Source of the DNA: Paralichthys olivaceus
Taxonomy: Eukaryota; Chordata; Actinopteri; Pleuronectiformes; Paralichthyidae
Assembly (NCBI RefSeq): GCF_024713975.1
Contig: NC_091098.1
Span: 19,277,316-19,341,315 of the forward strand
DNA: 64,000 nucleotides
Direction: 5' to 3'
A program made the translations under genes and the position numbers. The notes beneath the pieces were generated by a model. That model saw only the letters and a program-made list of their open reading frames with translations, was not told where the DNA came from and searched no databases. Shown here piece after piece: positions 1-64,000 of this stretch (the first letter of the stretch is position 1; every line of letters begins with the position of its first letter).

Positions 1-208
1 TCCTTGATAATTATCTTCATCATTACAAGCCACATCTGTCAGATTACAGATGTTTTAAAATGTTAAACCTGACTATAATATCAGGTACTAATGCAGAAAG
101 AGCTGATATTTCATGTTGTATTTAATGTATTGTGCAGCATCACCAACAAGCCCGCATGGATAGAAACCAAGAGAGCGAATGTGTGAGTGTGTCCGTCCCT
201 TTCCACAG

Positions 209-2871
209 GAGCGACCAGCTGAATGTAGGAGACTACATCAAGTCAGTGAACGGCATCAACCTGTCAAAGCTTCGCCATGATGAGATTATCAGCCTGCTGA
301 AGAACATCGGGGAGCGAGTCGTGCTGGAGGTGGAGTACGAGCTGCCTCCCTTCGGTGGGTGAAGTCAGAGCCTGAAACATTATATTGGATTTTTTTAATG
401 CACAAAGATAAGATTTAGGTTCCAACTAGACCATAGAGAACTTTGGTTTATAACCTGCAGACATTTAACCTTCAGATGAATTAGGTTTTGGTGTAATTGT
501 GTGTTTCTGTCTCGCTAAAGAGAGATGTCCATATGAAGAAGATATTTTGATATTTACAAAGAGAAACTGATTGTAAGGTTTCCTCCTCGGAGCAAAGTTA
601 AAGACACCAGGCTGTCGAGTATCACTTCTAACCAGCGTCTCTCCAGGTCTCTGCACTCTGATAATAAAATAAAAACTGGGAGACACAGAAGCATCAGCAG
701 GAAAGTGCTCTCTCTCTACATCCCTCCAGATATCATGAACATAGTTATATCATCACTGGTTGTAACCCACATTGAATATTATTTAGTTTTTTAAACTGCA
801 GCCAAAAAGTAGGGATGCAGAAAAGATGCAAAAAGAGCTGCTGGACTTGCTTTACACTGTTCTTATCTCTCTAGCATTAATAAAATGCTTTCCAGACTTT
901 CTAATCTGTCTGTGAAAACCAGACTTCACATAGTATCCTGGTGTTTATTTTAAAAAAATATCTTCTTATGTGAATACAACATCTTAAATATTTTACTAGA
1001 ACTTGGGAAGGGTCAATTGCCATCCAGGAACTGAAAAGTATTATTTGAAAGATATATTTCAGGGTTTAGGTGTAATAACATCTAATTCCACAGAAGTAGG
1101 AAATAAGAGTATTTTTTTCAGCCGCCTTCAGATTGGAGTTAGTTACCTTTAAATATCAGTTTTTGTCACCATTCAGCCCATTCATTTTCTCATCATGAAA
1201 TACTCATGTTTTCTGTCATGATGTCACTGTTCCATGATGTATTTCTTCTTCTCTCTCTTTTGATTGTGTCGACGTTGTAACTTTTGTCTTTTGTTCATTC
1301 TGTCCTTATTTTGTTCTCTTGTTGTCTTTGTTTCTTTCTTGTGTGTTCCATATTAATGACCCCTTAAAAACCAGACGATACATCTCAATGGGTTTGTCCA
1401 ATGACGATAAATGTCTAGTTTTATTAGCTGAGGCTGCAAACAGGAAAAAATAAATAAATTCAGACCTGGACATATAGATGAACAAGTCATGTCGAGGCCA
1501 CTGCATCTCCAGAGGCTCAGCACTGAAGTCAACATGTTTGCTGCATTTTTTCTGTTTCCATGTGTTGCTCAGCTGATGTAATATCCTCCCTCAGCAAAAC
1601 ACGTGCATCTAAGTCACGTCAATTTATTCATAGAGCACATTTATAAACAACATATGTAAAGCAGCTCAAGTGTTTTACAGAGATGAGAATTACAGTTGAA
1701 CACACATGTAGAATTATAGACATTTAGGTCACGTAGAATAGTTTTTGCATTTGCATGTTTTGAACCACAGTTGTAAGCAGTAGATTACTTTGATATCTTT
1801 GTTCCTGTATTGTTTTATCTAGCCTCATTTTAACTTCCTCATCTTCACATCTTCTAAGACGCTAACCACCGAGTCGATGCTTATCGGGTTTCCCTGATCA
1901 AGACATTGGCCTCAGACGCAGAGCTGGTCCCCAGGGGCTGCAAAGTGTCCACTGTTCACTGCATCAATAACATGGATCAATTACAGAATTCATTTCTTTC
2001 AATTACACACATTTTCTCAAGGTTGTGTTTATGCTCTTGATCCAACACACAACACAGACAACAACAACAACAACAACCTTAAAGCGTTTATTTAAACTTT
2101 ATAGTAATAATTGTTCATTTCCTCTTTACTCTCAGTTCAGACCCCCGCAGGAGTCATTACCAAAACCATAGAGGTGTGTTTACACAAGGAGGGAAACAGC
2201 TTTGGGTTTGTCATGAGAGGTACGTGCATGCTGAAGTTGTTTTTATGAACAATTCAGTCGGAATAGTCAGCTTTTACTTTTTGCAGTGATTTAGTCATTT
2301 ATGAGTTTTGGATTTTCAGGAGGCTTCCATGAAGACTGGCGCAGGTCTCGTCCACTGGTGGTTACCTACGTCAGACCAGGGGGTCCTGCTGACAGGTAAG
2401 GACATATATACGTTACATACATATATCTGCGCAACTCAGGTTTGAAATGTCTATTGCAGCAGCAGCAGCAGAACATAGTCACACATAGAGTTGGGCATCT
2501 AGGCTCCGACTTAAGTGATGAGCAAATATCTTCATCCATGTCGGAACGTACAGGTGGATGCTGGGGTGGCGGAGGGGCTGAATCGACGCAGGGCAGCAGA
2601 GGCATTGACAGGCAAAGGGAGAGATGGGAAATCTTTGCAGTTTAAATAGACCAGCAGAGTGGGAGGGTGTGTATAATAGAGGATTGTAGAGAGTGAGCTG
2701 ACTGCTTGAACTAGCTCACTAGCATTGTGCGTGTGTATGTGCGTGCACAAGTGTGTCAATTAAGGCTATTTATATGGTTTGTATCCATTTTATCTCTTGA
2801 TCATGCATGAATGAGCCTATTCAAATGACAGTGTCTGTGCATGCATGTGTTTCCATACTGTGTGTATTTGG

Positions 2872-2903
<32 letters not shown>

Positions 2904-5900
2904 GCGTTTTACTAATTGCCTTATTTTTAAGAATTACTTCAGATTCAAACAACAATATGTGCACATTAGCGTGGCCTGTGAATTAGTGTGTTCTCAGGCC
3001 CCTGCATGAAATTGTGGCTGCTACACATATAGCGTATGTTATCTCCCAAGCAGAAAGGGCAGTGCTCCTCCTGAGGCTAACGCTTCGTTGCACTTCCCCA
3101 TGAAAAGTGCGAGAATCAAAACAGTGGAGCAGACATAATTCACCATCAAAGACTTTTATGGCCGTTTATCTTGTTTATCCTTCATCTCACCTGGGAGGGA
3201 ACTCTCATGTGGAACTCTTGAATGATTTACTGTGACCGGTGCTTCAATGCCTGTGTGAGCATCTCGTGCTGGTCAAACATGTTCTGTGTTTCTCCTCCCG
3301 TGTGTTTCTCCAGAGAGGCCACTCTGAAGGCCGGGGACCGAGTATTGAGCATAGACGGGATGCCTTTAAACAGAGAAAAGCACGCTGACGCTTTGACTAT
3401 GCTGATGCAGAGCGGCCAGGAAGCTCTGTTCCTGATTGAGTATGACGTCTCTGTCATGGGTGAGCACACAAACACAGGGAATATGTGGAGGCATGGTAGG
3501 GCAGCGTTGCTCTGAGGGTAAATAATGTGGCCGTTTGGCTGTGTGGATGCGGGGGGAGTGTCGGTGCTAGAGACGCCACCAGGGGAGTCACTCGGGCCCC
3601 GAGAGCACACTTCAGCAGAGAAAGGGTAGATGGGTGATATCCAGTGTTTTATTATAATGTCTCTCTCCTCTCCTGAATTATAGCAGGTTTAATCTCTGTT
3701 TGTTCTAGAAAATATATTTCTTTTTTCTGTCATTGCAGTGCTTGTCTTTTGTTTTTCAGGCAGACGACTTCCCGGTACATTCGTTTACATGGATATTTTT
3801 TAGTTTGCCTCAGTAAAATAAAACATAATGTGTATCAATAGCTGTGCATTAAAGGACCAGTCCAGAGATTTAGTGTTGCACTTGTAAAGAAGTTGGGTTG
3901 GGAAGTTTTAAAGTTGGGACGATTCATTCAGAATAATTATCAACATTTAAATATCAGAGGTGGTGTCAGCCATTCAGTTTTAGACCCTCGGTTGATCCTA
4001 CAGTTCCCATCATGGATTGGGTGAAATATTCTGAATGTGAGAAAATGTTGATAAATGTACTCGGATGTCAATATATCACTGACAATTATTTGTAATGCAA
4101 TGGAAATGTGAACCTGACCATAGTGGTGTAATGATTGTGTGATGTTCCTGACTATAGACACATCCAGTAATCTTGCCTCCATCACCTCTGTGTGTGTTAT
4201 CCTTTTCAGAGGCGGTGCAGCAGGCCTCAGGCCCTCTGCTGGTGGAGATAGTGAAGGGTCCCTCTGCCAGCCTGGGGATCAGCCTCACCACAACAATATA
4301 CAGGAGCAAACAAGTTATTATCATCGACAAGATAAAGGCAGCGAGTGTGGTGGAGAGGTGAAACCAGGCTCTTGTGTTATACTGTTCCAATGGGAACGTT
4401 CCTGGCTCAGTCTGACTCATGTCTCACTGTCAGGTGCGGAGCGCTGCATGCAGGTGACATCCTCCTGTCCATAGATGGGACCAGCACTGAGCACTGCTCC
4501 CTGATGGAGGCCACGCAGCTACTCGCCAGCACCTCAGATGTCGTCAAACTAGAGATTCTTCCAGCGAGTCAGAGCAGACTTCCTGTCAGGCCACAGGACA
4601 CAGGTACTGTATGTCCTGCAGCTGACACAGAAACACAGCAAACTGTGTGAGACATTACGTCATGTGGCAGAAACTCTCACAGAGAGTCCCAGGGACATTT
4701 TGTGGAAACATCACTTCCAGAGCTCAAGATGACAACTTTACATGACCAGTTTCTGTCTGACAAAACTTAACCCCCCCGCTACATTTAGATTCATTACTTT
4801 ACAGTCGGTTATTTAACATAACTACCAAAGATACTTTTCCTCTTTAAACTTCTCAGTCGGTTAAATTTAAGGGACAGTTTAAAGCCAGATGAGGCAAAAA
4901 AAATGTAATCTAATTTTTCTTTCCCATTAATTATTTGATGACCCTTAGATTTATCTTGTGATCCGTTGGAGGGACTCAAACTGGAAGAAACTCTGGTGTA
5001 GATAATCAATCTTTATATGAAGTTGTTAAAATTAGCTTCTTCTTGTGCAGCCACAACAGTATAGTTCTACTTACACATTATGTATAATCGTATTTCATAG
5101 TATTTCTGTATTTTAATTTTTTTCTGAGCAGTATTTTGGATTTGGACCCTTTTACTTTTAATGGAGTAATTTTATTTTGTTATAATGATAATTTTACATA
5201 TAAAAGGATGTTAGTATTAAAATATGTGTGTAGGTGGGCTGACCATTATAAGGAACACTATACATGGATAGATGGATAAACTTTATTGTCTGTCCCAAAG
5301 TGACAGGGCTCAACAATTCACACTTAAACACAAAGATATAGCACACATCTTAACCAAACAGCAGGAACATAAGAAGGGACTGTTAAAAACAACTACTTAC
5401 AAAACAGGTTAAAATGCAGTGTCTGTTTTATAAAAATACAAATTTGCAGGACAGTGTAATGGTTTTAACACATTTAAATCTTTTGATGTAATTTGTTCTG
5501 TGTAGAAAATCTACAGTAGCAGACTTCAGCTCCAGCATGTTCCCCTCGCCTTATTGTGACTGTTCTGCTCTTAGCTGCATTACCTACAGCCATAAAGAGC
5601 CATGGCTGCCTCCCACATGCCCTCTTCCATGTGAATCAGCCACTGTGTGTGCGTATGTGTGTGCATGCTGCTGGCCACAATCCCCTTACCGTCGCACTTG
5701 ACCTCTTATGCATACCAACAAGATTCACACACATGCAGATACACACACACGCATGCATTCTCTGTCGGATATCATGTTCGTGACATGTTCTGCAGACCTA
5801 TTTGTGGGTCAGCAGCTGCACGAGCTACTTAGCATGTGAGCATGGGAGGAATCATTCTACATGACAAAGAGAAATAAGCTGCAGTTTAACGGGATGACAG

Positions 5901-8900
5901 GATCCTCTCTAATATTTTTCTAGATCCCTTTCTTCATGTATTTGCCTGGTCCAGCTTGCAGGCTGCTCTTCCATCTGCCTTTGACACTTTTTTTCCACAT
6001 GTGCCTAATCAGTTTCTGAGATTAATAGAGAGTGAAATCCTCTAAAGAACCAGTGTTGGAGGGAGTACTTAGACCACAGTGAAAATGTACTCATTCAGAT
6101 CAGAATAATTGTGCTAACACAAAATAATAATAATAATAACGTAATTCTGTAAGATGTACACAGAAATCAGTAGCAATCCAAAAACTACTTAAAATAGTTT
6201 GTGTTATTCTATTTGTCGATTCCAATGGACAACAAATCCGAATAAGAGAAAACACTGCTTTGTAAAAAAAAAAAAGACGATAAATCATCATGTCAACAAA
6301 TTTCAATATATATTTTTCTATTTTCTCATCCACTGACATTTAAATCCTCCGGACTGGCCTTTCCAATGGATTGATTTTTAAATCTATACATATTCTTATG
6401 ATATTTTGACATGTTTAAGTAATATAACATCTCAATTGATTGATTAAAATGAGTGTTGTGTCTCTTCCATGCCTCATTGGCCATTGTCATTTTATTACAG
6501 TCCACTTTAAATGAAGTGGATCAGAAATGTGTTTGTTTGAGTAAATGAAGATATATAAATATATATCAGGCCATCTCTGTATGGGCTCATGTTGACTATT
6601 GAACTGTCTCCATTCAAAGCAGCACATGCGTCATTCCTTTATAACATTTCAGTCATAAATCTTGTCTTTAGAAATTTTAATTCAATCGTCACGATAGGAC
6701 GATATTTTCACAGTTTCCCCTTCGGGACAAGACGTGATTATAAGATGCAATTTGTCTAATCTCCTCTGGGGATTTAATAAGACTGATATGGCCACTAAGA
6801 GATTAAGAGTTAATGTTTCCTACCACCAGCACAGACTGAAAACACCATTTCTTGGAGAGCTTCCCCTAGGTGGGCTTAGCATAAGCCGGCAGAGCCACAG
6901 CTTTACAGGTTTGACTGAGTCCAATAGAAACCAGTTCTCTGGAGAAGGGCCTGAGGTTCTCCTGCATGTATTCGGATTATATACAGTCAGATTAAACCAG
7001 GTCCCCTGAATGTGGCAAACATCCCAGGCACTACTGTAGTCCCCAGCAAATCCCCCCCCCAGTCTGTATGTGCGAGTTGTCAGCGATTAGACCCCTGCAA
7101 ATGAAGCACCAAGGATTACTGTCACATGTTACACTCAGTGACAAATTTAGCTGCGTGAATCTGCAAAGGAAAGTTAATTATTGAGGTGTGTGTGTCTCGC
7201 AGTAGGTCAGCTTCCCTTTAGATATACTTCATAGATGCTGTTTGAGTGAATGAGGATTTGACGTGTGGGATAAGATGCAGTTTAGAATTAAAGGGATAGT
7301 TCACAGAAAAATGAAAATTCACTCATTATCTACTCACCACTGTGACGATGGAGGGGGGGGGGGGTGAAGTGTTTGAGTCCACAAAACACAACAGCATTGC
7401 AGCCAAATCCAATGCAATTAAAGGAAATGGCGCCCACTTCTTCAAACATAGAAAAAATTAACAAATCATAAAATGCCTCCATCGTTTCAAGTCGAATGTG
7501 AATGTCAGGGCTTGCAAACACGTGGATGACACCACAGGAGCAGTATGGAGGCATGTCTTTTTTTTTTTTTTACATTTGAAGACTCCTCAAGTGTTTTGTG
7601 GACTCAAACACTTCACCCCCTCCTCCAGCTTCACAGTGGTGAGTAGATAGTGTGTGAATTTTAATTTTTGTTGTTAAAAGATCCCTTTAACAACAATCTC
7701 TGATCTTCCTTTGGTTCAAAGCAACATCAGCAGAAATGCTCAGAAGAAAAACAAACACATGCATATGAATCAAGGAAAAGATAAAAATTCAGCACAATCA
7801 GAACAAATTGTTTGCAGACACTGGCCCCATCATCAACGATCAAGCATTCAGCTGTGCCCAATCAAGGTGAAGACACATGCATCCAAGCAGAGTCTCTCTC
7901 TCTCTCTCTCTCTCTCTCTGTCATCATGCCCAGCAGTCAACTCTCTCACAGTGTTTTTGCACCTTTGGACTCTTTGGAAAATGAAATGATAAAAATGATC
8001 TCCAATCTGCACTCAGCTTTGTGGAAGCTTGCTAGTAAAAGTAAGATTTGTTCTTTTTTTGCTACTCCCCATTCAGCCACCAGTGTCTAACTGATTCTCA
8101 GATGCTCATCAAAATACATTTAAACAACAGGATTACATCTAGTGCACCGTGACGACAACATTAAATATCAATTACTCTGCTCCCAATCAGCCTCCAGGCT
8201 CTGTGTGGTGAGGTGCTAATTTAGACGTGGCGAATGGAAGCGTGATTTCATGGGTAGTATTTAGAAACGTGTGCGGCTAGATCTAGAGGGGATCCGGTCT
8301 TACTTAATGGATTTCTTTTGCTGCTGCAGTAAAAGTGCAGAAGAGCAACCATCATCACTGGGACCAAAGCAGCAACTACTGCCATCCCCCACACGCCAGC
8401 CACAGCAAGACATGGAGCAGCCCCAGCCACCCACACAACCAGCAAGACCACTGCAAATGTAAGTTATCACTTGTGACAGCAGTGCTACTGGCGAGACACC
8501 ATAGCAGGAGTCTTTTCTCTTCATCTTATTCCTCCAACACTGTTACCACATCTCTTTTGTTGCATGTTCCTGTGCTGTAGCTGCTACTGTGATTAAGCTG
8601 TCATGTGGTTTACGCTCACTGTACCAATGTCTCCTCGCAGCTCTGGTGAGTGGGGGCTTCTCCCCTTCCTCCACAGCCACCTCCGGCTTCAGCAGCCAGG
8701 GCAGCAACACACTGCCCTGCTCCATCCCTCCGATGGTTCCCAACAGCCCCCGCAGCTCGACCGGCAAGAGGAGGAACAGGAAGAAGGACCACAAGAGCTC
8801 ACGTATGACAACACCACCTTTTTTTTAAATTCCACATTATAGGGTCAGTTCAAGCAAATGACAAAGAGACATATTTTCTTGTTATTTGGTAGTTTTGAGG

Positions 8901-11900
8901 AAATAGTTTGTTTTTTTTGTTTCCTCAGGTTTGACAAATTTACTCAGGTTCCAGTTTAAAAGGTTTTTACTACAGTTTCTATTGTTACTGTGATTTTGGC
9001 CGCCCAGTTTATATCAATGAGAATAGAGTGAATAACAGAAACACCCCAGAACCACAAAGAGCAAAATGATCAAGAAGTTGAATCAGCTCCTCTATTAAAC
9101 AATTTCCTCCGTGAAGACAGGATTTATTGCAAGACTATTGAATTAGACTGTGTTAATTTAAATTTACAAACCTTCAATAGAAGCGAATTAGACTTAGACT
9201 TCTGTTTGCACTGAACATGATTTTCCACAGATAATCCAAGCTCAGTTTTTGTTTGTTAAAGAACTTGTGTGCAAACATATAGACTTTATTTACTATTAAA
9301 TACTTTCCCGTACATATATTGTATATCAGTGGACACATTAATTCACAGGACATTAAAGTGATAAACTTTTAAAACAGACAGCACCAACAGTTTATTTTAG
9401 CCTTTATTTTAGGTTTAAATTTAATGACGGCAGTTAAACTGAGATTTAGCTTGCTAATTTCTTTCTTTTGTTTATTGCAATTTTAAAGGGGCATATCATT
9501 GGTTCTGCAAGTTTTTAACCATTGACTTAATATAACATGCATTTTACATCAAAACTAACCATTCTGCTGTGTTGGAGACATTTTAGACCTTTTTGTTGTG
9601 CCTCCATGCCAGTGACAGACATTAAAATGTAGCCTATAGGTTTAGAATCTATATCAGACGTTCAGTGAGAAAACATTTTCTTTGTGCTAACCCTTTAAGT
9701 TTTGCTGCAGAGCTGTTGAAACACCTTTCTGTCTCCTGCTTCTCCGCCACACTGTGTGAACAGATGTGACTGATCACTGACGTAAACATGACTGACGTAG
9801 ACTCTGATACGTGACTCATTCCCTTCCCATGCTGTCTCTGTGGGTGACTGTCTTTTCCCCTAACCCTTCTGAGTTTTTTCTGTCCCTGACAATCCCTCTC
9901 GTGCTCCATTTATCTGCCACGTCTCCACCACTATCTCTCTCTGATGCGTCCCTCCTCCTCTCTCTCCCTCAGTGTCTCTGGCGTCCAGTTCTGTTGGCCC
10001 AGGGGGACAGATTTTTCATGTGGAAACGAGCGAGGTCTTCCTGAGGGGGGATCCGCTCACAGGTTTCGGGATCCAGCTGCAGGGGGGTGTCTTTGCCACA
10101 GAAACCCTGTCTGCTCCCCCAGTCATCCGCTTTATTGAGCCTGACAGCCCGGCTGAGAGGTAACAGGCTTAAACACCTAACCAGTAAACACAGGGAGTCA
10201 CCTTGAACCAGAGGGCTGCTGATCATTCAGCTCTGCAATCAAACCTCATGCGTTTTAAAAAAATAAGTCTGATTATAGCCCGGAGCATTTATCTAATGTT
10301 GGGACCATACAGTCTATGGTTGGGATTGGACACACATAACGGGTCACAAATCAAATGTTAGTAACATGTATTCTTTTCCATATAATACTTGCTTTATTTA
10401 GATTTAGCTGTGCTCACTCTGAATCAACAATTTGTTCCACCCCGACTCTATTGTCATACAAGTGTACACAGACATTCATGGTCCCCAGAGAATGAACCCT
10501 GTAGTGAGTTTGGTGATTCTCTGACTTTTACTTGATTTTGATTTTACTCTATGACCTTAGAGATACTGTTGTTGGACCCCTATTGACCTTCATCAATCAA
10601 TTAAACACTGTTCTAGTTTTTAAGCTACAATACTCCAGTGTGATTATTCGATAAAGTTTTCTGTGATGATAAAAAGAGTTGTTGACAGTAGGTCGTATAA
10701 AATAAGAAATCTGAATATGTGAACCTGTGCTGTTGGAAATTCTCATGGATATTTGTTGCTGTTGACATTTTACACAAAAATGTAAGAAAATAATGATCGT
10801 GTTAGTGTAATGATAGTTCAAATAATTGCCAGTATTGGTTATAATGTTAACTGAGGTTTTGTGCGTGTGATTAATTTGACACTCACACAAATATTTAAAG
10901 CAGTTTAGTAAAAACACAGCTTGACAATGAGCTTTTATAATGAACTCAGTCATTTTGACACATGTTCCCTCTTAATGACCAGAGCCTCAGGGAAGCAACA
11001 TAGTTCATAATCTACTTCAGTGTTGCAAACCTGACAAATTAAATTATCTAGATAGAGAGAGGAGGATAGACCTGAGGCTTGTGGGGCCTCGGAGGGTCTG
11101 AGGCTGCTGACTTTACCTTCATCAGGAAGCTTTAAATACTTAAACTACAAGGGTACTCAGAGAGCACTCAGGCAGCAGCAGTGGATCCATGGTCCATTGA
11201 TGCAGCCAGTGTTTGTATTGGTATTTATTATATTGATCGACTCTACGTGTTTAGGTCCAATTACCACACAGCTCTGATCAGGCCAGTGTGTCGTATCTGT
11301 CCTTGTCTGGTAAGATTAATGCCAGTGCTGGGGCTTCTCCCAGAGGTCTGATAACATGAGTCCAGCAGCGGGTTGGACAGGAGTGAGTCAAGTACAGCAT
11401 CCGTCTGTGATGCTGGCGCTTCAGCCTCCATGCAAGGTTAATGAGTAGCGGTCGTCAGTGAATTAATATCAGTTGACAGTGCTTCTGCGTTTGCCCTCAC
11501 AAATAGGGGTCTGATCAAACGTGTGATGTGTGTGATTCTGTTTTTCCTGTCTGTCTGAGGTTATGTTGCAGGTTCAAATAAGGTCAGTTTGAAAAGTGTT
11601 TATCTCAAACCCAGAGGCTGTGTTCTGTTTTATAGAAGTTTTTTTAAACAATCCCATAACAAGGTGTTGAATTTAACTACACAGTGTCAAATCAAAACCA
11701 TGAGTGTACATAGGCTCACTGAAAATCTGTCGTCCATTAATAAGTTCTCCAACAATATAAACTTTCCTGTTGTTTTGTGCGTCTGTGTGAAGGTGTGGGC
11801 TGCTGCAGGTTGGAGACAGACTCTTGTCCATCAACGGGATCCTAACTGAAGATGGCACTCTGGAGGAAGCTCATCAGCTGCTCAGAGACTCGGCTCTGGC

Positions 11901-14900
11901 CAATAAGGTCACGGTGGAGGTTGAGTTTGATGTTGCAGGTACCCTCCAGCCGATATCCTCCATTTAAACCTGATTAATGTCGTGGACTCTTGTTTATCTG
12001 TGCCTTCCTGCTTAAATCTTTACCCTGAATCTCCCGTAGAGTCGGTGGTTCCCAGCAGTGGCACCTTTCATGTAAAACTACCCAAGAGGAGAGGAGTGGA
12101 GCTGGGCATCACCATCAGTGGTGAGTTTGTTGGCAACAAAGTGTACAGCAGGGGGCAGTGTTGCTCAAAGATCCCACACAGACCAGCATACTGTAAACAT
12201 CCTTTGAATCAGTGTGCTCTGATCCATAAAAACTCAGGGTTGCAAAAGCATGAGCGCGCATACCTCATTACCTCAGAATAATAATGGTCTGTACCAGCAT
12301 TCATTGTGACCCTTCTGCACTAACTAGCTCAGAAAACAGGAGGCCAAGAATGAGCAGAGCCGCAGAGAGAAAAGGAGGATTTTTGTTCACAGTTACAGTG
12401 GTTTTATCATCATATAACTCATTTTTCCTCTGTTTGTCCAGCAAGCAAGAAACCTGGCAAACCCCTCATCATCTCCGACATCAGAAAAGGAAGTATAGCA
12501 CACAGGTAGGTCCTGTCAACAAAGAAGTCAATTGCATTGTCTTGTAGATAGGAAAACAGTCTGCGGCCTTCAGGGTGCTGGTCGCTGTAGGGAGCCAGGT
12601 TTTTTCAGGCTGAACGAGGCTTATGTGGGGATATTCATGAGCAATAAAATAGTTTTGTGAATCTATTGTGTAATACTAGCCTAATTGGATTGAGCAATCA
12701 TAACAGGATCAGTAGGGCAGAGCAGCAGAATTTCAGTAAGGCTCAGTGTTGATTAGGTTGAGGGTGAAGTTACGGTCACCCCCAAGGATCCCACAGAGAC
12801 ACCAGGCTAATAGGATTCTCACCATGAGTCAGGAGCTGCAGCTCTCTGCTCCCAGTTAACAGTTGTGATCCTCTCGCTCTTGTGTCCGGCAGAACAGGCA
12901 CCCTGGAGCCCGGAGACAGGCTGCTGGCCATCGACAGCGTGCGTCTGGAGAACTGCACCATGGAGGACGCCATGCACGTCCTTCGGCAGGCTGAGGACAT
13001 GGTCAAACTGCGGATCCAGAAGGACGAGGACAACATTGGTACATTAATCCCCTAAAACACACATCAGGCCAGAAAATGAGCAGTGGTGGAAAGTGACCAA
13101 GTAAATTAAATCAAGTACTGCACACAAGTATAATAATGTATCATCATAATGTATAGTCCACATTTTAGACAGAAATATTTTACTTTTTACATTTACTTTA
13201 CAGCTGTAGTTGTTATTTTTAAGATTTTATATTAATTTATTAATAAAATTATAAAAAATAAACTAGTGAATCCCAATCTACTTGTGATGTATGACCCCTT
13301 CCAGGAGTCCTGCCACTATAAGTATATTTGTCATCAAACACAGTTCAGTAAAACTAAAATGAAGTACCTACAGTATTGCTCCATTAAATTATTCACTTAA
13401 ATAGTTTTGTGTCTCCTCAGGGTTCATTACATTTTATATAACCTTGAATCTTATAGATGATTTTAAGTGTTTCTCCATGTGCCGTAGATGAGTTGGAGAT
13501 GTCCGGCTCTATAATCTACACAGTGGAGCTGAAGAGATACAATGGACCACTGGGCATCACGATTTCTGGCACAGAGGAGCCCTTTGACCCCATCGTCATT
13601 TCTGGCCTCACTAAGAAAGGCCTGGCGGAGAGGTGAGGGGGGGGTGACCAATGAGGATCAAGATGTTGATGCTTACATTAAACAGAGGCTGGTCAAATCT
13701 GTAGTGGCCCACTTTGGAACCCACTTTTTTTTAGTAAGCGAGACAGTAAACAATGGCTGTCTCGTCTTTGCCTATAACAAGAAGCCTCTTTGTGTCCGTC
13801 TCCGTCAACATACTGGCAGCATGACAGGTCTCCTGGCCTGCCTGTTGGTACCGTCTGGTATACTCTGGTATCTCTGTCTCCTCCTAACCCTGCAGGACCG
13901 GGGCCATCCATATAGGGGACCGAGTCCTGGCCATCAATGGGGTCAGTTTGAAGGGAAAGCCACTGAGCGAGGCCATCCACCTCCTGCAGATGGCCGGGGA
14001 GTCAGTCACCCTCAAGATCAAAAAACAAGCAGACAGTATGTTTTCTTCTGTTTTTTCATTTCAATTTTTTTCTGGCTTTTTATAGATATAGGCAGATAGA
14101 ATGATAATAATGTTGACAAACTAATTTTCCCTTTTCTTTTTCATGTTGTTTGCTCCATGGGCAAAGACATTATTTTAATTACCAGGTTCATTTTACAATG
14201 AAAAAGTCTTCAACTATTTTGAAGCAATCTAATTCACTTCTTTATAAATTTCCTGGCATAAATCATTAAGTTGATTTAAAAAGCATGTTTAGTAATAAAG
14301 AGGAGGAGAAATGGGAAGAGTGATTAAATAAGACAGAAGACAACACAGACACAAATGTAAATCAGGGAAAAAAAGATTGTAAAAACAGAAAATATCCATG
14401 CTTTTATTATGTTTTTAAGTATTTTTTTTACATGTTTTAAAAATGTCATAGTGAATTTTAGCCGTAATCCTGACCTGAGTCAGTGTTTGTTCTCAGAGTC
14501 TGATGGTCGACCGCCTCCGGACAGAGAAGCTGGGTTTCTCAGTGATCCAGAGGATGAACTGATGGACTCCCATAAGATGAGTAAACACTCTGAAGTCTAT
14601 TCTGCCACTGTTCCCAGTATAGACTCTGCCATGAGCTCTTGGGACAGCTCGGGGTTTGACGCAGGCTACAGCAGCCAAGGTGAGGCCCGCTTGGATGGTC
14701 TCTGCCTAAAAATGACCAATTTCCCTTCATCAATTTAGATCGGTAGCTTTTTCTTGTTTACATATTTCTAGGTACATATCTTCACAAAGCATCTGATATA
14801 TTGCTCAATCCAAATGACTGGAGGCGCACGAAGCTCAGGAGCCACACAAGTTCAAGCTCTGCAGGTTTAGTCCACCACTCAGCGCTGTACGACGGGAGAT

Positions 14901-17900
14901 TCAGTGAGGATGAGTGGGACAAGATACCAGGGTGAGTGCAGTTTCTTTCCTGTTTTATGTTAAAAAACATTTTTAATTTAATTTAAATCATTCACACACA
15001 TCGTATGTATATAAACAGTGGTGGAAAACTGTACATAAGTAGATTGTGAATTCTCAATTTGCATAAAACTGGAAAGGGTTGAAAAGCAATGTCAAAGGGT
15101 TCAAATATTAATATTCCATATAGTTCAATTAGAATGCCAGGACGTCCCTCTGCAGAGGCCCAGCAGCTCTCTGAATCTGCCTGATTCATGAATTATTCGC
15201 TTAGAAATTGTTAAAAAAAAAAAAAAAAAGTTTGTCAAGATATGATAAAACATTCTTGGATTTACTTCTTTGTGCAGATACATACCAAAATGCAATGGCT
15301 TCTTTCTTAGCCCATTTCCCTTTTTCACACCAAGTTTCTTGGAAATGTTGTTGTTTTTGCATAAACCTGTAGAGAGGGGTGAAAACATAATCTCGTGCAG
15401 CAGAGGTAGCAGAGTGTCTGTAGATGGAGACAATTTGTTGCTCTCCCTTGAGGCGGGCACCCAGCTAAGATGGCTCCGAAAACAAAACCCAGATGCTCAG
15501 TGAAGTAAAGACGGAGGAATCATGGGAGCTGTTTAACGTCATTGTCTGAGTCCAACTTGTGGAAATCACGGTGCGTGGTTGCATGAAGCATGGCGTTGAC
15601 AGTGTTAGAGGAAGCTGCTGCTCCTTTTCAAAAAGATGTGATTTGAAGTTTGCCAAAGAGCAGCTTGACACTTTGAATCCCTTCTGGGACCAATGAAATA
15701 TTTAACAGAATTCATTCAAATGAAGTGATTGCACCTTCTGATGTCCAAGCCCAGAAATAAACCCAGCAGAACTACTGAGGAATGACTTCAAGAAAAATTC
15801 CTCCTGAACATTTGTGCAGCTCTCATCTACAGCTCCCTGAAGTACTTGTCTGAGATTATTGCAGCTGAAGTAGATTCAACCACCTATTAAATTCAAGGAG
15901 TCACTTTTCAATATGATTGTGTTCCATAATGATGCAAAAGACTATAATTGTGTGTTATAATTCTATATTTGTGTATTTAGCTGATAATACTTCTGCACCT
16001 GAGTTCGATTTTGAAGGCAGGACTTTACCTGTAATAGCTTATTTTTACAAGGTGCATTGTTGCTTTTACTCTTAGGATCGGAGTACTTTTTCCACCACTG
16101 TGCACGAGCAAAAGCTTCTTTCTTTCACCTTTCTTTTTAATTCACTGACATAAGCAAACTGCACTGTCTGAGTTACTTTCTCTTCATTTTGTATTGTATG
16201 CTTTCATATTTTGTGCTCTTCCAAACTGTCCTTTTTTCTGTTTTCTCAGGTATTCTCTCTCTCATCTGCTTTACTAACTGCCCACGAGCTCTTTGGTGTT
16301 TTCACATAGACGCATCTTTTTCTGTCACCCCTTGTCCACAACAAAAATCGTCAAAACCTCCATGGATTTAAATTACATTTAAATTCCTTTTCCCCCTGAA
16401 CTTTTCTGTCACATGTTCTCACTTTCTTGTATTTTTTGGGGGGATGACGTTACTTTTGTAAACCTGAACTCTTTTAAGAGCTTTATCTAATCTAGTGGAC
16501 TCCAACTGAGAGAATTTACGATAAACCCTCACTGTTGGTCCTGAGAGATTTTCAAAGGGACTCTCCAGCGTGCGGCCCAAAAAACGACGTTTCCCATGCT
16601 GCCTTTGTATGCAGTACCGGCCTCCAGACTGCAGGGCTGCTCTCATGTTCTGGTTCCTGCATTGTCATATAGATTCATCAGCCCCCCTCGTTGCCATGGC
16701 ACCCTAAACCAGGACGACAGTTTCTGGTCCCAGGCTCTGCAGGACCTCGAGACCTGCGGCCAATCAGAGATTCTCAGGGAGCTGGAGGTACGCTCACCCC
16801 TCCCTCTCCTGCTTCCTTTTCTCCTCCATCTGCTTCATCCTCATGACCAGTGTCAACCTAAATGATCATGCCAGATGAAGCATTATAATAATCACCAGAG
16901 TGTGTAATCTGTTATTAAATCTGACAAGACAGGCTGGGCACTCGCTGCCATACTGACCAAGGGTTTGTGCAAAGCCTCTGCCTCTCATCAGACATTGTGT
17001 GACGTATAAGGGATTATGCTTGTGTATACCTGTCGAAATATCATTTTGTGTGTCTTTTTACTGCATGATGATATAATAATTGGTTTCATTTTGTGATCTT
17101 TCAGGCATCCATGACAGGTAGTGCGCTTAGTCTATACCTAGAGGAGACCAAGACCAACGAAGACTTGATGTTTCAGTCTGAATTTAGTCCCATTAAAAGA
17201 GAGGGAATCAACCACACGGAGTCAAAGACTAAAAGCTGCTTGAACACATCAACTGGAGCCAGAGATGCAGCAGCCAGGGGCAGAGGGGACCTCTGCGACG
17301 GTTTGTCCAGTACGACTCTGGCACTGCACAAGGTAGTTTGTGTACAGAGTGACTCTAAACATGAAGGTCTTAAAACCTAATCTCAACAAACACATTCCAC
17401 ATGTGAGAATCTGTTGGCAAGGGACAAGATTTGGTCTGAAAGTCCTCTGGTTTCCTTTTTTAGTTTGAACAATTACGTTTGAGCAGACCAATTGTCTATA
17501 TAGGTAAACTGTATGTGTGGCAAAACCCATTGACTGAAATGCATTCATATGCAGATCTCTGTAAGTACAGATTCACCAAAATGTCCTCTGGACCTAAAGT
17601 CCCCACTTAAATATCCTAGTTTTGTATGGAGAGATGTTGGATTCATGTGATAAAAGAATCAGACTATAAACAGTGTATGACCAATGGAAGATGGAGTCTT
17701 CCTTAGATTTCCGCTGTCTACACCCGAAACCCTCCAACATTGGCTGTTGCCCTCTTCTCATATTCCCATATTCATATTCTCATATTTTATGCAAACCTCA
17801 TACTCTATTTACAATATACATATATATTGCTTGTAATGCAATCTGCAAGATGTGATCCACCGCATGACCAAAACATCTATATCATTATTGACTGTTCCGT

Positions 17901-20259
17901 CAACTGCTCTCACAGCTTGATGAACAAGGTACAAACAACAGCGTCCTGAGGGAATCCGCCCATTATAAAGTTTAAACCTGCGTGCCTCCTCCACTTGACT
18001 CACTCCTGCATCCAGTTCATTATAACTGGACCCAGTGGATACCTGGCCAGTCAGGACCTGCACTGTGTGTGACAAAAACACACAACACCCATTATTACAG
18101 CATAACCTGCAGGTGCATGTGAGTACTGTTTGCTGTCATCATTGCTTCTCACCCTGTGAGATGCACAGATGTGAAGTTTTGAAAATGCAAGCATTGAGGA
18201 GTCGGCATTCTTACTGGGACTAAGGAGGATCCATTGTTTTTGACTTCTACATGATATCTACAGATGTCCATGTTTGACCATTCCCTAAAGGTTTCAGTGT
18301 GTTCGATTTAGTTGAAAGGGATGTATTGGCAGGAATTGAATATGAATAATCCTATTGATGTTTTCACTAGTGGTTTCTTTTCTTTACCCTAGAATGTACC
18401 CTTTTATATTTAAATACTCGTGAGCAGGTCCTCTCTACAGAGGCCGCCATGTGTTTTACAGCCGTCCAAACAGGACAAACTAAACACTTTGGACTGAAGC
18501 TACCACAGGTTCTCTGTCATGTTCGGAAGGGGAAGATGAGGTGAGGGGTATTCAGCAGCAACATGCAACTTCACAACTAGATGTCACTAAATTCTACACA
18601 CTGAACCTTCAAATCTGCGTAGAAGCCTCTTGATACTTATGACTGTGCAATGTAGTCTCTGTGTAACTCTAAGGTCCTGTGTGTTTGCAGGTGACCCTAC
18701 GGAAAGACCTTGAGAGCCATGACTTTGGTTTCAGTGTATCTGACGGGCTCCTGGAGAAAGGGGTTTTTGTCAACATGATCCGTTCTGACGGCCCAGCTGA
18801 TCAGGCGGGTCTCAAGCCTTTCGACCGCATTCTTCAGGTACTGTTCTCACCATAGATCGTATATAAAAGATGGCCAACATGGAACCCCCCACCCAAGTGA
18901 AACTAAAGCATCTCAATATAGCTCATAAAGCCTGCCTCCTCCATGTTAGTCACTGTGACATGGATCAACGCACACGTTAAAGATTCAGTGAGTAAGATTT
19001 AGATGAAAGGCATCTATTGGCAGAAAATTTTATATAAAATAATCTAGTGTGTGATCATCTACAATATATAGTACAAATTAGTTTTTTCTTTGGGCCCTTC
19101 GGTCCTCTTTGGGTAAGTTTGCTTTTATTCAGTTATTTGACGCCATATAAACATCTGAGACTGACTCATGATTGGTCGAGCATGTGTATTGGCAAGACCT
19201 TGCTGCCATCAGCTCCATACCCGATCACTACTCTGCACATTCTGGCTCGTAATGTGCAAGATTCCGGCATTTTCATCATTTATGTTTTAGTTTCATCTCT
19301 GGATTGTGGGAGGAAGTGGACATGTGTCATTCAGCTTTATATACAGTCTATGATTTTTGCCCATAGACTTGATCTTTAAATCAATATTGGGAAAATGGTC
19401 TTGTTTGCTTTCTTGACTCAGATGAGAAGATCAATACCACTCGTATAAGTGTTTAGTCTGTATTAAGCTGGACGTCTTTTGCTTAGCATAAAGATTGAAA
19501 ACGACACAATGGCTAGTTTGGTTCTGTGCACTTGTAGCACTCAATAATTAGCTTATAATGTCTATAAATGCTAAATAAAAAGCATAAGATGGTTATCTTG
19601 GTTTAGCATCAAGACTGCAAACACAACAATGCCTATAGGCTCTGTGCACTTCTAAATCTCACTAATTAGCCAATCACATGAATGCTAAATATGTGCTGAA
19701 TAAAAGGCCCCAGCTGGTTAGCTTTGTTTAGGATAAAAAGTGGAAGGTGGGGTAACAGCTAGATAAAAATGTCCATTTTAGCAAAAGGACTTATTATGAG
19801 ATTATTGTGATATTTCCAAGCAAATGGGAAATGGACAAAAAATAATCTAGGACACAACCAGAATCTTTCCTTTTTCTCACTTCAGCTTTTGGATTCAACA
19901 GATGAGATAAAGGATAATTGGCTTAAGTGGTTCTAGCATATTTTTGGTGGGGGGGTTTCCCTAAGCTCAACAACTCTCTCCTGTCTCAAAATGTCAAACT
20001 AGTCTCATGTGAACATAAGAGCACGTTGAACGATGAGTTTTCATTGGCTCTGATCTTCCAGGTGAACCGTGTGAGAACCAGGGACTTGGACTGTTGTCTG
20101 ACTGTGCCCCTAATTATGGAGGCTGGAGACAGTCTGGACTTGGTCATTAGTAGGAATCCACTGGCAGCAGCAGACACCGGGCTGCCTGACGACTGTGACG
20201 ACCCCTCAAACTCACTGTTCTGCTTTCCCGGACACATGACCAGCAGCATCGCCCTGTGA
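209..20259 (+). CDS. grip2: Glutamate receptor-interacting protein 2 (GRIP family), 5'-truncated by the window
   Basis: Multi-PDZ cytoplasmic scaffold; the family binds AMPA-receptor GluA2/3 tails and other membrane proteins at synapses. Exons: 209-354, 2136-2219, 2320-2395, 3314-3459, 4210-4357, 4434-4603, 8330-8458, 8641-8802, 9973-10159, 11793-11938, 12040-12120, 12442-12505, 12893-13038, 13488-13632, 13896-14035, 14497-14679, 14772-14931, 16682-16787, 17105-17332, 18691-18837, 20062-20259. Phases agree at every junction, giving 996 whole codons plus stop. The order is the rest of PDZ1 ([18 protein letters not shown]), PDZ2 (NSFGFVMRG), PDZ3 ([10 protein letters not shown]), linker, PDZ4 (TGFGIQLQG), PDZ5 (VELGITIS), PDZ6 ([16 protein letters not shown]), a long linker containing [20 protein letters not shown], then PDZ7 ([14 protein letters not shown]). 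This is the seven-PDZ GRIP layout. GRIP2 is preferred over GRIP1 because slc6a6 is next door; the sequence alone does not settle paralogue or a/b copy. Promoter and N-terminus are outside the window. Confidence 0.93.
355..2135. other. grip2 intron after the PDZ1 exon
   Basis: AT-rich intron with a (CAA)n tract near 2057-2078. No other gene is seen. Confidence 0.6.
2877..2903. repeat. (TA)n microsatellite
   Basis: Perfect TA run in a grip2 intron. Confidence 0.9.
7288..7690. mobile_element. Foldback (MITE-like) element with about 100-bp inverted arms
   Basis: Starts TTAAAGGGAT and ends ATCCCTTTAA. The left arm (about 7288-7390) and the reverse complement of the right arm (about 7592-7690) match almost base for base: ATCTACTCACCACTGTGA, then GGTGAAGTGTTTGAGTCCAC. 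The centre of about 200 bp is unique and codes for nothing obvious. Short inverted-repeat elements with a GGGATAGTTCAC start are abundant in fish. No clear target-site duplication was found. Confidence 0.8.
7893..7919. repeat. (CT)n microsatellite
   Basis: Perfect CT run in a grip2 intron. Confidence 0.9.
8803..9972. other. grip2 intron before PDZ4
   Basis: AT-rich, with no second gene recognised; the end is pyrimidine-rich before the acceptor. Confidence 0.6.
10160..11792. other. grip2 intron inside PDZ4
   Basis: No second gene is seen. The region 11080-11480 is G+C-richer than its surroundings and free of obvious repeats. Confidence 0.55.
13081..13200. repeat. Fragment of a GTGGTGGAAAGT-type teleost repeat
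   Basis: Begins AGTGGTGGAAAGTGACCAAG and runs into ACTTTTTACATTTACTTTAC. It resembles the left end of the element described at 15016-16100. Confidence 0.5.
15016..16100. mobile_element. Decayed inverted-repeat transposon, about 1.09 kb
   Basis: The left end CAGTGGTGGAAA (15016-15027) is an exact inverted match to TTTCCACCACTG (16089-16100). The right arm (GTACTTTTTCCACC, with AAGTCCTGCCTTCAAAAT on the reverse strand) resembles an abundant fish repeat. No transposase frame is left, and the interior may include nested sequence. It lies wholly within the grip2 intron 14932-16681. Confidence 0.6.
17333..18690. other. grip2 intron before PDZ7
   Basis: Contains the short inverted-repeat element at 18288-18609; otherwise AT-rich without a recognised gene. 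Confidence 0.6.
18288..18609. mobile_element. Short inverted-repeat element (MITE), 322 bp
   Basis: The left end AAGGTTTCAGTGTGTTCGAT and the reverse complement of the right end (AAGGTTCAGTGTGTAGAATT) are imperfect terminal inverted repeats of about 23 bp. The interior (TCCTCTCTACAGAGGCCGCC) resembles a common fish repeat and has no coding potential. Confidence 0.65.
18975..19060. repeat. Truncated copy of the 18288-18609 element
   Basis: AGATTCAGTGAGTAAGATTT followed by ATCTATTGGCAGAAAATT parallels the left end of the 18288 element, GTATTGGCAGGAATTG included. Confidence 0.55.
19420..19760. repeat. Array of TTAGCATAAAG-type units
   Basis: The block TTAGCAT(A/C)AAGA(T/C)TG(A/C)AAAC followed by TCTGTGCACTT recurs at about 19483 and 19602, with a third, weaker copy near 19728. 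It shares GAGAAGATCAATACCACTCG with the 144-bp repeat at 25430-25765. Confidence 0.55.
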
Positions 20260-20595
20260 TCGCATAGAAAAAACACCAGTTCTGGGACACACACCAAACA
20301 TGTCACGCACGGTTTAGTTTGTCACATTGTACCTCAGAGAGACCTTCACACTCATGTTCAGCACGCTGAGCATCCTCTCACATGCACAAACACAAACCGC
20401 CACTCTCCACCCTCTGAAAGCATTTGTCACTCACAGAGCTACGTGTTCACTGTTCCCTGTTTTATGTACCATTCAGTGGAGGCTCTGAATCGCCCCACCT
20501 CCCTTCCTCCCCCACAACACCTTCCCTCTCCAGAGGCAAAGCCACATGTAGTTATATAACAGGGGACTCATGGCTTCTGACGGAGCCAGGATGTC

Positions 20596-20596
<1 letters not shown>

Positions 20597-20632
<36 letters not shown>
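20597..20632. repeat. (CA)n microsatellite in grip2 3' UTR
   Basis: Perfect run of about 18 CA units. Confidence 0.9.
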
Positions 20633-20635
<3 letters not shown>

Positions 20636-21999
20636 TCCGCTCTGGAGTGAGTCAAACGCTGCACGCACGTAGCCACTGCATACATTTACCTTCCTTTCCT
20701 ATAAGGGGATTCATGTTCTGATTCAAAGAACAAAAATCCAGTTGTGCAAAGTGGATTTTTTTTCTTTGGGTTGAGCACAAAAGACTCTCATGCAATGTTC
20801 TATATGCATAGAACACACATGTCCACCCACCCATAGATGGAGGAGGGGGCTGATGGACTGAGTTATTTCAGCCATGTCTTGGCTCACTGCCCTTGTTTCC
20901 AGTCTCTCCTCCACACTGCCTGCCCCACAGAGGGGACAGTGCCTCCAAATAGACAGAAAGCTCCCAGCTACTTTCCAAGTATCATGAACTATAATTTAAA
21001 GCCCTTATATCTTCATACCACAAATGCTTTTAAAGACCCTCTAACCTTCCTGTTCCAATTGTTTGGTTACTTTCCTTTTAATCCACACACACAGATTGTT
21101 TTCAGATGCACGTTCTCCAAGTTTCTTCATCACACCACATTTGCATACACAGCCTACATTTTGAAGAGTTCACTTTCACTTTTTCACGTTTCACTTTCAC
21201 TGTGAGTCTGAGGTTCTGTATATGGCATTGCACCAGAATAGTTATTTTTTATGGTTTGTGGTCTGTCGCTGATTTTTCCTTAAAAGAATCACATCCTTTA
21301 CGGAAGAGGATGAAATGCCTTTACATTTTCAGTGATGAACGATTTCACCCTACATCTGACTGGATTGATCATCAGTGGGATTCTATAAGCATGTTAAGCA
21401 TGCATGAATAGCTTTTCCTCAAAACATTAAAAAAACACTGGATTAGTCTCTGCACCAACTGGATTTCTGTGAGAGTGCTTCCCCCTTTTTTACCATGAAA
21501 TGGTGTTTTTATAAAGCATATGTGTAACAAATCTGGCGTGTCGATCCAGCTGCCTCTCTGGAAATAAATACTAATTTAGTATCATGTCTTGCCTGATGTG
21601 AACATGAGAGATTGATTGGTTTTATTTAGAGACGCCTCAGAGACTGGTTCATCCTTCAAATCTTATTTCTGAATCATGTCTTTTATTAAATGTCTGTACT
21701 GAGGTCGATTTTTGAGGTTTTATATTAATTTTATTTATTGTACCCTTTTATTTTACTGTATAATGTATCATGGTATGCAGTGCTTTTTTATTTTTATTGA
21801 TCGTTCATGCACATACAGTGTAGTGTCTTCATTTAAACTGTGATACTGAATGTGGATGCACATTTCTTTGGGTTGATTTCCACATCCTCCCCGAATATGT
21901 CAAGAATCAATTCGAAAGAACTTGAAAGATTAATTGGATATTATTTTATTTTTGTTATTTAATTTATTATAAACTAAGAAATGTATTTCTTTTTATGGA

Positions 22000-22005
22000 A
22001 ATAAA
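22000..22005 (+). terminator. Likely poly(A) signal of grip2
   Basis: AATAAA in an AT-rich context about 1.74 kb after the stop codon, followed by a T-rich stretch with TGTG near 22045. An earlier AATAAA near 21563 could give a shorter transcript. Confidence 0.5.
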
Positions 22006-22025
22006 ATTATGAAACCATAGACAGA

Positions 22026-23450
22026 TTTTTCTCAGCTGTGCAAACAGTGTGTTGTTTAATTTAATTAATCACAGCGATGATTCACACTGAACCAGGAAAT
22101 GTTTACAGAATTTTACAGAAGGTATAATGCCAAGTTTTTTTGGGTGATTTTAATTGAACTGCAAACTGTTCGGACTAAAATACCTTCAATACTGGAAGCA
22201 GTGTAATGAAATATTATTTAGACTCTATATATCACAAGGATGATGACATTGGCGTCTGACTGTTTTTTAAATGCATAAATTGAAGTCTTTGTGGGTTCAG
22301 TGTTTTCATGGCCTTTGGACAGACAAGGGGACGCCACATTCATGCCCAAATAAGTCAGTCTTCCCTTTGTGAGTGAGATGTCAATGCAGTTCCCACCTGC
22401 TGGGGGTGGGGGGCGTAAGACTAATGGTGGGACAGACACCCTGAAAAATTTAGGACAAGTGTCAACAAGCTGTCACAGGGGAATGGGGGGAGGTGGGAGT
22501 CGGGGTGGCATGGGTGGCCTTCAAAGGAAATTAATAATATAAATATAGAGCGCTATTTGAGAGGTGGGATCAAAACGTGCTGCCATTTGTACAAGTGGTT
22601 CCTCCTCAAAATAGATATATTGATGAAGGTTGTAAATGGAAGCAGTTCAAAAAAGATCTTATGAACTGCAGTCCAAGTCTCATTAAAATGATACATGGCA
22701 GTGGGCAAGGAACGCAACAACTTAGTAAACAGCACAGAGGCTGTGCACACGTGTATTTAATTTAAGCACTGCAGCGATATGCCTGCAGGAGTGACACTGA
22801 GCCGGATATCTTAAGACAGATGGGATGATATTGCACTGAAATTCAATCTTTTTAATTATCTGTACATACACGTGTGATACCTCCATTACATAAACACAGG
22901 AAAGAGCAGAAAACTGAATGAGAGACAATTCTGTTAATCTGCAGAATTTACAGTATAAGGTAATTATAGCATAATGTATTTCACAGTAATGATGCTACCT
23001 GAACCTCAGGGATACAGCAGGGGAATGATGGGGATCTGTAGGATGCTTGAAGAAAAGAGATTCATTTTTGGATATACAGTGACGTACATAAATTAAAAGT
23101 GTTAAACTATGCAACATTTGACCTAACTGTACTTTTGAGTACCAGCAGACCCCAAACTAAAAAATATCTCGCTCAAACACGCAGAAATATAAATACTACA
23201 GCCTCTGTTCTAAAACATGTCACTGGACTAACACCATGATCATGTCAACAAAAACTAAACATTGCAGTTATCATAAAAGTTGACTTTGAGCAGTTGTATT
23301 GTCCAGCCAGGTGTACTTGAAGTCACTGAGTGTATACTAGTGTCATATGTACAGAGGGACATTAATTACTTTGCAGGTGTATTTATATAAAAATGCCTCA
23401 GAAATATTTAGAGAGAAAAAAAGAATCATTCAGACAAATAGATCCAAAGA
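22026..23450. other. Interval between the converging 3' ends of grip2 and slc6a6
   Basis: No gene is recognised. The stretch is AT-rich with a G-rich patch near 22390-22510. It may include distal 3' UTR of either gene, since SLC6A6 transcripts in other vertebrates have long 3' UTRs. Confidence 0.4.
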
Positions 23451-23461
23451 AAAAAAAGATG

Positions 23462-23467
23462 TTTATT
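23462..23467 (-). terminator. Candidate poly(A) signal of slc6a6
   Basis: TTTATT on the plus strand, AATAAA on the minus strand, about 1.55 kb downstream of the slc6a6 stop. This is a single-motif call; other signals could be used. Confidence 0.35.
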
Positions 23468-25018
23468 TGTAATCTCTATAGAATGATGCAATATGCATCT
23501 CAAAGGGGACAACTGTGAGACAAAATTACTTTGGTACACATGAATTTCCAAGCACAAAATGTCCATGGACAAAGCCGCACAGTACTGTGATGAGTCTTGC
23601 ACGTGCTTCAGGATAACAACTCATTCGGACTTTACATTTCATTGTTTAGGCTGTTTCAGTGATAAACATTAAATTTACTTTGAATCTGATGCATTTTGAA
23701 GGAGCAGAGAATGTCATTGCTTCAATGAACATTGCACACTGAAAAATGTAATCTAGGCTCACAATGTTATTAATATTTAAAAGTGAGATTGCTGAGTTTT
23801 AAGTAAAATCATTGATGGTGTAATATGATGTACAGTATAAAATTGTTACAAAAAGGCATATGTGAATTACAAACAATTCAACTTCTACAAACAAAAGTCT
23901 ACAGTGAACATTAGACACTAATCCAGTGGTAGTTCTGATATTGAAATGAGCACGAGGGAGAGAGCTGTCAGTCTGTTCAGAAAGAAAATGTTATTAATTT
24001 AAGTGATGTTCTCACAGGCCCTACTACAAATGATGAATCAGAAAATTTGACTTTTTGAATTTCTACTCTATTTTGTTATTGTCTTATCAATGGGACAACT
24101 AGATACTGTATATCAAAGTTTACAATATCAAAAAGTAAGAAGCTAAAATATTTCCTCCTGTAATGTGCTGCAAATGTATCTGCAATACTTGCAACAAATA
24201 CTACATTAAAGGTGAAACGACATAAAGTGCAAAGAGAGGTTTCAATAAATGCACTGGGACTGACTATAATAGTCACACAGGCAGTGTACAAATACTCTAA
24301 AAATGCCACTTTCCATTTCTCCTTTTTTCTTCCTTATCTGATTTTTCCTTATCTATTATTTTTGTCTTGGTAGTTTTAGAGGATGTATCTTATGAATGCA
24401 TTTCTCACAGTATTTGACCAAGGCCTTGTTGAACTTGGAGGATGTTAAGCAAAATTCACGTATTTTTCCACCGAGCATGTTATGGATATATACTCTTAAG
24501 ATGTGGCTGGTTTGCTTCTGCTGCAAGCAGAGGTACATTCATTTTCACTGTGGGATACACAACAACAATAATAGATTAGAAGTTAGCTTCGGCAGTGAGG
24601 CTGCCACGATCAAGTCAGAGTGTTAAAACATTTTCTTACATTTGCACGATTAATAACTTGTTTAGGTTAGTTAATTTATGAGAAGTGAGAATTCCATCAT
24701 TTCTTCTAATAAAAAAATAAAATAAAATTCCTCATCTCTCCAGAAATCAACAGAAAGGTAGTAAACACTGAATATGTTCTACCTCAAAATACTGCCTAAA
24801 CTGAGATCAGTGCCAACTACAGCAACAACAAGTGTAACATCAACAACAATGATATAGTAAAAAATAAAAAAAAACCAACAATAATAACTCTCTTCATAGA
24901 AATCAATCCGGAGTATCTCTAAAGTGAATATATGGACAATGTAAACCTACCATGATCAAAGTTAGCAAATATGATAACGCAGAAAGCACAACAATCTTAT
25001 TCCTCTCACAGAGAGCGC

Positions 25019-28000
25019 TCACATCATTGTTTCTACAATGGTGTGGGTGGGCTTGATCAAGCCATTGTTCCCGTTTGGGTCCAGGGGCTGTGTCAGCTCG
25101 TTTCCCTTCAAGTTGTACTCTTTGGGGCGAGAGCTCACACCGGACTTCGCCGGGGCTGCCACTGCTTTTATCCTCTGAGGGAAAGAGATCAGAGGTTAGA
25201 CCGTCATCAGTAACCAGAACTATACAAGGGGCAGTTTAGGGCTCGAAGCCATTTTAAATGTCCGACATCGTAATTCAACATGTATCAATTCTGTGTCAAA
25301 GATTCATCATTTAAACCATGTTTTCATTTTATTGAAAGAATAGTTGATTAATTCTGAGAACATGTTCATCTTTCTTGCCAAGAGGTCCATTGATACCACT
25401 TTCATATCCTTAGCCACCTGCAGCTTAGCTTAATGGGAAGCAGGGGTAATCAGCTAGCCTGGTTGCTAGATGCTAAAGTAGCATGCATTGCCAAGTAACA
25501 TGAGAAAATCAATACCACACTCGTTACTATGCTAAATGGGAAGCCACAGCTAGCAGCAGATTAGCTTAGCATAAAAACAGGAAGCACGATTAAATGGCTA
25601 GCCTGGCTGCTAGATGCTAAAGTAGCATGTATTGCCAAGTTACATGAGAAAATCAATACTACGCTAATGTGTAGGTTAAATGCGAAAAGAAATCCAGTAG
25701 CAGATTAGCTTAGCATAAGAAGAGGCAGGGGGACTAAAAGTTAGCCTGGCTGCCTGGCAACCTTAAGACAAGTGGATGTGACCCATTGGGGAAGCGAGGC
25801 GACTTATTAGCATGCAGACTGAAAACATTGACCGAGCAAAATTGAAATATTCTGCTGCTACTTTGTACAGTCCCGTCTGTTTGCAAGTCTCTTAATCACA
25901 GAATGTTTCAGCTCAAAAATATTTTCTGATCTGTTTGAAGACAGGTTGACCTGACTCCCTACCAACCGTTTCTCTGAGCTGTGTCACCTTCATTAAATGG
26001 TATTTCTGTGCACACTAGATGTTGGTAATGCGATCCAAAATTAACGTCTGATATTAAAGCAGCTGCAATTGCTTTCGGAAGTGCTGCAGTTACATTGATT
26101 ATAGTCGTCAAGCAGGAAAATTAAGAAAACGTCTTTTGACGCCACACGTGCTGCAAAAAGTCAGAACACATGCACATATAGAAATGCACTGCAAATTGAG
26201 AAAACAACAAAAATTTTTACAAGGGACCCAAAAAAAGTGATAAACCTGGCTGTAGTTCAATGCTTTGTGAAGTTACATCACCACTGACGATTAGCAGTCT
26301 TCAACATTTTCAGCCAGGCAACATATTTAGCATATACACATTAGAGTGATTGATCATCTCATCTAATTCTAGAAAAGAAAGCGTATTTCCCAAAAAAAGG
26401 TTGTGTCGGCTAACCTCGATCAGGGGTCCCTCAGACTGCAAGATCTTGATGACCATCACCATTGGGATGCAGATCATGGAGGCCAGGGCCAAGCACCAGC
26501 CCACACCGATGGCCCAGTCAGGGTACTCATACACCTTGTTATATGTCAAGGGCTTGTACTTCACCAGGGAAAAGACAAAGCAGCCCTATAGGAATCAAAC
26601 ACACGCTGCTTTTAGTACTTCAGTCGCACACTTCCCTGTGACCTTGAAGGTCATTTGTCAAGTGTAATGAAAAAATTGAAAAACTCTCTGATTGCTCAGA
26701 CACAATAAACGACAGACTCTGATTTCTCACCATGCACAGGACAGGAGTGATTATGGTCCAGCTCCATTTCATCCATGGGTTTGGTCTGTAGCCAATCATA
26801 TCCTCAACTGCATCGTAGAAATTATCGACTCCTGTCAAAGAAGAAGACACAAAACATGAGAGCTCACATAACCAAAGGGCATCAGTATAGTGAATATTAT
26901 AGGTTATCATCACTCTACACCTGTTATTGTTTCCTGTTACAGAACAACCTTTATAACTACCAATAGAAATTAGTAGGTTTATGAACTCTTTATCTCTAAA
27001 TCTGCCATAAATTGCAGTATATACTGTATATCAACTGGGCCATGTCCCATTATAAGATAAAGAGTTTGAGATCTGTCAGTTAAAACTAGCTTCTAGGTCA
27101 ATATTCATGCTTCCAGTGTTGATTATAATGAACTTTGTTCTATTGCTTTGTTGACTGTGCTTTACACGTGTCTGATGTCACTGATTAAGCTTGTTTGTAC
27201 ATGTTAACAATATGTTTTCATTGCTGTTGGTCTGTCTGTCTTTCTGTCAACCAACTTTCTTGAAACTTGATGGTAGAATAGACCAGGGTACGACCCATTA
27301 AATTTTGGCATTGATCTGGACAAAGGGTCGATCTTGATGAAAGAGATCAGCCAAATTTAGGGAACAAATTTCTATGAGTGTATAATTTAGTGAGGCTTAA
27401 TTGAATTCAAGGGCTTTATTTTCTTTACAGGAGAAAATCTTCTATTTGGTTTAGCTTTTATTCTTTAAAAAACATGTTAATTTTGTGTAAATGCACAAAA
27501 TGTGTTTGAAACTCAACTCAAGCAGATTTGATAGTCAAGTGCTTACACTACAAACAAGTGAGAAGACCACAGAGAGTTACCAAAATACATGTATTTGATA
27601 TGTTAAATATCCAAAACTACTCTCACTCTGGCAGAAAATGTGTACATGTAGTACTCTCACACTAAGAAGTCTTCCACTTCCTTAGATTCTATCTTATGCT
27701 CCTCTGAGGGATCCCAACCCTCAAGTTAGGAACTAACAGTGTAGAACACACCCAACAAAAAAGTAGAGAGGGGCTACTGTGCATGATTTAACCACAGTGT
27801 CATTATCACAGGCAGTCAGTGGAAACATATTGAATAACAGGGCCTTTCAGTGTGTATACTTTAGATACTGTGGCTGCTGAATGATGTCAGATGATGATTT
27901 TTGTAATTAAAAGAATGTGATGGCTTCTCGCAAGAACATGTTGATCTTAGTAGTTTATCACTAGAAGTTGCAGAGTTGATTTAGTTTATATAAGGGTTCT

Positions 28001-31000
28001 TCTTATTAGACTAAATGTTCTTCCTTCATAATGATGGGTGTAATGTGAGGGGAGAGAAACACGACTATCCAATCACACCCCAGGATTACCACCCCACTCA
28101 CCACACCCCTGCAGGCAGTTAAACTTATTTAGTGCTGAACCACAAGGGACACCTCTGATTACCCCCATAGAACTCATTTGTCCTACTCTGCAACTCACTG
28201 TAATTACTTTAAAAACGACACGCAGGACAAAAACCTATCACATAGAGTTGTTTCCACTTACCATAAACCCAGGCTACAGCAATGCATTCAAAGAATGCAA
28301 CCCACAAAAGGCACACACCACTGGCTGCATAGTAATCAAAGAGTTGAAACACATACATGCCACCCTGGAAGAGGAAAAAACAGAAAACAGCATTAATTAT
28401 CCTGATGTGTATGGAAGGAAAGTGAATCATAGAGATAGATGGGGACATTGAAGCAGAGGGGGCAGGTGGGGGTTGTTGAAAGCAGTGCAAAAGGATGCTG
28501 GCACTCGACCAATAGAGGCAGAGTTCAACAGGTGCTGCGACGTCACTGAAGCACGGTTAACTGCTAAACGGAAAACGGCATTCCAGCTCGCTCCATTCAG
28601 ACTCACAGGACGTGAGTGGTGAACGCTGCAGGGAGCCATATTTGGTTGCAAAAGCGCAGCGGTGGGGCGAGTGGAAAATTTGTTATCTCTGAATGCACAG
28701 GGTCTCTTTTCCTTTTCTAAACACAGCGAGCAACAGAGGAAGCTCAGCGAGGAGCTTGCTGATGAACTTACTTTCGTTACCATGGCGAGTCCCAGGAGAT
28801 AGCTCATGAAACACATCACAGCTATAAAGATCTCTCGTCGGTAACCCTTCCTGAGGAGGGCTGGATACAGATCCACAATAGAGGTGATCTGTCCTTCCAC
28901 TTCGACAAACTGTGGAGGCAAGAACAAAAAGTTCTCAGAGGACAGAAAAACAACAACAACCAGTGTCTCTTTTTATACAGAGCTATATGAATGAGATCTT
29001 TTAAATAAGACTTATTACTGTAACACTGGTTTATTGTTATTTATATACCAAGATACAGCAGAAACAAAATAACAGTGAATCAATGTCTCTGTCTCCCCAT
29101 CTGTGTCTTTGCTGTGCGTGCTCATAAGCTACATAATGTCATAACATTATGAATTTGGTCCCATTTATCAATGTGCAGTGGCTTTATGCTCCAAGGGCAC
29201 GCCCTCTTTGTTGCATGAGGACCAAACAAAAACCCCTTACATAACAGTGGCATGTGTGTGTGAGCAATGTTAACAATATATAGCATTCAGAGCTATAAAT
29301 CTGCATGAAATTTATGGTTGAGTAAAGCACCCACACATGCACACACATGCATGCACGCTTGCATACTGTCACCGGCAACATTTCTAAATAGCTGCACTTG
29401 CATGACTATTTACATGTGCTCAAATTTAGAGCATTGGCCTGATCTTGCATTTGGCTGAGATGAGTAGCGGGCCATTTGCAGGACTGAGTTAGCACAAGAC
29501 TAGAATTACACTTGGATGCAGGAAATGTGATACTGCCAAATAATCACTCTAGTGCACACTTGGGTTTTGTCTACTTAGATTATCTTGTCTCAATCAAAGC
29601 TCTGCCTCTGATCATATCCAGATAATGGCTTGTGAGCTATCATAAAGACTCCTGCTGACTAAATGTTTAACAAACCTCTATCAGCTTCTAAAAACTTAAT
29701 TTGTGGCTTTACAGAGCACGAGAAGGGGCCTTAAACCTTACACAGAGCAATCGAGCGTGGTTGTAAAAAGTCTTTGTGGGAACAGGCTGCATTACTTGGC
29801 TGTCAGCTATCTGATCCCTTCAAGACATTAGATATGGATCAGAGAGACACTAAATGTGTTTTACACATTGAGGAGTGGCAGGAACCATCTAACCTGTGGG
29901 ACCAGGGAAGTGTACACCAAACAGCTACTCTGTATATAGCTTGACAGCAGATTGATTATGAAAAAATCCTGACCTGGCTGTCGAGGCCCAGAAGCAGCAG
30001 CATGATAAAGAAGAGAATGGCCCAGAGGGTTGGCATCGGCATCATGGACACAGCTTTGGGGTAGGCGATGAAAGCCAAGCCGGGACCTGGAAGCAGAACA
30101 GAGTGGGGATGGGGAGAAGGGGGCAGAGGACAGATTTAACATTTCTATCTGATTTCAGCTTGGACGACATACGGTAAGGGGATCTGTAAAAATAATGGAA
30201 AGGAAATGCAATCTAATTTGGCCAACAGTTGAGGTAAGATAAATTTAACTGGCTTGAGTGTTGATTCTTTGGTTACAGGGTTTTCTCACGCTGCAGTCGT
30301 CTTGCTTGTAAGTAGTTGCAGGACAAATACCAACAACTACATTGTCTACTCTATTACTCAAGACATAGTAGATACCTGCCAACAGTATTGTCCATAAAAT
30401 AAGCAGAACACTATTTATTAGGCTCTTTTGATGCTTTACATTTTATATATTGTTCTGCATATGGCACAGTTAAATCATTTTTTACCTGTGCTGGCGTATC
30501 ATCCATTCTTTACATTAGATCATCTTTATATATATTTATATATGCAAAATTACTACTGTCTGTAAGAGGTTAAACTGCATTCTGTTGTACTGGTGCAAAC
30601 TGTGTGCAGTAAAGGGGACTCACACAAAGTCAACAATAACATAGACTAATGCCTCAACTGAAGAGTTTAGCAATAAAATCCAAATAAATAGTTTGTGTTT
30701 TCCTATATTAAGGAATAAATATGTAGAATCTATGTGTTTATGTCACACAGAGTCTACATACATGTACATCTATGTCCATCACAGAATCATTGTCATTGGT
30801 TTCACATCATTATATTCAAGTTACAGTCTTACAGATAGCAAAGGTTTGATTTTAAATGAAAAGAGCAGGCATGCTGAAATAAGACGCATCTCCTTCAAAG
30901 TCCACATGAGAAGCAGGAGCAGAACCGGTGGCGTCCACCTCGCTCAGGAGATCCACAGCTTGTAAACAGAGCAGTGCGCACACAGTAGAGTACATACAGA

Positions 31001-34000
31001 AGGGTGCCAATCTTCTCAGCAATGTCCCCTGGTCAAAAAGACGTAAAGTAAACTACAAGACATAAGCAGGTTGGATGTGGCACGTGAGGACAACGGGTGC
31101 AATTGAGCGCCTGTAAATAATGATGATAGAGCAGAACCGCAGTTCAATCTGTGGCTTAAACACACAGCACTTGACCAATTCGATGTAATCTGTCCTCAGA
31201 AAGGAAGAACAAACTGTATTTCACACTGAATTAACAATTCTTTTTCTTTGAAGGCTTTTCTTTCAAGGAGTGTGCAGTTGCCGATACCTCTACATTTCAG
31301 CATCATCATTTCTGATGACTTTAATTAATTCTTTATATTTTTTCCATCATTTTTTTAAATTTTCAAGTTTCCAATTGTCTGTCTTTCTTTTTTTCCGCAG
31401 CAGCACCCACCGTTACTGCTACCGTCACCTTGGACCCTCGTACCTGACTCTGCCACATCGGCAATGTCCACCCCTTGTTCTTGTGCCATGAAGCCCAGGA
31501 CGGAAAATATTGCGAAGCCAGACACAAAACTGGTTCCGCTGTTGAGGCCTCCCAGCAGCAAACAGTCCCTATGTCACACATATGTCGAGGAGGTTGTTAA
31601 TGAACACAGGTGGAACCGAAGTTCCCATTTTCTTTTCACGCAACCGTCTCTGACACGAGTTGCTGTCACTACTACAGTCCCACTCATCCCTGCGGCAACG
31701 CAGCTCACCTGTAGCAGTTGTATTTGTATTTGTTGTAGCTCCCCAGTGATGTCATGGCTCCCAGGCAAATGGCGTAGGAGAAGAAAATCTGGGTTCCTGC
31801 ATCAATCCACACCTGAGGAGACAGAGAAGGAGGTGCACTGACTTTACTCTGTTATTACAACACATGTTGAATTTGTTTTGATGAAACCTAAAAGAAAAAG
31901 AAATAATGTCATTAGCATTTAAAACTGAAGATCTACTACCAAAGTGAATTATTTAGATCCTGAGCGTTAGATGAGACGACTGGTATCCCTCCCATGAAGA
32001 TGGTGGATGTTGTTGGTATCATCTAATTCTCAGCAGCACACTAAGTAAACATGGTTTCCCAGATGTTAAACTTTCCCTTTAATACCTGTAGACAGAAATG
32101 TAACTAAAAAAGTAGGTTTTGAATCGTACCTCTGGATCTTGGAGACGGGTCAGGTTGGGGTAAAGGTAAAATTTGATTCCTTCACTTGCCCCAGGCAGAG
32201 TCACACCACGGACCAACAGCACTATTAACATCACGAATGGGAAAGTCGCTGTTATGTACACCACCTAAACAGGACAGAGGAATTATTACTAACAATGCAG
32301 AAGAACAGTTATAGACTGAAGACTCATCAACTTTGAGATATGATGGAATCAGCACACTTCTAAATAAACATTACTTCCCTAGTTCTTAAGTCTTACTCAT
32401 ATTTTTTTCCAAATAGAAACACTGTGTTTGTCATGCCCTTGTGATTCAATCTGCCTTTGTATTGTTCTTTATGTTATTATATGTATCAGTGTGAATGTAC
32501 TTGTGCTCAATAGCAACAATGAATACCTAGAACAAAAACTGAGACACAGCAGCAGCTTCTGTCCAGCTAACAGAAACAGACTGAGAGCTGAGGAGCGACA
32601 GAAAGACAGAAAGTCTGGCCAAGAAACAACTTGCAGGGCAGCGCTGAGACTTGTGTCTCTACATCAACTAAATCAACCTTGTTTCTAAAACTGTGGCTGA
32701 TCTCTGAGCAACAGTGTTTTGTCACTGACTCATTAGGGTAGAAAAGTAAAAGGCCAAACAGGATCCAAGCAACACAATAAGTAAAGTATACACTTCATCA
32801 CTCACTTTCCCAGTGGACTTGACTCCTTTCCAGATGCAGAAGAAGCAGATTACCCACACTGCAAGGAGACACAGGGCCAGGTCCCACTTCAGGGGCCCAA
32901 TGTCCTCGATCCCAGAGGAGATGCTCAGGACATTGTGTCTACAGACGAAACACAGAGGCACCAGTTAATGGTAGTTTGTAGGATATGAAACATAAAAATG
33001 TCATCTTGCACGTTTTTAAACAAAAACAGAAGTCATTGAATCACTCGAGACCATGAACACAAGAGAATAATTAAGAGGATAAAGAATAGAAAAAGTTTAA
33101 ATGAAACACATAACTCGGCCTTTCACTGCTGTTCTGTTACTTGTCATGAGTCTGAGGACACTTAAATGTTGAGAAGATTATCTGAAAAACTTTGAATCTT
33201 TGTGCTTATGTTGTGATACTTACCAATCAAGTTCAAAGGTGTAAAAATAGGCCATGAAAAACATTGTATTTCAGTTTAGACTCTGAGCTGCATGAAAGGT
33301 GCAGTACAAATAAAGTTTATAATAAACTGGAAGACATTTAAAAATACTGAAGTAAACTGTGCAGGCAAGATAAGATGGCAGCGTGTTACGCGCCTGACCT
33401 CATGCGTGCATGTGTGTGTTTGATGTGCTTTCCATGAGTACTCACTCCCAGAACTCTGTGACGGGGGAGGTGAAGTTGGTAATGTTGGCTGCCAACCAAA
33501 GGGTCTTGTTCCTGCGGACCGTGTCCTCCACACAATACTCTGTGTTCCAGGGCTGCTTGCATTTCGCCCAGGGCAGCTCAGGCTGAAAGCACTGAAACAG
33601 GTAGTAGAGTCCCCAGGCCAAGATCACGATGTAGTAGATGTTCAGGAGAGACACGATGACAATAGAGGCGTAGCCAATACCTGCGAAGAAACAGAGGGCG
33701 GATTTCAACATCAGTTCTATATAGTCTCAGCTGAGCACTGTGATTTCTGGTCTTTTAAAAATAAATTTTTACAAATGAGCTTTTGTTTGTTGGATGACAT
33801 AAACTGCTTTCATACATTGGCTGAACTTTATTCTCTTGAAATTATTGTAAAACGGTGTAAATGTAAGTCTGAAGGATTCACCGCAAGCATTGATGATGTT
33901 TGTAGAATGCAACAGACACAAGACTGAAAAAAATTACATTCTTTTGGTGATAAGGGTCAAAGTGCTTTAAACAAAAAGACATGATCTCAGAAGCAGAATT

Positions 34001-34643
34001 TATAGATTATGTCCTGCCTGACATGTTCTTCCCAGGAGCCACCCCTCACTTTCCAGACATTTTCTGGAGTTCATGTCTGAAAGTGTCTCTAGAGGACAGG
34101 CCTACAATATTTTCTCTGGTCTTTACCCTTTAACATGTTCAGCATGGGTGTCCCTACCAGCAGCAAGACTCCAAACACACATAATTCACATTTAAGATGC
34201 AATGTGATGCATTATTGTAAAAATGTAACTTCTCATTTTGCTGCAGTGATGAAGAATTATGTGCTTGGGTGTGTCAGTGCAGTATGACATCACTGATGGG
34301 TGTGGTTTCATGTGTAATACAGAGCATTCATTGATGCAGCACATTATTAAATATCTTCACATTCAAACTTTATGCAAACTATTTAACCTCAAATGGGGGA
34401 TAAGGCTGCTGAGCAAACTCGGAACAACTTATTCATCATGGACTAACCGCCTATATTACCAACTGTTGTTAGGTTCTTAGTGTTGGGCTATTTTTAGATG
34501 ACTTTGCCATGAATCTGGACGCAGAAATCCCCAGTACTCTTCCACTGCTTCAGAGTATTTATAAACTCATCATCTCTATCACCCCCAGCTCCTCATTCCC
34601 ACATACCGAATGCAAACTGATAGACATCTCATTTCTATGACGT

Positions 34644-34688
<45 letters not shown>

Positions 34689-36237
34689 TGTGTGTAGTCC
34701 ACAGTGTGTTGGTGTGTGCTCGGTAAAGTCATGAATTCACTGTGTGATAAAAACACAGGGAGGTGGGAGGAACAATGGGAGACTTGTGATTTGCCAGTTT
34801 TGTGGCCACTTGTGGATTTCACTGCCGTGTCAGACGCCAGATGGACAGGCAGCAGCCTCAGCATTTCTTGAATAGCGGAGCCCGTCTGCAGCTGCTAGAG
34901 ATCCGGTGCCGCGCTTTTTCCTCCCTTTTCATGTAACGTTGCCCATGTGAACATGAGTAAGGGCGTCATGGCAGCTGCTGAGGTTGCTCAGTGCAACAGC
35001 TGTTGCTCAAAAGAAGAGGGGCTGTTCCTCAGAGGAATGACCGGCCCTGGAGTGTCTTAAAAGTAAACTTATGGTGAGAGAACCCCACCCTGACAACTCA
35101 TTCAAGGAGGACATTTATAATATAAAACAAGTGGATCCACACTGCAGCTTCGTGTCAACAAAGACCATCACATACTGTATTGTCATGTGGACCTGTTGTA
35201 TGAGATTGTCCCCATTGTTCGGCAGCTTGACTTATTTATTTATTGATTATCTGTTTCCGTGGTAACCAAGACCTCATCAGTCCATTACACACACCCGATC
35301 TCCCATGCACAGATGACTTTAAACTTTAGAGTACCTTCAAGCATGTGCTCTTTGTATTTTATTATATTTAATGTAAATAGGTCTAATTAAAATCTATATA
35401 TTTATACTTATTTATATGTGTGTGCATGTGTGTATGTAAAACCTCTATGTGAAGCTGACCTCTGCAGTTAAAAAGAATTACTTTTCACTGTCCACGTTTC
35501 TGGGACTCGTTGTTCAGCTCCTGCTTTGTTTTGCTGTTTAATGTTGTTTACACAAAATAAACCACCCTAATAAAGTAAGACTGTTCTGATAACCTGGGGT
35601 GTTGGCCTGAGCACAACACATCTGACTGTTGAATACTGGACTGAAACAGGAAGACAACCAGAGCTTACTTCTCATTCAAATGAGGCTTTTACTCAGCATT
35701 GAATATGCAATAATCTAGTCAGGGGATATTTATGCTGCGATAAACAGCCTCTATTTCTGTGAGTGAATCTATGCAGTGTTAATGTGTTTGGACTGACCAG
35801 TGAAGATGGGGCAGAGCTTGGCCCAGCAGGTGATACCTCCTTCAGAAGTGTACTGGCCCAGTGCAACCTCCAGGAAGAAGACGGGCAGGCCGCCCCCAAA
35901 CAGGAAGATGAAGTAAGGAATGAGAAATGCACCTGGAGAAGAGAAACAGGATCAACTCAGAGTAATCCTAGAGCTGCAGTGAACATGTTTTTAGCTCTTT
36001 GTTTTTACCTCCACCATTTTTATAGCAAAGGTAAGGGAACCGCCAGACGTTTCCTAATCCGACGAAGCCTCCGGCCACAGACAGGACAAAGTCGAGCTTA
36101 CTGGACCATTTCTCCCTCTGAGGAACCTTCCCCTCTGCCTCGTCCTCGGGCCGCGTGCCTGGGCTCTTCCCCGGCGAAGGTTTCAGGGTGTCCTTATGGA
36201 AGTCCTTCAAGCATTGGAGCTTCTCTTTTTGTGCCAT
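25019..36237 (-). CDS. slc6a6: Sodium- and chloride-dependent taurine transporter (SLC6A6/TauT), complete
   Basis: Twelve-helix SLC6-family plasma-membrane symporter that imports taurine (and beta-alanine) with Na+ and Cl-. Coding exons, 5' to 3' on the minus strand: 36237-36009, 35932-35798, 33680-33446, 32938-32806, 32264-32130, 31812-31709, 31568-31444, 30086-29974, 28909-28772, 28364-28262, 26831-26731, 26585-26415, 25174-25019. They total 1878 nt, 625 codons plus stop; human is about 620. The N-terminus [16 protein letters not shown] is nearly the mammalian one. TM1 carries [20 protein letters not shown], the Na+/substrate signature. Extracellular loop 2 has sequons NKT, NIT and NFT and a cysteine pair. 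Late exons give [16 protein letters not shown] and [16 protein letters not shown]. The C-terminus is [12 protein letters not shown]. All introns are GT-AG. The ATG sits just inside an acceptor, so a 5' exon exists (see 38340). The cytosolic C-terminal segment is the part least like the human protein. Confidence 0.97.
25175..26414. other. Last intron of slc6a6
   Basis: Contains the 144-bp periodic repeat at 25430-25765 and otherwise AT-rich sequence without a recognisable gene. Confidence 0.7.
25430..25765. repeat. Tandem repeat of 144-bp period in the last slc6a6 intron
   Basis: The TAGCCTGG(C/T)TGC motif recurs at about 25454, 25598 and 25742, a spacing of 144 bp each time. The block around it (CTAGATGCTAAAGTAGCATG, then ACATGAGAAAATCAATAC) also repeats. 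About 2.3 units are visible. A related shorter-period array lies at 19420-19760. Confidence 0.7.
26832..28261. other. slc6a6 intron between TM10- and TM11-region exons
   Basis: Apart from a decayed interspersed-repeat fragment near 27205-27420, nothing gene-like is visible. Confidence 0.6.
27205..27420. repeat. Decayed interspersed repeat (GTCTGTCTGTC...GGGTCGATC)
   Basis: GTCTGTCTGTCTTTCTGTCA then TTTCTTGAAACTTGATGGTA and CCCATTAAATTTTGGCATTG resemble a widespread fish repeat whose other end seems present at 44560-44690 and 56320-56430. Confidence 0.45.
28910..31443. other. slc6a6 introns around the exon at 29974-30086
   Basis: Two introns of about 1.06 and 1.36 kb. They are AT-rich, with a short CA-type tract near 29330-29360. 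No other gene is seen. Confidence 0.6.
33681..35797. other. slc6a6 intron between coding exons 2 and 3
   Basis: About 2.1 kb. It contains a long (TG)n microsatellite at 34645-34696 and AT-rich sequence; no gene is recognised. Confidence 0.6.
34645..34696. repeat. (TG)n microsatellite
   Basis: Near-perfect TG run in an slc6a6 intron. Confidence 0.9.
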
Positions 36238-37673
36238 GCTGTGGACGGCAGAAAGGAAAATGGAAACATTGATGGAGGGAGACAAAGAGGCAGAGACAGA
36301 GAGAGAGAAAGACAGAGAGACAGAGAGGTGAGAGGGATAAGACGCAGATAGAGAGGAGCATTAGGGAGATAATGCTGTCTCCTGATTGTGTTACAGCTTG
36401 GGTACATGATATACAGCACTATGCTGCTAATCTTGCTAATCTGAAAGACTGCTGCATTGAGGTCATCCAGATTGGAGCAATGATCGGTGGAAACATGGAG
36501 CAAAATCAAGTTGGAAAATGAAAAATATGTGCAAACATATGCTTAAAACCTTGCGATGGTGAGCATTGTTAAAACACAAGCCCAGTCACACACGGTTTTT
36601 GCATTTCACAATTTTCTGGGGCAATCAAACAAGGAGAATACCCACTGTGCTTATTTATCAGTCACAATCAACCAATCAATCAGTTTATAGATAACAGGAC
36701 ATTTTGTTTTCAAGTAAAAACATCTATATACTATATATCATGTGTTTTATTTTGTATTCATGCGGCACAGAAAGTAGTGTGATGCTTCACTCTCAGGGTG
36801 GATTTTTCTGCTCAGAGGGGGGCACATTGTCACTGGAGGAAGAGGAAGGGAATGTTTGGACATGCTGCTGAGACCTGGCCTGAACCTTGGGCAAAGTGTT
36901 TCTTTTCGCTTTCTCTTATGCTACTGTATCAGCAACAGGTCAGCCCTCTGTAATCCAAATTTAGAGGATGAGGGGGTAGATATCCCGTTTGCATTCCCTA
37001 AGCACTTGCCTCACACAGGAAGACGCAACAGCTTTAAGTTCCCAGAGTGTTTACACTGTAAACTGTCTTTCCAAGAAAGACAGGATTTGTTATTACCGGC
37101 CGAGGTGTCCTGTATCCCCCGCTCAAGCCAAAAAGAAACCCTAATAGGACAGGATAAACTATGTGTCAGGAGTGACTGTGATTTAAGCTCCCAGGCTGGG
37201 ACACCATATGGAACACAGGAGAGGACAATGAGAAAGCTCAAATTCATCATACGCTCTAAGATTAGTAGTAATACAAGAGGAAAATATTTCTTTCTTAAAA
37301 GAGAAGTTGGCCGAGCGACTTCAAATATACTCCCCCTTAACTCTTGTGGGCCAATGGAAAAAAAAAAAATCTGACTGCCTTGTTCATTGAAGCTCAGATG
37401 AAAGAACATTTTGTACAGAAAAGTTTCTACCCTGCAAAATATTACAACTCCGCTGAAAACAAAGTGGAAAACTGTGGAATGTGAAAGAAGCAGAAGGAGG
37501 TGAACAGATTTCAGGATGGTAACTTTAGACTTTGAAATAAAATAGTGATGATGCTCATAATAACATCCACCTCTCAGGAGCTGCCATACATGAAGAAACC
37601 TCTCACATTCCTACTGGGAACTGTGTGACTCCTCACTTAATTAACGCACGAACAACAAGCCCTGCATCCCCTG

Positions 37674-37685
37674 AGTGTGTGTGTG

Positions 37686-37749
<64 letters not shown>

Positions 37750-37764
37750 TGTGTGTGTGTGTGT
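37674..37764. repeat. Long (GT)n microsatellite
   Basis: About 90 bp of GT with few interruptions in the first slc6a6 intron. Confidence 0.9.
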
Positions 37765-37889
37765 CATCGTTTTCTGTTTTTTTCCTCTCTTCCTGTTATG
37801 CATGACAAGTCAACATGAACCGCTTTCCATTCTCAAACCTTCTTACGTAACTGGATCAGTAGTTGCCCACTCGGTTTCTCATCCTGTTT

Positions 37890-37945
37890 CAACCCCCCCC
37901 CCCCCCTCTCTCTCTCTGTCTGTCTCTCTCTCTCTCTATCTCTCT
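37890..37945. repeat. C-homopolymer followed by (CT)n
   Basis: A run of about 15 C is followed by CT and CTGT units, in the first slc6a6 intron. Confidence 0.8.
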
Positions 37946-38339
37946 TTATCCCCCTTTCCGTGCACACCTCTCTCTCTCACCTGGTTGCGTGCTGTCACGA
38001 GCCCATCAGATAACACTAAACGCCAACTGTCCCTGAGAATAAACCCAGACGCGCACTTCACCTGAAATTCCCTTATAATAAAAAAAATAATAAAGATGCG
38101 CAACTGAACTCTATCCAACAGGGATCGTTCTGATAACACACTCGATGTGCCTTCTCTGTTCATTCAACTTTTTCAACACGCAAACTGAAATCTCGAAATC
38201 TCCTAACTAGTGATTCTTAAGCAAATACATGCAACAAATAACACATGTGAAATCAGAAGAGACCCTAAAAAAACGCATTCAAACTAAAAGATAATAACAA
38301 AGCAAGAGTCTTTTCCAGCAGAGCAAAGAGTAAACTTAC

Positions 38340-38400
38340 ATTTCCTTCATGGCTGCGACTGTGTGTAATGTTCCTCTCTCTCAGCTGTCACCATTCCACT
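38340..38400 (-). other. slc6a6: Likely 5' exon of slc6a6, 3' boundary at 38340
   Basis: Read on the minus strand, this ends GCCATGAAGGAAAT followed by donor GTAAGT. Joined to the acceptor before 36238, its ATG is in frame with the main start: Met-Lys-Glu-Ile-Met-Ala-Gln. The exon could therefore be a pure 5' UTR with an upstream in-frame ATG, or add four residues to the N-terminus. Family proteins start at the MA(Q/T)KEK methionine, so that start was kept. The 5' limit (transcription start) is not determinable here. Confidence 0.5.
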
Positions 38401-38545
38401 GTACTGAAAGTCTTTATGCAGACACGGGTCACCAGAAGAGCTGACAACAGGGCCCGCCCCCCGGACTCTAAGACAATTAAATCCAAAGTGGAGATTGGAC
38501 GCAGCCTCGCAGTGACTGACAACTCAGGTACCAACGTGGGAGACT

Positions 38546-38556
38546 GTAAATTTCCA
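38546..38556 (-). promoter_or_regulatory. Tonicity-element (TonE/NFAT5) match upstream of slc6a6
   Basis: The minus strand reads TGGAAATTTAC, which fits the TonE consensus TGGAAANNYNY. It lies about 150-200 bp upstream of the presumed first exon. Mammalian TauT promoters are known to be driven by NFAT5 through such a site. A GC-rich patch (GGCCCGCCCCCCGG, about 38451-38464) lies nearby. One motif match in a promoter is suggestive only. Confidence 0.4.
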
Positions 38557-38566
38557 CTTCCCACTA

Positions 38567-38569
<3 letters not shown>

Positions 38570-38597
<28 letters not shown>
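38570..38597. repeat. (CA)n microsatellite upstream of slc6a6
   Basis: Perfect CA dinucleotide run next to the presumed slc6a6 promoter. Confidence 0.85.
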
Positions 38598-40548
38598 GCC
38601 CAGAGGTGGTGGGGGACGAGTGTGTCACACATACACACACACACTCTCTTTATTCATGTTGGAGACACAGAGGACAAGTCAGAGGAAAAGAAAGGCAGAG
38701 CTGTTCTTCAGGCTTGGTCTTGAATTATGATCTGCTACAAATGCATTGAATGAAAGCAGAGTTGACTTTATTTTTATGATTTTATTTTTACATGCAGCAC
38801 AGTTTCATAACCAGCTCCCTCCATAACATCGCCGTGCCACTTCCAAGCATCTCTGTGCAAAAATTAACTTTATTCATGAGTGTGTGTGCTGTGATCATTT
38901 TTGAATCACTATCCTCTGCTCTGGTTTGTTATCTGGGAAATGTAAACCAGTACAGTATCAGCATATAACAAGGCCTAATAAGGGAATATGTCTCCTCTGT
39001 GTCCTTCGTCTGCGGTCTGTTTAGTTACCACTCACTGTTCTCAGAGAGCACAATGGCCTGACAAAGTCTGGCACTCAAGAGTCAACTTAAACTGATGAAC
39101 TCCTCATAGGGGTTTATAATGTTAAACATCAACTGATGATGAGCCACAGACAAACACAAACAGACACACACACAAACAGACACACACACACTCACCTTTA
39201 AAACCTCTTAGAATTGCACCACAACATAATCCATCATATTTTAGTCTGTGTCATGCTCTGTATACTGTTATGGTTAAGTGATCTTTGAGAGACGCTGTCA
39301 ATATTGTGTTAAAAACAGATAAATATAGAGTTCCCCTTAAAGTAAAAATAAAATGAAAACCTTGTGGAAAAATATGTTGTGTGGAGCAGATGTGTGTGTT
39401 TGTGACTGTGTTGTTTTTAGGAGAGATATTATCTGAAAACCTAAAACTCAAACCAAATAATAAATAACAATAAATGTAAAAAGGTATAAATTACTCATAG
39501 TTTATTTATGTGTTAAACCATTCCTTCAGTTAGAATACAATACAATATTCAATTTGTATTAATATTATAAGCTTATTTCTCACACACAAAAAACATGAAG
39601 CGGGAAAGTCAAACTGTCAGAATCAGCTGTAGATTCAAAAATAATTTAAAAGTGATAAACAATGTCCTCACAGATCCCTGAAGGTTCCAGGTCCACAGTT
39701 TGGGAACATTGTTTTCAGCACCAGCAGCTTAAAAGGGACGTCTACACCTCAGGTTTTATCCTGCTGAGAGGACGGATTGGGGTTATTAAAGGACACATGT
39801 CAATTAATCATACACTCGATGCGGCAGCAACAGAAAAAGTAGGTTAAGTATGTGCCAGTAAGCAAATGGTATAAGCTGTAAACGTCTTAGTTCATCAGAC
39901 CTACTTCAGCAGACTCTCCTCTATATACAGTACATAGCACACATTCATTGACTCATCCACTTATCCACTCATTCATCCAGTGGGTGACTTGCAGATATGG
40001 ACAGTGAAGGTGCACCTGGAGCCTGCAGGGAAAAAGTAAATGTACTTTTTGCCCCAAACATGGAATATCATTGTAAAGCCCGAGTGCACCTCAACGCATC
40101 ACAGCAGCCCTCCAAAAAGAACAAACAGAAACAAGGAACATGTTCTTATCAGTTATAAACACAGGAAACAGGGTTCAAAGACCAAACAGCTTTTTCTTTT
40201 CATAACCAAAGAGCATTTGCTGTACAAATGAGAAAAAGAAAATAGTACGTGTGTTTAGATTCATTTACATGTTGTTATGTTTATTTGACTATCATACTCA
40301 AACCCTTAGGTCATCAATGATTTATGATCATTTATAACTGTATTAACACTTGTTAAGTTTTAAGTTGTTACTATTAAAAATTTATCTCTAAAGCATTGGT
40401 AAATTATTTATCATTAATAATTCAATCAATTAAACATTACCATTATTGAATTATTCAATGGCCACATTATTGGCCAGTAAATCATTTACTAATGTTTCTT
40501 GGATCACTCCAATAACAACAACATGTGCAGCGGTTAAAACCACAGACT

Positions 40549-40911
40549 GTAAAGCCCAATTCATGCTTCTGCGTCATATATACGCCATAGCTCCGGCATA
40601 GCTACGTGTAGTCGGTACCCTACGCAGAACCCTGCATAAACCCTGATATGCACCTCCCCAAAACGTGACCACGGGTCAAGGCGATGCCGACTGCAAGAGC
40701 CGTGATTGGTCCGCTTGGTAGCATCGTATTTCCAGTATATCCAGAATCTCCTGCTTTGCCTCACTGAGTTTATTGGTTGAACAGACCATCTCCTACGACG
40801 TCTTTCTTTTCTTCGTTGCAGCTCTTGAAGTAAAAGTAATTGCTCTTCAACATCAATCAGCTCCAACATGTAACAAACCATCTGGCGCTTCAGGTTAGCA
40901 GATTTTAGCAT
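40549..40911 (-). mobile_element. Remnant of a PIF/Harbinger-type transposon
   Basis: On the minus strand an uninterrupted frame of 116 codons begins MLKSANLKRQMVCYMLELID and contains EEQLLLLQELQRRKE, then RRRRRWSVQPIN. That basic block with W-x-x-x-x-IN is typical of HARBI1-like transposase N-termini. The frame then runs into what looks like a terminal region (ATATATGACGCAGAAGCATG on the minus strand). No catalytic DDE core is present, so this is a deletion derivative or fossil, not a gene. Confidence 0.45.
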
Positions 40912-43525
40912 GTAGCTGAAATACTGTGAGGCTTCACAGTGCTGCTAGCATCACTGTAAGGTAAGGCGAGGCGGTTTTATTAAGAAAAGCATCTGTCATA
41001 CACATAAGGGAAGTTTCAAGCTGCTGAAATAAAAGGTCAAAGAGTCTAACCAGTCAAAGTGGATTTTAGTTTCTAATAATAGTGTAAAACACATATACAT
41101 ATAACATCAAATATTTATCATTTATGCCAGTGGAGTAGACTAGACTGCAGTTCACTGTAGCGTCTTAATCCAGAGCATCAGCCAAACAGGCGGTACGACC
41201 ACGTTTGTACGTCATCTATTGCAAGGAGAGTGTCTCTTCCATTAATACAAAGTATTATGTACTTATCAAAATATTCTAAATAAATCATCATCTGCTGTGT
41301 CTAGTGAGATAAGAGCAACTTTATTATTGATTTAAAACCAGGAATAGAAGGCAAGTAATCTTGGTTATAATCAAGGGAGCTGTTTTTATACTGAACCAGA
41401 AATGAAGCATTTCATTGTACGGTTTTATTACAGAGATAGACTCAAATCAGAATCCAGGAACAAAGAGACTGTTTATTACTCCTTATTTTTATGCAGTGCA
41501 TGGGTTTTACCCGTTTCAGTGATGGGTTCTGCTACAGAGAACAAAAGCTCTGTCAAGTGCTTTCCTGATGCCTGAGGTGAAATGGCCAGGAAACAGGAAA
41601 GTGAGTGAAAGAAATCGCAAGTTTGGACGCTCACTGTTTGTAACTGTGCAAAAAACATCCCTGAATCTAAAGTAGCTGAACACACACAGAGGAAGGAGAG
41701 CTTTATTGTGTCGAGTTATATTAGCAGGAAAGAAAACATCTGAACGTTCAAAGCAAAGTCATGTTTATTACTATTACAGTGGATTTACCTATAGTTATAT
41801 CAACTCTTAAGAGGAGACTTATTCATGACATTATTATGGTTCCACAACTCAGACACAACACTGTTGTAAAACTTCAAAATGAAAACTTGACACATCATGT
41901 TGAGAAAAGAGGAATAAATCACGCTGTGTTTGATGCATCTTGATGATCCAGGTCTCTGTGAAGGCGTGACAATGGGATGTATTAAACCCACTCAGGCTGC
42001 ACATGTGCAGGGCCCAGATTTTTGCGTTACACTTCTGGCTGCAGACACACAATGACGATAGTGTATCACTGACAATGAAAACCTTCCACTACGTCCAGGC
42101 AGAAAGAAAGTTGAAACTAATTTGGGAGCAGAAAAGAGGAATGGGGAAGACGATCGAACCACTTCTTATTTGAGGACGACCCGCTCTCTCCCCTGAGCCA
42201 ATGAGAGAAATTAAGAACAGCAGAAACTTGAACTAGAGTGGCACCCTCAATGGAGTACATACCTCCACCAAGACCCAACAGTCCCTTAAATTCAAGGACA
42301 CATTATGTTATCTCAGCTGCACATTGCTGGTAGTTACAGTTTGTAGCCATTGTTACTGGGCAGCGGCTGAAAAACAACTACCATCCTGAAACCACAATAA
42401 TCTCTGCTAGCAGATTTCACACAATAGATGTTAGTTCCCTAAACATGCCAGATATTTGTCATCAAGATACATGAACTATTTCCTTGGAAACACTGAATAT
42501 ATGCCCAAAAAATTAAAATCTTTAAAAAAGTGAGAATAAAAGCCTGGATCTGCTCTTTTGTCCTGGGTTTTCTTTTTGGTCTCATTCCACCAGGTTTTGT
42601 GGCTGCTGACAAAAACAAACAGACATGAGCAAATCTCTAACCTGCTCTGCAGGTAACAAGTTTCTGTGTCATTGTTTGGATCTGTATTGTTAATAAACTC
42701 AGCAGACACAGACGCTAAACTCCTCGCAGCAGCTCTGATGAATCTACACCGTCAGAAGCCCAACTGATTGTTTCTACTAAAGAGATGTGGACCAGAGTTT
42801 GTTGTCCTGGATAGATTTAGCCTGTCTTTTGTTAGAGGTCTGTCTAAGGACAGACCAGTCACATGGTGACACTGTAATCCTGTCTCACATGCAGACGCTG
42901 TTTGTATATCTCTGCAGAGCTGGCTGTGACTGGCAACCTTGTTACTCACCTTGAGTGGAGCTTTAAACTATGCAATACACAAACAATCAAAGAAGATAAG
43001 ACACATGATGAAGGATGATATAAACACTCAGACATTTACATGTTAAATAAAACCTCTAAGATGACCTGTGCTGCAGCTTGGGATGCTTCCATGATCTGTG
43101 TAAGCACGGGCCGGATATATTTACTCAGCTTTCTCAGAGGTCCTGCTGTCTTTGTCAAAGCTGACTAATAAGACCACTGCTCGCTTGTCTGCGTCCCGGC
43201 CGCTAATACTTCAAGGGAGCGTATAAGGCTTAATCCCATATTACTGTGGCTATGTTAAGTGTAAGCATCTGACTCTCACACACGTCCAAGAGGAGCTCTA
43301 TGCAGTGAATGGAGATAAACAGAACTGGTGGTTGATAAGCTTCAGTGACAGTGTCTATGGAACTGTGTAGGCATACTGGTATGTACATGACAGGACATGG
43401 AAATGCAGGGGGGCAAAGTGTCTGGCTGCAGAGCCCCTTCTATTTTCAAGACAACCCTGTGAAGAGATCTTCTTGGCGCGAACCTGTTGTTTAATTTATT
43501 GCGTGTATAGTCTTTACTCTGCCAT

Positions 43526-43564
43526 TTCCCAGCCAGCCATTCTTACATAATCGCTGGCTGGGAA
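43526..43564. other. Perfect 12-bp inverted repeat (hairpin)
   Basis: TTCCCAGCCAGC (43526-43537) and GCTGGCTGGGAA (43553-43564) are exact inverse complements separated by 15 nt. Pairing does not extend further, so it is too short for a typical microRNA precursor. It is not followed by a T-run. Confidence 0.6.
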
Positions 43565-43786
43565 CAGACTGCTCTGACTCCAAGTCCTACGACTGGCTTT
43601 CTGTGGTGCCACAATAAAACTACGATGTACTGCATCTATATGTAGTAGCACTGTAGAACGTTAGTATTGCAATATTGTTATTTTGAAGGTGTTCATTTAT
43701 GGAAATATAAAAGTGGGGTAAACAATAGAGTGGGAGAGAGAAAAAACACTTTTCAGGTCAGTCTCTGGCTAAGCATGGGCTTACCT

Positions 43787-43852
43787 CTCTCTCTGTCTCT
43801 CTCCCTGTCTCTCTCTCTCTGTCTCTCTCTCTGTCTCTCTCTCTCTCTCTGG
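43787..43852. repeat. (CT)n / (CTGT) microsatellite
   Basis: CT run with periodic GT interruptions. Confidence 0.85.
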
Positions 43853-44559
43853 TGGTAATCCCCAACTAATTGCAAATTAGGATATTGGCAGTGACAGCAG
43901 CAGTGAGTTATGTCTTCCGTCGCCTGGGGGGACACAGCAGTTGTCCGCGCCATCACGTCGTCAATGTGCACGTCTGTCCGTCACAGAATACAAGGCAGTA
44001 ATGGCTGACACCTTAAAGACAGATGTCAGAGGTGAAACTGTGCACTGTGTGGTAGAAGTACACTGAAGGATATGCTAGGTACTTGAGAATTTGCATTAGT
44101 CCAGTGTGAAAGACATGTTTCTATTTTTAAAATTATATATTACTTAATTTCTCAGTTTGTGAGCAACCTGTTCTCCGAATTTCTTCGTCCCCTTCCCTTT
44201 TCATTTCCCCATGGCTCCCATTGTTGCTACAACAGCTTTCTTATTCAAATGACTAAGACATCTGTTGTTTTCATACTGTGTAACTGTGCAAATTGCAAAC
44301 AAAGTTACTTGCAAGTAAAACAAAAACTTTGTACTCAAAACCTTACAGATGCATTATGTTTGACAGGATGCTCAATTTTAATCAATGCCAATTTCATCCA
44401 CTTTATATTATACAGATAAATATATATGTTTATTAAGTTTGTATTGTATTATAGAAGATAATATATTGTAGATGCACTGAGCCCTTTTCTACATTTTCAT
44501 TGATTTCTCATGGAATAAATCATGGCTCTTGATGAAAGAAAAAACAAATGCATGTCTAA

Positions 44560-44690
44560 GTGACAAATATTTATAAATGTGTGCAATTTGGTGCAGATCC
44601 AAATAAAAATAAAAGATCTAGTGCATTCTAATGTGGTTTCATAAGGGGAATATTGGAGGTTTGCACACTGAGTGCCATTCTAATTTTGTG
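44560..44690. repeat. Interspersed-repeat fragment, copy A
   Basis: GTGCAATTTGGTGCAGATCC then GTGGTTTCATAAGGGGAATA and CACTGAGTGCCATTCTAATT. It aligns with copy B at 56320-56430. Confidence 0.55.
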
Positions 44691-45584
44691 ATATTTAGTA
44701 TTTAGTAGTATATTTAGTATAATGCAATTTAGTAATACAAGTTAAAATAAATGGTTTCTAAGTGATCAGTAACTAAATGTAGCAGAGTCAAAGTACAATG
44801 TTCCCCTCTAAGAGGTTATTAATTATTTGTATGAATTCACATAAAACAGAGAAACATTTAAAAAGTTTAAAAAATAGAATTAAAACAAACATTACAATAA
44901 CAACAGCAGTATCCGGTCAGCTGCAGCTTCCCAAACTGCTCCAAATATAGTGAATCCTAAATGTGAGCCACAGAACATTTTATTGAGCCGTAAACCACCC
45001 AAGGTGAAATATGATGCACTTTAAGAAACCACCAAAATAAGTCAGCGAGAGGACTTCAGAGTTGACCAGAGAAAAAAGAAACTGTGGGAGGAGAATCTGG
45101 GGCTATACTTATACTTTTATTGTGAAAGAATCCTGCTGATCTTTATTGCAGTGTGATGGGTCAAACCAACAGCGAGGCTAATAATAACTTTACAGATAGA
45201 ACAGAGAAATTAAAATATATTGGCTTTAGTACTAGTCAGTGCTCTTTGGCTACAGGTTGATTTGAGGATGTTCAAATTGCATGCATAAAATTATGATGCC
45301 ATTACTTTGAAAAGGAAATTATTTGAAACCCAATCAGAAGTGTCAAAATAAGTTTTGGATGAACAGACATATAGTCACATGATTGATTATTTGATGTCAC
45401 TGATGACATGATGCACACAGTTTCATGCCATCATACATCTGATTCTCCTCAATCAGATAAACTGTGTCACATCAGCTGATGTTGACAATAAAAACAATGA
45501 CTGACAGTTGGACGTTAGAACTTTTATTAGTGTAAACTAAACCCATCAGCCTATATATACTGCTGAAGGTCACGGGTGGAGTTG

Positions 45585-45780
45585 GGGCTAATCCCACCTG
45601 ACACTGAGCAAGAGACGTGGGTCACCCTGAACAGGTCTCCAGGTCACCAGGGTCAATTTAAAGTCTGAAATTAACCGAGACCCAATCTGTGTCGAATTAC
45701 ACAAAACCAACATCTTCCCATGCAGACACAGGGAGAACACCTATACTCCACTTTGGGTGAACTTGGATTAGAACTGCAAA
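45585..45780. repeat. Interspersed-repeat fragment (CCCATGCAGACACAGGGAGA type)
   Basis: The string CCAGGGTCAATTTAAAGTCT, then GAGACCCAATCTGTG and CATGCAGACACAGGGAGAAC, matches a common fish repeat. A second fragment lies at 49985-50085 in an abtb1 intron. Confidence 0.5.
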
Positions 45781-45929
45781 GAATGTTTTTTATATTTGCA
45801 TAGTAGAAAAATATATATGATATGCAGCAGTGGGATGGATTTTAACGCAGGCCACTGCAGGAAGGACTCCCCCTTGGTACATGGTATGTGCTGTACCACA
45901 TGAGCTACCTGATCATCCCAAGACGAAGT

Positions 45930-46060
45930 GGAACATTTGGCCTGATGGTGGCGCTAGATTAAAGACCAGGGGATCACCAAAGTTAGAACAAAACATCCTG
46001 GGGGCGCCATGAATTTAAGGGATATCCATCAAATTGTTGTTAAGATTTTAGACTGTAAGG
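45930..46060. repeat. Interspersed-repeat fragment (TGATGGTGGCGCTAGAT type)
   Basis: CCTGATGGTGGCGCTAGATT then GGGGATCACCAAAGTTAGAA and ATCCATCAAATTGTTGTTAA. A related fragment is at 48265-48395 (CCTGAAGGTGGCACTAGATG). Confidence 0.5.
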
Positions 46061-47022
46061 TCATTTAAAGTTGGATTTTACTGACAAACTGCTGATTTCG
46101 AAACAAACTCCACACTCACAGTGTTCAGGCCTCACTCTCTCCTGCTCGAGTGGAGGTGATAAACAGGAAGTTACAAAGGCCGGTTCCACGTGCAAACACC
46201 GTCTCCATGGGAATTTAATAAAATGACGAGAAATATGAGATCTTCCTGCACACTGCGTAAATAATCATTTGACTTGTCTGAAACCCAATAAACTGGAGTT
46301 TCCCAGGCAAGACCAAAACCATGCTGAGTTACCTAGCAACAACCGTAAAATATTTGTAAAGGGAGCTTGCTGACGTAATAACTAATTGTGCTGTTTACTC
46401 TTGTCTTTTTTCTACATGTATGCCTTGAGTTAGGCTGGATGCCAGGGGTTTTGTCGTCTAACGGATGGCCTCAGTGTTTCAATTGAACTGCTCTTTAATG
46501 TGTTCTAACAGCAGCTCTGCAACACAGTGGGCTCCCGCTGGGATTTGAGCTTACGTGCTATTCAGAACCTCAGGGCTCCATTAAGGTGACATACGGCTTT
46601 GTCTTTGCCTCAGAGACTCTTTGAAATAGGGGTGATAGAGTCCAACGGGGGGCCAGTTACAAACTGTACAGCGAGCACAGTGATGCAAACGTATACACTT
46701 ATTTAAATCACTGCAGTGACAGTGCCTCGCCATTTACTGACCTTGTGAACCTGTGATGGACGAGTGATGTGAACTGACAAACGGCCCCATTCAAAAACTG
46801 TTCCCATGAGTTCAGAGCTCAAGATGAAGGATTTATTTGTTTCCCACAATGCATGAAAAGATGTGTTTCCTCCAGGAGGCAGCTGCTGTGTGACAGGCCA
46901 CCCGCTGACGATAAACTGAGAAGTGGTGCCATCTTTAGGTGGCTCCCTAAACTGTGGATCACACAGCTGTACTTTATTTAGATAAAAGATAGAAGACGAA
47001 TAAGACAAAGGTAAAGCCACCA

Positions 47023-47024
47023 CA

Positions 47025-47064
<40 letters not shown>

Positions 47065-47345
47065 TTTGTTCATCTATCATGAGGACACTCATTGGGATAA
47101 TGCATGCCCTTACCCTTTATCCTGACCTTCACCATCCAAACTAAATGTATAATCGTAACCCTAACCTAAACTTAATTCTAACCCTAAAACCCAGTCTAAA
47201 CAGTCCACTGAAAAATTGGCGACCAGTCAAAATGTCCTCACTTTCCCTTAATGTTCTCACGCTGTGGGTTGTAGTTCTGAGAATGGTCCTCATAAAGATA
47301 CCTGTACAAGTACATACACTCACAGCTGTGGGACTTTTTCTGGTG
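47023..47345. repeat. (CA)n tract followed by interspersed repeat with CCTAACC units
   Basis: (CA)n at 47023-47060. After it come GTAACCCTAACCTAAACTTA, then AAAATGTCCTCACTTTCCCT and GGTCCTCATAAAGATACCTG, the pattern of a frequent fish repeat. The CCTAACC units are irregular and do not form a telomeric array. Confidence 0.5.
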
Positions 47346-48264
47346 GTTTTGTTTTATTCTTTGAAGTAAAATATGAGAATGTTGAGTCCACTCACGGAAA
47401 CACTCTTACTTTTCTGTCTGGCATTTGTATATAGTTTGATAAATAGTTTATGAAACACTATAAAAAGCAGTAAGCACATTTAAGTATGTCAAAGCTCACA
47501 ACTCCTCATGGGACCCTCATATGTGGCTGCTCTGTGATAATGAATGACAATATGGTGAAACCACAACATAAACTTAGTCTTTAGTGAAGTCATTGAATTG
47601 ACTGCCTCCTGCTGGTTGAGCTGTCACATAACCTCTCAAACTCTCATTTCAGGTGTTTGGCAGGTGGAGATCTGAATGATCTGGGATTTGTAAGAGGGAG
47701 CAGGACGTTTCTGTCTCTTCAGTCCTGGTTGCAGCAGCAGCAGACTGAACAAAACGACCTCATGAGCATCCAGTGTGTTGTTTCTTATGTTTTCCTTCTC
47801 TGGCGGGTGCACTGGTCCAGTTTTTGTCCATATATTTCTGTTAGGTTTAGTTTAGGTTGTTGGTGTTGGTTGTTAGAGGATGATTCCCATGTGCTTTGAT
47901 CTGTGGGGTTTTCTTTCTTCAGTTTTGGCCACACAATCAGGCGTCTGTTAATCTTGTGTTAAAGTTGGGTTTATTTGTTAATTTGTGATAAATTCATGTT
48001 CTTTTGGACCGTTTCTCTCTGACTCTTAATTAAATTCGACCTCCTTGTGATGAGCTGCATTGGGGGTCGGAAAAGTACATAAATTAACATTAAAAATGTC
48101 ATTAAACCTGCTTAAGACTTCATTATAGTGACCATTCAATGTTTCATTCAATGTTTATATTGCTGCGTATTGCTGTTAATGGGTGGGGTTGTCAGCGTTG
48201 CTGAGGTTGATGGGATATCATTACTTTTGCAGGTATTTGGTCACCAAGTAATGGACAAGAAAGA

Positions 48265-48395
48265 AATTTGACCTGAAGGTGGCACTAGATGACAAATGAA
48301 AGGGTGATTACAATTCTTAAGAGAGATTCGAACATCTGCACCAAATTTCATGGACATCACATGCTAATAGTCGTTTAGATACTTTGCTTAAACAC
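48265..48395. repeat. Interspersed-repeat fragment, second copy of the 45930 type
   Basis: CCTGAAGGTGGCACTAGATG then CACCAAATTTCATGGACATC, parallel to the 45930-46060 fragment. Confidence 0.45.
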
Positions 48396-48585
48396 ACAAA
48401 TCCCCTAAAGCCCCATGGGGGCACCAGCGTCTGGCCTGGATCAAACCACCAACACTGTCATCACTAGAGCCGGCTGCTGATTCATGGCTAAAAGAACAAA
48501 TGAATTTAAATGAAGTCACAGTGACATACTTTAAAATTCATAGAGACATATTGAATAACACACAACTCATGCTCACTGTACCAAG

Positions 48586-48591
48586 TTTATT
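48586..48591 (-). terminator. Possible poly(A) signal of abtb1
   Basis: AATAAA on the minus strand about 1.09 kb downstream of the abtb1 stop. It is the clearest hexamer I saw in the downstream kilobase. Single-motif evidence. Confidence 0.3.
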
Positions 48592-49675
48592 TACCAAAAC
48601 CAGAAGCTGTTATTTATCCATTTTTCTAACAGCAGGCACATCAGGACGTTTTCAAAACAGACCTTTAAATATTTTTGCTGTGTCGATGGTAAATCTAAAC
48701 ATGCAAATAGCTACAGCATAATTTTCTTGACACACTGTATGCTTCAAGAAATAGATTCATTATTCATCAAATGTACACAAAGTGCCAGAATATGTGGGGG
48801 GGATAATGTATTGTGTGTTCACGCTTGAGGAATGTTATTGATTGAATAGTGAAGTGAACTAAAGCCACTAAATCCAATCGAACACAAAATAAAAGCTGCA
48901 GTTCATCTTCACTGCTGCTGTGCAGGAAGTACATCATAAAACCATATTCTATGCAACTTGAAAATAAAAGCTCAAATTTAAAATATTTTCTGGATAAATG
49001 AAGTCAACGCATACTTCTTCTGACGGGACCACAGTCCAACACAACATCCCAGAATGTCCATGAACAGACTTCATCCTGCCGGCTCCCTTAGTAAAAAAAA
49101 ACAGAGCTGCAGCTTCACAAAAGTTTTCAACATCGTCCTCAACCGACTACACAGAGTCCAGCCATGTTCTAGGGTTTGACCTAGTAACCAATAGTTCTCA
49201 AGTGTGAGCCAGTGCATGGCGTGGACTCATTCTGCTTTCAGTTACTGTCAAACTAAAATTACTGACTTCACTATAAGCGCCGGTGCTGAAATTCATTAGG
49301 GCCAAACCATATTTTAAAAATGCTAAATAAGCTGCTGTTCTAGCAGCTACAAATGAAAGTAAATTCATGCATGTGCTATACAATGATAATCCGTTGTAAA
49401 TATATAATAAACCACTTCCTCAAAACTTGCAAACAAATTAATATGATACTCTGTACCTAATGTATTTCCCCACACATGGTAAATCTTAAACAAACTTAAA
49501 ACAGCCGACATACAAATCTGCCCCTACACATCACAACCAGCTACCACCAAAATATATACTCTGTAAAATATACTGTAAATGAAATAAAACCTCCAAACAT
49601 GCAGAAGCATATGTTTTCTTTTCATCCAATTCTTTTTGTTCCTCGCTGCTGATGCAACCACAGCCTGCCTACCGT

Positions 49676-52600
49676 TCAGCAGTCAATATTAATGCTGGAC
49701 AGCAGTTCCTCTAAGGCCTCCAGCTTCTGATTGGCCTCCTCGATGGCGCTGTACGTCTGTACATTGCTTGTAATGTGGTAGCGAATTTCATCCACCAAGG
49801 GGACGGAGTCGGTCTCGTGACGTTCATCCAGCGATGCGGCGTCCTCTATGATGATCTCGGCAAACTCAGGCTGCTCCACCAGCTGCAAAAGACGGGTACG
49901 ACAAGTCCAAGGATGTGAATTTATCCTCAAACTCATCCTAGAGCTGAGAGAGTTTGAAAACTGGGATCTCACAAACAACTACTCTTGCTCACACCTACAG
50001 TCTCTAATTACCCTTACCCCAGTCTGCATGTATTTGGACTGTGAGAGACAGTTGGAATACCCAGAGAAAACCCACAGATACTTCTGATAAGCAGCTCATA
50101 TCCACACATTATATTGTGTTTAATTTGTCCCAAACCCAGATGCAAAAATTACTATTTGCAGTTTCACAGGGAGTAAAAAACTGAACAATGCATTCTTGAC
50201 CAGACGTAGTAACTTCTCCCCTGCATATAGTCTTAGTGCCAAGCTAATAACCTATGGGCTCTGGCTTCATATTGATCCGAGACGTAGACGCAGACACAAA
50301 CACCTACCCGCTCAATGATCCTGGCCATGAACTCAGTGCATTGATCCTCCAGACGGGAGAGACGGAAAAGCTTGGCCGTCTTCCACAAGTACAGGACGTT
50401 GTCTTCACACATAGTCATACCGAGTGTCTTCCCACACAGACGCTTCAGCCCCGTCAGCAGATACATGTCCGCCACACACAGCACGTCCAACGCGTTCTCC
50501 GTCGTCAGCTGGACATGAAGAACAGATCAGGTGTCAAACAATGAGGCTGAATTTACCTGCAGTATAATTTACATGAATTCTACATTATGTCACAGGTCTG
50601 GAAAAAGAGTAGAGGAGATTTCCAGTTTTTGTAAAACAAATGACCAGCAAGAATGTTTTATAAGTAACATTATTGCTTCTGGCAGAGCAAGTTGTTAACT
50701 TTGCTTTTAATGGTTAGAAGCAACAAATTGATTCGTAAAAGCAGCGTTTCTAGTTTCCCATGTTTTCGTGACTCCTGGGCTCGTAGCCTGAGAAGCAAGT
50801 ATTTCTATTTTTTTTTTTTTAAACAAACTAACCACTGCAAACGTCAGAGTGAAGCTGTTCACCCACCTCTGTGGTATTACTGTAGATGTAATACATGACA
50901 TGGATAAAGACTTCATTGGAAATGTTGTGTAAAGTGATCACTGGAGTGCTGGGCAGCGACGGCAACTGCTCTCCCTCACTGAAGTGATCCTGCAGTAAGG
51001 CTTTAAAGTAGTCACTCCGCCCGGAGAAAAACACCTAGAGACAAACACACACGCACACAATAAATCTATAATGTTCCGTTTTTTTCAAGGGACAGGGTTT
51101 GTTATGTTGTGTGAGTTTGTACCTTATGACACAAGAAATTGTAACCATCCACTCTGAAGCAGATGTCAGGATACGTAGGGAAGTGGTCGACTCTGTTGAA
51201 GGGAAGTTCTCCAAATCCAACCTAGAGAGGAACAACAACAAAAAGCTTGATCAAACTGTCAGATGCTCACAAATATAGTGTGACCATGTTCTTATTCTTT
51301 GCTAAAACGTCCTTACTCTTAGTTCAGTGGGCAGAGCACAGTCTGCTAACTGAGCCATCTCCTCCTGAAGCTGACAGCTCTGAGGCTCCACAGTCAGGAC
51401 TTTCACACAGATTCCTGGCTTGTTGGACACTGAAAAAAACACGGACCCACATCATGCATGCGGAGAAGATCATTTCATGCTGCTGAAAAATGGTCATGAG
51501 TTTAAAAAGTGTCCCAGGACACTGAAGCTATTTTAAAAAGCTCTAGATGAATCACAGTGATAACACACGATGAGTGCGAAGAGTACTGTCTTACCAAAGT
51601 CATACACATGTTTACATTTATTCTCCAGCTCCTCTATGAAATCTGTCATCTTGCACTGTTTAGCAATTCGTCTGCACTCCTCCACAAGGCTTATATCGAT
51701 ATCCATTCCTCCTAAAACATAGAGGAGAGAAACAACAACACTTTTTACAAGTTCAAATTGGCAGCAGGAACTTGTCTGGCTTTGTTTTTTTGTCGTTTTA
51801 CATTTTGTGCACTTGGCATTTTTTGCCTTTTAAAGGTGACAGTGTGATGGTGTAAAATGGGGACCAACTCATTAAAAAATGCTCCACAGAGCAACTAATG
51901 GTCAGAAACTCCATAGGGCACCTTTAAAAACATGAGGGATTCCAGCTGCAGGTTGAAGCCTGTTGCAGCCAGTATAGTTTTATCTGGTGTTGAAAAAGAA
52001 ACTGAGGCATCTACTTCTTAGTCATTTAGGCAAAATACAAAAAGGGCTTTCTCACAAACTAGGCATGGTTACACTTTATTTTTCACACATGAAAAATAGG
52101 ACAGGCGAGATTTTCAAACGAAACAGTGACGTCTGAACTTTTTCCGCTCTTAAACACACCAACCTGTGTAGAAATACTGCAGGATGGCTCCAAAGGCTGC
52201 AGGGTTGATCTGAAATCAAAAACAGCCTTCATGCATATTGATACAGATAATATGACAATATTGTACAATGTAACAGACATGACACTGTAAGAGCAGCACA
52301 GAGGGAATCAATGAGGATATATATGTATATATATATATATATATCTACCAGAGGGTGTTTGAGAGTTATCAAGTTCTTTCCTTTCCATTTGCTCTCAAAC
52401 ATTTCAGTGAAGTACTCGGAGCGGGCGCTGAGTACACAGCGGTGAGCCTGAAATGTCTGACCATGCACCAGGAACTTGACATCACTGTGTTGACCCTGCT
52501 CCAGTAACCTGAGGGCAAAAACAAAACATACAAATGTTTGGATGACATTAATGTCCTCTGTGTGGTCTTGCAGATTTAGGTACAAGCTATAGAGGTAGTA

Positions 52601-54070
52601 TTCTGTGCCTCTGAAACAGCTGAGGAAAATGAACAGCTCTGTAGAGAACAGCTCTTACATGTGCAGGAAGTGGTTGAAATCATCCCGCTGCATAGTGCGG
52701 GCACTGACACACTTGTAATCTTTGAGCAGGCGTCGAACTGAGTCACTCAGGGAGCCGTACAGGCACCTCTCACCATCAAATGTGTTGGCTTCACACTTGG
52801 CACCTGAAAAAGAAAATCTGATTATTCTACAATATTTTTTGGTGCAATTGTAAGAATCAGCAACAAATCCCAGGAAAATAGTTTCAGTATTTAGTCGTTT
52901 ATGTGTAAACATCATTACCACTAGCCAACAGGTACTCGACCAGCTCCTCATGACCACAGAGACAGGCGTAATACCTGGAGAATAATGTACACATTTCAAC
53001 ATAGGATAATGATGCCGTGTTAGGATTTGACTCTTCGCCTAAATTTGTACTTACAGCGGGGTACTGTCCCATTTATCTCTTACATTGAGCTCCACATCTC
53101 TTTGTTCAACGAGGTATCTGACACAGAAAAGAAAAGAAGTGGTGGAAAAGTTACGGTGGTGTACTGTGGTCTATTCAGTCACAACCACAAAAACATTATG
53201 AACCATAAACAATGCCGAAAAGATGTGAATTTATGTTTTACAGAAAAATGGGTTTATTTCCTTAATTTAGTGTCAGTTGGTTGTATGTATGTTCTACTTT
53301 TATTTAAAGCTTTTTATAATTGAGTTTGTGGTTAAACTATAAAATATCAAGCCTCAAATATTATTTACATTTTAGGAATCAATGTAAACTTTAAAACATC
53401 TTTTTAAGTTATTAATATATGTATATATTACATACATGATATCATTAATATATCTGTATCAGAAATCCATGTCAGTCAGGTGCCAACATAACGTCAAACA
53501 ATTGTTCTGTGTTCAGTGGATGTTGCGTCAGGCTAAAGTCTCATATCCTATGTTAATGTGTGAGGTGTGTAAATAAAATGCTTTTTTAAAAATGCATCCC
53601 TTTTTCATGATCATGTTGTGATTAAATATAATTTATTAGTCACCACCCATCAGTATAAAATCCTCCTTCTGTTCTTCTGCACACATTATGTTTGTCACTA
53701 TACATGTAGACTACATTTACTGAAAATACAACTTAGAGTCTCAAAAGTGCCTTTGTTATGCAGATGACACCCAGTTGACAGCTGTCTAACCAATCCTGCC
53801 TCTCTCACACTAAATCCTGGACATCCCACTATTCCCTTCAATAATTGTGGATGTAATAGTTGTTGTTATCATCACTCAGCTGAGGAGCTGACCTACAAAC
53901 GTTGGCTTCAGTTACCAGCTTGGTCATCAGAGCTAATGTTAGCAGGCTGCTCAGCTCCGTCTCTACATGTTGATTCTAACTCATGCAGCTGGTCTCGTGT
54001 TCCGCTGAGGAAACTATATCTGAACAAGATAGCAGCAAAACATGTAAATCCGGTTAGCATTTAGCACGCG

Positions 54071-54104
<34 letters not shown>

Positions 54105-54202
54105 ACAACAACAACAACAACAACAACAACACGATCGTGTGATTACCTGACTCTAAAAAGGTCGCCCTTTCTGCAGCTGCTAAACAGATCGTATACATCC
54201 AT
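49676..54202 (-). CDS. abtb1: Ankyrin repeat and BTB/POZ domain-containing protein 1, complete
   Basis: BTB/ankyrin adaptor; the human orthologue is linked to PTEN growth-suppressive signalling, and BTB proteins often act as cullin-3 adaptors. Exons 5' to 3' on the minus strand: 54202-54147, 53117-53055, 52974-52919, 52803-52659, 52508-52349, 52209-52164, 51711-51595, 51429-51317, 51221-51123, 51034-50867, 50508-50308, 49882-49676. They total 1431 nt, 476 codons plus stop (human 478). Residues 1-100 are ankyrin-like (MDVYDLFSSCRKGDLF, WDSTPLYYACLCGHEELVEY, GAKCEANTFDGERCLYGSL). The first BTB starts near residue 107 (LLEQGQHSDVKFLVHGQTF). The second runs from about 270 (PDICFRVDGYNFLCHKVFFS) through CVADMYLLTGLKRLCGKTL. 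The C-terminus, TYSAIEEANQKLEALEELL, is probably helical. Phases agree at all junctions and introns are GT-AG. The start is the only ATG opening the conserved N-terminus. Confidence 0.96.
49985..50085. repeat. Interspersed-repeat fragment in an abtb1 intron
   Basis: CACACCTACAGTCTCTAATT, then CCCCAGTCTGCATGTATTTG and CCCAGAGAAAACCCACAGAT. Same family as 45585-45780, overlapping it in the middle part. Confidence 0.5.
52318..52345. repeat. (TA)n tract touching the abtb1 exon 5 donor
   Basis: On the minus strand the donor GTAGAT (52348-52343) passes straight into an AT dinucleotide run of about 25 bp. Confidence 0.8.
53640..53830 (+). mobile_element. Decayed non-LTR retrotransposon fragment (reverse transcriptase)
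   Basis: At 53754-53777 the plus strand reads CYADDTQL, the Y-x-DD catalytic motif of LINE reverse transcriptases with the usual D-T-Q-L follow-up. The frame stops a few codons later. Only a short piece remains, in the first intron of abtb1. Confidence 0.55.
54066..54131. repeat. Compound CG/CA/CAA microsatellite
   Basis: CGCGCG, then (CA)n, then (CAA)n, about 10 bp inside the first abtb1 intron. Confidence 0.9.
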
Positions 54203-54239
54203 GTTCTCCTCGGTGTTTTCGCGGCTCTGTGATGCATTG

Positions 54240-54560
54240 AGACGGCCTGTCTACCGGACAGGTGAGCGACGGTTTGCTGGAAGCCTCCGGGTTTGCAGGC
54301 TCGACGCTGGGAAGTTGTCTGGGATGTCACACCTTCCTGCACAGTTGTTTACAGGCTGATCGGATCCTCGGTGTTACGGAGGTGTTTTGGTTTTTTTCCC
54401 CCTTCCCCTGGTGGCCGAGGGGCCCGCCCCTGCGCTGCGTCTGATTGGCCAGTGTCCGTCTTCTTCCGTGTTTTGGTTCCAGAAGAGCGGTGATTGGTTG
54501 AGAAGAGCACTTCCGCATCTGGTTAAGCCAATGAGAAGCAGCGTAGGGGCGGGACTTGTA
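54240..54560 (-). promoter_or_regulatory. abtb1: CpG-rich promoter region of abtb1
   Basis: G+C-rich, CpG-containing stretch directly upstream of the abtb1 start in an otherwise AT-rich window. It holds GC-box-like sites CCCGCCCC (54423-54430) and GGGGCGGG (54546-54553), and CCAAT boxes in both orientations at 54444-54448, 54493-54497 (read as ATTGG on the plus strand) and 54528-54532. No TATA box is apparent. This fits a housekeeping-type promoter. It could be bidirectional, but I see no gene starting on the plus strand. Confidence 0.55.
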
Positions 54561-54579
54561 ATATGTGTAAACTTCTCTT

Positions 54580-55740
54580 TTTGCAGTAGATGGTTCTTAT
54601 GACTTTCCTGCAGCATTAAACAACAAACCCTGAATATTTGATCACATCATCTGTGTCCACAACATGGAAGTGGAACGAGACACAGCTCATGAAGTTCCTC
54701 CATTAGTGACCTTGTCTATTGGCTCAGTAAATCCTCCTCTCAATGATTTCCTGTGTACTCGACTGTGATGGGTCATCATGCTGCAGTGCATGTGGGCTCT
54801 ATAAACATCCTGCCTGACGGAATGAGGAGCTGCAGCTCTGCCATGACTTTTAAAACCAAACAAAAAAGTCTGTTGAAAGCTGCTCAGCACTGACCCTGAG
54901 CTGTTTACAGTCATTAAACAAGCAGGCTGTTGTGTTTGTTGTATATGATGCGTAGTCTTGTGTTCCGGGTGTCTGCGTTGTCTCTCTGTTCTTCAAATAA
55001 GTCACTCGTTATGTTGAATCTTAAAACCTGTCCCTCTACGCCTGAGGGCTTTTTTCAAAATCAACAGCATGTTTAGACATTTAGGTATTTCAGAGTAGGG
55101 AAAAGTCAGTGCTTTGCACAAAGTGGCCACAAGAAACTCTTTCATAACTTCTCCTGAATAAGGTTTCAGCCTCTATTACATTGCTCATCAAGCTGTTGGC
55201 AAACAAACTCATATGAAGTCTGTCAACTTAATTCTTGCACAATTGCAGCTCATTCACTTTAGTAAATTTCCGTAAAATGTAATAATTTCTTAATTCCTCT
55301 TGGAAAAAGCAGACATGCTGCATCTACTTCTCTTTTTCTGACAGTGCTTTCTATGCTTTTGTTATTCACTATGTTATTCTCTTTTCCCAACAAAAAAAGA
55401 GTTGCTCTCATGAGAATGTTTTGTTGTTCCCAATGTTCCATAATGTTTGTATGTCATACTTTGTTATCACATAGGCTACTGTGTACTTCATTGATAATTC
55501 GGACCATGCTGTTTGTCGTTAAGAACTTACTTTATCAAAAAAAATGTAAGATGAAAAATTACCAAGACACACAAAGGGATCACACAAAATGACCAAATGC
55601 CAGATGACCAGAAAATTGTTTTATGCAAACCAGACAGTTTCAAACCAGTAATTTACCTCATTAAAAACATATAAAGGCAAAAATATGTGATTTATAATAT
55701 TTCAAAATGCATAAACACTTAACTAGAAGTGTTTCAGATC
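54580..55740. other. Interval between abtb1 promoter and the 3' end of the DNase gene
   Basis: No coding exon is recognised. It should include the 3' UTR of the minus-strand DNase gene, but no canonical AATAAA stands out; CATAAA-type variants occur near 55620. Confidence 0.45.
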
Positions 55741-55746
55741 TATTAT

Positions 55747-55868
55747 TCATTCCTCTAATTCCATTTTGGCAAGTTTCTGTTTTAATATAGAGATCTGAAG
55801 TTGAAGTTTTTCTTGTGCCAGCAGGAGGTTTTCCTTCTGCAGTCTCAGCACATCGACCTGCAAAGTCT
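55747..55868 (-). CDS. dnase1l4: Last exon of the DNase gene: leucine-zipper-like tail
   Basis: The exon has a strong acceptor (TTTTTCTCCTTGCAG) and stays in frame with the upstream exon (phase 1). It adds ETLQVDVLRLQKENLLLAQE and a further 20 residues ending KMELEE. Assigning heptads puts Leu, Leu, Leu, Leu, Met at successive d positions and Val, Lys, Gln, Ile, Leu at a. The rest is rich in Glu, Lys and Gln, as in a parallel coiled coil. DNase I proteins normally end soon after the SDHYPVEV motif. The segment suggests dimerisation or partner binding, by inference only. Confidence 0.75.
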
Positions 55869-58800
55869 CTGCAAGGAGAAAAACACACAACTGACGATTT
55901 CACAGACACAATTCCCTTCTTCCCTTCTCCGTTCAAAAAAGATTAAAACGGGTAACTAAAGGCAATAAAGATTGATGCACTCATGATTTAGATTTGCAGC
56001 ATGTTACCATTGTTTTTTCTAATAAGAGCACAGTTCATTCCACAGTGTCCAACTAAGTGCTTCAGTGTGTATTGAAAAGCTCCGAATTAGAACAAAATGA
56101 AATATCGCAAGGTGTTACTTCTCGTGACTTTATTATGATGGATTGGATTAAATCTTATCTCAATATAACAGCTCCACATCTGAGCTGATTCAGGCTGACA
56201 TTCATGAGGATTTTCCTGTACATGCTCCAGAATCGATCCAGAAGTAATGTCTAACATGGTAATTTATTGAGCCTGAGGAAACACAGACTCTACAGTTTAT
56301 GTTTCATGTTTAGCAGATGGATATCTATGAGTGAGAAATTTGATGCAGATCCAAATGAAATGAATCTGGTGAATCTAAATGTTGTTTCATAAGGAGACAG
56401 TAAGGCCTGGTCTGAGTTATGTGTTCACTAACATTGACAATAATGCATTAGTGTGATCACTTCATAATTATTATGTGCCTTTGAATGAGAATTCTAAACA
56501 ATTAGGAAAGGTAGAACACAGATAACCTGTAGGGCCCTGTAATACAAAAATAGTTATTACTACCCCCGAGGTGATACCGCTCACATGAGTGGAAAGTCTC
56601 ATCTTTAAAGCAAAAAAGAGACACTCCCCAATTCCAAGCATTCCATCTCACAATTAACATCTCTGCCTTTCACAGAGGCAACACTACAGATGTCATGTCA
56701 AGAAGATGTAAATCAACTCTCGTCTCACTCGCTCCATGTCAGTGGTGAGGAATGTCAGAATGAGTAGATTATAGTGTTGCTCGTTACCTATGACGGTTTT
56801 GTTGACAGATGCGTTCTGGGTATCGACCATGTCACATCTGTGGTCAGTCATCCAGAGAGGTAAAGCGATATGTAGATCTACCTCAACAGGGTAGTGATCG
56901 CTCACTCTCAGGGCCTGCAGGGTGATACAAACTCTGAATTAGTGATATCACCAAAAAACAGGAAAGTAATAGAGGCGCATCACTTGTTGGTTATGAAAAC
57001 ATAAAGTTACCATTTCCTCTGTCATATCAAACGCTGTGTGGAAATTGAACGGCTTGGCTGAATTTGGCACAATAGCAGCCAGCATGTTATCTCCATACAC
57101 TACAATCCTGTTAGAGACATATGTTTATTATATAATTCATTCTGACAATACACCATAAGCCCACTGTTCTTCCGTTCAGAGATAATTATTCCACTACTCT
57201 TTAAAACAAACATCTTTTCTTGAAACTTTACGATGTCCACCTGCCTGTCGTAGGTGTGATCATTTGAAGTATTCGCAGTGGTGTCAACGTCATCCCCAAT
57301 CAGCCAGTGGAACTTCTTGTCACTGCGAATGCGGATGTCCTTCATTTCTTTACGTGTGACATACGCACCATCTGCATTGAAGTCCCCCAGGATCATTATG
57401 TTCTAAAGGAAATCAAGAGCGGTAAAGGTCGTTCTTGGTATATGTTCCATCCTTCTACCATCATGATAATCTGTCCTGTAGATTCTGCGTAACTTTGCTA
57501 AATAACAGTCGGACAAACAGACGAAAACATAACCTCCTTGGTGGAGGCATAAGAACTTCCTGTATAAGGACACATAGAAATCCCACCAGAAGTGAAGTAT
57601 TTGTGTCATGTAACTAGTACGAGTGGAGTAGAAATACATTTATTTATGAATATAGCTTTAGTGTGTACCCGGAACTCATTGATGCACTGCTTTGAGGTGA
57701 ATCAATGAGATGCAGCAGGACGATGTAACTCACATCTGTTTTCCACTTGTCTTTAACCACCAGGACGACCTCGTACAGCTCATCCAGCTCTTTCTCCGAG
57801 TCCCAGGGTCTGGTGTGGACCGGGATCAGCACTATGTCCTCCAGCACTGAGACGAATGCACAGGACAATGTCTCCACTGACATGTCCCATCATGACAAAA
57901 CACTGACTTAACTCTGACTGTCTGAACTTGATCAGCTTGCTGCTGGCTTCTATTCTCATGTCAAACTAGATCCAATCACAAAAACAAACATGACTCAGAC
58001 ATACCAACGACGTCACAGCAGCAATACTGTTCACAGAAACTCTGGTAGAATGACTCCCTGTTAAACTGACCTGTGTTGTGTGGTTTGAAGTGGAGAATGT
58101 ATGGCTCTCTGGCAAAAACATCCATGTCGTTGACCTGGTTGTCTTCATATTGATAGCAGTCAATCAAGTTGACCACATCATCCCTTCCAGTGGGAGAAGA
58201 TGCGTTTAATGCAGATGTTCAATGGTTACACTGAGGGAGTCTTATCGTCAAGAAAAAAGATCTTAATTCACCTGAAGAGAAATAAAAATTGTTCCTTGTA
58301 TCTGGTCCTTCCCAGGCGGGTGCTGAGCTGCAGGGAGTAGTGATGGCTTGTGTTGACCCTGCACGTGAGATTAGGATACAGTACACACAGTAAACACCGA
58401 CATCTACAGTGTTTGCTTCTTTCAGAAAAAAAAAGTCAACTCACCTGTTCAGTTCGTTCAGGAACAGTTTGACAGAATCTCCACTCACATCCACAACCTC
58501 CAGAATGAGGATGATGTCGTATCGAGACACAATCTAATACAACAGAGGTAAGTACAAGTCTGCAACGTAAAAGTTATGAGGAAGCACATTTCAGTCTTAA
58601 GTATGAAATCATGAGGAAACAGATATTATCCCTTGGGGCATATTTGGGATTGTTTCTGCAGCTAACCTGATTACACCTTTAGCAATTTATTTTCAATGAA
58701 TTAACTTCTTATCCTTTGTTCCTCACACCGCCTCATCAAAGCTCTTTGGCTGCCTCTCAAAACTAAACCCTTTATTAATTATTACTCATCTGAAATTGTG

Positions 58801-58965
58801 CTCTGTTTTGTTGCCTGATAAATCACAGCAGAAATCAGCCTCCTCACAATTTACTGTGCCGCAAACAATGAAAACACATTTCACCTTAACCAGAGTCGAC
58901 ACCACATCTGGATCTGAGACCTTCGCCTGTCCAAACCTCTGCACGTTGAATGAAGCTATCTTCAT
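55747..58965 (-). CDS. dnase1l4: DNase I-family endonuclease, dnase1l4-like, with coiled-coil C-terminal tail
   Basis: Mg2+/Ca2+-dependent DNase I-fold endonuclease. Coding exons 5' to 3' on the minus strand: 58965-58885, 58533-58445, 58358-58272, 58183-58071, 57846-57734, 57402-57245, 57107-57011, 56914-56788, 55868-55747. They total 987 nt, 328 codons plus stop. Visible family motifs: MKIASFNVQRFG (Asn of the metal site), ILILEVVD (catalytic Glu), IPVHTRP (first catalytic His), LGDFNADG (Asp/Asn), SNDHTYDRIVV (Asp) and SDHYPVEV (Asp-His, second catalytic His). The start is the first ATG after acceptor TTGTCAG and leaves no signal peptide. The cysteines that form the DNase I disulfide after GDFNAD and before YDR are Gly and His here. 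The intron after 57245 needs a GC donor. The last two exons run about 60 residues past the usual end and finish in a leucine-zipper-like segment. Subfamily naming is from memory and less certain than the family. Confidence 0.88.
56320..56430. repeat. Interspersed-repeat fragment, copy B
   Basis: TGATGCAGATCCAAATGAAA then TTGTTTCATAAGGAGACAGT, aligning with copy A at 44560-44690. It lies in the last DNase intron. Confidence 0.5.
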
Positions 58966-59062
58966 GCCTGACAAGAAAAAAAACTGAGACATTAAAAGTA
59001 GAGTCAGAGAAAAATGATTTACATTATTAATTATCGCTATGAATAAATGTACTTTTACCAAC

Positions 59063-59150
59063 CTTCACTAATGTACTGCTGCTGTGCGTCAGTGGCCAAC
59101 CAGCTCCAGAATAAACCTACGCTTTATGGTATGAGAAACTTATTCATCTG
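59063..59150 (-). other. Possible 5' untranslated exon of the DNase gene
   Basis: On the minus strand a candidate donor, GTGAAG followed by GTTGGT, lies at about 59062, roughly 100 bp upstream of the acceptor of the first coding exon. No ATG in frame with the coding sequence precedes the donor. The 5' limit is a guess. Confidence 0.3.
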
Positions 59151-59870
59151 TAGCTGTTATTCTAAGGGAAGGTGATGATTGCGTAAACGGTCTGAAAAGG
59201 GGAGAGAGACAGTTTGAAAAGAAAACAAGAAGAGGATGGACCAGTTTCATTGTTCACAGCCTGCTGTCACCGACAATGGCTCTTCACATGGCACTTGACA
59301 TAAAGTTACGTCTGCAGCAACAATTCCAACGATATGACTCAGTCTACTTTTCTTTTATGATCTTAATTGTTATAATATCATCAGGGGAAAATGAAAATTC
59401 ACAATGTTTCACAACGTTTCACAAAAGACAAAGTATTCTTATATTATAAATGGTTTATGATGTTTGGACACATTTTGTTGGAAATGTTGTGTATCCTTGT
59501 TTTTTAGGTGAAGCATCTTTTGTGGGCTTAATTTTTCAGGAAGGACTTGTGATCACCCTGCAATTTAAATCATCTCAAACTCCTTGTTTTCTCTGCTTCC
59601 TTTACTTCTCATCCAAATCCCATCGACACCAAACTGAATCTCATTTGGACATAAAGCCTATACAAATATTTAAGTAATTAACAGCAATGAATTTTGGCTC
59701 TTGATGATTAAATCTGACTCTTCTTTGTAATGTTGTACCTTGTGTCACGGAGAAGGCCTGCAATCATGCACGAGAACACAAACAAAGCATTCTTTAGAAA
59801 TGGGGTAGGTGGGAGAACTGGTATGTGTCCGACAGGTTGAACCACATTTGGGGAGCAACATAACTTCCCT
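59150..59870. other. Intergenic space between divergent DNase and keratin genes
   Basis: About 0.7 kb, largely AT-rich, with no coding exon recognised. Regulatory elements for both divergent genes are expected here. Confidence 0.5.
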
Positions 59871-59876
59871 ATCAAG

Positions 59877-59900
59877 CCACACCTCACCCTGCCTATAAAA
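59877..59900 (+). promoter_or_regulatory. Keratin gene core promoter: CACC box and TATA box
   Basis: TATAAAA at 59894-59900 is preceded by a CACC-rich stretch (CCACACCTCACCC, about 59877-59889) of the kind bound by KLF factors in epithelial genes. A start near 59925 would give a leader of about 70 nt, ending in GCCACCATGA, a good Kozak context. Positions fit a classic TATA promoter; the factor assignment is inference. Confidence 0.65.
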
Positions 59901-59992
59901 ACACCCAAGAGATAAGAGATGCACAACCGAGCTCGACCACTGCCTGACATCTTCATCTTCCCCGTCAGTGAGATCTCCCCAGAAGCGCCACC

Positions 59993-62900
59993 ATGAGTCT
60001 GAGGAGAAACCCCAACAGCCGCCCAGGAGTGCGCTCGTCCTCTAAGAGCTTCAGCAGCTCGTCCATGGGATCCTACTCCTTCCACAGGATCAGCACCGGT
60101 ACTGAGCAGAGGGCCCCGATCACAGCTGTGACTGTCAACAAGAGCCTGCTCGCCCCATTGAGCATCGATATCGACCCCACCATCCAGGTAGTCCGCACCC
60201 AGGAGAAAGAGCAGATCAAGACCCTCAACAACCGCTTTGCCTCATTCATTGACAAGGTGAGAAACAGGATTGCAGATAAATGATGAGAGTGAGATTCCAT
60301 TTTTTTTTTTGGGATTATCCCGCTATCCATTTAAATACATATAGAATATAGAATAAGTGAGGGCCAGTTTTATATTGTGGGTCCTTACTCCCCTTGTCAC
60401 AGGTGAGATTCCTGGAGCAGCAGAACAAAATGCTGGAAACCAAGTGGCAGCTGCTGCAGAAACAGACATCCACCCCCTCCAACATTGAGCCCATGCTGAA
60501 GTCCTTCATCGGCTCCCTGGAGAGACAGCTGGAGTGCTTCAACAATGAAAAACTAAGGCTTGACATGGAGAACAATGTCATGCACAAAAATGTTGAGGAC
60601 TATAAGACGAGGTAGGACTGAAGCACCTGCTGTTGAGTCAGTAAAAATTAGGTGTGAAGATGTGCAGGGGAAATATGACCTGTGGCGTGTTTCAGGTACG
60701 AGGAGGAAATCAACAGGAGAAATGATGCTGAGAACGACTTTGTCATGCTCAAAAAGGTAGAGTATAGAGTCATGGTGGCTATGATTGATGTTTTCTCAGT
60801 GTGTGCAAGTTTAATGCTTATGAGTGTTCAAAGATTCATTCATCTCTAATGCATGAAATATAACTGCGTCTTTCATAAAGTCATGCACTAAAGTTGTATG
60901 TTTTTCACTGAATGCCTGCAGGATGTGGATTCAAGTTTTCTGTCTCAGGTGGATCTGAACGACAGGTTGTCTGGTATCCAGGATGAACACAACTTCCTCA
61001 AGGAGCTGTATGATACGGTATTGAAAATCCTTTCAAAATGTCAGACAGTATTAAAATAGGAAAACATGTAAACCACAGGTGTTGAACTGTGGATTATGTC
61101 TCCTCACTGCGGCTGTCTGTCGTTTTATAAAAGGAGCTGCGGGAGATGCAGGAGAGCCTGAGGACGACCTCTGTGGTGGTGCAGATGGACAACTCCCGCG
61201 GCCTGAACATGGATCAGATCGTGGCTGATGTTAAGGCTCAGTACGAAGATATCGCCGGCCGCAGTCGTGAGGAAGCTGAAAGCTGGTACAAGAACAAGGT
61301 GAAGTACTCAAGCAGAAAAATGATACACCACTGTTAATGTCATGCAATTTTGTGGTAAAACAGGTTTCTCTTGAAATAGTTTAGTAAATGAGGGGGTCAT
61401 TATTTAGGTCAAGCTCATAAATCTACTACACAGGGGACTCTTGTCAAACCTGATGATTACTGATCTAACACCTTTGTTCCTGTTTGGTACCAGTTTGACA
61501 AGATTAATGCTGAGGCGGAACAGTACAGCAATGAAATGCATAGCAACAAGGGAGAAATATCTGGACTCAACCGAATGATCAGCCGCCTGCAGAATGAGAT
61601 CCAGACTGTAAAAGCACAGGTGAGTGAAATGTTGAAAGTCAAAGGCAGCTGAAAAATGCTGTTGGAGGTTATACTCTTCCATCTCAACTGTGATCTCTTC
61701 TAGCTTATGTATAAATACTTTAAACATTGCCACACTTCTCCATCACGTTAAAAACTGCTTCTTTTAATCAATGTTGTAAATACTGTAATCAAGATCAACA
61801 AATTATTCTTTGGGAAAAATGTGAAAATGCCTCATTTAAAGTGAAAAACTGGTCAGAACTGCTTGTAGTAGGATGGCAGAAATAAATGACCAAAAAAGTA
61901 TGACACACACAGGATCCGTTATTACAGTTGTTCTGTTGAGGTTTGTCTGTCTGACATTCTGTCTATATACTTAACATCAACTCTTTATATTATGAAATCA
62001 TAGCTTGCAGCCTCTAAATGTTTTGCTCTATGTGTCACAATCCACATTACAAAGGGACATGACATCGTGGAATGGTCTCATCTGCTTTGAAAGGAGTGAT
62101 TGACAGGCTTACACCATCTATCCCTGCACATTATTTCTCAGTGTGTCAGTCTGGAGGACCAGTTCTCTGAGGCAGAGCGGCGCGGGGAGGAAGCCGTGCA
62201 GGATGCCAGGGCTCGCATCAAGGACCTGGAGCTGGCTCTGCAGAAGGCCAAACAGGACATGGCTCGCCAGCTGAAAGAATACCAGGAGCTCATGAATATC
62301 AAGCTGGGCCTGGACATCGAGATCTCCACCTACAGGAAACTGCTGGAGGGAGAGGAGGAAAGGTGAGTGGTGCGGGTAGATGTCAGATTAGAGTCTAATG
62401 CAGGTTTTTCTGGAAAAGTTTCAAAAGGATATATTTGGCTCAACTCTCCACTTTCACTTTTAAAGAAAAGCTTAACATGGTCTGACCCCCTGTTACGGAT
62501 ATAATAACATCCCTTGCTCCAAACTGTAATCTATGACTTCAAAAGGATTTTGCCAGCATGGCCCCAGAGGCTCTGGAATTCCTTGTCTGAGGAGATCAGA
62601 CTTGCCATAACTTGAACTGTCTTGTAAATCATTGCTCAAAACATTTGGAAAACCTTTTAATGCCTGGTTCTTAAGTGTTTTCAATTTCATGTTTTGACCT
62701 GTTTCATTCTGTTCTGTTTTACTCCCATGTGTTTTGGAAAGCACTTTGTAACTTTGCTTTGATAGGTGCTTCATAATTAAAGTTTATTATTTGTATTATT
62801 ATTATTTATAGTCATGATTCAGCTTCAGTTGATCAGATTGTGCTTCTGTATATCTGCTATCTGGTAACATGTGGTCAGAACCTTCTGCCTTAATGAAGAG

Positions 62901-63244
62901 AATACTCTTGAGTAATGATTGGAAAGAAAAAACGTGCTCCCATGAGACATATATGTGTTCAAATGAGAGACTTCTCACAGTGGTTTTGTTCCTCTCTCAC
63001 AGACTTGGACGAGATTCTATTGTGAACATCCAAGACGTGGTAGGCCAATGTAAGTACTGTGCTTTACAGCTGCAGCTCACTCCATTATCACCAATAATCA
63101 GATCAGAATGACATCATATCCTGTGTGTATTTGCTTTGTCTAGCCTCCCAGGTTTACAGCCGCCAGCAGCGAAGGTCAAGTCCCATCCTCATCAAGACAG
63201 TGGAGACCCATGACAGACTTCATGTGAAAGAAAACACACAGTAA
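59993..63244 (+). CDS. krt8: Type II keratin, K8-like, complete
   Basis: Type II intermediate-filament protein; pairs with a type I keratin to form epithelial filaments. Exons: 59993-60256, 60403-60611, 60696-60756, 60922-61017, 61134-61298, 61494-61619, 62142-62362, 63003-63049, 63144-63244. They total 1290 nt, 429 codons plus stop. The nine-exon structure matches type II keratins. Head: about 75 residues, Ser/Arg-rich, then [16 protein letters not shown], as in K8. Rod start: [10 protein letters not shown] with [30 protein letters not shown] is the type II pattern; rod end: [12 protein letters not shown]. The tail is only about 45 residues, lacks a glycine-rich repeat and ends [19 protein letters not shown]. 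Fish have several lineage-specific type II keratins, so the symbol denotes similarity, not proven orthology. Confidence 0.92.
62470..62815 (+). mobile_element. 3' end of an L2-type LINE
   Basis: At 62556 onward one plus frame reads [19 protein letters not shown] then stop. RLWNSLPEEIR is the conserved C-terminus of fish L2-like ORF2. The stop is followed by a tail with AGCACTTTGTAACTTTGCTT and GGTGCTTCATAATTAAAG, ending in (ATT)n. Five-prime-truncated insertion inside the keratin intron 62363-63002. Confidence 0.65.
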
Positions 63245-63367
63245 CCTGCTGGATGACCGTGGCAACATAACTCCCCCTTTACATTCACCTCTTTGTTCAC
63301 CCCCTGCACGTATGAGCCAGATGTGTTATCTGTTTACTTCATGTTTGATGTCACATGTTGTGTTTGA

Positions 63368-63373
63368 AATAAA
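63368..63373 (+). terminator. Poly(A) signal of the keratin gene
   Basis: AATAAA 124 nt after the stop codon, followed within 25 nt by a GT/T-rich stretch (CGTGTGTCC and T-runs). This is a typical arrangement for a short 3' UTR. Confidence 0.75.
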
Positions 63374-63780
63374 GATGTGTTCAGCTCTACGATCGTGTGT
63401 CCATTTTTATTTTAGTCCTTGGTCGTTTAAAAGTATTGGTATTGTTTCAAATGTTTTAAATATTTATAAGTAACTTTAATCAACATCATAATTTTGGAAT
63501 ATAAGAATAAAAAACTATTCAAAACTGATTATGGGATTATTACTATGGCACAAGTGTAGGATGCAAAGTACTAATATAATAAAAACAACGTGATTAAGAT
63601 TTTTAATTCACTGCCTAACTTTATCTATTAATTATTCTACTTATTATTTTTATATATTTGTTATCATTTATAATCATAGTGTGACGTTTTGTCCACGATT
63701 GTAAACTGTTCAATGTTGAATAAAGTTTTTGTGAAGTATAAAAAATGAATGGACGCACCAGGGTGTTTTTTCTGTTAAAA
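63374..63780. other. AT-rich spacer after the keratin gene
   Basis: No gene is visible. A second plus-strand AATAAA lies at 63719-63724 without an obvious transcript; it may serve a rare longer keratin transcript. Confidence 0.5.
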
Positions 63781-63781
63781 C

Positions 63782-64000
63782 TTTATTGATCAAACTTCTC
63801 TGATGACTCTCACTGTTGTTGTGGGACCAGGCTCCTGCGGCTGTAAACCATGTGTGACTTCCTGTTGTGAGTCAGTCGTGGTTTATCGTTGTGAAGCTGC
63901 TGATCATCGGATCTCCTCCGTTTAAAACCTCTTTTTAAACAATCTCAGGTCAAACTCGTCTCCACCGTTTTTCCAGCGACGCTTCGTTCAAGGTAACTTT
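63782..64000 (-). other. Possible 3' end of a further minus-strand gene
   Basis: The minus strand carries AATAAA at 63787-63782. Reading in from 64000, one frame gives KVTLNEASLEKRWRRV then stop (64000-63950); another gives SYLERSVAGKTVETSLT then stop. Either could be the end of a coding exon, but neither is recognised. It is a weak call, cut by the window edge. Confidence 0.25.

Follow-up and report, generated by a model that had tools for sequence, protein, structure and literature searches.

Two questions are raised by the DNase I-family gene studied here: whether the nuclease carries an additional, leucine-rich C-terminal exon of its own, and what such an end might do on an endonuclease. 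The gene was analysed within a stretch of 64,000 bases, referred to as the window (C6:19277316-19341315), of a fish genome of 588,085,608 bases in 25 contigs. It lies on the minus strand, where nine coding exons between 58965 and 55747 join in frame to give a protein of 328 residues:

58885 to 58965, minus strand: exon 1, coding, starting with MKIASFNV, with an acceptor-like CAG two bases before the ATG
58445 to 58533, minus strand: exon 2, coding, holding ILEVVD
58272 to 58358, minus strand: exon 3, coding, holding YKEQ
58071 to 58183, minus strand: exon 4, coding
57734 to 57846, minus strand: exon 5, coding, holding PVHTRP
57245 to 57402, minus strand: exon 6, coding, holding GDFNADG, with a GC donor
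57011 to 57107, minus strand: exon 7, coding, holding RIVVYGD
56788 to 56914, minus strand: exon 8, coding, entered in phase 0, with SDHYPVEV followed by 30 residues without a basic cluster; donor TAG/GTAACG
55869 to 56787, minus strand: last intron, phase 1, preceding the tail, with AATAAA at 56268 and 56134
55747 to 55868, minus strand: exon 9 (terminal), entered in phase 1, encoding ETLQVDVLRLQKENLLLAQEKLQLQISILKQKLAKMELEE and then a stop; the leucine-rich helical tail

Apart from the GC donor of exon 6 (57245), the introns of the coding part, seven in number, begin with GT. Head to head with the DNase gene, on the plus strand, is a keratin-like gene at 59972-62400, its extent and its type (keratin) being our assumption; Pfam Filament is matched for 60361-60612.

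Residues 1-260 align end to end with DNase gamma (7kiu, E 7e-73) and with DNase I (1atn, E 7.6e-70) in phmmer comparisons, and Pfam PF03372 (Exo_endo_phos) matches residues 4-253 (E 5.8e-16). The homology spans the whole catalytic core, which by sequence places the gene in the DNase I family. The motifs ILEVVD, YKEQ, PVHT, GDFNAD, YDRIVV and SDHYPVEV are all present. In the alignment to 7kiu and DNase I, the Glu, His, Asp, Asn and Asp-His motifs which we take to be catalytic are kept; the catalytic Glu is presumably that of ILEVVD, a second catalytic Glu that of YKEQ, and the catalytic His that of PVHTRP. The positions of C173 and C209 in DNase I are occupied by Gly and His (GDFNADG, DHTYDR). 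No match was obtained when the viral contigs were searched with the DNase protein.

The gene has an extra in-frame leucine-rich C-terminal exon. As a preliminary description of the locus had proposed, the last two exons are joined in frame at canonical sites (the exon 8 donor given above and the acceptor TTCTCCTTGCAG), and the heptad stripe of L, L, L, L and M that it had read in the tail is borne out. The protein continues for 70 residues past SDHYPVEV, 30 in exon 8 and 40 in exon 9, instead of the 60 or so given there. The exon 8 donor is moderate, scoring 6.2 bits with a donor matrix, a value reached by 277 of the 7749 GT sites in the window; within 56914-55870, three of 59 GT sites outscore it. 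Seven frame-compatible acceptors were listed downstream, and the richest of them in pyrimidines (13 of 15) is that at 55868. As regards other phase-1 terminal exons in or behind the last intron, these seven acceptors open one long frame besides the tail (56 residues behind 54518).

Among 263 terminal-exon-like frames in the window, the tail exon is the single one with five L/M in heptad register. By coiled-coil score it ranks third; the two frames above it and the one below lie at 60403-62142 on the plus strand, in the keratin-like gene. Part of this score is composition, since shuffles of the tail residues can reach the observed values: the coil score in 170 of 1000 and, among 20000 shuffles, the stripe of five L/M in 1.2% and the hydrophobic a/d fraction in 12%. 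That composition alone can produce such a score would favour the reading that both the open frame and its acceptor arose by chance, which we find scarcely credible against the homologous exon, in the same place and phase, of a paralogous gene. On sequence grounds, it is this second exon that gives the tail exon its main support.

The paralogue was found by searching the genome with the 40-residue tail (E up to 10). Scoring in these protein searches is confined to the best first-look candidates, which means that weak or distant relatives could be missed; among the scored candidates two matches were obtained, the tail itself and C2:3928503-3928604 (59% over 34 residues, E 1.3e-4). A search of the genome with the DNase core identified the latter as the 3′ end of a second DNase gene. 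This contig 2 paralogue has nine exons and encodes 327 residues; its intron phases are identical to those of the window gene, the last intron being of phase 1 with its junction at 3928913/3928657, and its last exon comprises 173 bases. In the core, 181 of 260 residues are identical between the two proteins. The paralogue tail DLLELKRGNLLLEREKLQLEIQILQQKMAKM aligns without gaps to DVLRLQKENLLLAQEKLQLQISILKQKLAKM of the window tail, with 20 of 31 residues identical, and the reverse search with the paralogue exon found two places among the scored candidates, itself and the window exon (E 1.8e-3). That a second DNase gene of the genome has the same tail argues that the tail is real and old, not a chance reading; as both paralogues have exon 9, the tail exon predates the split of the two genes. 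The paralogue also has Gly and His at the positions of C173 and C209 (GDFNADG, NHTYDR). Each of the two genes has one GC donor, at 57245 in the window and at C2:3930487, in different introns.

The linkers between SDHYPVEV and the shared segment, 35 and 32 residues long, align poorly. Within the shared 31 residues, all 13 hydrophobic columns stay hydrophobic and 11 of them are identical, compared with nine identical among the 18 polar columns, a contrast in identity that is merely suggestive (Fisher P 0.066). Over the 31 codons there are 9 base differences at first, 6 at second and 16 at third codon positions, the third-position excess having P 0.027. By the NG86 method, dN is 0.36 and dS 3.3 for 35 tail codons, and dN is 0.21 and dS 1.56 for the core; dS is saturated, and the ratios are rough.

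The DNA of the tail exon has one match in the 588 Mb genome, which is itself, and the tail protein matches the two DNase genes among the scored candidates of its own genome. The multiple copies that a transposon-derived repeat would show were not found; a possible transposon origin had been put forward in the preliminary description. What spoke for a captured transposon or repeat fragment was a likeness to segments of other fish proteins, asserted there without a search and finding no support in the fish's own genome. Given the match counts, the absence of a Pfam match for either tail and of NCBIfam and PADLOC matches for the window tail, we regard such a fragment as very improbable; the exon could still derive from an element, captured long ago, that has since disappeared. 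A further proposal, that exon capture had added a dimerisation or targeting module, stands as far as the extra exon is concerned. The exon is not unique to the window gene, and its capture, if there was one, predates the gene split: the exon may have been captured from elsewhere before the two genes separated. The neighbouring keratin-like gene was considered as a source and rejected, as BLASTP of linker plus tail against four stretches gave no match at E up to 100.

The surroundings of the two genes were compared over about 134 kb at the window gene and 30 kb at the contig 2 gene, and among neighbours common to both only the DNase exons matched. An origin of the pair by whole-genome duplication is possible, being neither shown nor excluded by this comparison. 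No tandem DNase copy was found in the window, nor in the flanks searched at E up to 1, which covered about 20 kb on the left and 50 kb on the right.

Modelled alone, the exon is predicted to form one helix over 39 of its 40 residues with a mean pLDDT of 97, a single-chain result, modelled without related sequences, that says nothing on partners. With a coiled-coil matrix, the coil probability is 0.96 for the window tail and 0.996 for the paralogue tail. Both share the d-position stripe LLLLM, with Leu at d over four heptads, in the window tail within the predicted helix; the a positions are K, Q, I and L in the window tail and R, R, I and M in the paralogue tail. Instead of a single hydrophobic face with hydrophobic a positions, there are leucines on several faces, in the two stripes LLLLM and LLLQ, and the hydrophobic moment is unremarkable, being reached by 1033 and 3811 of 5000 shuffles of the two tails. 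For these two reasons the tail is not a textbook two-stranded zipper, and a coil score that composition can reach by itself in 17% of shuffles also speaks against a simple zipper. The net charge is −1 for residues 261-288 and −1 for the tail. Searches of the PDB with the tail and with a two-tail profile gave nothing below E 8.

From the intact core motifs, the tail exon and its phase, its homology to the paralogue exon, the conserved hydrophobic residues and the helix prediction we infer, with a probability of roughly 60%, that the gene is one of two DNase1L4-type paralogues whose product, with no convincing signal-peptide exon and without the C173-C209 disulphide, is probably cytosolic or nuclear and ends in a helix exon for protein-protein interaction, self-association being the likeliest form. 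The leucine-rich helix of about 31 residues, which both paralogues carry behind a variable linker, would then most likely associate into a coiled coil. This could bear on DNA cutting by putting two or more nuclease domains on one DNA, in the manner of CAD/DFF40, an intracellular nuclease that is a dimer when active; the fold of CAD is unrelated to that of DNase I, and the analogy is confined to the proposed mechanism. Alternatively, the helix may dock the nuclease on a binding partner. The tail could also form a trimer or larger bundle, bind another protein or pack on the nuclease.

Less probable than self-association, and still to be reckoned with, is an intramolecular or targeting element, in which the helix, instead of associating with itself, packs on the nuclease, for instance as a lid that inhibits it, or binds another protein. 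The presence of leucines on more than one face and the ordinary hydrophobic moment, features of both paralogues, are consistent with such an element, and the variable linker would allow packing or docking; against it, the coil scores of the tails lie among the values that keratin rod stretches of this window give.

The tail might also be one of two alternative ends, if intronic polyadenylation produced a DNase without the helix (end GNEQHYNLLILTFLTTDMERVRRELIYIFLT) and splicing the tailed form, the choice between them regulating the enzyme. Besides the moderate exon 8 donor, this is suggested by the two AATAAA of the last intron, as none follows the tail stop over about 1.3 kb, to 54400, where only TATAAA, CATAAA and GATAAA occur; an ATTAAA lies inside the tail exon. 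Read-through of exon 8 into the last intron would add 31 residues, with a stop by 56693. AATAAA also occurs in the last intron of the paralogue and again 285 bases after the tail stop there, and read-through of the paralogue's exon 8 meets a stop after four codons. The intronic AATAAA are weak evidence, however, since equal numbers arise in 281 of 2000 shuffles of the window intron and in 602 of 2000 of the paralogue intron. We consider regulated alternative ends doubtful; either gene may still make a shorter isoform that lacks the tail.

The nuclease core begins at the first Met in both tailed genes. The acceptor-like CAG ahead of the exon 1 ATG makes a further 5′ exon likely upstream of the window gene. 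Eight frame-compatible hydrophobic pieces occur there (61500-58969), with poor donors or antisense to the keratin-like gene, and none of them is convincing as a signal-peptide exon. Upstream of the paralogue, at a distance of about 1.9 kb, one hydrophobic piece has a fair donor and was neither accepted nor excluded; either gene may possess a signal-peptide exon.

Compared with solved relatives, the window protein shares the core fold and catalytic motifs of DNase I (1atn, 1dnk), the solved chains of which, unlike it, go no further than the SDHYPVEV stretch and have both cysteines. DNASE1L3 (DNase gamma, 7kiu) is the closest solved relative of the core; we know of no helix exon in that gene. 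DNASE1L3 differs from the window DNase in its cysteine pairs and its basic C-terminal peptide, both described, along with a signal peptide, in the main text of PMC9208542.

Both tailed genes are probably DNase1L4-type, to judge from the missing C173/C209 pair that is expected of this group according to the same text. There, the DNase1L4 group is characterized by absence of the conserved cysteine pair, absence of a signal peptide and a basic C-terminal peptide in most members, exceptions being allowed; the text also calls C173-C209 common to all family members, so that its wording is not quite consistent. The DNase1L4 and DNase1L4-2 orthogroups of PMC9208542 resemble the present genes, two of this type having been found in the fish genome, in the DNase I core, in the absence of the cysteine pair and possibly in lacking a signal peptide, no convincing exon for one having been identified. 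They differ at the C-terminus, where theirs is a basic peptide, with exceptions, and the present one a leucine-rich helix on its own exon; neither tailed gene encodes a basic C-terminal peptide. The main text of PMC9208542 contains none of the words coiled, leucine and zipper, and among the titles listed in our literature searches none dealt with a fish relative of DNase I bearing a zipper or coiled coil.

In that account, the termini of vertebrate DNase I relatives vary, with a GPI anchor, a basic peptide or an SMB domain, in step with the function of each enzyme (PMC9208542). For a DNase I relative that is apparently intracellular, a conserved helix exon would be a further kind of end. More tentatively, and as a generalization we think less likely than not, the DNase1L4 proteins of ray-finned fish may be intracellular DNases that have traded signal peptide, disulphide and basic tail for an oligomerising C-terminal helix common to both paralogues, possibly removed by intronic polyadenylation. 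If true, the enzyme would act as an assembled cytosolic or nuclear DNA cutter and represent an overlooked class. For zebrafish dnase1l4.1, a passage of PMC9341505 places a blood TSS in a Polinton element. A passage of PMC9203529 lists the gene as lowered in gill under hypoxia, beside isg15 and irf1b, which may be a hint at an interferon link, on which the passage itself is silent; the gene also appears in a gene list of PMC9748118.

The search of the genome with the DNase core gave 29 matches at E up to 0.01. Further DNase loci are situated at C6:13.82 Mb, C6:26.91 Mb, C6:3.77-3.80 Mb (three copies) and C5:1.47 Mb, which makes six copies when the three at C6:3.77-3.80 Mb are counted singly and a partial inverted fourth is left out. 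In all six, reading on in frame from SDHYPVEV or its variant meets a stop no more than 37 residues later, and both exon 6 cysteines are kept. Their C-terminal ends show HEL in one copy, a hydrophobic stretch in four and ARARSA in one. The whole-genome tail search gave no match at these six copies among the scored candidates; a further spliced exon is possible in them. The array at C6:3767954-3802100 looks like a recent local amplification: its three DNase I-family genes, spaced by about 14 kb, closely resemble one another, and the partial fourth copy is inverted.

A search of the genome for the Exo_endo_phos family yielded 150 scored matches of 878 candidates. Many are presumably retrotransposon endonucleases, since they fall within open frames of the expected length, about 1000-1300 codons. 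Elsewhere in the window, we noted exons of a PDZ protein (4336-4647), of an SNF-type neurotransmitter symporter (35971-36360) and of a BTB protein (52232-52654).
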